Made by a program: the position numbers and the translations under genes. This document shows, piece after piece, positions 1 to 39,485 of a stretch of 39,485 nt of DNA; position 1 is the stretch's first letter; each line of letters starts with the position of its first letter. This DNA comes from an uncultured Bacilli bacterium (lineage in GTDB: Bacteria > Bacillota_I > Bacilli_A > RF39 > UBA660): the NCBI GenBank assembly GCA_944331805.1, contig CALVIS010000005.1, positions 1-39,485 on the forward strand, in the 5' to 3' direction. Below the pieces are notes generated by a model. That model made no database searches, had not been told where the DNA came from, and was given only the letters and a program-made list of their open reading frames with translations.

Positions 1-11
1 TTTAAAAGTAG

Positions 12-623
12 TTATATTATTATTTCTTCGCTTATAACTAGCGACTGCTTTTTGGTTACTACCGCATCATTAGCACTGGCCATAGATATACCTTTCATCA
101 TATCTTCTACTGTCATTTCTTCTCCTGTTGTCAAATAAATCTGACTACCTCCCATACCTGAAGCATTGGCACTTGCAGTTACTATGTCAGTCCATTTAAT
201 CTTACCAGCTTCAATTTGTTCAAGTATTATAATCTGGGCGACCATCTTAGTCATAGATGCTACTGCAACTTGTTCATCTTTATTTTTTTCAAATATTATC
301 TCTCCTGTAGTCGCATCCATTAACACTCCGGCAGGGGCATTTGGAATAAGTGATGTATCAGTACTATTCTCATTATTTGTATTTTCTTCACTATTAGTAT
401 TATTTTCTGTTGCATTTTCATCTCCATTTAAAGTATTATTCTCGTTATCATTTGTATCTGTTGCATTATCTTCTATATTAGTAGAATCTTCGTTAATATT
501 AGATTCTCTATTTTCAGTAATATTTTCTTCTTGTATTTCGGTATTATTATTAGTTTCCTCTGCTTTAACAAAACATGGTATTAAAAGTATAGATAACATA
601 ATTAATAAAAATGTCTTCTTCAT
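12..623 (-). pseudogene. D-alanyl-D-alanine carboxypeptidase (PBP5/DacA-like), broken after the SxN motif
   Basis: The N-terminus is a signal peptide (about residues 1-21) followed by a low-complexity Asn/Glu/Thr linker to about residue 90. The serine-type D,D-carboxypeptidase (peptidase S11) fold then begins: the SxxK nucleophile motif reads SMTK and the SxN motif reads SAN in SANDA. Family members trim the terminal D-Ala of peptidoglycan stem peptides outside the membrane and are about 380-430 residues long. This frame stops at 203, before the KTG motif. After SANDAVV, family-like residues are scattered over two frames (AVASY in one, then ISEE in another), so more than one small indel lies between positions 12 and 60. 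The break is either a decayed gene or poor sequence near a contig edge. The family call is firm; functionality is doubtful. Confidence 0.8.
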
Positions 624-677
624 TAAATCAACTCCTAATAAAAGCTATGCTAACATTATTTAAATATGATTATCTAA

Positions 678-1973
678 TTATTCATTAATACAAAATACTG
701 CATATAAAGGTATAGATTTTATATTATTTTCAAAGCCAAAATTCTTAGCTGAAATTCTAATACTATATTTAGGATTATATTTTTTTATATATTCATTTAA
801 ACTCTTACTATTTGTTCTTCTTCCACTTTTTACTTCTATTGGAATAATATCGCCATTTATCTTTATCAAAAAATCAATTTCATACTTACTAAATATATAA
901 TAATAAAGTTCTCTAAACTTAGTATATAATTCACATGCAACATAGTTTTCTGTTAATACCCCTTTATACATCTCATTTTTATCTAATAGTATCTCAGTAT
1001 AATCTATATTAGATAGAGATCTTAGTAAACCTGTATCACTTAGATATATTTTAAATTTATCATTATTAACAAATGCTTTTAATGGAGATTCATTTTTCTC
1101 AGTTAAATCACATTTTAAAATCATATTACTTGCAAGTAACCAATCTAGACTACTCTCATATCTTATTTTTCTAGCATCTTTATCAACTATACTATATTTA
1201 AAATTATTATTTTCCCTTGCTAATTCTTTAGGTATAGCATTATATATTTTACTATTTTTAATACTTTCTGTATTATCAGTATATTTATTCATATCTGCAA
1301 GATAATTTGTGATAATATAATCTTGCAACTCAAAATCAACATTAGAAATATTCAAATTATTTTCTATAAAATTTTCTATTACTTTAGGCATACCACCAAG
1401 TATTAAATATTTTTTATATAAATCAAGAGCTTTTTCATGAATAGAATCAAGTACTTTTTCATTACTATTATAATGTTTTCTGATTTCTTCTATTAACATA
1501 TCTTCACCAAGAGCCATTAAATATTCTTCAAAATCCATTGGAAATAAATATTTAATAACTACTTTACCTACTGGAAAAGATGATTTAAATCTATTGATTT
1601 TAACTCCAAGTAAAGAACCTGCTGTAACTATTTTATATGGCTTATCACTTTCGCAAAAGTATTTCAAAGAAGTTATCGCTCTTTCACTAGTTTGTATTTC
1701 ATCGAAAAAAATAATTGTATTATTTGGATTAAAATTTACTTTTCTTAATATTTGTATTTTCTCTATAATTTTTTCTGGATTAAGTGTTGCATCAAATATT
1801 TCTCTTATATCTTCTTCTTTTTCTAAATTAATATAAATATAATTTTCAAAATTTGTTTTACAAAATTCTTCAAGTATATATGTTTTACCTGTTTGTCTCG
1901 CTCCAATTAACATAAGTGGCATTTTAAAATTCTTTTTCCACTCTAATAAGTCTTTTTCAATTTTTCTATACAT
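678..1973 (-). CDS. ATP-binding protein, AAA family with C-terminal DUF4143
   Basis: The protein starts with an AAA ATPase domain: Walker A GARQTGKT at about residues 24-31 and Walker B IIFFDE at about 87-92. The C-terminal part has a PD-(D/E)xK-like pattern (EIDFLI, then IPIEVKSG) typical of DUF4143. These proteins are widespread in anaerobes and their cellular role is not established; DNA-related or defence-like roles have been suggested only by fold. I chose the ATG at 1973 because AGGTGAT lies at proper spacing, whereas the longer frame to 2045 has no ribosome site and runs through two palindromes. It is transcribed alone, divergently from the VanY-like peptidase gene. Confidence 0.82.
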   Translation of the reverse strand: MYRKIEKDLLEWKKNFKMPLMLIGARQTGKTYILEEFCKTNFENYIYINLEKEEDIREIFDATLNPEKIIEKIQILRKVNFNPNNTIIFFDEIQTSERAITSLKYFCESDKPYKIVTAGSLLGVKINRFKSSFPVGKVVIKYLFPMDFEEYLMALGEDMLIEEIRKHYNSNEKVLDSIHEKALDLYKKYLILGGMPKVIENFIENNLNISNVDFELQDYIITNYLADMNKYTDNTESIKNSKIYNAIPKELARENNNFKYSIVDKDARKIRYESSLDWLLASNMILKCDLTEKNESPLKAFVNNDKFKIYLSDTGLLRSLSNIDYTEILLDKNEMYKGVLTENYVACELYTKFRELYYYIFSKYEIDFLIKINGDIIPIEVKSGRRTNSKSLNEYIKKYNPKYSIRISAKNFGFENNIKSIPLYAVFCINE

Positions 1974-2006
1974 AATATCACCTTCTGCTTTAATTTTATC
2001 ATTTTT

Positions 2007-2053
2007 TGTACAAAAAGTACATATTTTATATTGTTTTTCGTACATTTTGTACG
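2007..2053. promoter_or_regulatory. Pair of TGTAC palindromes upstream of the DUF4143 gene
   Basis: Two perfect inverted repeats lie 17 bp apart: TGTAC-N5-GTACA (2007-2021) and CGTACA-N3-TGTACG (2039-2053). They sit between the chosen start of the DUF4143 gene and a possible minus-strand -10 (TATAAT, 2079-2074). The position fits operator half-sites for a dimeric repressor, or structured leader RNA. No regulator can be named. Confidence 0.4.
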
Positions 2054-2140
2054 TTTTTTAGTGTATGAAAATAATTATATATATGATATTATGGTATTAA
2101 TAAAGGTTAAACGTAATAAAATTAAGTAAGGTGTTTATGT

Positions 2141-3013
2141 ATGAAAAAAATTATTATTATTTTAAGTAGTATTATTGTTATTATCTTTATTATTCTTATG
2201 ATTTTCTTATTTAATACTAATAGTAAAGATAAAGATATCAAAGAAGTTAAAGAAAATGAAACTAAGGAAGAAATCACTAAGGAAGAAGATAATGAGTTCA
2301 GTAAATTATCTTATTATAAGGAAGAAAATTTTGAAAGATATAAAGCTTATCAAACTAATAATTCTGATCTTTCTATAGAAGATATTGTTACAAGAGTTAA
2401 CTTAAATTTAGATAAAGAACCTTATACTGATACTATTCCTTCTCCTAATTTAAATACTAATTATTTACTTGTTAATAAGTTTAATTATTTAGATAGTAGT
2501 TATATACCAAATAATTTAGAACTACTTGATAATAGTTATTCTAAAAGTGGTATTTACTTAGTTAGTGAAGCGAAAGATAATCTTGAAAGATTAATAAATG
2601 ACGCTAAAAATGATGGTATGAATATTAGAGTAGCTTCTGCTTATCGAACTTACTCTTATCAAGAAAATCTATATAATAATTATGTAAAAAATGATGGTGT
2701 AGAAAATGCTGACACCTACTCTGCAAGGCCAGGATATTCAGAACATCAAACAGGTCTAGTTGTTGACGTAACAAGAGCATTTGATGACTTTAATAATTTT
2801 GAGAATACTGATGAGTATAACTGGATGTTAGATAATGCTGCTAATTATGGTTTTATTTTAAGATATCCTAAAGATAAAGAAGATATTACTACTTATAGTT
2901 TTGAAGCTTGGCATTATAGATATGTAGGTGTTGAATTAGCACAAAAAATAAAGGCTAGTAACCTAACCTTTGATGAATATTATGTAAGATATTTAGAAAA
3001 TGATAAAAATTAA
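2141..3013 (+). CDS. Membrane-anchored D,D-carboxypeptidase, VanY/LdcB family (peptidase M15B)
   Basis: One N-terminal membrane segment (about residues 4-24) anchors the protein, and a charged Lys/Glu linker (28-55) leads to an extracellular M15B peptidase domain at about 105-285. The zinc-site motif SEHQTGLVVDV places ligands at His202 and Asp209, and EAWHYR supplies Glu255 and His258. SAYRTYSYQ near residue 167 is also typical. Such enzymes remove a D-Ala (or act as L,D-carboxypeptidases) on peptidoglycan stem peptides. No van cluster is adjacent, so a housekeeping wall-trimming role is more likely than glycopeptide resistance. The start has upstream AAGGTG. The last 59 bp recur at 3409-3467. 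Confidence 0.88.
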   Translation: MKKIIIILSSIIVIIFIILMIFLFNTNSKDKDIKEVKENETKEEITKEEDNEFSKLSYYKEENFERYKAYQTNNSDLSIEDIVTRVNLNLDKEPYTDTIPSPNLNTNYLLVNKFNYLDSSYIPNNLELLDNSYSKSGIYLVSEAKDNLERLINDAKNDGMNIRVASAYRTYSYQENLYNNYVKNDGVENADTYSARPGYSEHQTGLVVDVTRAFDDFNNFENTDEYNWMLDNAANYGFILRYPKDKEDITTYSFEAWHYRYVGVELAQKIKASNLTFDEYYVRYLENDKN

Positions 3014-3033
3014 TATAATTTCATTTATGATAC

Positions 3034-3062
3034 TTGCATAAAAGTTACTTATGTGATAAGAT
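3034..3062 (+). promoter_or_regulatory. Putative promoter of antisense (antitoxin) RNA
   Basis: TTGCAT (3034-3039), a 17-bp spacer, and TAAGAT (3057-3062) preceded by an extended -10 TG. It points toward the small toxin ORF on the other strand, and no plus-strand protein gene follows it. Confidence 0.55.
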
Positions 3063-3068
3063 GTATAT

Positions 3069-3192
3069 GTAAAAGAAATTTACATAAAATATAAAAGGAA
3101 CACTTAATATTGCAGTGTTGAGTGTGCCTCTAATTAATTGTTTTTATTAGAACCACCTAAACATCGCTTGAGTTAGGTGGATTCTTCTATTT
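3069..3192 (+). ncRNA. Candidate antitoxin RNA of a type I toxin-antitoxin module
   Basis: The limits are inferred. Transcription from the promoter at 3034-3062 would begin near 3069, and the hairpin at 3153-3180 followed by a U-rich stretch would end it near 3190. The RNA would overlap the 3' part of the convergent toxin message by about 100 nt, the layout of TxpA/RatA- and BsrG/SR4-type modules. It contains two further inverted repeats: AACACT...AGTGTT near 3100-3120 and TCTAAT...ATTAGA near 3128-3150. No protein of note is encoded. Confidence 0.5.
3153..3180. terminator. Hairpin at the 3' ends of toxin and antisense RNAs
   Basis: Arms CCACCTAA (3153-3160) and TTAGGTGG (3173-3180) pair perfectly. 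On the plus strand a U-rich run (ATTCTTCTATTTT) follows. On the minus strand the tail is poor, but a second hairpin AACACT/AGTGTT near 3100-3120, followed by CCTTTTATATTTT, could end the toxin message. Confidence 0.6.
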
Positions 3193-3279
3193 TAAGGTGC
3201 AAATCATAAAGAGCATTAAAATTTCCTGAAGAAATAGCATAACTACTAGAGATAGAATTAGAAAATCCTTCTTGTTCAT
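3187..3279 (-). CDS. 30-residue hydrophobic peptide, candidate type I toxin
   Basis: The ORF begins MNKKDFLILS, ends MICTLK, and is almost wholly Leu, Ile, Val, Met and Phe between residues 6 and 27: one membrane-spanning helix with a short charged N-terminus. A very strong ribosome site (AGAAAGGAGG) precedes it, but that site is folded inside a hairpin. A good promoter lies upstream (3331-3359), and an antisense RNA promoter faces it from the other side. Small membrane peptides with a structured leader and convergent antisense RNA are the hallmark of type I toxins in Firmicutes (TxpA, BsrG, Fst, holin-like). I do not recognise the exact family; toxicity is inferred from architecture alone. 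Confidence 0.6.
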   Translation of the reverse strand: MNKKDFLILSLVVMLFLQEILMLFMICTLK

Positions 3280-3284
3280 TATAA

Positions 3285-3300
3285 GCCTCCTTTCTGAGGC
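3285..3300 (-). promoter_or_regulatory. Hairpin sequestering the toxin ribosome-binding site
   Basis: GCCTC (minus strand 3300-3296), loop AGAAAG, then GAGGC (3289-3285) form a perfect 5-bp stem. Part of the Shine-Dalgarno AGGAGG is in the 3' arm, six bases before the toxin ATG. Such leader folding limits translation in known type I toxin messages. Confidence 0.55.
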
Positions 3301-3330
3301 TTCACCCAACTATTAAATGTTCCTATAACT

Positions 3331-3359
3331 ATAGTATCATATTGATTTCTATAGTGCAA
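3331..3359 (-). promoter_or_regulatory. Putative toxin promoter
   Basis: Minus strand TTGCAC (3359-3354), 17-bp spacer, TACTAT (3336-3331) with an extended -10 TG. The start point would be near 3324, giving a leader of about 45 nt before the 30-residue ORF. Confidence 0.6.
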
Positions 3360-3379
3360 GAGAAAAAAGTAATAAAAAA

Positions 3380-3397
3380 GTTACGAATTTTCGTAAC
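3380..3397 (-). terminator. Terminator of the NUDIX gene
   Basis: Perfect palindrome with arms GTTACGAA and TTCGTAAC; on the minus strand it is followed by CTTTTTTATT. It lies 67 bp after the NUDIX stop codon. The core of this hairpin is repeated at 23271-23286. Confidence 0.75.
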
Positions 3398-3408
3398 AAT
3401 AATACTTA

Positions 3409-3467
3409 CTAATAACTTAGCCTTTGACAAATATTATGTAAGATATTTAGAAAGTGATAATAATTAA
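3409..3467 (+). pseudogene. Duplicated 3' end of the VanY-like peptidase gene
   Basis: These 59 bases match 2955-3013, the end of the intact peptidase gene, at 52 positions, including 24 identical bases in a row. The reading frame is preserved to the stop: NNLAFDKYYVRYLESDNN here against SNLTFDEYYVRYLENDKN in the intact copy. No upstream part of a second gene is visible. It is either the remnant of a tandem paralogue or a repeat produced when the intervening toxin-antitoxin segment was gained. Its stop overlaps the convergent NUDIX stop. Confidence 0.8.
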
Positions 3468-3976
3468 AAATCACTTTTTATTTTTTCAAATAATTTAATT
3501 CTATTATCTTTAAAAGAAGTTTTTCCCTCTTTAATCATGGTTATTATTTCATCTATATTAAACCATTTAACCTCTGATAATTCTTCTTCTTGGATGATAA
3601 ATTCATCTTCTTTTTTATTGCATTTAACATAATAGAAATAAGTTATATGAGAATTAGTCTCTTTAATAGTAACTTCTTTTTCACCATATGGAATTAACTC
3701 TTCATAAGATACATCTAGTCCTACTTCTTCTTTTATTTCTCTTATGGCTGCATCTTCTAAAGTTTCATAAGCATCAACATGTCCTGCACAAAGTCCCCAT
3801 TTATTAGGAGCAAATCTTTTATTAGCACTTCTTTTTTGTAATAAAACTTTACCATCATCATTAATAATAAATATTCCTACTTCATTATGTAGTAAATTTT
3901 TATCATGAGCTTCTTCCTTATCCATAACTTGTCCTGTAAAATCTCCATTTTCATCTACTATTTCAATTAATTCCAT
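3464..3976 (-). CDS. NUDIX hydrolase
   Basis: A complete NUDIX box runs from Gly65 (GHVDAYETLEDAAIREIKEE) to Gly86, with the metal-binding REIKEE helix intact. The N-terminal start MELIEIVDENGDFTG and the segment HNEVGIFIINDDGKVLLQKR resemble the YfcD / isopentenyl-diphosphate-isomerase-like branch rather than MutT proper. The family hydrolyses nucleoside diphosphates linked to another group; the substrate cannot be read from sequence, and the isomerase activity itself is not claimed. The length (170 residues) is normal. It is followed by its own terminator. Confidence 0.88.
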   Translation of the reverse strand: MELIEIVDENGDFTGQVMDKEEAHDKNLLHNEVGIFIINDDGKVLLQKRSANKRFAPNKWGLCAGHVDAYETLEDAAIREIKEEVGLDVSYEELIPYGEKEVTIKETNSHITYFYYVKCNKKEDEFIIQEEELSEVKWFNIDEIITMIKEGKTSFKDNRIKLFEKIKSDF

Positions 3977-4014
3977 ATCACTTTTTCATCTCCTGCTATT
4001 ATTCTAAATTATTA

Positions 4015-4896
4015 TTAATTTTTTCTCTCCATCAAAAATCTTTTTTCAAAAGACTCTTCTGTCTTTTTCTTAAGAGAATCACTTAATTTATTAGTAATTT
4101 GTTCTTCTATTTCTTCAAAACAACTTTCCCCACCAATTAATAAATCATTATCTATACTAGAAGCGACTGGAGAAATAACTTTTCCTTCTTCGTTAATATA
4201 AAAGTCTAAAGTACATGATTTTAGCCTATCTATTCCATCTACATTTTCCTTAACTGTAATATTTTTAATAGCATGAGAAGCATTATATTCTGTTCCATCT
4301 TTCTTTACAAACTCTTCGAAGTCTCCAATATAATCATAGTATCTTGACTCTTGCATAGTATCTAAATTATACACTTTATGTTCACTTTTTAAAACATTAG
4401 GCAAGTTAGTTTCTTTAAATTTATCAGTTATAAGTTTACAACCAACTATATTATTACCATCTAACTTAATATGAAAAGTTGCTCTGCTTTCAGTAAGTAT
4501 ATAATCATTATCTCCTACTCTTTTTATACTTTTAGTACATAAAGCTCTATTTGTTTTAAATTTATCTGCTACAAATTCACTAAGATAAACATCATCATTA
4601 ACAGTAAGTTCTACTTCTTTAAAATCTCTATTAATTAAAGCATAAACTTCTGTATCAAGAATAACATTTTGATATCTATTTACTAATGTATATAAAAGAT
4701 TCTCATCATTAGTTAAAGAACATAGTAAATCTTTAAACTCCATACTACTTAATTTTCTATCTTGTTCTTCATTGAAATGATGACCACTTTTAGCAAGTCC
4801 TACTAATTTTACTAATGCTTTATCATCAATAAACTCTACACTATTTTCATTTGGTAAGATAAAATCTATATTTTCAATTGTTTCTATTACTTTCAT
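4015..4896 (-). CDS. Conserved-looking cytoplasmic protein of unknown function
   Basis: I do not recognise this 293-residue protein. It has no signal peptide or membrane segment, is rich in Asp, Glu, Asn and Lys, and reads as a soluble mixed alpha/beta protein with beta-rich middle (for example TFHIKLDGNNIVGCKL) and a charged helical C-terminus (about 255-293). The start has AGGAGA seven bases upstream. It lies between the NUDIX gene (38 bp away) and the terminator of the yihY-like gene, so it is probably the first gene of a NUDIX pair. In style it resembles the unknown proteins at 11599-13010, but I see no alignable motif. Confidence 0.7.
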   Translation of the reverse strand: MKVIETIENIDFILPNENSVEFIDDKALVKLVGLAKSGHHFNEEQDRKLSSMEFKDLLCSLTNDENLLYTLVNRYQNVILDTEVYALINRDFKEVELTVNDDVYLSEFVADKFKTNRALCTKSIKRVGDNDYILTESRATFHIKLDGNNIVGCKLITDKFKETNLPNVLKSEHKVYNLDTMQESRYYDYIGDFEEFVKKDGTEYNASHAIKNITVKENVDGIDRLKSCTLDFYINEEGKVISPVASSIDNDLLIGGESCFEEIEEQITNKLSDSLKKKTEESFEKRFLMERKN

Positions 4897-4935
4897 AATT
4901 TCTCTCCTTTTGATTTCTTATTGTATCAGAAGAAA

Positions 4936-4961
4936 AAAGAAAAGACAACTTACTTTTCTTT
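4936..4961 (-). terminator. Terminator of the yihY-like operon
   Basis: Minus-strand arms AAAGAAAAG (4961-4953) and CTTTTCTTT (4944-4936) form a 9-bp stem with an 8-nt loop, followed by more T residues. The stem overlaps the stop codon of the YihY gene. Confidence 0.7.
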
Positions 4962-5822
4962 CTTTAAGGCTTCATCTATATCACTTTTCTTAAGTCTTAA
5001 TGTTTCTTGTATTACCCCTGTAGCATTAAAACACATTCCAAGGGTGAAGATATAAGCTAGGATGTAAACCCAGATTAATAATACTAAAATATTAGACATA
5101 GCCCCATAAAATACATTATAGTTAGCAAAGTAATCTACATAAAAAGCATATATCTTAGAACTTATTAACCACATAATAGTAGTAAATAATGCTCCTGGTA
5201 TCGTACTCCTACTACTTATCTTAGTATCTGGGGCGATTGTATATAGTAGTTTTAAATTATAATATATTAAGAATAATGATATTGGAAGTTCTAAAAGTCT
5301 ATAGGTATTTTCAACTAAACTAGTTAGACTATCACTATGAATAGAATTAGTAATTATCTTTATTAAAACATCTCCAAAAGCTGGAACTAATATTAAGAAT
5401 AAAAATAATACTACTAATATCAATGTCATAAGAACTGCTTTGCCTCTTTTTCTTAACTCACTACTATCTTTTACTTTATATATTTCATTAGAGGTATTAA
5501 TGATAGAATAAGTTCCATTACTTGCAAGAATAAAGGCAGCGATAAAGAATACTATCATATTAAAATTAAATAAGTCTCCCCCATTATTAGCAGGTATTAA
5601 GTAATTTATAACATCACTTGGTACAACTGACTCTAATATTTCTTTAATACTTGTAGCAGGTAGACCAAACTCACTACCAATGGCACCTACTAAAGCGATT
5701 AATGGGATAATGGAAATAACAAGAAAAAAAGCAAGTTGACCTGGTAGAATTCTCATTTCTGGTAATTTAATTATTGAAATAACTCTTCTTAAAAATATCT
5801 TCATTTTCTTGCTTTTCTTCAT
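4950..5822 (-). CDS. YihY/BrkB-family integral membrane protein
   Basis: Six predicted membrane segments spread over 290 residues match the YihY/UPF0761 (formerly RNase BN) family. The conserved opening LPGQLAFFLVISIIPLIALVG is present at about residues 26-46, and NGTYSIINTSNEIYKV near 100-117 is also characteristic. The molecular role of the family is unknown; the old RNase BN assignment was an error. The N-terminus is Lys-rich and cytoplasmic. It follows the GGDEF gene by nine bases and ends at a clear terminator, so it is the last gene of that unit. Confidence 0.88.
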   Translation of the reverse strand: MKKSKKMKIFLRRVISIIKLPEMRILPGQLAFFLVISIIPLIALVGAIGSEFGLPATSIKEILESVVPSDVINYLIPANNGGDLFNFNMIVFFIAAFILASNGTYSIINTSNEIYKVKDSSELRKRGKAVLMTLILVVLFLFLILVPAFGDVLIKIITNSIHSDSLTSLVENTYRLLELPISLFLIYYNLKLLYTIAPDTKISSRSTIPGALFTTIMWLISSKIYAFYVDYFANYNVFYGAMSNILVLLIWVYILAYIFTLGMCFNATGVIQETLRLKKSDIDEALKKEK

Positions 5823-5831
5823 TTCTATCTC

Positions 5832-7886
5832 CTACTTTAATCCTTGCTTTTTCGTCATCATTTCAAGTGTCGCTTCGTTAATTGCATCATCTAATGTCTT
5901 AATATCATCTTCTATCATACTGTAACCAACACTTGCACCAAAATCATGTGGTAAACTCTTCATTTCTTTTTCTAGTTTCTTAGCATAGGTTTCTACTTGT
6001 CTTTCACTATAACCTACTAAATATACTAAAAACTCATTACCATCTGTTCTAATTATTTCACTGTTTTCTAATTGTGTATTAACTAATGTTGATGCTGCAG
6101 TTACTATTAATTTATCTCCTTCTTCATGTCCATAGTTATCATTAACATATTTAACATTATTTAAATCTATTATAACTACAGCTTGTGGATATACCTTACT
6201 AGCTTCCCAATCTGGAGCCTTCTTATTCAAATAATTTCTATTCTTTAAAGATGTTAGTAAATCTGTATACTTATGTCTATCTTCCTTCTTAACTTTCTTC
6301 ACTTTACGTTTATGTTTAAAGTAGAAATAAAGGAAAACTAAAGCGATTAAGGGAACAGAAACTATTACTAATATAATTAAGAATAAGCCTATAAAACTAC
6401 TTCTTTCAACTATTGATCTACTAATATCTGCTAAACCATTATTACGGTAATTATAATAAGAATTAGTAGTAATTATATAGTTAAATAAATTATAGAAAGT
6501 ATTATTATTATTCTTGACCATAAACTTATAATCATTCATCATTGTATCACGATATAAAACATCATAATCTTTAAAAGTTGTATTTTTATAAAGATTATAT
6601 ACTTCTTTATCTACTACAAGCATTTTATCATTAGCATTTTCTATTAAATCAGTATTGTTATCATAAACTGTAATATCACTACGACTATTATTTTCAAAAT
6701 AATTATAAAGTGAAGTGTTATCTAACATAGCAATGTCTTCATCTTTTAAGCTTTCAAAAGAATTAACAACATGATTATCACTTCGTCTACCTAAAACAAC
6801 ATAATCTTCTATAAAGGTAGATATTGTCTCTTTATAATCATCATTGACTGCAGCAAAGTTATAATAATCAAAATAAATATCTACATCTCCTTTTTCTATC
6901 GCTTTTCTTAAAGCTTCAATACTTCCATATTTCTTATAAGAAAAACTTATATCAGTAAGGCGACTCATTCTTTTTAAGTATTCTCCAGCGATACCAGAGA
7001 CATCTCCATCTACATCAACTTCATATGGATAGTTTTCTACATAACCATAAACATAGTTTTTCTTAACTAAATCTGTAGAATCTTTAGAACTTACATTATT
7101 CTCTGTTATATAGTAATTAAAATAAACGTCATTATATTCATCTACATAATTATCAGTTTTCCACTTTTCAAAGTATTTTCTAATAATTGTATTAAGTCTA
7201 GCATTAGATTTATCACTACTTAAAGTTAAAACTATTTTTTTAGACATTTCTGTAAAGTAATAGTTTATATAGTAACTATTATTTTCAATAGTCTTATCTA
7301 AGTACATTATATTAGGTATTATAATCATACCTACTTCATCATTATCTAAAGCTTGAAATAACTCATCTATAGTGTCATATGATTTAAAGGCAAGATTAGT
7401 TCCTGTTTTTAAATAATAACTTATCTCGGCTACATCAGAATTAAAAACACCAAAGGTAATATTAGACATATCACTTACTCTATTAATTCTTCTATATTCT
7501 TTACCAATAGCGATATAACCATCTGTTGCAATTAACAAATCATTATTGGATAATTCATCTTCATTATTTAAGATTCTAAAACTATAGCCATTATTATCTT
7601 CCAATTCATCATTTTTAGAATAAGCTATTTTATTGAACTCTAAGCCAACATTTTTCTCAAAGTCATCTAAAAAGTTAAAGAATACTCCTTCCCCATTAAG
7701 ACCATATAAAGGATAATCATTGATAACATTAACATCAATCATTGTTGTATCATTATCTTCAACCCATTTTTTTTCATTTACTGTTAGAGAGGTTCTAGCA
7801 TCTTCTCTATTATAATAGAAAAAAACGCCTACAAAAACAATCGCTACAACTAAAAGAGGAAGAATGATTAATAATTTTTTCTTCAT
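5832..7886 (-). CDS. GGDEF-domain membrane protein with extracellular solute-binding-like modules and degenerate signature
   Basis: Residues 5-25 form a first membrane helix. About 35-490 is extracellular and reads as two periplasmic-binding-protein-like (SBP_bac_3 type) modules, the second beginning near KNYVYGYVENYPYEVDVDG. A second helix lies near 500-525, then a cytoplasmic GGDEF domain at about 535-684. The domain keeps IIDLNNVKYVNDNYGHEEGD, the metal/nucleotide-binding core. However, the signature loop is DGNEF (615-619) instead of GGDEF: the first Gly and the Asp are replaced. Cyclic-di-GMP synthesis may therefore be lost or altered, leaving a sensor or GTP-binding role. No EAL or HD-GYP partner is in this window. 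Confidence 0.85.
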   Translation of the reverse strand: MKKKLLIILPLLVVAIVFVGVFFYYNREDARTSLTVNEKKWVEDNDTTMIDVNVINDYPLYGLNGEGVFFNFLDDFEKNVGLEFNKIAYSKNDELEDNNGYSFRILNNEDELSNNDLLIATDGYIAIGKEYRRINRVSDMSNITFGVFNSDVAEISYYLKTGTNLAFKSYDTIDELFQALDNDEVGMIIIPNIMYLDKTIENNSYYINYYFTEMSKKIVLTLSSDKSNARLNTIIRKYFEKWKTDNYVDEYNDVYFNYYITENNVSSKDSTDLVKKNYVYGYVENYPYEVDVDGDVSGIAGEYLKRMSRLTDISFSYKKYGSIEALRKAIEKGDVDIYFDYYNFAAVNDDYKETISTFIEDYVVLGRRSDNHVVNSFESLKDEDIAMLDNTSLYNYFENNSRSDITVYDNNTDLIENANDKMLVVDKEVYNLYKNTTFKDYDVLYRDTMMNDYKFMVKNNNNTFYNLFNYIITTNSYYNYRNNGLADISRSIVERSSFIGLFLIILVIVSVPLIALVFLYFYFKHKRKVKKVKKEDRHKYTDLLTSLKNRNYLNKKAPDWEASKVYPQAVVIIDLNNVKYVNDNYGHEEGDKLIVTAASTLVNTQLENSEIIRTDGNEFLVYLVGYSERQVETYAKKLEKEMKSLPHDFGASVGYSMIEDDIKTLDDAINEATLEMMTKKQGLK

Positions 7887-7894
7887 AATTCCTC

Positions 7895-8359
7895 CTATCT
7901 ATCTTTAGTCCATGAAAATTCATCTTTATCTTGATGCTTATATCCTATAATAGGAAATCTTGTATCATCATTATCTTTACTTATAAATACTTGAATATCA
8001 TAGTATGAAGTCTGGTCTTCTTCTAGATTATCAATAACAGATGAAGTTAAAGCTTTAGCAGGGTCTAGTTCTACATCATCATTAACAGTAATAAGAACAT
8101 TTAAAGTACGTCCTTTTATATCAGTAGATGCACTTTTTACTTCATCTCTATCTTCTAAAGATTTGATAATGTCATCTTGCTCATTATCAGTTATCTCTAC
8201 TTCTTCTATACCATCAAGTCTATCACCATAGATAGCAGTTCCTTCATTTGGAAAGAAGGTTAATTTAACTGCAAAAACTAAAATTACAAAGATTACACAG
8301 ATGATAAAGGCCACTACAGTAACCTTATTATTTTTAATAAAATTCTTCACATTTATCAC
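7895..8359 (-). CDS. Single-pass membrane-anchored protein of unknown function
   Basis: This 154-residue protein has a short cytoplasmic N-terminus, one membrane helix at about residues 13-33, and an extracellular domain of about 120 residues. The alternating pattern DEVKSASTDIKGRTLNVLI resembles small alpha/beta domains of envelope proteins, but I cannot assign a family. It sits between gatB (43 bp upstream) and the GGDEF gene (8 bp downstream), so it may be co-transcribed with either. A role tied to the GGDEF sensor is possible but unproven. Confidence 0.7.
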   Translation of the reverse strand: MINVKNFIKNNKVTVVAFIICVIFVILVFAVKLTFFPNEGTAIYGDRLDGIEEVEITDNEQDDIIKSLEDRDEVKSASTDIKGRTLNVLITVNDDVELDPAKALTSSVIDNLEEDQTSYYDIQVFISKDNDDTRFPIIGYKHQDKDEFSWTKDR

Positions 8360-8402
8360 TTCCTAGTATAATTATTATATAATATTATTTAAAAGTTAGC
8401 AA

Positions 8403-9821
8403 TTACTTATTTAGGGCATTAACTAATAAATCATTCGCTTTCTTAGGATTAACACTACCTTTAGTCTCTTTCATTACTTGGCCCATTAAGTATTTTAAGG
8501 CTCTATCATGACCAGATTTATAATCGTTTACACTATCAGGATTATTATCTATTACTTTAGTAATAATATCTTTTATAAAAGAATCATCAGTAATATTTTC
8601 AATATTAAATTCTTTCTTTAACTCATCTAATGTCTTATCCGTTTCCATTAAGGAATCTATTAGATCTTTAACGTTTTTATTAGATAGGTCTCCACTTTCT
8701 AAAGCTTCAATAACACTAACTAATTTTTCATATGAAAGATGTGTATCAGTTATTACTTTATTATGTTTATTTAAATATGATGAGATATCTGATAGTAATA
8801 AGTTTACTGCTGTTACATAGTTAGTCTTATAAGAAAGTAGTCCTAAGAAATAATCATTTAGTGGTCTATTATTAATTAGTTTTTCTATTTGTAAAGAAGA
8901 TAGGCCTACTTTGTTATATTTTTCTCTTAATTCATCAGGTAATAAAGGTAATGTACTTAAAGAATCATTAATAAACTCATCAGTAAGTTCTAAGTAAGGA
9001 ATATCTGGTTCGATAAAATAACGATAGTCATTACCTGTTTCTTTAACTCTCATTAGAATAGTCTTACCTTGCTTATCATCAAAACGTCTTGTTTCTTCTT
9101 TAATAGTCTCTCCATTATTTAACATTTCTTCTTGTCTTTTAATCTCATAGTCTATAGCAAGGCCAACATTATGAATAGAGCTTATATTTTTTATTTCTGT
9201 TTTAGTTCCAAAAGTATCATCTTTACTAATAGAGACATTAGAATCACATCTCATGCTTCCTTCTTCCATTTTACAGTCACTAATATTAGCATAGAATAAT
9301 AGTTCTTTTAATTTAGTAAGATAAGCCATTGCCTCTTTACTATTACTAATGCATGGTTTTGTTACTATTTCTATTAAAGGTACCCCTGCTCTATTAAAAT
9401 CAAGTAAACTAACACTACCGCGATGAGCACTCTTACAAGTATCTTCTTCAATATGCATCTCTTCTATTTCTATTTTTTTCTTAACACCATCTACTTCTAT
9501 TTCAACATAACCATTTCTACCTATAGGTGTTCTATTTTGAGTAATTTGATAGTTTTTAGGATTATCTGGATAAAAATAATTCTTTCTATCAAAGTGCATT
9601 TTACGAGTTATATCACAGTTTAAGACTTTACAAGCTCTAATGCCTTGTCTTATTACTTCCTTATTTATAGTAGGAAGAGTTCCAGGATACCCTAAATCAA
9701 TAACATTAACTGCTGTATTAGTAGCCATACCATAAGTATTAGCACTACTAGAAAACAATTTACTTTTACTTTTAACTTCAACATGTACTTCTATACCAAT
9801 TGTAGGAGTAAATTCACTCAT
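8403..9821 (-). CDS. gatB: Aspartyl/glutamyl-tRNA(Asn/Gln) amidotransferase subunit B
   Basis: GatB recognises misacylated Glu-tRNA(Gln) or Asp-tRNA(Asn) and phosphorylates the amino acid so that ammonia from GatA can amidate it. The N-terminal kinase part opens with PTIGIEVHVEVKSKSKLFS and contains the conserved NYFYPDNPKNYQITQ and DYRYFIEPDIPYLEL segments. The C-terminal YqeY-like tRNA-binding domain ends with KYLMGQVMKETKGSVNPKKA. The length of 472 residues is normal. Its ATG abuts the gatA stop codon directly, implying translational coupling in a gatC-gatA-gatB operon. Confidence 0.97.
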   Translation of the reverse strand: MSEFTPTIGIEVHVEVKSKSKLFSSSANTYGMATNTAVNVIDLGYPGTLPTINKEVIRQGIRACKVLNCDITRKMHFDRKNYFYPDNPKNYQITQNRTPIGRNGYVEIEVDGVKKKIEIEEMHIEEDTCKSAHRGSVSLLDFNRAGVPLIEIVTKPCISNSKEAMAYLTKLKELLFYANISDCKMEEGSMRCDSNVSISKDDTFGTKTEIKNISSIHNVGLAIDYEIKRQEEMLNNGETIKEETRRFDDKQGKTILMRVKETGNDYRYFIEPDIPYLELTDEFINDSLSTLPLLPDELREKYNKVGLSSLQIEKLINNRPLNDYFLGLLSYKTNYVTAVNLLLSDISSYLNKHNKVITDTHLSYEKLVSVIEALESGDLSNKNVKDLIDSLMETDKTLDELKKEFNIENITDDSFIKDIITKVIDNNPDSVNDYKSGHDRALKYLMGQVMKETKGSVNPKKANDLLVNALNK

Positions 9822-11240
9822 CTAAAGCACCTCCTCTATAAAGCTTGCAAGGCGATAAATAGTCGCTTCATCAAAGGCTTTACCTATTATATGTAGTCCA
9901 ATAGGCATACCTTCACTATTAGTACCAGCAGGAACAGATAAACCAGGAAGTCCTGCCATATTAACAGGTATTACTAAGACATCATCCATAAAGGATTTAT
10001 GAGGGTCATCTTTAGTAATTCCTAACATAGGAGCGACTCTTGTAGTAGTTGGTCCAATAATTAAATCATAGTCTTTAAAGATACGATTAAACTCTTTAGT
10101 AATATCATCACGTACCTTCAAAGCTTTATCATAATAAACTTTAGCATTTTCACCACTAAGTATATATGAACCTACCATGATTCTTCTTTTAACTTCATCA
10201 CCAAAGCCTTCTCCTCTTGTTTTAGTGTACATAGAATCAACATCATCTACATCACTTGCTCTAAATCCATAACGAATACCATCAAATCTTGCTAAATTAC
10301 TACTAGCTTCTGCCATAGCGATTATCTGATAAAGGTTAACTGCTGTATCTAAATATCGCATATCAACGACATCAACAACTGCACCGTTTTTCTCTAAATA
10401 AGAAATTACTTCTTTAATTCTTTTACTAATCTCTTCATCAACAATATCACTAACAAAGTATTTAGGTAAAGCTATCTTCATACCTTTAATATCTTCCCCA
10501 ATTAGTCTTGTAAAGTCTTCTTTCTCTTTTTTTACACTAGTAAGGTCTTTTTCATCTTCACCTACTAAGATATTTAAAAGCAAAGCATTTTCATAAACAG
10601 TTCTAGTCATCGGTCCTATTTGATCAAGACTTGATGCAAAGGCAACTAATCCATAACGTGATACTCTTCCATAAGTTGGTTTCATTCCCACTATTCCTGT
10701 ATAACTTGATGGTTGTCTAATACTTCCACCTGTATCACTACCAAGGGCAAGAGGAACTAAGGAACCTGCAACTGCACTAGCACTTCCACCTGAACTTCCA
10801 CCACTAACACGTCTTTTATCATGAGGATTAAGTGGTGCACCAAAGTAACTTGTCTCACTAGTAGAACCCATAGCAAATTCATCCATGTTAGTCTTACCAA
10901 TGATTAGCATTTTCTTATCTTTAATTTTTTCTACAACCGTTGCATCATATATAGGTATAAAATTATCTAAGATATGTGAGGCACAGGTTGTTCTTAAGTC
11001 TTTAGTTACAATATTATCTTTAACAGCGATAGGAATACCAAAGAAGATATTATTAGGATCTACTTCACCTAAGTCTTTCGCTTCTTCTCTTACTTTATCA
11101 TTTATAGTAATAAAGGCATTTAAATCTTTATTCTCTTCTATTCTTTTTAATGCTTCTTCTACTAAATCAAGAGGAGTTATTTTTTTATCTACTAATAACT
11201 CATGTATTTCTTTAATACTTAAATCTAAATATTTACTCAT
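9822..11240 (-). CDS. gatA: Aspartyl/glutamyl-tRNA(Asn/Gln) amidotransferase subunit A
   Basis: GatA is the glutaminase subunit of GatCAB and belongs to the amidase-signature family. The catalytic Ser-cisSer-Lys elements are visible: the lysine in AVKDNI, the Gly/Ser-rich signature VSGGSSGGSASAVA near residues 147-160, and the nucleophile region LGSDTGGSIRQPSS just after it. The length (472 residues) is standard. The gene overlaps gatC by 8 bp upstream and is joined end to end with gatB downstream. Its presence suggests that Gln-tRNA and/or Asn-tRNA is made by the indirect route; no GlnRS or AsnRS is visible in the window. Confidence 0.97.
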   Translation of the reverse strand: MSKYLDLSIKEIHELLVDKKITPLDLVEEALKRIEENKDLNAFITINDKVREEAKDLGEVDPNNIFFGIPIAVKDNIVTKDLRTTCASHILDNFIPIYDATVVEKIKDKKMLIIGKTNMDEFAMGSTSETSYFGAPLNPHDKRRVSGGSSGGSASAVAGSLVPLALGSDTGGSIRQPSSYTGIVGMKPTYGRVSRYGLVAFASSLDQIGPMTRTVYENALLLNILVGEDEKDLTSVKKEKEDFTRLIGEDIKGMKIALPKYFVSDIVDEEISKRIKEVISYLEKNGAVVDVVDMRYLDTAVNLYQIIAMAEASSNLARFDGIRYGFRASDVDDVDSMYTKTRGEGFGDEVKRRIMVGSYILSGENAKVYYDKALKVRDDITKEFNRIFKDYDLIIGPTTTRVAPMLGITKDDPHKSFMDDVLVIPVNMAGLPGLSVPAGTNSEGMPIGLHIIGKAFDEATIYRLASFIEEVL

Positions 11241-11526
11241 TAATCATCACCGGCACTTCTATAAAACTTCCATTCTTTTTAGGAGCATTTATTGTCGCTT
11301 CTTTTGCACTTAACATATCTCCTACAACATCTTCTCTTAATCTAGTATTCTCTTCTATTGGTGTATACATCATTTCATCATCATAATCTTTTACATCTTT
11401 TATCTTATCTATATCATCCATTAGTACTTTAAGTTCTCCTCTAAACTTCTCTATTTCTTCTTCAGTTAAAGAAATACGAGCTAGATGGGCAACATGTAGT
11501 ACTTCTTCTTTACTTAATTTATCCAT
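11233..11526 (-). CDS. gatC: Aspartyl/glutamyl-tRNA(Asn/Gln) amidotransferase subunit C
   Basis: GatC is the small subunit that wraps around GatA and stabilises the GatAB interface. The 97-residue protein shows the expected start LSKEEVLHVAHLARISLTEE followed by FRGELKVLMDDIDKI, and the conserved LREDVVGD near the C-terminus. A strong ribosome site (AAAGGAGG) lies before the ATG. It is the first gene of the gat operon, preceded by an extended -10 promoter at 11552-11557, and overlaps gatA by 8 bp. Confidence 0.96.
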   Translation of the reverse strand: MDKLSKEEVLHVAHLARISLTEEEIEKFRGELKVLMDDIDKIKDVKDYDDEMMYTPIEENTRLREDVVGDMLSAKEATINAPKKNGSFIEVPVMINE

Positions 11527-11551
11527 AATTCCTCCTTTTTCTTACTAGCTT

Positions 11552-11557
11552 AGTATA
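11552..11557 (-). promoter_or_regulatory. Extended -10 of the gatCAB promoter
   Basis: Minus strand TATACT preceded by TGG (extended -10), with only a T-rich -35 region that coincides with the terminator tail of the upstream gene. Transcription would start near 11545, about 20 bases before gatC. Confidence 0.5.
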
Positions 11558-11572
11558 CCACAGATTAAAAAC

Positions 11573-11600
11573 AAAAAAAAGTAATAGTAACACTACTACT
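11573..11600 (-). terminator. Terminator of the 12312/11599 gene pair
   Basis: Minus-strand arms AGTAGTAG (11600-11593) and CTATTACT (11587-11580) with a 5-nt loop form an 8-bp stem with one G-U pair. A run of eight T follows. It starts at the stop codon of the preceding gene. Confidence 0.8.
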
Positions 11601-12300
11601 AATCTTTATTTAACTTACTTACTAATACTTTCTTTATAGCTTTAGATTTTTCCATATCTTCTATACTTCTTCTTTTATCTAATATGGTTAAATAAGGGTA
11701 TACTTCTTCTACTAAAGTCTCAACTAATCTAACATTATAATCTTTATCAAAAGTAATACCATCATTTTCTTTTATCTTAATATATCTATCTTGTAACTGA
11801 CTATAAAAGCCATCTGCTTCTAAACTATCAGGATTGATAAGCATAGTTAATTTATCTGTTGTTTCTCCTTCAGTTATTGTTTTAATTCCAAGTAGTAATT
11901 CTTCATTGTTGTCAAGATTAGTTTTAACAACTTTTAAATTGCTATCACTAAAATATTTCCCACTTTTACAATTATATAATGTGGTAGTTTGATCATGTTT
12001 ATCTGAATTATAAGGAATATTTTCTAAAATAAAAGTATCTCTTATAATTATATTAGGTAAATCTAACTCTGTAAAATCTTGTTTATAAATAATGTTATTT
12101 CCTGTCTTATAATAATCAAAAACTTCAAAATGCCATTCAGGTCCTGCTGAAATTGAAACAAATCTATTATCACTAAGCTGCCTTAAATACTTAAGACATA
12201 AAAAGTCCAAAACTTTATTATCATCCTTATCATATAATCTTATAATATTATGTTCACTTATATTTTTTATTTTATATTTATCAGAAATATGTATTTCCAT
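11599..12300 (-). CDS. Unknown protein, second gene of a pair
   Basis: I do not recognise this 233-residue protein. It is soluble, with a beta-rich first two thirds that repeats short strands separated by turns (KNISEHNIIRLYDKDDN, then SAGPEWHFEVFDYY) and a helical, basic C-terminus. That pattern might be a beta-propeller fragment or beta-sandwich, but no repeat unit is clear. It follows the gene at 12312 by 11 bases, shares its opening MEI, and ends at a strong terminator, so the two genes form one unit. Confidence 0.7.
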   Translation of the reverse strand: MEIHISDKYKIKNISEHNIIRLYDKDDNKVLDFLCLKYLRQLSDNRFVSISAGPEWHFEVFDYYKTGNNIIYKQDFTELDLPNIIIRDTFILENIPYNSDKHDQTTTLYNCKSGKYFSDSNLKVVKTNLDNNEELLLGIKTITEGETTDKLTMLINPDSLEADGFYSQLQDRYIKIKENDGITFDKDYNVRLVETLVEEVYPYLTILDKRRSIEDMEKSKAIKKVLVSKLNKD

Positions 12301-12311
12301 AATCTTCTCCT

Positions 12312-13010
12312 TTACTTATTTATTATATTTATTTTACTACCTAATTTTAAAACTCTTTCGTTAGATTTCGCCATTTCCTCTTTTCTATGATACTCTTCTT
12401 CTATCTGTTTTTCAAGGAAATACTTATTACTAAACAAATTACTAAAATCACTCTTAATTATTCGATTTAACTCTTCTTTAATTAAATCTTCTTTAGAATA
12501 AACTTCTCTATATTCAAAATTAAAAACTTGTAAATACTCCCTTAAGTACTTTTGATATTTATCTATATTATCACTATTTAAGAAACTAGCAATTTTATCA
12601 AAGGTAACAATATTAGTAGGAAATGTTAGTCCATATAGACTTTCTTGATAAGTTATAGAATTAGTATTAATTTGGTTAAATAACTGTAAATAAGACTGAT
12701 GATTATAATCAATAGGAGTTAAATATTCTATAAATTCATCTTCTAGCATAGTATCTTTAAACATATAAAATGGTTTTTCCTTCTTTTCTTCACTTCTTGT
12801 TTTTAAATCAGAAAAAATCATTTTCAAATCATTATCTTCAAAGAAAGGCAATTTACTATTAATAGAATTATAAAGTTCTTTAGAAGCCTCACATTTTAAA
12901 CTATCAGAAATGTTTTTTATAACTAAATTAAAATCACTTTCTAAATAACTAATGTTATATAAACTTAAAACTCCTTTATTAGGTAAATAAAATTCTTTTC
13001 TAATTTCCAT
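12312..13010 (-). CDS. Unknown protein, first gene of a pair
   Basis: This 232-residue protein is unrecognised. It has no signal peptide or membrane segment. The composition is helical and charged, with frequent Asn/Asp/Phe/Tyr, and the C-terminal 60 residues (EEEYHRKEEMAKSNERVLKL) look coiled. A purine-rich ribosome site (AAAAGGAGAAAATC) precedes the ATG. It is probably translated together with the gene at 11599. Base composition is like the neighbourhood, giving no sign of recent transfer. Confidence 0.7.
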   Translation of the reverse strand: MEIRKEFYLPNKGVLSLYNISYLESDFNLVIKNISDSLKCEASKELYNSINSKLPFFEDNDLKMIFSDLKTRSEEKKEKPFYMFKDTMLEDEFIEYLTPIDYNHQSYLQLFNQINTNSITYQESLYGLTFPTNIVTFDKIASFLNSDNIDKYQKYLREYLQVFNFEYREVYSKEDLIKEELNRIIKSDFSNLFSNKYFLEKQIEEEYHRKEEMAKSNERVLKLGSKINIINK

Positions 13011-13053
13011 GATTTTCTCCTTTTATTTATAAATATCCATTATACCGTTTCTA

Positions 13054-13294
13054 TTACTTAATAATATTTGATACTCTTTTTAAAACTTCTTTATTTTCAA
13101 CGATTTCTTCTATATCTTCATACTCACTTAACTCTGTAAAATCATCTATAGAGTGAATGTAACTACGTTTAGCTGTTACCACCATCTACACTACAACTAC
13201 CGCATTTACAACTAACAAAGTCGTGAGTGTGTTTTGAAACTATAATATCTTGACACAAATTACACTTTATTGAGTTTTTAGTAATTCTTTTCAT
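13054..13294 (-). pseudogene. Small zinc-ribbon protein (DUF7695-like), frameshifted
   Basis: Reading from the ATG at 13294 (ribosome site GAGGTG) gives MKRITKNSIKCNLCQDII, then SKHTHDFVSCKCGSCSVDGG, then NS and a stop at 13169. The motif CxxC...H...CxCG...VDGG matches a small family of unknown function (as I recall it, DUF7695) which normally continues past VDGG. Dropping one A just after VDGG restores the frame: TAKRSYIHSIDDFTELSEYE and on to a stop at 13054, for 79 residues. A one-base insertion therefore splits the gene. It may be a true pseudogene, a sequencing error, or, less likely, programmed +1 frameshifting. It fills most of the otherwise empty 337-bp gap. Confidence 0.65.
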
Positions 13295-13347
13295 TTCTTA
13301 ACACCTCATTTAATATTTATATTGTAAATAAAATATTTATTCTAAAA

Positions 13348-14466
13348 TTAATTATATACATACCCTTCTCCATTTATTTTAATTATTTTTCCTCTTTTCT
13401 TTAAAACCTTTGAATATATTCTAGTATGTTCTTCAATTTTTTCAGGACTTAATTGTGGAAAAGAATTTGAATTAATAAAAGGAGAATTAGTATATCTATT
13501 TATATCTACCCTATATGGATCTAATTGTTCTAACACATCCAAAGTTCTTTTTACATCTTCTATATTTTCAGTAGGAAAGCCAGAGATAATATTCAAATAT
13601 AATTTTTTATATTGATATTTTCTTATATTTGTTACAAACTCAATTATCTCATCACTTGTAAACCCTTTCCTAATAAGGTTTAATATTCTATCACTACCTG
13701 ATTCTAGCGATCCACATAGTTCTATAACTTTTGAACTTTCTCTAATGTATTTTTCAAAATCGTTTTTTATAGCATCTTTAAACGAAAAACCAGATAAACT
13801 AACACTTTTAATATTCTTTTTGTCCTCTAAATATTTAATTAATTCTTTTAGCATATAATCATTATAAAGATCAAGACCATATTGACATATATTTGTTGCT
13901 TTTAAAATAAGTTCTGAATAATTTTGTTCGTCTATAATATCAATATATTCTTTAACCTCATTTATATCAGCACTTTTTAAAGGCATTTTTTGAAAACTTA
14001 CCTTACAAAAAGAACAATTATTTTGACATCCTGTCGCTAAATACATTACTGCTGTTTTTCCGTCTCCATAAACAAATCCAAAATCATTCTCATCTAAATC
14101 GCCATAAAAATCTTTTGAAATTAACTTAAGTAACATATTAGGCTTAGTATTAGGAATAATATAATCTATATGTTTATTTAGCCATTTTTTATAAGTATTT
14201 AATTCAGGATTATCTATAAACTCTCTAGTAAGGCATCCTGTTAAATAAACTTCTGCTTTCTCTTTTTTATCTTTTAATACAGAACTAATATAGTTAAGAG
14301 TGTATAAAATATGAAATTTTGTACAACTACAAGTACTAGCAAAAATTATTTTATCTGCTTCTTTAACATTATCAGTAATTTGGAAATTTTCTAATAATTT
14401 ATTATATATATATGTATATTGATAATTTAAACCACAATTTAAATTATTTCCAATAAAAATTTTCAT
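13348..14466 (-). CDS. MiaB-like radical SAM methylthiotransferase family protein, no TRAM domain
   Basis: The N-terminal UPF0004-type domain keeps all three cluster cysteines at Cys11, Cys46 and Cys78, positions like those of MiaB. The radical SAM motif CxxxCxxC is CQNNCSFC (Cys147, Cys151, Cys154). So both [4Fe-4S] sites needed for methylthiolation of tRNA (or a protein) appear present. The protein ends at 372 residues, soon after the radical SAM barrel, without the usual C-terminal TRAM RNA-binding domain. The ATG at 14466 is chosen because an upstream extension lies inside the preceding gene. Its start overlaps the U32 gene by 23 bp, suggesting coupled expression and a shared RNA-modification theme. 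The target is unknown. Confidence 0.75.
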   Translation of the reverse strand: MKIFIGNNLNCGLNYQYTYIYNKLLENFQITDNVKEADKIIFASTCSCTKFHILYTLNYISSVLKDKKEKAEVYLTGCLTREFIDNPELNTYKKWLNKHIDYIIPNTKPNMLLKLISKDFYGDLDENDFGFVYGDGKTAVMYLATGCQNNCSFCKVSFQKMPLKSADINEVKEYIDIIDEQNYSELILKATNICQYGLDLYNDYMLKELIKYLEDKKNIKSVSLSGFSFKDAIKNDFEKYIRESSKVIELCGSLESGSDRILNLIRKGFTSDEIIEFVTNIRKYQYKKLYLNIISGFPTENIEDVKRTLDVLEQLDPYRVDINRYTNSPFINSNSFPQLSPEKIEEHTRIYSKVLKKRGKIIKINGEGYVYN

Positions 14467-16450
14467 AACTTTCCCCCGTAAAATAAACATTATTATAACT
14501 AAATTCTTTCTCATCTAGATTAAGACTATAACTAGAATTAATATGAGTACATCTTCCATCAAAATATACTTTAAATTTATCATTTTTAACATTAACTAAA
14601 GTATAAGTAGTATCTTTATCTATATTTAGAATATTACCTTTAATAAGCATTACTTCTACATATCCCTTAATTTTAATAATTAATGGAATATTCCCAAATC
14701 TTTTTCTAATAGATTCTATTAATTCTTTTAACTCTATATTATTAAGTTCTACTGATAAAGTAACTGCTTTATACCCTAACTTATAAAGGTAATAAGCAGT
14801 ATATGAATTAAAGACATTTAAATGATATGATGCTATTACATTAGTAGTAGGTTTAAATAGATTACTAACAACACTTTTATCTTTTAAGACATCTTTAATA
14901 TAGAAAGGATTTCTTTCTACTTCCATATAATTATCTAAATCTATTATCTCTTTAGTATTTATCTTATCAAAAGTAACTTCATTAATAACAGGATCTTTAT
15001 AATCATTAAGACGTTCTCCAATTAATCTTTCAGATAAAGTTCTTCTTGCAATATTTAAGTCCCCTATTCTAATAAAAATATTATCATCCATATCTATAGA
15101 TATATGCTTTGCCACAAATGGAGTATTACCTAGTTTTTCTAACTGACTAATTAATCTTTCTTTAGATATAGGATTATTAATAGATTTCTCCACTACATTA
15201 CCAGTATAAGTAACAGTATGAGATAAATCACTAAAACTTAAAGTGAACACTTCCCCACCCTTTGCTTTCACATCTATATTAATAGGAACTTTTCTTGTAA
15301 TAGTAAAGTCAGTTATTTCAAGAGATTTATCAGTAGTCTTTCTAACTTCATCTAAACTAGTTAACTTAACTTTATTATCTACTTCAACTATTTGTTTAGG
15401 ATTTCCTTTATTTATTAAATTATCTTTTAGATCATATAGATAATTAACAATCATTCCTTTATTACTTTCTCTAAATCTAATACCATCGCCTTGTAATAGA
15501 GGTCTATCTAATTCTATTCTAATTCTCTCATCATTAACATCTATAACTTTACCCAAACGACTTCCTAAATGATTAGGACTTTTCTTATTTATTAAATCTT
15601 CATCATTAAATAAATGTCCTTTAGTAAAACCTCTATAAAACATACTCTTTAAGTCTTCTAAATCCTTAGTAGTTAATTCTTCGTCATCAAGTATTTTACG
15701 ATAATACTTTGTAATAAAACCTACATAAGATGGACTTTTCATTCTTCCTTCTATCTTAAGACTAACAACATTACTAGGTAGAGTCTTTATATCTAATGAT
15801 GTATTTAACTCTTTCATTGATAATAAATATCCTTCATCTATTAGAGTTTTATCTTTATATAATTTATAAGGTAATCTACAACTACCAACACATTCTCCTC
15901 TATTACCACTTCTACCACCTAGCATAGAGCTAAAGAGGCAATTACCAGAATAACTTACACATAAGGCTCCATGAATAAAGACTTCTATTTCAATAGGAAT
16001 ATCTATTTTCTTAATCTCATCTATACTCATCTCTCTTGGAAGTACTACTCGTTTTACTCCCATTTCATATAAAAGTTTAATAGTCTCATAACTACTACTA
16101 TTAACTTGAGTTGAAGCATGAATTGTAAGATTAGGATACTTTTCTAAACATAGAGAAATCATTCCAAAGTCTTGCATAAGAATGGCATCTACACCTAAAT
16201 TATATAAAAACTCTACTTCTTTAAGAAAATCCTCTACTTCACTTTCCTTTACTAAAGTATTCATAGTAACATATATTTTTACACCATATATTTTACCAAG
16301 TTTTAAAACTGTTTTTAACTCTTCATCAGTAAAATTCTTAGCATAACTTCTTGCACCAAACATTTTACCTGATAAATATATAGCATCGGCCCTGCTTTCT
16401 AAGGCTATATAAAATGAATTTATATCTCCAGCTGGTACTAATAGTTCCAT
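14444..16450 (-). CDS. Peptidase U32 family protein, RlhA/TrhP-like hydroxylation factor
   Basis: The TIM-barrel start MELLVPAGDINSFYIALESR, the motif HASTQVN near residue 130 and the Cys-rich segment (ALCVSYSGNC, then GECVGSCRLPY, about 165-200) are diagnostic of the U32 family. The four cysteines fit the iron-sulfur site described for RlhA. RlhA and TrhP install 5-hydroxycytidine in 23S rRNA and 5-hydroxyuridine in tRNA; the historical name peptidase reflects collagenase-like members. At about 668 residues with a long C-terminal region (DUF3656-like) it resembles RlhA more than short TrhP. Several ATGs are possible: 16450 matches family starts, 16456 and 16486 lie upstream. The ribosome site is weak. 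Confidence 0.85.
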   Translation of the reverse strand: MELLVPAGDINSFYIALESRADAIYLSGKMFGARSYAKNFTDEELKTVLKLGKIYGVKIYVTMNTLVKESEVEDFLKEVEFLYNLGVDAILMQDFGMISLCLEKYPNLTIHASTQVNSSSYETIKLLYEMGVKRVVLPREMSIDEIKKIDIPIEIEVFIHGALCVSYSGNCLFSSMLGGRSGNRGECVGSCRLPYKLYKDKTLIDEGYLLSMKELNTSLDIKTLPSNVVSLKIEGRMKSPSYVGFITKYYRKILDDEELTTKDLEDLKSMFYRGFTKGHLFNDEDLINKKSPNHLGSRLGKVIDVNDERIRIELDRPLLQGDGIRFRESNKGMIVNYLYDLKDNLINKGNPKQIVEVDNKVKLTSLDEVRKTTDKSLEITDFTITRKVPINIDVKAKGGEVFTLSFSDLSHTVTYTGNVVEKSINNPISKERLISQLEKLGNTPFVAKHISIDMDDNIFIRIGDLNIARRTLSERLIGERLNDYKDPVINEVTFDKINTKEIIDLDNYMEVERNPFYIKDVLKDKSVVSNLFKPTTNVIASYHLNVFNSYTAYYLYKLGYKAVTLSVELNNIELKELIESIRKRFGNIPLIIKIKGYVEVMLIKGNILNIDKDTTYTLVNVKNDKFKVYFDGRCTHINSSYSLNLDEKEFSYNNVYFTGESYENFYWK

Positions 16451-16525
16451 AAACATCACTGTCTTTCTATTAATATTTAAATACATTTATATCATACAAG
16501 ATATTAATGGTTTAGACAAGAAAAA

Positions 16526-16549
16526 AGTACTAAGTGTTATCTTAATACT
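16526..16549 (-). terminator. Terminator of the small membrane protein gene
   Basis: Minus-strand arms AGTATTAAG (16549-16541) and CTTAGTACT (16534-16526) form a 9-bp stem with one G-U pair and a 6-nt loop, followed by TTTTTCTTG. Confidence 0.75.
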
Positions 16550-16565
16550 TTTTATCAAAAAATTA

Positions 16566-16880
16566 TTATTTCATTTTTCTTACTTTATCTTCTGCTTTAT
16601 CTATTCCTATAGCAGCACCTATTGTAGCAATAGTAGTACCTAGAGCAGTAGCACCAGGCAAAGTTCCTATAGCACTGTATACATTATTAACAAAATCACC
16701 AACAAAAGTAGCATCATCCATTCTAATATTCATTCCAAAAACATTACTTGCTACAGCAATACCAATAGGTATAGCGGATATTGCTACTCCTGCAACTGCT
16801 CCTTTAATAGCATAATTCTTCTTCAAATCTTTCTCATATATTTCTAAATTAGAAACTTTATTTTCTTCAGAATTTTTCAT
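16566..16880 (-). CDS. Small two-helix membrane protein of unknown function
   Basis: The 104-residue protein has a charged N-terminus (1-25), a Gly/Ala-rich helix at about 26-46 (GAVAGVAISAIPIGIAVA), a short loop, and a second Gly/Ala-rich helix at about 72-92, then a basic tail. Gly-rich helices of this kind occur in small membrane proteins and some bacteriocin-like peptides, but there is no leader, double-glycine site or transporter nearby to support the latter. It stands alone, with a GGGGGAATAA ribosome site and its own terminator. Confidence 0.7.
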   Translation of the reverse strand: MKNSEENKVSNLEIYEKDLKKNYAIKGAVAGVAISAIPIGIAVASNVFGMNIRMDDATFVGDFVNNVYSAIGTLPGATALGTTIATIGAAIGIDKAEDKVRKMK

Positions 16881-16933
16881 AAATTATTCCCCCTTTATTA
16901 AAGTGACTATATTATAACTTTTTCTTATTAAAA

Positions 16934-17560
16934 TCAAATTATCTCTTGATCATCTTTAATTATTTGCATTTCATTATTTAATTTTAACATCTTTTGGTCT
17001 AGGGCATGAATATCTTCTGCACACTTATGCATACCTTCTTTGATTTCTTCTGGTATTTCTCCTTTAAATTTATAAGTTATTTTATGATCTAGACTAGCCC
17101 AAAAGTCCATGGCAACGGTTCTAATCTGTATTTCTGCTTCTACCAAAGTAACTCCATCTATTAAGTAAACTGGTACATAAACTAATAAATGATAACTATA
17201 GTAACCTGTATCTTTAGGATTACTTATATAGTCTTTTTTATCACGAATTTTAATTTGATCACTATCTTCTATTATTTTAACTATTTCATATACATCCGAT
17301 AAAAATGAACAAACTATTCTAAGTCCAACCATATCATGAACATGTTCTTCTATATTTTTTGCTGTTATTTCATAGCCTCTAGAAATTAATTTTTTTGTAG
17401 CACTATCATAACTTTTAATACGAGATTTTATATGTTCTACAGGATTATAATTATTTTTATGTTCATAATCCTGCAATAAAATACTAATTTGTGTTTCTAA
17501 AGTTTTTAGGGCTGCTGTATATTTTAAGATTAACCCTTCTAATTCTTTATCTTCTTCCAT
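16934..17560 (-). CDS. relQ: Small alarmone synthetase, GTP pyrophosphokinase (RelQ/YjbM type)
   Basis: The protein consists of the RelA/SpoT synthetase domain only, about 208 residues, without the HD hydrolase or regulatory domains. It transfers pyrophosphate from ATP to GDP or GTP to make (p)ppGpp. Motifs seen are RIKSYDSATKKL (substrate loop), HDMVGLRIVC (catalytic Asp), DYISNPKDTGYYSYHLLV (G-loop with stacking Tyr) and EAEIQIRTVAMDFWASLDHK. The ATG at 17560 is preferred over 17581 because AAGGAG sits four bases upstream of it. The C-terminal helical tail fits RelQ more than RelP. It follows divIVA, with a hairpin between. Confidence 0.92.
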   Translation of the reverse strand: MEEDKELEGLILKYTAALKTLETQISILLQDYEHKNNYNPVEHIKSRIKSYDSATKKLISRGYEITAKNIEEHVHDMVGLRIVCSFLSDVYEIVKIIEDSDQIKIRDKKDYISNPKDTGYYSYHLLVYVPVYLIDGVTLVEAEIQIRTVAMDFWASLDHKITYKFKGEIPEEIKEGMHKCAEDIHALDQKMLKLNNEMQIIKDDQEII

Positions 17561-17585
17561 AAATCTCCTTTCTATAGACATAAAA

Positions 17586-17612
17586 CTAGACTTAATTTTC
17601 TTCTAAGTCTAG
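17586..17612 (-). terminator. Hairpin between divIVA and relQ, possible partial terminator
   Basis: Minus-strand arms CTAGACTTA (17612-17604) and TAAGTCTAG (17594-17586) pair perfectly over 9 bp with a 9-nt loop, followed by only four T. It contains the divIVA stop codon. It may reduce read-through into relQ or stabilise the upstream message. Confidence 0.5.
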
Positions 17613-18029
17613 TGTTTCTATTTCTTCTACTACAGCCATTTGTTGTTCTACAATAATTTTTAATTTGCGTTTAAATATCTTTATATTTTTCTCTAATGTA
17701 TCCGCTTCTTGTTCTATCTTTCTAGCTTTTAATAATGACTCTCCCACTATCCTTGAAGCATTATGTTTCGCATCACTAACTATAATATCAGCTTCTTCTC
17801 TTGCTAGTCTCTTAACATTATCAGCAGTCTTTTCAGCATTAATTAAAGATTGTTTTAAAGTGTTCTCTAAATCCTCATAGTGACTTAGTTTATCTTTAAG
17901 GTCTCTTATTTCTTTTTTCTGGTCTTTACACTTTTTTATTATACCTTCTGTCTCTTTAATTACATCTGTTACAAATTTATTAACTTCTGCACGATTATAA
18001 CCATTCGCTTCATAGTTAAATTTGTCCAT
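17592..18029 (-). CDS. divIVA: DivIVA domain cell-division/polarity protein
   Basis: The N-terminal membrane- and curvature-binding segment is recognisable (MDKFNYEANGYNRAEVNKFV), followed by a nearly continuous coiled coil (about residues 25-135) and an acidic tail. DivIVA-family proteins gather at septa and poles and recruit division or wall-synthesis partners. The protein is short for DivIVA (145 residues) and lacks the long C-terminal half of the Bacillus protein, closer to GpsB/short DivIVA forms. It lies directly downstream of sepF, the usual ylm-type division neighbourhood, but the ylmE/ylmG/ylmH genes are missing here. The start at 18029 fits the family better than 18038. Confidence 0.85.
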   Translation of the reverse strand: MDKFNYEANGYNRAEVNKFVTDVIKETEGIIKKCKDQKKEIRDLKDKLSHYEDLENTLKQSLINAEKTADNVKRLAREEADIIVSDAKHNASRIVGESLLKARKIEQEADTLEKNIKIFKRKLKIIVEQQMAVVEEIETLDLEEN

Positions 18030-18056
18030 TAATATCACATCCCTTAGTACGGGTAA

Positions 18057-18485
18057 TTACCAATCAAATTCGTCGTCTTCTTGCTTTTTAGATTTTCTAG
18101 GAGCTTTAGGTGGAGCATCATCACTAATTTCTCCTTCTACATTAACATTATTCGGAGTACATAAAAATATTCCTCCACCTAACTTTTGTAAGTCTCCTCC
18201 TATAGCATATAAAGTACCACTTAAAAAGTCTACTATTCTTTTCGCTTGATCTGGTGTTACACGTTTTAAATTAACAACAACAGCATTTCTTTCTTTTAAG
18301 TAATCTGCTATTTGTTGACTTTCAGAATAAGCACGTGGTTCTAATAACATCATTTTACTACCAGCTACACCATTATCGTCCATATATTCTTCTTTACTCA
18401 CTTTATAATACTCCTCCTCTTTAATCTCTTCTTCAAAATCTTCAGAATCACTACCTATTAATTTTTTTAATTTATCTAAAGCCAT
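18057..18485 (-). CDS. sepF: Cell division protein SepF
   Basis: SepF anchors FtsZ to the membrane and organises filaments into rings. The short amphipathic N-terminus ([11 protein letters not shown]) is followed by an acidic linker and the SepF core at about residues 45-125: [20 protein letters not shown], then [29 protein letters not shown] and IFLCTPNNV. The length (142 residues) is standard. A good ribosome site (AGGAGG) lies upstream, and a possible -10 TATAAT stands near 18508-18513. It is followed by divIVA 27 bp later. Confidence 0.95.
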
Positions 18486-18545
18486 ATCTTATCCTCCTAT
18501 TAACTATATATTATACTATCATATTTTTTTGAATTAGAAAAGTGT

Positions 18546-20315
18546 TTAATTAGTTTTATACCAAATATTTTTAATATCAACGTTATTAGACAAAGGTTCA
18601 GGGTCTGCTTTTTGAAATTGCATATTAATTGGGACTTTGAAAGCACTACCAAAGGCAATAGCATTACCTGGTTTTAGACTTTTTAATTGATTTGCAACTT
18701 CCATAGTTATTGATGGTACCATATCTTTGATATAGGTCAAGTCTTTTGGATGCAAGGTTCTTAGAATAACGAAGTTTGAACACTGGGATATGGCAGTATC
18801 AGAAAGTTCACTAGGTCTTTGGGTAATTAATCCTAATAAAACTCCATATTTACGTCCTTCTTTAGTGATACGATCAAAGATATTATAACCAAGTATTTCC
18901 GTATCAGTATCTTTTTGAACGTATCTATGAGCTTCTTCTATTATTATATGATATGGAACACTACCACGATTTTCATTAGTAACTGCAGTATCAAAGATTA
19001 ATTTTGATATTATTTTAGTTATAACTTTGGCAAGTCTATCTTCTATATAACTTATATTAAAGTTTACTATTTGACAACGTTCTCCATTCATATTAGTAAA
19101 CAGTCTATCTAAATATGTATCTTTAGAAATATAAGAAGTTGAATCAAAGAATACATGATTAGGGCTATTAGCAAGGGTATGTAATCTAACACTTAAAACA
19201 TTAGCATAGTCATAGACTTTATCACTCTTTAGTATTCCTTCACTGATAAGGGCAAAGTCCATTGCTGTTTCTAAGTCTTTTAGAGTGTAGGCAATAAACT
19301 TCTCTGGTCTATCTTCTAAGTTAAAGTCATCCATGATGAATTGTTTAACAAAGTTAACTACTAACTCCATTTCCATTAATTTACCAGTTTTATCTATATA
19401 TAAACATTGTTTAAAGGTTCTAACATAACCAGGTTGAACTATTTTAGCATCAAGGCTTAAGTCTTTAGTATTAAATTTAGTTAAGACTGCTATTACTTGG
19501 TCTCTTATCTTAGTAGACTGATGGCCACTTAATAAGATATCAAGGACTGCTCTTGCAATTATATCATTTTTATATTTAATAACATCAGGGTCATCTCCTG
19601 TTAGGATATTAACAAGTGATAAAGCTTTTTCAATTATTGGTATTTGATTAGGTGTTGTAACGTCAAGAAGTAAAGCTAAATCATCTACTCCTAGTAACCA
19701 TAAAGGAATATTTAAAACTTCACTATTTGGGTTATCAGGATTAGTTGTATAAGTTTTATAATGCATATTAGGATTTACTTTATCAATATTACCTAAAGCT
19801 CTTGTATATTCACCATAGGCATCAAACATTATGACGTGAGCACCAACAGGACTTTTTTTAGGGTCGGCAAAAACATTTTGTAAGATACGACTAACAGAAA
19901 ATGATTTACCTGCACCAGAGTTACCTAATATGGCAAAATGATTACTGAAGAAACCATTTATATCTACATTAATTTTATAATTTTGATAAATATTAGAATA
20001 ACCGAAAGTAACTTCTTTATCAGTTGGTTCCATTGGTCCTAATATTAAAGCAAGTTCATCCATTGTTACTATTCTAGTAGTAGATTTAAATGAGGGTTTA
20101 GCACTAATACCAGGTAAAAATCTATTATCTTTTATTTCTCCTACGATATTTATTTTTAAAGTTGTTTTAGTACTATTAACAATCTCTCCTACTATTTTTG
20201 TGCCATTATCTTCAAAGATAACATGTAAATTCAATAAATTAGCTTGCTTAGTTATATCTATAGTTAAATCTAGAATAACATTATTATCTACTATTTCTCT
20301 AATTGTACCTAACAC
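18546..20315 (-). CDS. HerA-like ATP-binding protein (DUF87 family)
   Basis: An N-terminal HAS-barrel-like beta domain (about residues 1-105) leads into a RecA/FtsK-type hexameric motor domain: Walker A GNSGAGKS at 131-138, Walker B IIIEEAH near 475 and a downstream arginine segment LGLITQRPSELSDTAISQ. In archaea HerA works with the nuclease NurA in DNA end processing; bacterial homologues occur in housekeeping and defence contexts. No NurA, SIR2 or other nuclease partner is next to it, so I do not call it a defence gene. The length (589 residues) is normal. It has its own promoter (20341-20369). Confidence 0.87.
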   Translation of the reverse strand: MLGTIREIVDNNVILDLTIDITKQANLLNLHVIFEDNGTKIVGEIVNSTKTTLKINIVGEIKDNRFLPGISAKPSFKSTTRIVTMDELALILGPMEPTDKEVTFGYSNIYQNYKINVDINGFFSNHFAILGNSGAGKSFSVSRILQNVFADPKKSPVGAHVIMFDAYGEYTRALGNIDKVNPNMHYKTYTTNPDNPNSEVLNIPLWLLGVDDLALLLDVTTPNQIPIIEKALSLVNILTGDDPDVIKYKNDIIARAVLDILLSGHQSTKIRDQVIAVLTKFNTKDLSLDAKIVQPGYVRTFKQCLYIDKTGKLMEMELVVNFVKQFIMDDFNLEDRPEKFIAYTLKDLETAMDFALISEGILKSDKVYDYANVLSVRLHTLANSPNHVFFDSTSYISKDTYLDRLFTNMNGERCQIVNFNISYIEDRLAKVITKIISKLIFDTAVTNENRGSVPYHIIIEEAHRYVQKDTDTEILGYNIFDRITKEGRKYGVLLGLITQRPSELSDTAISQCSNFVILRTLHPKDLTYIKDMVPSITMEVANQLKSLKPGNAIAFGSAFKVPINMQFQKADPEPLSNNVDIKNIWYKTN

Positions 20316-20340
20316 GTTAACACCTTCTTATTCTATAGAA

Positions 20341-20369
20341 ATTATACTATAAATTTTTATTATGAACAA
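20341..20369 (-). promoter_or_regulatory. Promoter of the HerA-like gene
   Basis: Minus strand TTGTTC (20369-20364), 17-bp spacer, TATAAT (20346-20341). The start would be near 20334, leaving a short leader with the ribosome site AAGGTG. Confidence 0.65.
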
Positions 20370-20378
20370 GTGTCTTTT

Positions 20379-20498
20379 AAAAGAAAAAGACACCTAACTT
20401 CTTCCTAGAAGTATAGTGTCGACACACTTAGTGGAGATAACATCTAACAGGCAAGATTAGAATATATCTCTTTTTTATTTTATACAAATTTCTTTGAC
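20379..20498 (-). ncRNA. Candidate small structured RNA of about 120 nt
   Basis: A strong promoter (20505-20533) predicts a start near 20498. The predicted RNA first folds GAGATA...TATCTC (20470-20465 with 20439-20434) around an inner TCTAA/TTAGA helix. It then forms a typical terminator: GACAC, an inner ACTTCT/AGAAGT hairpin with an AGGA loop, GTGTC, and TTTTTCTTTT (ending about 20379). No ORF of note is present. The terminator's GTGTC arm could alternatively pair with a downstream GACAC (20375-20371), an arrangement seen in attenuators, so it might be a leader for the HerA-like gene. It does not match any riboswitch or 6S/SRP core I can recall. Confidence 0.5.
20434..20476 (+). terminator. 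Plus-strand intrinsic terminator inside the RNA locus
   Basis: Read on the plus strand, GAGATA (20434-20439) and TATCTC (20465-20470), with inner TCTAA/TTAGA, are followed immediately by TTTTTT. No plus-strand gene precedes it, so it would serve an antisense transcript, or simply reflect the symmetry of the opposite-strand helix. Confidence 0.4.
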
Positions 20499-20504
20499 AT
20501 ATTC

Positions 20505-20533
20505 ATAATATCACATTTTATGATACTTATCAA
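20505..20533 (-). promoter_or_regulatory. Promoter of the candidate small RNA
   Basis: Minus strand TTGATA (20533-20528), 17-bp spacer, TATTAT (20510-20505) with an extended TG. It is one of the best promoter matches in the window and has no ORF directly behind it. Confidence 0.65.
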
Positions 20534-20658
20534 AGATATTAATAATGCTATCCTATAGAAAATAATTATATAATTATGCTACTAATTTTTCTTTTCTTCT
20601 CTCTTTATATTTCTTTGAAATTTTTTGCTAAAGCTTCTGTAAACCATATAAATTATTC

Positions 20659-20865
20659 TTATAATACTGTCCTAAGTTTTAAATCTTTTTCTGATAGTCC
20701 TAGACTTTTTAATATTGAATTGTCATACTTTTTATTTGTCTCATTTCTTTTGTTAAAATTGTTGACTTTTATATTTTTCAAGCTCTTTCTGTATTCTTTG
20801 AGAGTAAGTCCTAACATAGATGCACAATCTTTTTCTTCTTCAATAAATTGTTTTTTATCTAACAT
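20659..20865 (-). CDS. Small charged protein of unknown function (68 residues)
   Basis: The protein begins MLDKKQFIEEEKDCASMLGL and continues with TLKEYRKSLKNIKV, a helical, Lys/Glu-rich sequence with a single Cys. I recall similar short proteins annotated as hypothetical in Firmicutes, without known function. A clear ribosome site (AAAGGAGTGAG) stands upstream, which is why I prefer it over the larger overlapping frame on the plus strand. It lies 57 bp downstream of tRNA-Arg with no convincing terminator between, so it may be transcribed from the tRNA promoter. Confidence 0.65.
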   Translation of the reverse strand: MLDKKQFIEEEKDCASMLGLTLKEYRKSLKNIKVNNFNKRNETNKKYDNSILKSLGLSEKDLKLRTVL

Positions 20866-20922
20866 AAAAACTCACTCCTTTCTTTATTTAAAATGATTTA
20901 AATCAATGGAATTTACATTAAA

Positions 20923-20997
20923 TGGCGTCCCCAGAGGGAATCGAACCTTCATCTAAGCCTTAGGAGGGCCTTGTTCTATCCGTTGAACTATGGGGAC
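20923..20997 (-). tRNA. tRNA-Arg(CCU), CCA encoded
   Basis: The cloverleaf is clear: acceptor GTCCCCA/TGGGGAC, D-stem GTTC/GAAC, anticodon stem AGGCC/GGCTT around the loop CTCCTAA, so the anticodon is CCU, reading AGG. The T-loop is TTCGATT, discriminator G73, and CCA is encoded. One T-stem pair (51-63) is an A-C mismatch. AGG is a rare codon in such AT-rich genomes. Confidence 0.95.
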
Positions 20998-21016
20998 AAA
21001 TTAAAAAGACAACTAT

Positions 21017-21045
21017 ATTTTAGCATATCTTTTTATATTTGTTAA
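21017..21045 (-). promoter_or_regulatory. Promoter of tRNA-Arg
   Basis: Minus strand TTAACA (21045-21040), 17-bp spacer, TAAAAT (21022-21017) with an extended TG. The -35 overlaps the end of the upstream gene. Confidence 0.65.
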
Positions 21046-21530
21046 GTCATAGTAGGATTTAAAATTATATTTAAATTACCACTAATATCTTCACTATCAT
21101 CAGTCCACATAGTAATAGTATAAGTCTTAGTCTCATTATTACCTAAGTTATTTTCTAGAATATAGCCATCAAGTGATAAGTTTCTTATATCAGTTTGATA
21201 TCCTTCATTATCAGTTAAAATGTAATTAATATAGTTATTTTTATCATTAGTTATGTTATTAAAGTTAATAATAAAGCTTATCTCTTTATCACTATCATTA
21301 GAAACAGTTAAGTCTTTAGTAACTTTATTAGAAGAGATATCTATATAATCAAAACCTGTATAAGCGATATCTTTATTAAATTCAATATTGTTTGCCATTA
21401 AAGACTCTCTTATTCTAACTTTATGTTGATATGGTCCAAACCAAAACCAAGTAAGTAATGAGATAACTACTACTACGAAAACTATATCTATAATATATTT
21501 TCTAATTAATAAATCTCTTGTATTAGTCAT
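21042..21530 (-). CDS. Membrane-anchored extracellular protein of unknown function
   Basis: A single membrane helix at about residues 11-31 (IIDIVFVVVVISLLTWFWF) is followed by an extracellular beta-rich domain of about 125 residues, full of Asn, Asp and Thr. The pattern (VTKDLTVSNDSDKEISFIIN; NNETKTYTITMWT) reads like an immunoglobulin- or TasA-like sandwich. I cannot name the family. Similar short anchored proteins often accompany surface proteins such as the one at 23298. The ribosome site is AAAGGGGG. Confidence 0.7.
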   Translation of the reverse strand: MTNTRDLLIRKYIIDIVFVVVVISLLTWFWFGPYQHKVRIRESLMANNIEFNKDIAYTGFDYIDISSNKVTKDLTVSNDSDKEISFIINFNNITNDKNNYINYILTDNEGYQTDIRNLSLDGYILENNLGNNETKTYTITMWTDDSEDISGNLNIILNPTMT

Positions 21531-21577
21531 AATAGAACCCCCTTTAATTAAGGCATATTATAGCATATTTTCTCCAA

Positions 21578-22888
21578 TTAGACAAGACTATCTATAATCT
21601 TATCTAACTCCTCTTGTTCTTCTTCATTAGTATTATCAGTATCTAATTCTTTACCAAACCAATCAGGTAATATCTCTTCTTTAGATAGTTTTTTAGATAC
21701 AGTTTTACTTTTAGTTGTATTAGTAGCAACTTTCTTCATCTTCTTATATTCTTTTTCGGTTAGTCTCATCGCTTCTTCAACTGTTTCAATATTAAGACGT
21801 TTCCACTGTCCTGCAATTGTTTCTAAGTAGTTACGATTTAACTTCTGATTATTTATCTTCAAAGCATAAGAAATAAGAACATTAACTACTCCGGCACTGA
21901 GCTTTTGGTCTATCATCAAATCTTCTATTAAGTTTAAATCTCTTTTAGTAGGTTCTGCCCCTTTCATTTTACTTTTTAAATAGTCATAAGGACTAGTATT
22001 TTCAAAAGTATAAGCCATTTTAGCCCATTTAGAAGTATCACCTTCTGGTTTCTTTAAATAGTCTGGTTGTGTTTGATAAACAAGAGTTGGAAGATTTCCT
22101 ACGTTTTCAAAAGAATAGTAGTTACGACAATTCTTTCTTAAAAGTGTTTTATCTATTAGACCTTTCTCATTTAAAGAAGTCCTAACAAGGCCACTCATTC
22201 TTTCTGTATCAATATTATAGACTAAAGCAAGATTATTAATTAGTTTTTTAGTCTCTTTATCAAAGCATCTATTACTAACAAGGCCACTAGGAATTGATGA
22301 TATTAAAAGATTAAAGTCTATCATATCATCTAAGACTATAGATGACGTTTCTTTTTTTTCTATATCTTCTATTACTTCAAATGGTTTTAGGTTACTACTT
22401 TTAAATACTTCATTAAATTTATGAGAGATATCTTCATAATCAGTTAATCTGACTCTTGGTACTTTAAACATCTCTAAGCGTTTATCATATTCTTTTTTAC
22501 CAATATTATTGTATAGGACGATATTTAATATGGGATGATTAAAAAACTCATTAGCACTTATCGGAGAATATAAAAGATAAACATAGTTATTGACACTTCC
22601 CTTTTTTAAATAAGTTTTTAAAAGTCCAACTGCCTCTAACTTTTCTCTTGCTATCATAATATCTTCAAGTCTAAGTTGCATTATACTCATTAAATGATGA
22701 TGATTTAAATCATCGCTAAGACGATTAAACTCATCTAAGTCATCTATTAAAGTAAAGTAAAGACTAACAGCAGTATAACCTATTATAGGTTGATAAAGCA
22801 TAGTTAAAAGACGTCTATCTTCTTCATGAAGGACTGTTTTATTAACTACTATATATTTATCTGCTGGTAATAAGGTAATATTCTTCAT
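21578..22888 (-). CDS. dnaB: Replication initiation / helicase-loading protein DnaB (Bacillus type, DnaD-like)
   Basis: This is the primosome protein of low-GC Gram-positives, not the replicative helicase. The N-terminal winged-helix DDBH1 region is seen at about residues 15-110 (LTMLYQPIIGYTAVSLYFTL). The C-terminal DnaD/DDBH2 region ends in NRNYLETIAGQWKRLNIET, carrying the YxxxIxxxW motif family members use to bind DNA. Together with DnaD and DnaI it loads helicase at the origin. The ATG at 22888 has AGGAAG at good spacing; the longer frame begins at GTG. dnaI, normally the next gene, is not found downstream here. Confidence 0.85.
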   Translation of the reverse strand: MKNITLLPADKYIVVNKTVLHEEDRRLLTMLYQPIIGYTAVSLYFTLIDDLDEFNRLSDDLNHHHLMSIMQLRLEDIMIAREKLEAVGLLKTYLKKGSVNNYVYLLYSPISANEFFNHPILNIVLYNNIGKKEYDKRLEMFKVPRVRLTDYEDISHKFNEVFKSSNLKPFEVIEDIEKKETSSIVLDDMIDFNLLISSIPSGLVSNRCFDKETKKLINNLALVYNIDTERMSGLVRTSLNEKGLIDKTLLRKNCRNYYSFENVGNLPTLVYQTQPDYLKKPEGDTSKWAKMAYTFENTSPYDYLKSKMKGAEPTKRDLNLIEDLMIDQKLSAGVVNVLISYALKINNQKLNRNYLETIAGQWKRLNIETVEEAMRLTEKEYKKMKKVATNTTKSKTVSKKLSKEEILPDWFGKELDTDNTNEEEQEELDKIIDSLV

Positions 22889-22925
22889 CGTCTTCACTTC
22901 CTAAGAATTAGTATAGAGGAAAATT

Positions 22926-22955
22926 AAAAAAAAGACTAGAACTTTTTCTAATCTT
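22926..22955 (-). terminator. Terminator of the HTH gene
   Basis: Minus-strand arms AAGATTAGAA (22955-22946) and TTCTAGTCTT (22941-22932), one G-U pair, 4-nt loop, then a T run. It overlaps the end of the HTH gene. Confidence 0.75.
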
Positions 22956-23205
22956 TTTTACTTTTCTTTTTCTTATCAATTGGTACTATCTTAACAGTAT
23001 AACCAACTGGTTCTAATATTTTGATAAGTGTATTAATTTGTGGTGATGTTATTAAATTTTCAATTCTTGTAATAGTTAATCTAATAACTCCAGATTGATT
23101 AGCCATAGCTTCTTGAGTTAAGTGATTATCCTTTCTTAATTTAATAAAATCTTGTACAAAATCATACTCTAATTCTTTTAACTTATCTTCTTTATTTTTG
23201 TCCAT
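22948..23205 (-). CDS. XRE-family helix-turn-helix protein
   Basis: An 85-residue protein: a charged N-terminal helix, then an HTH_3-type domain (DNHLTQEAMANQSGVIRLTI, followed by TRIENLITSPQINTLIKIL), and a short basic tail. The ATG at 23205 follows AGGAGGGAG, so the upstream extension to 23253 is discarded. The fold and size match HigA-type antitoxins and small repressors, but no toxin gene is beside it. It is a solitary transcription unit bounded by terminators. Confidence 0.85.
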   Translation of the reverse strand: MDKNKEDKLKELEYDFVQDFIKLRKDNHLTQEAMANQSGVIRLTITRIENLITSPQINTLIKILEPVGYTVKIVPIDKKKKSKKD

Positions 23206-23265
23206 AAGTCTCCCTCCTGCTAATAATGTAACACAGGGTATACTATTAATCAATAGTTTTTTGAA

Positions 23266-23291
23266 AAAAATTACGAATTTTCGTAATTTTT
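23266..23291 (-). terminator. Terminator of the large surface protein gene
   Basis: A 26-bp perfect palindrome with arms AAAAATTACGAA and TTCGTAATTTTT; on the minus strand it runs into a T tract. It starts 7 bases after the stop of the DUF6273-like gene. The inner 16 bases equal those of the NUDIX terminator at 3381-3396. Confidence 0.75.
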
Positions 23292-23297
23292 GTTGTT

Positions 23298-25118
23298 TTA
23301 TGGGGCTAAATCAAGGGTGAAAGGGTTATTTTTAGTACCATCACCCCCAGTTATTATGACGTTAGATTTTAAGTTTAGAGCAGGATAAACGTTGTTAGCC
23401 CTGTCCGGATAGTTGAAGGACGCAGCACCGTTGCTACCTACGTAACGCACGTGAGACGTACTATATGGTGTTAAAGTCCAATAATTTACATTATTTTCAC
23501 TCCTATCAAATTGCCCGGCCATTAATTCCCCAAACCTTAATAAGCCTACTTTAGCATTTGTATTTGTAGCATATTCAGACATACTGACATCTTTATATTT
23601 AGCTAATCTATAACTAACCCCACTTCCTACTGTTCCTAAATACCAAGTTGTATTATCTTCTATCATATTAACTAGTTCACTTGTTAAATATTCTCCATCA
23701 GTTAAATATTCTCCATTAAGAAAACTTCCTATTGTATTTGTGCTAGAATAAAATACACTATCTCCAAAAGTCACAGTTTTAATAGTTCCATTTTCTTTTA
23801 ATGTTTTTGCACTAACTATCTTTGTTAGTCCTTTAGTTTCGTGACTAACTATTCGATATAAATTATTTTCTCCAGTTCCAAAATTTATATATTCACCACT
23901 ATATCTTGTGTTTAGTAGTGTGCCTGATAGATTACTATCATTATCTCCTTCTAATCTATAGGGATTATCTACTGTTCCTTCTCCTGACTCCACCTTTATT
24001 TCAGACTTTAAATTTATAGATGGCCGCACACCATAATTATTCGTAACAGAAAGAGAATTAACTTGACCAGTATTTAATACAAAAAAATTATTAATAGCAT
24101 TATTATATGGTGTCAATAGCCACCAATAAAGTCCATTATTTAAATAGCTTTCAGAGCTTCCACTCATAGTATATTCATAAAGATTTAAAAGTCCCACTGC
24201 ATCTTCTACAATAGTTCCGCCTTCTTCTTCACTTGGTAATTTACCATCACTCACCATACTTGCATTCCACTTACTATCCAATTTTATAAATTTCTCTGGA
24301 CTTCTTAAATTACCTAAGAAGCCATCTACTGTTGTATCATTTAACCAAGATTCCATATAACTATCTTCAAAATTAGTACTATTATTATCATAAGAAATAG
24401 TACTTATATTCCACTGAGTTACTAATTTTACAAAATTATCACTTGTATCTATAGACACCGCTCTCCATAACTTTCCACTATACCATATATAATTATTAGG
24501 ATTACTTCCTGTTACAAAAGTCTGTTCAGAGTCATCATAATTTAATCTATTCATGATATCATCTTCTATTACTTCTTTTACTGTTCCTGTTGATGTTATC
24601 TTTCTTAGTAAGTGTCCATCACTTGGTAAATCTAAATCATTATAATCTAAGCCTACACTTACTCCTAATTCTATACTTATTTCACTTTCTGTAGTATTTG
24701 ATACTCTTACTATATAAGTATTACTACTTCCTGTTGTGTCTACTTTCTCTAAGTTTATTCCTGTACTAGATGGTGGGGTATTTACTCCTTCTTTTTCTAT
24801 ATACCCTATATCTACTCCTTCAGGCAAACTTCCTTCATAATAAAAGTTAAATCTTCCTACTCTATTATTAGGGTTAGATAAAGTTACTATAAAGTCTTTT
24901 CTACTATTAGATGGTACTGTTAAAGTATTTGTTTCTTTATCATCCACTAATAACTTATAAGTTAAATTGCCTGTTACGATACTTATAGCATTTTCTTTTT
25001 CTTTTGTTACTGTAAACATCGCATAAGAAAAGTATCCTCCTAATATTAATAAAGTTATTATTACCATTATTATCATATATATCTTACTAAAACTTGTTTC
25101 TAATAATATCTTCTTCAT
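23298..25118 (-). CDS. Large surface protein with two DUF6273-like modules; candidate diversity-generating-retroelement target
   Basis: The ATG at 25118 (AAAGGAG upstream) starts a 606-residue protein. A hydrophobic segment (about residues 12-34) ending GGYFSYAMFTVTKEKENA resembles TasA-like or prepilin-like export signals. A beta domain (to about 190) and two homologous modules follow. Each module ends with the same architecture: W(W/T)LTPY, a variable stretch, (R)PxxNLKS, then (S/T)GxGTxxNP. This is the C-type-lectin/formylglycine-like fold seen in DUF6273 proteins. In the second module the variable stretch (HVRYVGSNGAASFNYP, then DRANNVYPALNLKS) is encoded by DNA with about 55% GC, against about 35% either side. 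Ligand binding at the cell surface is likely, but the ligand is unknown. Confidence 0.75.
   Translation of the reverse strand: MKKILLETSFSKIYMIIMVIITLLILGGYFSYAMFTVTKEKENAISIVTGNLTYKLLVDDKETNTLTVPSNSRKDFIVTLSNPNNRVGRFNFYYEGSLPEGVDIGYIEKEGVNTPPSSTGINLEKVDTTGSSNTYIVRVSNTTESEISIELGVSVGLDYNDLDLPSDGHLLRKITSTGTVKEVIEDDIMNRLNYDDSEQTFVTGSNPNNYIWYSGKLWRAVSIDTSDNFVKLVTQWNISTISYDNNSTNFEDSYMESWLNDTTVDGFLGNLRSPEKFIKLDSKWNASMVSDGKLPSEEEGGTIVEDAVGLLNLYEYTMSGSSESYLNNGLYWWLLTPYNNAINNFFVLNTGQVNSLSVTNNYGVRPSINLKSEIKVESGEGTVDNPYRLEGDNDSNLSGTLLNTRYSGEYINFGTGENNLYRIVSHETKGLTKIVSAKTLKENGTIKTVTFGDSVFYSSTNTIGSFLNGEYLTDGEYLTSELVNMIEDNTTWYLGTVGSGVSYRLAKYKDVSMSEYATNTNAKVGLLRFGELMAGQFDRSENNVNYWTLTPYSTSHVRYVGSNGAASFNYPDRANNVYPALNLKSNVIITGGDGTKNNPFTLDLAP
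23385..23470 (-). other. Putative variable region of a diversity-generating retroelement
   Basis: In 23401-23460, 33 of 60 bases are G or C, while the flanking 60-base blocks have 23 and 21. Codons become unlike the rest of the gene (ACG, CAC, GTG, GCG, TCC, CCG). The translated pattern VRYVxxNGxxxxNYxxxANNVYPA is what adenine-directed mutagenesis of an AAC-rich template would give. The equivalent part of the first module is AT-rich and ordinary. No template repeat or reverse transcriptase is in this window. Confidence 0.5.
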
Positions 25119-25145
25119 ATCCTTACTCCTTTCATTATTACACAC

Positions 25146-25173
25146 AAAAAAGAATAGAATTATTCTCTATTCT
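25146..25173 (-). terminator. Terminator of the poly-G small ORF
   Basis: Minus-strand arms AGAATAG (25173-25167) and CTATTCT (25157-25151) are followed by TTTTT. The stem includes the stop codon of the 39-residue ORF. Confidence 0.7.
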
Positions 25174-25286
25174 TTTAAACCATAATGAAAGAAAGTAACT
25201 AAATTACTATTAAACTGCCCCCCCCCCCAGGTAACATATTGTAAACATGGTGTTTTAGAAAAATGACGAATTATTTTACCCTGCAT
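25167..25286 (-). CDS. 39-residue ORF containing a G11 tract
   Basis: The ORF begins MQGKIIRHFSKTPCLQYV, passes through TWGGG (encoded by T followed by eleven G), and ends QFNSNLVTFFHYGLKE. It has a promoter (25316-25345), a ribosome site (AAAGGAAG) and a terminator, so it looks like a complete small transcription unit. I do not recognise the peptide; it is neither a signal peptide nor clearly membrane-spanning. Losing or gaining one G shifts the frame and gives another short tail. It precedes the surface-protein gene in the same direction. It may be a phase-variable small protein or leader, or a non-coding RNA with a chance frame. Confidence 0.5.
   Translation of the reverse strand: MQGKIIRHFSKTPCLQYVTWGGGQFNSNLVTFFHYGLKE
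25218..25228. repeat. Homopolymeric C11/G11 tract
   Basis: Eleven consecutive C on the plus strand (G on the coding strand) inside the 39-residue ORF. In a genome of under 30% GC such a run is striking and is typical of contingency loci prone to slippage. Assembly error in run length is possible. Confidence 0.85.
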
Positions 25287-25315
25287 ATCAATACTTCCTT
25301 TCTATTGTTAAATCA

Positions 25316-25345
25316 ATCTTATCACAATTATAAGTTACTTAGCAA
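25316..25345 (-). promoter_or_regulatory. Promoter of the poly-G small ORF
   Basis: Minus strand TTGCTA (25345-25340), 18-bp spacer, TAAGAT (25321-25316) with an extended -10 TG. Confidence 0.55.
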
Positions 25346-25357
25346 GTAAATTTTTTA

Positions 25358-26215
25358 TTACTTTAACTTACTTAACAAATTATCTAATATTTCTGTGTCT
25401 TCTATCTTAGTAATAGAAAAACATTTCTTACCCAAATCTTTAAAACTTGCTCCTGAATGATACAGAATTTTCTTATCTATAATAATAAATCTATCATGAA
25501 AAGAATTATCAATTACTAATGTTACATTACTATATTGTTCTTTATACTTTTCATAATCTTTATTGTTATATTTATTGGTAATTAAAGTAACTTGTTTATT
25601 AGTCTTAGATAATATATCTAATATATTCTTATCAATATAATTATCTATTATAATGATACTTTCTTTAGATTTATCAAATATGTTTAGCATAAGAGAATAA
25701 GCATCATAGATCTGTCCCTCAAAAAATAGATGATTATTTTTATCTTTAAAACTAGAAAATGTCTCTTCTAATAAATCTATTCTTTTTGAATCTTTTAATA
25801 CTAAGTCATTTATATATTGTTGCCCCAGTAAATTAGTTGAAATATATTTTCTCATTGCCACAAAGGCATCCATTATTCTTATACTTGTTTCTTCGGCAAT
25901 AGGTGTTCTAAGTATAGTTGCAAGCATGGCAACACCTTGTTCTGTAAAAGCATAAGGTAAAGTCCTAGACATTGCACTATATTTTGCGGTCCCAACTTGG
26001 GACCGCAAATAATCATATTCCTCTTCAGTTAACTGAAACATAAATCTTTCGGGAAACCTATTAATATGCCTTTTAACCGCTTGATTAATAGTTTTAGTAC
26101 CATTTTTACATTCATAAAGTTCTGCTAGATCACTATCTAACATTATTTGTTTTCCCCTTATTTCATAGATCATGTTCACTATTTTTACATCTTCTTTATT
26201 TATTAAATCATTAAT
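25358..26215 (-). CDS. ORF6N-domain protein with phospholipase-D-like C-terminus; probable ATT start
   Basis: The N-terminal ORF6N domain (IYEIRGKQIMLDSDLAELY, then RFPERFMFQLTEEEYDYL and LPYAFTEQGVAMLATIL) is a DNA-binding module common in phage and mobile-element proteins. After a helical linker, the last 120 residues (SIIIIDNYID, then HDRFIIIDKKILYHSGAS) resemble a PLD-like half-site, as in several DUF-type fusions. The only in-frame start with a proper ribosome site (AGGAGG, 8 bases away) is an ATT at 26215, giving MNDLINKEDVKIV before IYEIRG, which fits homologues. The first GTG (26179) and ATG (26173) lack a ribosome site and would cut the N-terminus. The function is probably regulatory. 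Confidence 0.75.
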   Translation of the reverse strand: MNDLINKEDVKIVNMIYEIRGKQIMLDSDLAELYECKNGTKTINQAVKRHINRFPERFMFQLTEEEYDYLRSQVGTAKYSAMSRTLPYAFTEQGVAMLATILRTPIAEETSIRIMDAFVAMRKYISTNLLGQQYINDLVLKDSKRIDLLEETFSSFKDKNNHLFFEGQIYDAYSLMLNIFDKSKESIIIIDNYIDKNILDILSKTNKQVTLITNKYNNKDYEKYKEQYSNVTLVIDNSFHDRFIIIDKKILYHSGASFKDLGKKCFSITKIEDTEILDNLLSKLK

Positions 26216-26255
26216 AATAATTACCTCCTTTTCTGATTTAAAAATAATTGTTTTA

Positions 26256-26284
26256 ACTCTAACATATTGAGAAAATTAATACAA
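26256..26284 (-). promoter_or_regulatory. Promoter of the ORF6N gene
   Basis: Minus strand TTGTAT (26284-26279), 17-bp spacer, TAGAGT (26261-26256) with an extended TG. Confidence 0.5.
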
Positions 26285-26350
26285 AAAGACAATTTTTAAA
26301 ATTCAAGGAAAAACGAGCTTCAATTTAGTAAATTCCTCTAGAGAAAATTA

Positions 26351-26380
26351 AAAATTGACCCCTGAAATAGGACCAATTTT
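26351..26380 (-). terminator. Terminator after the acidic membrane protein gene
   Basis: Minus-strand arms AAAATTG (26380-26374) and CAATTTT (26357-26351), with an inner CCT/AGG pairing, are followed by TTAATTTTC. It is 24 bases after the stop codon. Confidence 0.55.
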
Positions 26381-26404
26381 AAAAATTTATACTTTTTTAT
26401 TTTT

Positions 26405-27532
26405 TTAATCTAATTTTTGTTGTAACTCTTTTAACTTAGATAAAAACTCATTAGTCTTTCTAATCTCTTCATCAAACTTTTCATAATTAGCAGTATTCTC
26501 AAGTTCTAATGTAGTGTTCTTCTTAACTGGTTCTTCTTCAATACCATAGATAGGACTAATAATAGGACTTGGATGATAAGTACTTTTCTTTTCAGTATAA
26601 GCTTCATTTATACTTGGTACTTTTTCTTTAGCACTTAAGAAGTCATCAATAGAAAGTTTTGGTTTTTCAGTCTTAGGTTCTTCTTCTACTTCTAATACTT
26701 CTACTTGTTCTTTTTCTTTTCTATACCTTTCTTCTAACTCTTGAATACTTATAGGTTCATTACCATCATCTTGATACTGTGTAACTTCATTTTGTTCTGT
26801 AATTGTTTTACCTTTAGCGATTAGTTCATCTAAACTAATAATAGCATTTTCTTCTTGTTCTGTTTCAAACTTAGTAAGTTCAATATTTTCTTCCTTATCT
26901 TCATTTTCAAGTTTCTTTAACTCTTCAGTAATTCTTTCAAGTTCTGCTTTCGCTTCACTTTCTGTATAAACTTCATCTTTATATTTAATTACTTCTTCTT
27001 CATTCTTAGGACTTTCAACTGGTGTAATAACAGTAGGCTCTACTACTTCTACTTTTTCTTCAAACTTATCATTTAGCATAATACTATCATTTGTATTAAC
27101 AGGATTTTCTTTAACACTTACAACTACTGGTTCTACTTCTATAGGACTAGAAGCAACACTTTCAATGACAACATCAGGAGTAGGTTCTTTTATTTCTGCT
27201 TTTTCTTCCTTTACTTCAGGAACAACAGTAGGTGTAACTACAGTAGTGTTATTAACTAGAGGAACTTCTACCTTTTCTTCTTTAACCTCTTCTTTTTTAG
27301 GTTCTTCTTTAGTAATAGGAGTTACATTAGCTGCTTCTTCTTTTCTAGCTTTAGCAACTTCTTCCACTAACTTATTAAGTTGCATTGTATTATTTTGTAA
27401 CTTCTTTTTCTCTTCATGTTTCTTCATAAATTCATGAAACCAAAGAATAAAATATACAAATAAAATAAGTCCAATAATTGCTAGAACTATTAAAACCTCC
27501 TTAGTTGCTAAAAAATCTATTACATTTTCCAT
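26405..27532 (-). CDS. Single-pass membrane protein with long acidic cytoplasmic tail and SPIISPIYG motif
   Basis: An N-terminal membrane helix (about residues 12-31) is followed by a Lys/Glu helix and a long, low-complexity tail rich in Glu, Lys, Val and Pro (about 60-250), like the linkers of ZipA- or EzrA-type scaffold proteins. A short conserved-looking stretch, PSPIISPIYGIEEEP (near 325-340), stands out from the disordered tail and may be a docking motif for a partner. The last 30 residues form a coiled coil. Topology (short N-terminus outside, tail inside) is inferred. I cannot assign a family; a role in division or envelope assembly is a guess. Confidence 0.7.
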   Translation of the reverse strand: MENVIDFLATKEVLIVLAIIGLILFVYFILWFHEFMKKHEEKKKLQNNTMQLNKLVEEVAKARKEEAANVTPITKEEPKKEEVKEEKVEVPLVNNTTVVTPTVVPEVKEEKAEIKEPTPDVVIESVASSPIEVEPVVVSVKENPVNTNDSIMLNDKFEEKVEVVEPTVITPVESPKNEEEVIKYKDEVYTESEAKAELERITEELKKLENEDKEENIELTKFETEQEENAIISLDELIAKGKTITEQNEVTQYQDDGNEPISIQELEERYRKEKEQVEVLEVEEEPKTEKPKLSIDDFLSAKEKVPSINEAYTEKKSTYHPSPIISPIYGIEEEPVKKNTTLELENTANYEKFDEEIRKTNEFLSKLKELQQKLD

Positions 27533-27598
27533 TAATCGACACCTCTTTACTACGATTGATAATTTAAGTGTAGCATAGTCTTAAATATTAAAAAAGTA

Positions 27599-27693
27599 GT
27601 TACATAAAATTTTACAGAAAAAATACATTAATTTTACAGATGAGATTTACATAACTTTACGAACATATTTTTACATATTTTTTAAGTTTTACA
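27599..27693 (+). promoter_or_regulatory. Array of TTTACA-like repeats upstream of the flippase gene
   Basis: Copies of TTTACA or one-to-two-base variants begin at 27599 (GTTACA), 27611, 27622 (AATACA), 27633, 27646, 27656 (TTTACG), 27670 and 27688. The first four are spaced 11-12 bp, one helical turn, as in OmpR/PhoB-family operators. A -10-like TATAAT follows at 27703-27708. The gene for an OmpR/PhoB-type regulator is 1.7 kb downstream. The link is an inference. Confidence 0.4.
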
Positions 27694-27721
27694 GTCATAT
27701 ATTATAATTAGAGGTGGGTCT

Positions 27722-29017
27722 ATGAGAAAAGAGACTTTTATAAAATCAACGATTATTTTAATAATTGGTGGCTTCTTAACTAAAGCTTTAGGGATGATTA
27801 TAAAGATAGTTATGAGTAGATTAATGGGAAGCGAGGGTATTGGACTTTATATGTTAGTCCTACCTACTTTTTCTTTATTAATTGGTCTATGTCAATTTGG
27901 TATTCCTACGGCATTATCAAAACTTATCGCGGAAGAGTCTAAAAATAATAAAAGGCTTCTTTTTTCTCTACTTCCTATTTCCTTAATAATTAATATTATA
28001 ATAATTTCTTTTGTTATCGTCATTGCCCCTACTCTTGCTTTTAACTTTTTACATGAAAAAAGGGCTCTACTTCCTATTCTTGCAATATGTGTAGTATTAC
28101 CTTTAACTAGTACTTCTAGTATTTTAAGAAGTTATTTCTTTGGTAAACAACAAATGCTTCCACACGTTACATCTAATGTCTTAGAAGATATTATAAGACT
28201 TATTTTAATTATTATAGGAGTCCCTATCTTTATTAGTAAAGGCTTAGAAGTGGCAGTTACTTTTGTTATTTTAACTAATATTATTAGTGAATTATCATCT
28301 ATTTTAGTTTTATTTTTCTTCTTACCTAAGAATTTAACGATTAAAAAACAGGACCTTGCCTTTAATAAGGGATATGCAAAAGAAGCGATGAATATAAGTA
28401 TACCATCAACTGCAAGTCGTCTTATTGGTTCTTTTGGATACTTCTTAGAGCCTATAATATTAACTAATGCTTTAACTTATGTCGGATACAGTTCTAACTT
28501 TATTGTAACTGAGTATGGTGTTATCAGTGGCTTTGTTATGCCTCTTTTACTTCTACCATCATTCTTTACAATGGCAATAAGTCAAGCCTTGCTACCTATT
28601 ATATCAAAAGCAACTAGTAGTAAGCATTATGATTATGCTAAAAAGAAGTTAAGACAAGCGATTGGTATTTCTCTTTTAATAGGAGTTCCTGCTTCTACTC
28701 TTCTTGCTATTTTCCCAGAGTTCTTCTTAGGTTTAATTTATAATACTCATGAAGGAGTCGCCTATATGAGGTTTCTTGCTCCTATTTGTATTTTACAATA
28801 TATCCAATCTCCTTTATCTGCTTGTTTAGATGCTATGGGCTTAACTAAGTTAGGTCTTAAGGCAACTATTATAGGTACCTTAATTAGAACTATCTTCCTA
28901 CTTATTTTCTCTTTATTAAAAATAGGTATGTGGGGTCTTATTTTTTCAACTAGTCTAAATGTAATATTTACAACTTTCTATAACTTATATCAAGTTAAAA
29001 CAAGTCTAAAAAAATAA
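27722..29017 (+). CDS. Lipid-linked oligosaccharide flippase family protein (SpoVB/MurJ-like, MOP superfamily)
   Basis: About twelve membrane segments cover 431 residues. The opening FIKSTIILIIGGFLTKALGM followed by IVMSRLMGSEGIGLYMLVLP is characteristic of the SpoVB / polysaccharide-biosynthesis branch of the MOP exporters. Members move lipid-linked precursors, such as lipid II, across the membrane; the Bacillus paralogues SpoVB and YtgP/MurJ are hard to separate by eye. No sporulation genes are seen nearby, so a lipid II flippase or polysaccharide role is more likely. The ribosome site is GAGGTGG. The gene lies alone on the plus strand behind the TTTACA array. Confidence 0.88.
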   Translation: MRKETFIKSTIILIIGGFLTKALGMIIKIVMSRLMGSEGIGLYMLVLPTFSLLIGLCQFGIPTALSKLIAEESKNNKRLLFSLLPISLIINIIIISFVIVIAPTLAFNFLHEKRALLPILAICVVLPLTSTSSILRSYFFGKQQMLPHVTSNVLEDIIRLILIIIGVPIFISKGLEVAVTFVILTNIISELSSILVLFFFLPKNLTIKKQDLAFNKGYAKEAMNISIPSTASRLIGSFGYFLEPIILTNALTYVGYSSNFIVTEYGVISGFVMPLLLLPSFFTMAISQALLPIISKATSSKHYDYAKKKLRQAIGISLLIGVPASTLLAIFPEFFLGLIYNTHEGVAYMRFLAPICILQYIQSPLSACLDAMGLTKLGLKATIIGTLIRTIFLLIFSLLKIGMWGLIFSTSLNVIFTTFYNLYQVKTSLKK

Positions 29018-29023
29018 ATTCAC

Positions 29024-29056
29024 TTCGCAAAATCGAAAAAAAATGCTTTTTGCGAA
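29024..29056. repeat. Inverted repeat after the flippase gene
   Basis: Arms TTCGCAAAA (29024-29032) and TTTTGCGAA (29048-29056) with a 15-nt A-rich loop. No T tract follows on the plus strand, so it is a weak terminator candidate between the convergent flippase and small membrane protein genes. Confidence 0.5.
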
Positions 29057-29097
29057 ATGAGATTCTTCTTTAGTGTCTATGTAGAAAGATTTGAATT

Positions 29098-29346
29098 TCA
29101 TTTTATTATCTTAACTTTATCATTTTCTAACTCTTTCCCCTCTTTATGATTAGCATAAATAAATCTAGCCATTAAGACTCCATATATAAGACTAGTTGCA
29201 TAGAATTCTTCTTTATTATTAAGAGAAATACCATTTTCTACTATACTTACATTATACAAAGTATTAACTGTATAGGCTCCACTTATTAGTCCTAAAACTG
29301 TACTATTAAACTTTATATTCCTTACTATACTTTTAATTTTTTTCAT
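29098..29346 (-). CDS. Small two-helix membrane protein of unknown function
   Basis: The 82-residue protein has a basic N-terminus, a helix at about residues 15-33 (TVLGLISGAYTVNTLYNV), and a second near 46-64 (FYATSLIYGVLMARFIYA), then a charged tail. The ribosome site (AAGGTGATTAA) is good. It is transcribed divergently from the two-component system, and its start codon overlaps the promoter region of that system. I do not recognise the family. It uses TGA as stop. Confidence 0.65.
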   Translation of the reverse strand: MKKIKSIVRNIKFNSTVLGLISGAYTVNTLYNVSIVENGISLNNKEEFYATSLIYGVLMARFIYANHKEGKELENDKVKIIK

Positions 29347-29367
29347 TTAATCACCTTTTACTTATGA

Positions 29368-29373
29368 TATAAT
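29368..29373 (+). promoter_or_regulatory. Extended -10 of the two-component operon
   Basis: TATAAT preceded by TGA (extended -10); the -35 region is poor. Transcription would start near 29380, only about 15 bases before the TTG start. Confidence 0.5.
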
Positions 29374-29395
29374 ATATGCCAAAGAGGTGATGACT

Positions 29396-30067
29396 TTGCA
29401 GAAAGTAAAGATTCTAATTGTAGATGATGAGAAAAATATTAGAGAAGTTATTAGAGAATATGCATCTTTAGATGGTTATGATGTTATGGAAGCAGACTCT
29501 GGTGTTAAAGCTTTAGAACTATTAAATAATAATAAGTTTGATTTAATGATTTTAGATATTATGATGCCTATTATGGATGGTTTTACTTTACTTAATAGTA
29601 TTCCTAAAGAAAAAAAGATACCTACTATTATTCTTTCCGCTAGAGATGATGAAGTTGATAAACTAGAAGGCTTTGATAGAGGGATTGACGACTATTTATG
29701 TAAGCCTTTCTCTCCAAGAGAATTAATGGCTAGAGTAAAAGCAATATTAAAGAGGACTAAAGGAGATGTTGATAGTTATTCTTATGATAAGTTAGTTGTT
29801 AATTTCTTAGAACATACTATTAGAATAGATGATAAAGAGATTAATGTTACACCTAAAGAGTTTGAGATACTAAAATACTTTATTCATAATAAGAGGATGG
29901 CTATTTCAAGAGAACAACTCTTAAATAAAATATGGGGGTATGACTTTTATGGAGATGATAGAACGGTTGATACTCATATAAAGATGCTTAGAAATAATTT
30001 AGGTAGATATAGAGACTTAATTATTACTGTTAGAGGTATAGGATATAAATTTGATGATGAAAAATAG
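29396..30067 (+). CDS. OmpR/PhoB-family response regulator
   Basis: The receiver domain (about residues 1-118) has the acidic pair Asp10-Asp11, phosphoacceptor Asp54 in LMILDIMMP, Ser81 and Lys103 in CKPF. The C-terminal winged helix (about 130-223) ends with DDRTVDTHIKMLRNNLGRY and VRGIGYKF, typical of OmpR/PhoB regulators. I start it at TTG 29396 because AGAGGTG lies 6-8 bases before it; the upstream GTG and ATG fall within or too close to that site. The stop overlaps the start of the kinase gene, so the pair is translationally coupled. The stimulus is unknown. Confidence 0.93.
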   Translation: MQKVKILIVDDEKNIREVIREYASLDGYDVMEADSGVKALELLNNNKFDLMILDIMMPIMDGFTLLNSIPKEKKIPTIILSARDDEVDKLEGFDRGIDDYLCKPFSPRELMARVKAILKRTKGDVDSYSYDKLVVNFLEHTIRIDDKEINVTPKEFEILKYFIHNKRMAISREQLLNKIWGYDFYGDDRTVDTHIKMLRNNLGRYRDLIITVRGIGYKFDDEK

Positions 30068-31433
30068 TCTTGCTACTAAAATATTTAAGTACTTAGCAAT
30101 ATTTTCTCTATTTATTTTAATATTTCTTTTCTTTTTCCAAGTTATCTTTATAAATACATTCTATGAATGGACTAAGACTAGAACTATTAAAAATCTAGCT
30201 CAAGATATTTTAGTAACTGAAAATGATACCTCTTTATATGAAAAACTTGATAGAGTCTCTTATAGTGAAAATGTTTGTATTGAATTAACTAATAGTAATG
30301 GAGATAATCTATACTCTACTTATAGTAGTAATTGTAATTTAAGAAGTAAAGCGATTAAGAGGAACTTTATTAATAGTAATAAAAAGACTAAGACTTATAA
30401 TCTAGTTAATAATTTTACAAGAGCAAAAAGTATAATGAATGCCACTAGATTAAGTAATAATCTTTATATATTTATCTCTACTTCTCTAATTCCCCTTGAC
30501 TCTACTATTAATATTATTGAACAGCAGTTAATAATTGTAAGTATTGTAGTATTACTTCTAAGTATTGTCGTTGCCTATTTTATCTCTAAAAGACTATCTA
30601 ATCCTATTATTAGAATTTCTAAAGCTGCTAAATTAATTTCTAAAGGAAAACTTAAGACTAATTTTGATTCTGGTAGTGATATTAAAGAACTTATAGATTT
30701 AACTGATGCTTTAAATGATATGAAAGAAGAGTTATCTAAGACGGAGGAATTACAAAAAGACTTAATGGCTAATGTCTCTCATGATTTAAAGACTCCTCTT
30801 ACGATGATTAAAGCTTATGCTGAGTTAATTTTAGATATTAATATTGATGATAAAGAAAAGTGTAAAAGTAATTTAAATATTATTATTGAAGAAGTTAATC
30901 GTCTTAATGACTTAGTTAATGATATCCTAGCTTTAACTAAAGTAGAGAATGATTTAGATAAGCTTGATATTAGTAGTTTTGATTTAATTAAACTAATAAA
31001 AAGAATAGTTAAACAACATAATATCTATGTCATTAAAGATGGTTACAGTATAGAGTTTATTCATAATAATATAGATAAATTAATGATTAATGCCGATAAA
31101 AAGAAGATTGAACAAGTAATATATAATTTACTTAATAATGCTTTAAACTATACAGGAAATGATAAGAAAGTTATTATTAAAGTAGTTGAAGATGATAAAG
31201 ATTATACTATTATGGTAATAGATAGTGGTAAAGGTATTGATAAAAAAGAAATAGACCATATCTTTGATAGATATTATCGTAGTAAGAAAAACCATAAACG
31301 CTATGTTTATGGTACTGGATTAGGGCTATCTATTGTTAAAAATATACTTTTATTACATAACTATGAATATGGAGTAAAATCTACTAAGAATAAAGGAACA
31401 ACGTTTTATTTTAAAATAAAGAAAGATGACTAG
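30054..31433 (+). CDS. Sensor histidine kinase (HAMP-HisKA-HATPase)
   Basis: Two membrane helices (about residues 12-34 and 158-178) flank an extracellular sensor of about 120 residues. A HAMP linker follows, then HisKA with the phospho-accepting His243 in NVSHDLKTPL, and a HATPase domain with the N box NLLNNALNY, G1 DSGKGI, F region IFDRYYRS and G2 GTGLGLSIV. It phosphorylates the regulator encoded just upstream, whose gene it overlaps. The start could be 30051 (TTG), 30054 or 30057. The sensor region has no recognised fold. Its stop codon lies in a bidirectional terminator shared with rsmD. Confidence 0.93.
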   Translation: MMKNSLATKIFKYLAIFSLFILIFLFFFQVIFINTFYEWTKTRTIKNLAQDILVTENDTSLYEKLDRVSYSENVCIELTNSNGDNLYSTYSSNCNLRSKAIKRNFINSNKKTKTYNLVNNFTRAKSIMNATRLSNNLYIFISTSLIPLDSTINIIEQQLIIVSIVVLLLSIVVAYFISKRLSNPIIRISKAAKLISKGKLKTNFDSGSDIKELIDLTDALNDMKEELSKTEELQKDLMANVSHDLKTPLTMIKAYAELILDINIDDKEKCKSNLNIIIEEVNRLNDLVNDILALTKVENDLDKLDISSFDLIKLIKRIVKQHNIYVIKDGYSIEFIHNNIDKLMINADKKKIEQVIYNLLNNALNYTGNDKKVIIKVVEDDKDYTIMVIDSGKGIDKKEIDHIFDRYYRSKKNHKRYVYGTGLGLSIVKNILLLHNYEYGVKSTKNKGTTFYFKIKKDD

Positions 31434-31442
31434 TCTTTCTTT
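31418..31442. terminator. Bidirectional terminator spanning two opposing stop codons
   Basis: Arms AAAGAAAGA (31418-31426) and TCTTTCTTT (31434-31442) with a 7-nt loop. The loop holds both the kinase stop and the rsmD stop, which overlap at CTAG. T-rich runs follow on each strand. Confidence 0.85.
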
Positions 31443-31969
31443 TTTAGTATTCTAATATATTTATCGCCATACTTCTTAGTCTTAATCTCTTCATAATAAT
31501 CACTAAAGTCTAGCTTTTCTAAACTATCACTTTCTAAGACTACTATCCCCTTTAATAAATTTAACTCACTTATTTTCTTTAAAGCTTTACTTAGATAATC
31601 TGTTTTATAAGGTGGGTCTAAAAAGATAATATCAAACTGTTTAGGATAAAGCTTATCTAAGGCTTTTAAATAGTCCATAGTAAGAATAGTTGCATTAATA
31701 TTAGTACCTAACATATCTAAATTACTTTTAATAGTCTTACTAGCCATATACTCTTTATCTACAAATACTACTTCCCTTGCTCCCATACTTAAAGCTTCTA
31801 TACCAAGATTACCACTTCCTGCGAAAAGGTCTAGACAAATACTATTATCTAGGTAATCATTAATAGTTGCAAATAAAGATTCTTTAACTCTATCCATAGT
31901 AGGTCTAGTTCCTTTAAGAGTATAACCTTTTAAAACTCTACCTTTATATTTACCACTAATTATTCTCAT
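31430..31969 (-). CDS. rsmD: 16S rRNA (guanine(966)-N(2))-methyltransferase RsmD
   Basis: The protein begins MRIISGKYKGRVLKG, then TRPTMDRVKESLFATI, the standard RsmD opening. SAM motif I is CLDLFAGSGNLGIEALS, and the catalytic motif is DPPY. It methylates G966 of 16S rRNA in the 30S subunit head. The length (179 residues) is normal. ATG 31969 is preferred, with AGGTGAAAG upstream, over the GTG at 31978. The start overlaps ylbF by 14 bp, matching the Bacillus ylbF-ylbG-ylbH order, with ylbG absent. coaD, the usual next gene, is not present. Confidence 0.95.
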   Translation of the reverse strand: MRIISGKYKGRVLKGYTLKGTRPTMDRVKESLFATINDYLDNSICLDLFAGSGNLGIEALSMGAREVVFVDKEYMASKTIKSNLDMLGTNINATILTMDYLKALDKLYPKQFDIIFLDPPYKTDYLSKALKKISELNLLKGIVVLESDSLEKLDFSDYYEEIKTKKYGDKYIRILKKKD

Positions 31970-32234
31970 CTCTTTCACCTATTTCTTTAAATATCTTATT
32001 TAATTTCATTATTAAGAGATTAGTCTCGTTCTCTAATCGTTTATATCTCATAAATTTCTCATTATTATAGATTTCTTTTTTTATGGTTTCATTCCCTGTT
32101 TCTTTATATTTATTAATTAGACTAATTAAGTCTTTATCATTATAAATATCATTTAAAGATTTTCTTATATTAAAAGCTAGATTAGAGTTTTTTATATCTA
32201 ATAATAACTCCTGATAAATTAAATTATAGTCCAT
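31956..32234 (-). CDS. ylbF: YlbF-family regulator
   Basis: The 92-residue all-helical protein matches the Com_YlbF family in size, pattern (IRKSLNDIYNDKDLISLINKY) and position next to rsmD. In Bacillus subtilis YlbF forms a complex with YmcA and YaaT that supports RNase Y-dependent mRNA maturation, competence and biofilm formation. No partners appear here. The C-terminus is helical and Lys/Asn-rich, ending inside rsmD. Confidence 0.75.
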   Translation of the reverse strand: MDYNLIYQELLLDIKNSNLAFNIRKSLNDIYNDKDLISLINKYKETGNETIKKEIYNNEKFMRYKRLENETNLLIMKLNKIFKEIGERDENN

Positions 32235-32324
32235 ACTCTTCCCTCTTTCTTTAATAATATATCACATTTTCCTTTTCTTTTACATAAATAAAATATATAA
32301 TAAAGTTAATTGGGGGAATAATGA

Positions 32325-33287
32325 ATGAAAAGTTTAAGAGATAGAAATGATAAGATAGCATTTAATAGTGTTAAACATAAGAGAGGTTTTAGTAATGAAG
32401 AACTTACTCTACTTGAGGATTTATTAATATTTAATCGTAGATATGAAGAAGTTTTTTTTAATACTAAAATAGATAACGATAAATTAGAACTTATTGATAG
32501 TGTTATAGATGATAAATTAAAAAGTATTAGTCCTACTTTAGCATTTAAGTTTCTTAATAGAATATGGACTATATATAATGAAGGCGATGGTACACTTGAT
32601 GCTAAAATAATAAATGGTATTGACTTTGATTTAGCTGCTAATAGATTAACAATACAACTTCTTGATAGAGCGACTGATGATATAAGTTTCTTAAATAATT
32701 ATAATACTAGAAGTAGAGGTTTAGGAATTTACTTAGATTATAATTTTTATAATAAAATTTATGGTTCAGGATTAAAAGCTAATAAGATGTTAGCACTTGA
32801 CCATGTAGAACTTTTTCTTACTTTATTAAATGAATCTAAAAATATAGATAAACATTTAATAGATTATATAACTGATGTATATTTATTTTTATATAAAGAT
32901 ATTTATGATGAAGTCTTAAGAAACAACTTAACTAAAGATAGTGCAATTATTTTAGCACAGAGATTTAATGGCTATGAAAAATATATAATAAATCATAAAA
33001 CAGATATTAAAGAAAGAAATTTCTCTATTCAATTTGCATCTGAAGCAGTTTCTATGTTAACTTACAAAGATAAAGATTTAACAGAAAATGATTTAGAGTA
33101 TTTAAAAGCAGGTAAAGTATATTTAGATAGCATTCTTATGTTATTAAAAGATTTTGAAATTGATAAAGTATTAAGTGTTTATCAAGAAAGTGAACAAAAT
33201 GTAGATACAAGAGAATGTACTAAGTCATTATCTTATGTAAAGAAAAGTATTGCAGAAAGAGATGAGAAATCAAAAAGAAATAGTTAA
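32325..33287 (+). CDS. Unknown helical protein, inverted within the ylb cluster
   Basis: The 320-residue product is soluble and predominantly helical, without signal peptide or membrane segment. Charged repeats of Asp, Lys, Asn and Leu are typical of this genome, and no catalytic motif stands out. I do not recognise it. It is on the plus strand between ylbE-like and ylbF genes, interrupting an otherwise conserved minus-strand order. A GGGGGAATA ribosome site and a TATAAT-like -10 near 32296 precede it. Codon use resembles neighbours, so there is no clear sign of recent gain. Confidence 0.7.
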   Translation: MKSLRDRNDKIAFNSVKHKRGFSNEELTLLEDLLIFNRRYEEVFFNTKIDNDKLELIDSVIDDKLKSISPTLAFKFLNRIWTIYNEGDGTLDAKIINGIDFDLAANRLTIQLLDRATDDISFLNNYNTRSRGLGIYLDYNFYNKIYGSGLKANKMLALDHVELFLTLLNESKNIDKHLIDYITDVYLFLYKDIYDEVLRNNLTKDSAIILAQRFNGYEKYIINHKTDIKERNFSIQFASEAVSMLTYKDKDLTENDLEYLKAGKVYLDSILMLLKDFEIDKVLSVYQESEQNVDTRECTKSLSYVKKSIAERDEKSKRNS

Positions 33288-33289
33288 AA

Positions 33290-33511
33290 CTATCTCATTA
33301 CTTCTAGAAATGATTTTATTAAGTTTAGACTATTAGAAATATTTTCTATTTTATCGCTTGGTCTTAAGCGATATTTTTCTTTCATTTCTTCTTCTAGTTG
33401 TTTTAGAAATATTGGACTTCTATTAAGATATTTATACCAATAAGAATTTTCTCTTAAATATCTATAAAGATTAGGATTACTTTTAATCTTTAATCTTGTT
33501 TCTACTTGCAT
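33290..33511 (-). CDS. ylbE: YlbE-like protein
   Basis: The 73-residue protein shows the YlbE pattern: NPNLYRYLRENSYWYKYLNR followed by SPIFLKQLEEEMKEKY, aligning with the (L)RExPxWYRxLsRxP core recalled for Bacillus YlbE. Its function is unknown. The start overlaps the ylbD-like stop by one base, a coupled pair. The assignment rests on motif and on synteny with ylbD and ylbF. Confidence 0.7.
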   Translation of the reverse strand: MQVETRLKIKSNPNLYRYLRENSYWYKYLNRSPIFLKQLEEEMKEKYRLRPSDKIENISNSLNLIKSFLEVMR

Positions 33512-33864
33512 TAGTCCTCATAATATTTATTAATTGGTCGTTCTTCATAATTTGGTATATATTCGTCATTATTTTTAGGAACTATTTCACTAATTAGGCT
33601 TACGGCTTTCTGCAACCCATTAACACTTTTTTGAACGGTATCTAAGTCAATATTTCTAAATAAATTTGTTATTTCTTTAAATGAAGTAGAAGGACTCTCT
33701 TTTACTTCTTTTTTTGGTGTTAATAATTCATCAAAGACATTACTATCTTCTCCATACATATCATAGGCTTCATATAACTTTTGAAAAGTAGTTTTATTAT
33801 TAAAGACAGCTTGAGCTAACTCTGGTCTTTTTTTAATAAATGCTTTAAAACTTTCTTTAGACAT
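33511..33864 (-). CDS. ylbD: YlbD-like protein
   Basis: The N-terminus FKAFIKKRPELAQAVFNNKT, then FQKLYEAYDMYGED, matches the YlbD family (annotated as a coat-like protein in spore formers). A variable linker and a C-terminal helix (DLDTVQKSVNGLQKAVSLIS) follow. In non-sporulating relatives its role is unknown. ATG 33864, with AGGTGATG upstream, is favoured over 33873. It follows parC with a terminator between, and is coupled to the ylbE-like gene. Confidence 0.7.
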   Translation of the reverse strand: MSKESFKAFIKKRPELAQAVFNNKTTFQKLYEAYDMYGEDSNVFDELLTPKKEVKESPSTSFKEITNLFRNIDLDTVQKSVNGLQKAVSLISEIVPKNNDEYIPNYEERPINKYYED

Positions 33865-33889
33865 AAACATCACCTAATAAATAATATGC

Positions 33890-33920
33890 AAAAAAAGACG
33901 ACTTATTTCAAAAAGTCATC
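33890..33920 (-). terminator. Terminator of the parE-parC operon
   Basis: Minus-strand arms GATGACTT (33920-33913) and AAGTCGTC (33904-33897), one G-U pair, 8-nt loop, then seven T. It overlaps the end of parC. Confidence 0.8.
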
Positions 33921-36404
33921 TATTGTCATTAATCTTTTATCAATATCTTCAAGAGAGACTTGGTCTTTCTTAGGAGTAGTATCTTCTTTCTCAGTAGGTT
34001 TTTCTAATGTCTTATAAAGGAAGGCATTAGTAAGTCCTTTTTTATTAATAGTGCTACCTGTAGAATATCTATCAGTAATAGGTAGTTCTGTTGGTTTTAT
34101 TAATGTAATATCACCATTTTTAAGTCCTATATGGTCTTTATTAGTAGGCATTAAGGCCTTAATAACATGATATGGATTAGTCTTAACATCTCTTATAGTC
34201 ATTAAGCCCCTTCTTGCTCTACTACTCTTTTCAAAGTCTTTTAGTTTAACTCTTTTACCTGTACCTTTATCAGTAAGGATAGCAAGATAGTCACTTGTAT
34301 TCTCATCAAAGTTAATAGTACTAACAACGGTATCATCTTTTAAGTTAACCGCTTTAACTCCACTAGCTTTTATACCAACAATAGGTATTTCTTCTTTAGA
34401 AAACCATAGTCCATAACCTAAAGATGTAGCGATAAAGATATCTGGATTAGTATCTAACATAACATCTACAACACTATCACCATCTTTTAGTTTAATACAA
34501 CTACTAGGCTTAGTTATTCTAGTTATCTTAAAGTCAGAAAGACCTGTTCTTTTAATCATACCATTTGCAGTAGAAATAATAACATTAACATCTTTCTTAA
34601 AGTCTTTAACAAGTAAACTAGATATGACTTCTTCTCCTTCTCCTAAAGGTACTAAATTACTAACGTGTTTACCAAGTTCTTTCCATTTTAAATCATAGAT
34701 AGTATGAACTGGTATAAATAAGAAGTTACCTTGATTAGTAAAGACAAGTAAGGTATCTAAAGTAGATGCTTCATACATACCTATTAAGTAATCATTTTCT
34801 TTTAAAGTAGTCTCTTCATCTTTACTTGCACTATAACTCTTTAGACTAGTTCTTTTAATATAGCCATCTTTACTTAAAGTAACAATAACATCTTCTTTAG
34901 GTATCATAACAGTCGTATCTATTTTTATTTCTGTTATCTCATCTTTTATTTCAGTTAATCTTGGTAGTGCATATTCATTTCTTACTTTACGTAATTCATC
35001 TTTCATAACTTTCTTTAATACTTCTTCATTTCCTAGTATGGCAGTTAAGCCATCTATTATTTTTCTTAAGGTAGCCATTCTCTCTTCAAGTTCTACAACA
35101 TCAGTATTAGTTAGGCGATATAGTTGTAATGTTACAATTGCTTCTGCTTGAGCCATAGAAAAATCAAACTCTTTAACTAAATTCTCTTTAGCATCAGCTT
35201 TATTCTTACTTGCTCTAATAACACGAATTACTTCATCTAAGATAGATAGACATTTAATAAGTCCTTCAACGATATGTAATTCACTCTTAGCATGGTCTAA
35301 ATCAAACTGACTACGACGCGTAATAACTTCTTTTTGATGGTCAATAAAAGCATCTAAGGCTCCTTTTAAACCAAGTAAGCGAGGTCTTTTCTTAACAATG
35401 GCAATCATATTAAAGTTATAACTAATTTGTAAATCAGTATTTTTTAATAAGTAATTAACAATTAATTCTCTATTAGCACTCTTCTTTAAATCAACAACAA
35501 TTCTAACATCTTCAGCAGACTCATCTCTTACTTCAACAATACCATCTATTTTTTTATCAAGACGAATATCATCTATTTTCTTAACAAGTAGAGCTTTATT
35601 AACTTCAAAAGGTATTTCAGTTATAACTAGAGAATTACCTTCAAAAGCATATTTACTTCTAATAATAACTCTACCCTTACCTGTTTCATAAGCATCTCTT
35701 ATTCCTTTAATACCTTCAACAATACCACCAGTTGGAAAATCTGGTCCTTTAACATATTTCATTAAAGTATCTAAGCCACAATTAGGATTATCAATTCTAT
35801 GTATTGTGGCATCTATTACTTCTCCTAAGTTATGAGGAGGAATATTAGTAGCATATCCTGCAGAAATACCCATGGCACCGTATACCAACAAAGCAGGAAA
35901 TCTTGCAGGAAGTACTGTAGGTTCAAGAGTTGTATCATCGAAGTTAGGAGCCATTTCTACAGTATCTTTATTTATATCACGTAACATTTCATTAGCAATT
36001 TTTGATAGACGTGCTTCTGTATAACGATAAGCAGCGGGACTATCACCATCGATAGAACCATTATTACCATGCATATCAATATAAGGAAGTCTAGTCTTCC
36101 ATGACTGACTCATACGAACCATGGCATCATAAATAGATGAATCACCATGAGGATGGTAATTACCGATAACATCTCCAACTGTCTTGGCACTTTTACGATA
36201 TCCTTTATCATAAGTATTTTTCTCTTTATACATAGAATAAAGTATTCTTCTTTGTACAGGTTTTAATCCATCTCTTGCATCAGGGATAGCACGCTCTTGA
36301 ATAATGTATTTAGAATAACTTCCAAATCTCTCTCCCATTATATCTTCAAGAGTATAATCCCAAATACGTTCTAATACTTCTTTAGTTTCTGTTTTCTTAG
36401 CCAT
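33903..36404 (-). CDS. parC: DNA topoisomerase IV subunit A
   Basis: ParC is the DNA-cleaving subunit of topoisomerase IV, which decatenates daughter chromosomes. The N-terminal breakage-reunion domain has PDARDGLKPVQRRILYSMYK and the catalytic Tyr128 in AAYRYTEARL. The quinolone-determining segment reads HPHGDSSIYDAMV: the positions matching E. coli Ser80 and Glu84 are Ser89 and Asp93, so no classic resistance change is apparent. The C-terminal beta-pinwheel follows from about residue 500. I call ParC, not GyrA, because of the linked parE and the lack of a clear GyrA box (QRRGGKG). The length of 833 is normal. Confidence 0.95.
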   Translation of the reverse strand: MAKKTETKEVLERIWDYTLEDIMGERFGSYSKYIIQERAIPDARDGLKPVQRRILYSMYKEKNTYDKGYRKSAKTVGDVIGNYHPHGDSSIYDAMVRMSQSWKTRLPYIDMHGNNGSIDGDSPAAYRYTEARLSKIANEMLRDINKDTVEMAPNFDDTTLEPTVLPARFPALLVYGAMGISAGYATNIPPHNLGEVIDATIHRIDNPNCGLDTLMKYVKGPDFPTGGIVEGIKGIRDAYETGKGRVIIRSKYAFEGNSLVITEIPFEVNKALLVKKIDDIRLDKKIDGIVEVRDESAEDVRIVVDLKKSANRELIVNYLLKNTDLQISYNFNMIAIVKKRPRLLGLKGALDAFIDHQKEVITRRSQFDLDHAKSELHIVEGLIKCLSILDEVIRVIRASKNKADAKENLVKEFDFSMAQAEAIVTLQLYRLTNTDVVELEERMATLRKIIDGLTAILGNEEVLKKVMKDELRKVRNEYALPRLTEIKDEITEIKIDTTVMIPKEDVIVTLSKDGYIKRTSLKSYSASKDEETTLKENDYLIGMYEASTLDTLLVFTNQGNFLFIPVHTIYDLKWKELGKHVSNLVPLGEGEEVISSLLVKDFKKDVNVIISTANGMIKRTGLSDFKITRITKPSSCIKLKDGDSVVDVMLDTNPDIFIATSLGYGLWFSKEEIPIVGIKASGVKAVNLKDDTVVSTINFDENTSDYLAILTDKGTGKRVKLKDFEKSSRARRGLMTIRDVKTNPYHVIKALMPTNKDHIGLKNGDITLIKPTELPITDRYSTGSTINKKGLTNAFLYKTLEKPTEKEDTTPKKDQVSLEDIDKRLMTIDDFLK

Positions 36405-36411
36405 TTTATCA

Positions 36412-36882
36412 CTACTTTCTCATTTCTAGTTTTTTTATTCTTTCCTTAGTTTTCTCATAACTACCATCTTGATATCTTTCAAAAAAGCATCTATGCATTC
36501 TTTTTATACTTTCATCTATTGACACATACTCTCTTTCCATAAGTTTTTCTAATAATTTATCAATAGTTTCTTCTCTATGTTCATTAAGATAATCAGAATC
36601 AAAATAAAACAAATTTACAATGTCAAATTTTCCAAAAGTTCCGTTTTTACCATAATTTAAACTATAATATGATCCACCACTAATAACTATCTCAGATGTA
36701 GATAATAAAGTCTGAACCTCTACAACCTTTAATCCATCTATATTTTCAAAAGGAATACTTATCATACTACCATCATTGTCAAATAAAAACTTATAATCAT
36801 CTAATGTATGAGATACTTGTCCATCATCTATCTTCCAAGCAAAGAATTTATATGCTGGTACATCAAAGGTATTTTCTTTCAT
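36412..36882 (-). CDS. Unknown protein, paralogue of its neighbour, between parE and parC
   Basis: The 156-residue protein shares with the next gene upstream the elements D(V/I)PAYxF near the N-terminus, MI(S/P)-IPFENxDGLxVxEVQxLL in the middle, and RMxxxFxERY near the C-terminus. The two are clearly paralogues, but I do not recognise the family. It is soluble, with no catalytic motif evident. It ends 8 bases before parC, so it is inside the operon and probably co-expressed. A link to topoisomerase function is possible but only inferred from position. Confidence 0.7.
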   Translation of the reverse strand: MKENTFDVPAYKFFAWKIDDGQVSHTLDDYKFLFDNDGSMISIPFENIDGLKVVEVQTLLSTSEIVISGGSYYSLNYGKNGTFGKFDIVNLFYFDSDYLNEHREETIDKLLEKLMEREYVSIDESIKRMHRCFFERYQDGSYEKTKERIKKLEMRK

Positions 36883-36908
36883 AAGTTAAAGCCTCCATAT
36901 ATTTAAAT

Positions 36909-37373
36909 TTAATCATACGTTTCTTCTTCATAAGGATATTTCATTTTTGACTTGTTTACTTTTCTAAACACTTGGCTTTCGGTATCTTTTACATATCTTT
37001 CTAAAAAACAATTCATACGGCGTTGCTCTTCTAATGAGGCATCAGGAAATTCACTATAGCAATAATCTTTCATTAATGAGTTAATTGTATCATATTCTTT
37101 TTCTTCTAATTCTAAATTAGAAAAATGATATTCTGAAAGAATTATTTCTTCAGTACCAATATTAACAGTACAAGCAATAGTGAGTGTTTTTATACCTAAT
37201 ACTTGTTGTACCTCATTCACTAGTAACCCATCTACATTTTCAAAAGGTATCATTGTTTTTTTTACTTGTTTGTCTACATAAAACACTTGAGGTCTTACCT
37301 CTTTTTCTTTTTTAATAGTTATTTTTTTTAAAATAGAAAAATGATAAGCTGGTATATCATAGTCACTTTTCAT
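36909..37373 (-). CDS. Unknown protein, paralogue of its neighbour, between parE and parC
   Basis: This 154-residue protein is the second member of a local paralogue pair (shared DIPAYHF, TMIPFENVDGLLVNEVQQVL and RRMNCFLERY). It differs by a longer basic C-terminus (FRKVNKSKMKYPYEEE). The ribosome site is AGGAGG, 12 bases after parE. No membrane or signal region is seen. The pair separates two genes that are directly adjacent in most Firmicutes. Confidence 0.7.
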   Translation of the reverse strand: MKSDYDIPAYHFSILKKITIKKEKEVRPQVFYVDKQVKKTMIPFENVDGLLVNEVQQVLGIKTLTIACTVNIGTEEIILSEYHFSNLELEEKEYDTINSLMKDYCYSEFPDASLEEQRRMNCFLERYVKDTESQVFRKVNKSKMKYPYEEETYD

Positions 37374-37385
37374 AAACCAAACCTC

Positions 37386-39287
37386 CTAAATCTTATAATC
37401 ATCTTCCAAAGTAAACTCAACATTTTCATCTATCCACTCTTTACGAGGAGCGACATCATCTCCCATAAGAACAGATACACGTTTTTCAGCAAGTTGAGCA
37501 TCTTCTATTTTAACTCTGATTAAAGTTCTTGTTCCTGGTTTCATAGTAGTCTCACATAACTGATCAGCATTCATTTCACCAAGACCTTTATATCTTTGGA
37601 TTTCACATTTCTTACCTTTAGACTTTTCTTTCATCTCTTCTACAGTATAAGCATACTCTATATTTTTACCACTTTGGATTTTAAATAGTGGAGGAAGTGC
37701 TACATAAAGTCTTCCATCTTCTATTAATGGTCTCATATAACGATAGAAGAATGTCAGAAGTAAACACTGAATATGTCCACCATCTTCATCAGCATCGCTC
37801 ATGATGATTACTTTATTATATTCACAGTCATTTATATCAAAGTTAGCCCCATAACCTGCTCCAATAGTATAAATCATGGTATTAATCTCTTCATTCTTTA
37901 AGATATCTTCTACTTTAGCTTTCTCTGTATTTAAAACTTTACCACGTAAAGGAAGTATTGCTTGATATTTTCTATCTCTTCCTTGCTTTGCAGAACCACC
38001 TGCAGAGTCACCCTCTACTAAGAATAGTTCTTTTTTAGATTTATCTTTAGACTGAGCTGGAGTAAGTTTACCAGATAAGGCTCTTTCCTTAGGATTTTTA
38101 CTTTTACCCTTCCTTGCTTCTTCTCTTGCCTTACGTGCTGCTTCTCTTGCTACTTTACTCTTTAATGATTTAGTAATTATTTCTGTTGCAATAGCTTTGT
38201 TCTCTTCTAAGTAAAACTGTAATTTCTCCGTAACAATAGAATCTACTATTGTTCTAGCCCCGGGAGTACCAAGTTTTCCTTTAGTCTGTCCTTCAAACTG
38301 TAACATGTCTTCTGGTATTTTTAGGGAAATGACAGCAGTTAAACCTTCTCTAACGTCACTACCTTCAAGGGCTTTCTCTTTACCTTTAATAAAACCATTC
38401 GCTTTAGCATAGTCGTTAAACACACGAGTCAAAGCCGTTTTAAATCCTACTTCATGAGTACCACCATCACTAGTTTTAACATTATTAACAAATGATACAA
38501 TATTCTCTTGATATGTATCAGTATATTGCATAGCGATTTCTACATCTATTTTATTTTTAACCCCTTCAAAGTCTAATACATTATGTAGAGTAGTTTTATC
38601 TTCGTTTAAGTATTCTACAAAGGCAACTAAACCTGTTTCATAACAAAACTTAGCATGTCTATCATCTTCTTCATCATGTACTTCAATAGTTAAACCTTTT
38701 AAAAGAAAAGCAGACTCTTGCATTCTTTCACAGATAGTTGTATATGAAAAGTTTGTAGTTGAAAATATTTCAGGGTCAGGTAGGAATCTAACTGTTGTAC
38801 CTGTTTTATTAGTAGTACCAATCTTCTTTAAAGGAACTGCTACCTTTCCTCCATTTTCAAAACGAATATAGTACTCTCCCTTATCTCTTTTTATTGTTAC
38901 TTCCATCCATTTCGATAAGGCATTAACAACACTACCACCAACACCATGAAGTCCTCCTGATACTTTATATCCTGCTTCTTCAAATTTACCTCCAGCATGA
39001 AGAACTGTATAAATAACTTCAGGAGTAGGTTTACCTGATGCATGCATTCCAACAGGTACACCTCTACCTTCATCACTTACACTAACACTTTTATCAGAAT
39101 GAATTGTTATAACAATATGTTTTCCATAACCATTTATCGCTTCATCTATAGCATTATCAACAATTTCCCATACTAAATGGTGAAGACCTCTTTTATCAGT
39201 AGAACCAATATACATACCTGGTCTTTTTCTAACTGCTTCTAATCCTTCTAATATTTTTATTGAACTATCATCATATTTTACTGCCAT
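37386..39287 (-). CDS. parE: DNA topoisomerase IV subunit B
   Basis: ParE supplies the ATPase. The GHKL domain has EIVDNAIDEA, DEGRGVPVGMH and GGLHGVGGSVVNALS. The TOPRIM domain has LFLVEGDSAGGSAKQGRDRK and DADEDGGHI with the metal-binding Asp-x-Asp-x-Asp pattern (family usually DxDxDGxHI). The length (633 residues) and the partner gene parC downstream favour ParE over GyrB. The ribosome site is GAAGGATG. It is the first gene of the parE-x-x-parC unit. Confidence 0.94.
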   Translation of the reverse strand: MAVKYDDSSIKILEGLEAVRKRPGMYIGSTDKRGLHHLVWEIVDNAIDEAINGYGKHIVITIHSDKSVSVSDEGRGVPVGMHASGKPTPEVIYTVLHAGGKFEEAGYKVSGGLHGVGGSVVNALSKWMEVTIKRDKGEYYIRFENGGKVAVPLKKIGTTNKTGTTVRFLPDPEIFSTTNFSYTTICERMQESAFLLKGLTIEVHDEEDDRHAKFCYETGLVAFVEYLNEDKTTLHNVLDFEGVKNKIDVEIAMQYTDTYQENIVSFVNNVKTSDGGTHEVGFKTALTRVFNDYAKANGFIKGKEKALEGSDVREGLTAVISLKIPEDMLQFEGQTKGKLGTPGARTIVDSIVTEKLQFYLEENKAIATEIITKSLKSKVAREAARKAREEARKGKSKNPKERALSGKLTPAQSKDKSKKELFLVEGDSAGGSAKQGRDRKYQAILPLRGKVLNTEKAKVEDILKNEEINTMIYTIGAGYGANFDINDCEYNKVIIMSDADEDGGHIQCLLLTFFYRYMRPLIEDGRLYVALPPLFKIQSGKNIEYAYTVEEMKEKSKGKKCEIQRYKGLGEMNADQLCETTMKPGTRTLIRVKIEDAQLAEKRVSVLMGDDVAPRKEWIDENVEFTLEDDYKI

Positions 39288-39310
39288 TATTTCACATCCT
39301 TCAAGATTTC

Positions 39311-39341
39311 AAAAAAAAGATACAAAAGCTTATCTCTTTTG
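39311..39341 (-). terminator. Terminator-like hairpin in the parE leader
   Basis: Minus-strand arms CAAAAG (39341-39336) and CTTTTG (39328-39323), then TATCTTTTTTTT, lie between the predicted start point (about 39360) and the parE ribosome site. It could be an attenuator, or the end of a short upstream transcript. Confidence 0.5.
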
Positions 39342-39366
39342 CCCTTATCTATTCTTTTCAAGGTAT

Positions 39367-39395
39367 ATTTTATCAAAAAAAAGAAGCAAATTCAA
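39367..39395 (-). promoter_or_regulatory. Promoter of the parE-parC operon
   Basis: Minus strand TTGAAT (39395-39390), 17-bp spacer, TAAAAT (39372-39367) with an extended TG. The -35 lies within the loop of an upstream terminator hairpin. Confidence 0.6.
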
Positions 39396-39407
39396 GAAAA
39401 CTTCTTT
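39374..39407 (-). terminator. Terminator of a gene beyond the window edge
   Basis: Minus-strand arms AAAGAAG (39407-39401) and CTTCTTT (39386-39380), 14-nt loop, followed by more T. It shares bases with the parE promoter. Nothing codes in 39408-39485 as far as I can see. Confidence 0.6.
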
Positions 39408-39485
39408 CTATTGTGACTTTTTTTTCAAAATGTCCGCTTTTGTATTTTCGTTTACAAAACAAAATGTCCTATTATAAAAATCGGT

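Follow-up and report, generated by a model that had tools for sequence, protein, structure and literature searches.

A poly-G tract in a short leader ORF as a probable phase-variable attenuator of surface-protein genes in Candidatus Onthousia

Introduction

In amino-acid attenuators such as the trp and his leaders, the ribosome translating the leader decides whether an intrinsic terminator forms. The input is the supply of charged tRNA, and the targets are biosynthesis operons.

At the pil1 pilus locus of S. gallolyticus, GCAGA repeats within a leader ORF alter the length of the leader (PMC3894217). The longer leader blocks a premature terminator and turns the pilus ON, pil3 behaves alike, and mutants confirmed both the terminator and the requirement for leader translation (PMC3894217). 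In the open-access literature searched, no phase-variable leader-peptide attenuation was found beyond these two pilus loci. Phase-variable genes with homopolymeric G tracts and surface functions are described for Campylobacter and Neisseria; in these genes, the tract is located inside the switched ORF (hmbR, hpuAB) or in its promoter (porA) (PMC6321876, PMC3786947, PMC3639595).

The element described here was identified in a 39,485-nucleotide stretch of contig CALVIS010000005.1, referred to as the window. With the trp and his attenuators it would have in common the decision of a leader ribosome over a terminator, but the input would be a heritable reading frame instead of charged-tRNA supply. 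With pil1 and pil3 it shares a simple repeat in a short leader ORF that has its own ribosome-binding site, one frame that stops in or past the terminator and another that stops well upstream, and surface targets. As in pil1, the repeat number varies and shifts the frame, seen here between genomes (11 versus 9 and 11 versus 10 G), and a terminator lies between the leader and a surface gene without a promoter of its own, with about 20 copies as exceptions here. The pil1 and pil3 repeats are GCAGA pentamers at two pilus loci, whereas the element contains a mono-G tract and is present in at least 12 copies per genome across a genus. It also differs from both in preceding a paralogous family of surface proteins, in containing a segment complementary to both ribosome-binding sites, and in being predicted from sequence. 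Because the repeat unit and the leader differ from those of pil1, common descent is not claimed, only that the element works like pil1 in the features that sequence can reveal. Homopolymeric G and surface functions are shared with the Campylobacter and Neisseria genes, but the element has its tract in a leader ORF of its own, ahead of a terminator, and not in the switched ORF or its promoter. New here are the poly-G tract, the genome-wide multiplication, and the conservation of a segment with complementarity to the leader and surface-gene ribosome-binding sites alike. With a probability of roughly 0.8, the element is a phase-variable leader-peptide attenuator.

Anatomy of the leader locus

The features of the window locus, all on the minus strand, are as follows.

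25318..25345 (-): putative leader promoter, read from sequence; similar motifs occur upstream of many copies
25292..25302 (-): leader ribosome-binding site GAAAGGAAGTA, from sequence; leader SDs are complementary to the distal segment
25167..25286 (-): leader ORF of 39 codons, which 11 G place in the read-through (ON) frame, by translation and frame parsing
25218..25228 (-): G11 tract, the presumed slippage site, from sequence; near-identical loci have tracts of unequal length
25182..25198 (-): distal segment TTACTTTCTTTCATTAT, conserved and with complementarity to both ribosome-binding sites (putative anti-SD)
25146..25176 (-): predicted intrinsic terminator, a 12-bp stem followed by a U run, from sequence
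25123..25138 (-): ribosome-binding region of the surface gene, ATAATGAAAGGAGTAA, complementary to the distal segment
23298..25118 (-): putative switched gene encoding a 606-aa protein with a hydrophobic N-terminus (FSYAMFT) and a DUF6273 domain, from Pfam and sequence

A preliminary description of this stretch had called its G11 run improbable by chance, and had placed it in a 39-codon ORF, in frame at the present length, with a promoter, ribosome site and terminator of its own. The run (25228-25218 (-), C11 on the plus strand) is indeed the only one of at least 8 G in the window, and no run of that length arose in 100 dinucleotide shuffles of the window. Translation of 25286..25167 (-) gives MQGKIIRHFSKTPCLQYVTWGGGQFNSNLVTFFHYGLKE followed by a stop, and one-base slippage leads to short alternative tails, as had been stated. 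The accompanying signals are also present, the promoter as motifs in the sequence: a -35-like TTGCTA (25345-25340), a 16-nucleotide spacer, and an extended -10-like GATAAG (25323-25318). The extended motif is TGTGATAAG, and its spacing to TTGCTA is suitable. A simple consensus scanner run on the window flagged neither the leader promoter nor the terminator.

The terminator hairpin has its 5’ arm at 25176-25165 and its 3’ arm at 25159-25148, and the leader stop codon (TAG, 25169-25167) falls within the 5’ arm. The surface gene begins at 25118, 28 nucleotides beyond the matched end of the terminator U-run motif. A Pfam search with the product of the 39-codon ORF gave no match, and Rfam contained no family for the element, with a single sub-threshold match located outside it.

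The gene immediately 5’ of the leader (25358-26179, (-)) encodes a protein in which an ORF6N domain and, weakly, a Rha-like match were identified, as is typical of phage-type regulatory proteins.

Copies of the element in the genus

The genome to which the window belongs has 12 separate tracts of at least 8 G, and all 12 are copies of one leader element. All have the same setting. A ribosome-binding site is followed by a short ORF that passes through LQxVTW or a near match; next come the G tract, a segment of variable sequence, ACTTTCTTTCATTATG or something close to it, and the terminator. A gene for a protein with a hydrophobic N-terminus usually follows. A thirteenth copy in this genome (on C24) has an A interrupting the tract. 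Among all copies, a few have a short tract or one broken by A, and such tracts are perhaps locked.

In Candidatus Onthousia, a genus of uncultured gut Bacilli, the element pattern matches 26 of 35 genomes, with up to 29 copies in one genome; the reversed pattern, used as the control, matches none of the 35. A similar pattern was absent from the 143 other genera sampled in the family. No copy was found in IMG/VR viral contigs, and there is thus no sign of carriage by phage. The name Candidatus Onthousia reportedly occurs in a study of chicken gut metagenomes (PMC8035907).

Promoter-like motifs similar to those of the window recur upstream of many other copies. Some copies closely follow another gene and may be transcribed from its promoter.

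One locus (L187, CALVIY010000047.1) has at least four tandem copies in 8 kb, each followed by a surface-type gene. Four long leaders (L082, L101, L109, and L141) contain repeated units such as QGKINRQFWGKLIRQ/HFSKT 5’ of LQxVTW.

Tract length and reading frame

Tract lengths were taken from MAG assemblies, and the variation described here is variation between assembled genomes. An alignment of the window with G030:C64 over roughly 1 kb shows 6 mismatches. Its sole internal gap comprises 2 G of the tract, which has 11 G and is in frame in the window and has 9 G and is out of frame in G030:C64. Loci L191 and L192, which come from separate MAGs, show 2 mismatches and a sole internal gap of 1 G in the tract (11 versus 10). 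More distant pairs of loci differ at the tract and elsewhere too. The preliminary description had suggested a phase-variable switch beside a surface gene, and a tract that differs between near-identical loci of different genomes supports this well.

A total of 142 distinct copies were parsed, and a terminator was recognised in 137. The distal frame is defined by the codons ACT TTC TTT. By raw counts, which overstate independence given that the copies are related, this frame is open back to the G tract in 137 of 137 copies; the corresponding counts for the remaining two frames are 2 and 0. The preliminary description had named homologues lacking the flanking frame as the finding that would speak against it; with the frame beyond the tract kept in every copy, this objection falls away. 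Because of the relatedness, the variable segments were grouped into 21 clusters before the frame test, and the expectation was taken from dinucleotide shuffles. The distal frame is open in 21 of 21 clusters where the shuffles predict 5.8, and the chance probabilities multiply to about 1e-12. In 20 clusters neither of the other frames is open, against 10.3 expected.

As assembled, 15 of the 121 copies with an identified start (about 12%) have that start in the distal frame. This share falls short of one third, a point against the switch. The genome of the window has 2 in-frame (ON) copies out of 13, namely the window copy and one on C37. A distal frame that is open yet mostly unused is what a reversible switch predicts.

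The tract also reads as Trp-Gly-Gly codons (TGG GGG GGG), the layout resembles that of amino-acid attenuators, and G runs can slip at RNA polymerase or at the ribosome. These points would fit an attenuator that senses glycine or tryptophan, or a fixed programmed slippage with a constant mixture of frames, in both of which the tract would not be a heritable switch. Such readings are improbable, since near-identical loci differ by 1-2 bases in the tract and most copies are out of frame; for amino-acid sensing in particular, the downstream genes are of the surface type, with no biosynthesis family among 42 proteins.

Stop codons and the terminator

In 136 of 137 copies, 20-28 nucleotides separate the ON-frame stop from the downstream end of the terminator motif; the stop falls within the 5’ arm of the terminator in 133 and within the loop in 3. 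Stops of the OFF (out-of-frame) leaders avoid the stem in 105 of 106 cases. The terminator sequences are diverse (for example, AAAAGAATAG, AGAGCAGGATAG, and AAGAATAGAGTAG) and are read in different frames, and the stop is at a nearly constant place in each. When folding was performed with the footprint of a ribosome blocked at the stop, the terminator formed in 104 of 106 copies with the OFF stop and in 1 of 106 with the ON stop. In about 108 of the 128 copies for which a gene was found, the window included, the ATG is 23-39 nucleotides past the terminator. This leaves no room for a separate promoter in most downstream genes, and transcription of those genes must cross the terminator.

The small ORF thus placed looks like a cis-acting leader, the length of which would decide whether the terminator before the surface gene forms. 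That it instead encodes a small protein or antigen with a phase-variable C-terminal half is very improbable. Such a protein would account for an open distal frame in all copies and for the recurrence of LQxVTW and TFFHY among the leader peptides, but the N-terminus is unconserved, and its length ahead of LQ varies between about 2 residues and several dozen. Across copies, the Phe codons TTC TTT hardly ever change synonymously, which fits constraint at the nucleotide level, although this constancy is partly an effect of ACTTTCTT having served as the search anchor (an anchor-free search of the fetched loci added 3 variant copies only). The stop, moreover, is placed by the terminator, across several terminator sequences and frames, and the element is nearly always 5’ of the same kind of gene. 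The preliminary description had suggested that the locus serves antigenic or ligand variation, but the ORF itself probably does not encode a variable antigen or ligand, given an unconserved N-terminus, distal codons that look conserved as nucleotides, and a stop in the terminator stem.

Some loci match except in the segment following the tract, where the types differ as though recombination had exchanged them between copies (the window and L032 versus L033, and L062 versus L132). Copies are alike across loci and are located directly 5’ of paralogous genes. An element serving mainly as a recombination site for the exchange of surface genes, that is, antigenic variation by gene conversion, would account for these observations. 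Recombination alone leaves the kept frame, the closed alternative frames, and the geometry of stop and terminator unexplained, and as the main function it is highly unlikely. Recombination at the element may occur in addition to switching.

Complementarity of the distal segment to the ribosome-binding sites

The distal segment TTACTTTCTTTCATTAT pairs with the ribosome-binding region of the surface gene at a median of -12.9 kcal/mol and with the leader ribosome-binding site at a median of -13.9, compared with -7.6 for controls, which were start regions from a set of 338 genes. True pairs have a value of -13.3, versus -12.3 (sd 0.15) for permuted pairs. In the count for the named structure, 92.1% of cells in the anti-SD helix are paired, versus 48-69% when the helix is slid. 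Covariation in this helix is weak because most positions hardly vary, and some paired changes are present (CATTAT/ATAATG, CATAAT/ATTATG, and AATCAT/GTGGTT). The structure returned by RNAalifold on a MAFFT alignment was poor, owing to bad alignment of the terminators. Masking of the surface gene SD by the distal segment is plausible from these pairings.

A second sequence, GTTACCTGG, was considered as an anti-SD for the leader. Its pairing was stronger at the median than that of the controls but inside their range, and this role is not claimed.

Proposed switch

In the attenuator proposed here, the transcript from the leader promoter would open with the tiny ORF. With 8 or 11 G, for the sequence type of the window, the start codon would be in frame with the distal half and the ribosome would read on, to halt inside the 5’ arm of the terminator. 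The masked arm would allow RNA polymerase to proceed into the surface-protein gene, which is the ON state. With 9 or 10 G, the ribosome would stop farther upstream, the terminator would form, and the gene would be OFF. Because the distal codons are complementary to the ribosome-binding site of the surface gene, translation of any RNA that reads through while the switch is OFF would probably be poor as well, through pairing with the distal segment. Replication slippage in the tract, presumed to take place within a population, would flip the state at random and independently at each of the at least 12 copies per genome.

Whether the copies amount to a genus-wide phasome built from a single module is, in our judgement, a matter of even odds. 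In such a phasome, one attenuator of this uncultured commensal lineage would have been multiplied before a large paralogous surface family, and poly-G slippage would flip each copy independently, both through the termination of transcription and through a masked ribosome-binding site, with combinatorial surface variation as the outcome. If the element works as proposed, each cell could display a different mix of surface proteins. The logic of the leader attenuator would then also exist in an unrelated lineage, animal-gut bacteria known only from metagenomes, with a mononucleotide tract and on the scale of a genome-wide surface repertoire. Because the ON or OFF state predicted for every copy can be read from its sequence, existing metagenomic reads can serve to test the idea.

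Downstream genes and longer spacers

The proteins encoded downstream are of the surface type. DUF6273 is present in 10 of 42, and families of biosynthesis in 0 of 42. NCBIfam gave one repeat-protein match among these 42 proteins. With SipW-dependent (TasA/camelysin-like) export as a candidate label for the downstream proteins, no signal model of NCBIfam matched at E<=0.001; N-termini of the SYAxF type are visible by eye among them, and a TIGR02228 signal peptidase scores above the cut-off in the genome. The predicted structure of the surface protein is of middling confidence (pLDDT 64), and its PDB matches are weak, with none at E<=0.001.

At L065 and L092, the gene following the element encodes a protein of 465-466 aa that begins with MEPKEKYEQ and is without a signal-like N-terminus; not all of the switched genes thus look like those of surface proteins.

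About 20 copies (for example, L163, L182, L147, L048, L069, and L160) have a longer spacer before the gene, 88-119 nucleotides or more, and contain promoter-like sequence past the terminator. At those copies, the leader would thus not be the sole control. Several of the long spacers contain a near-perfect palindrome, TGTCAAAAATATTGATATTTTTGACA or similar, beside promoter-like hexamers, and the two together are possibly a regulated second promoter.
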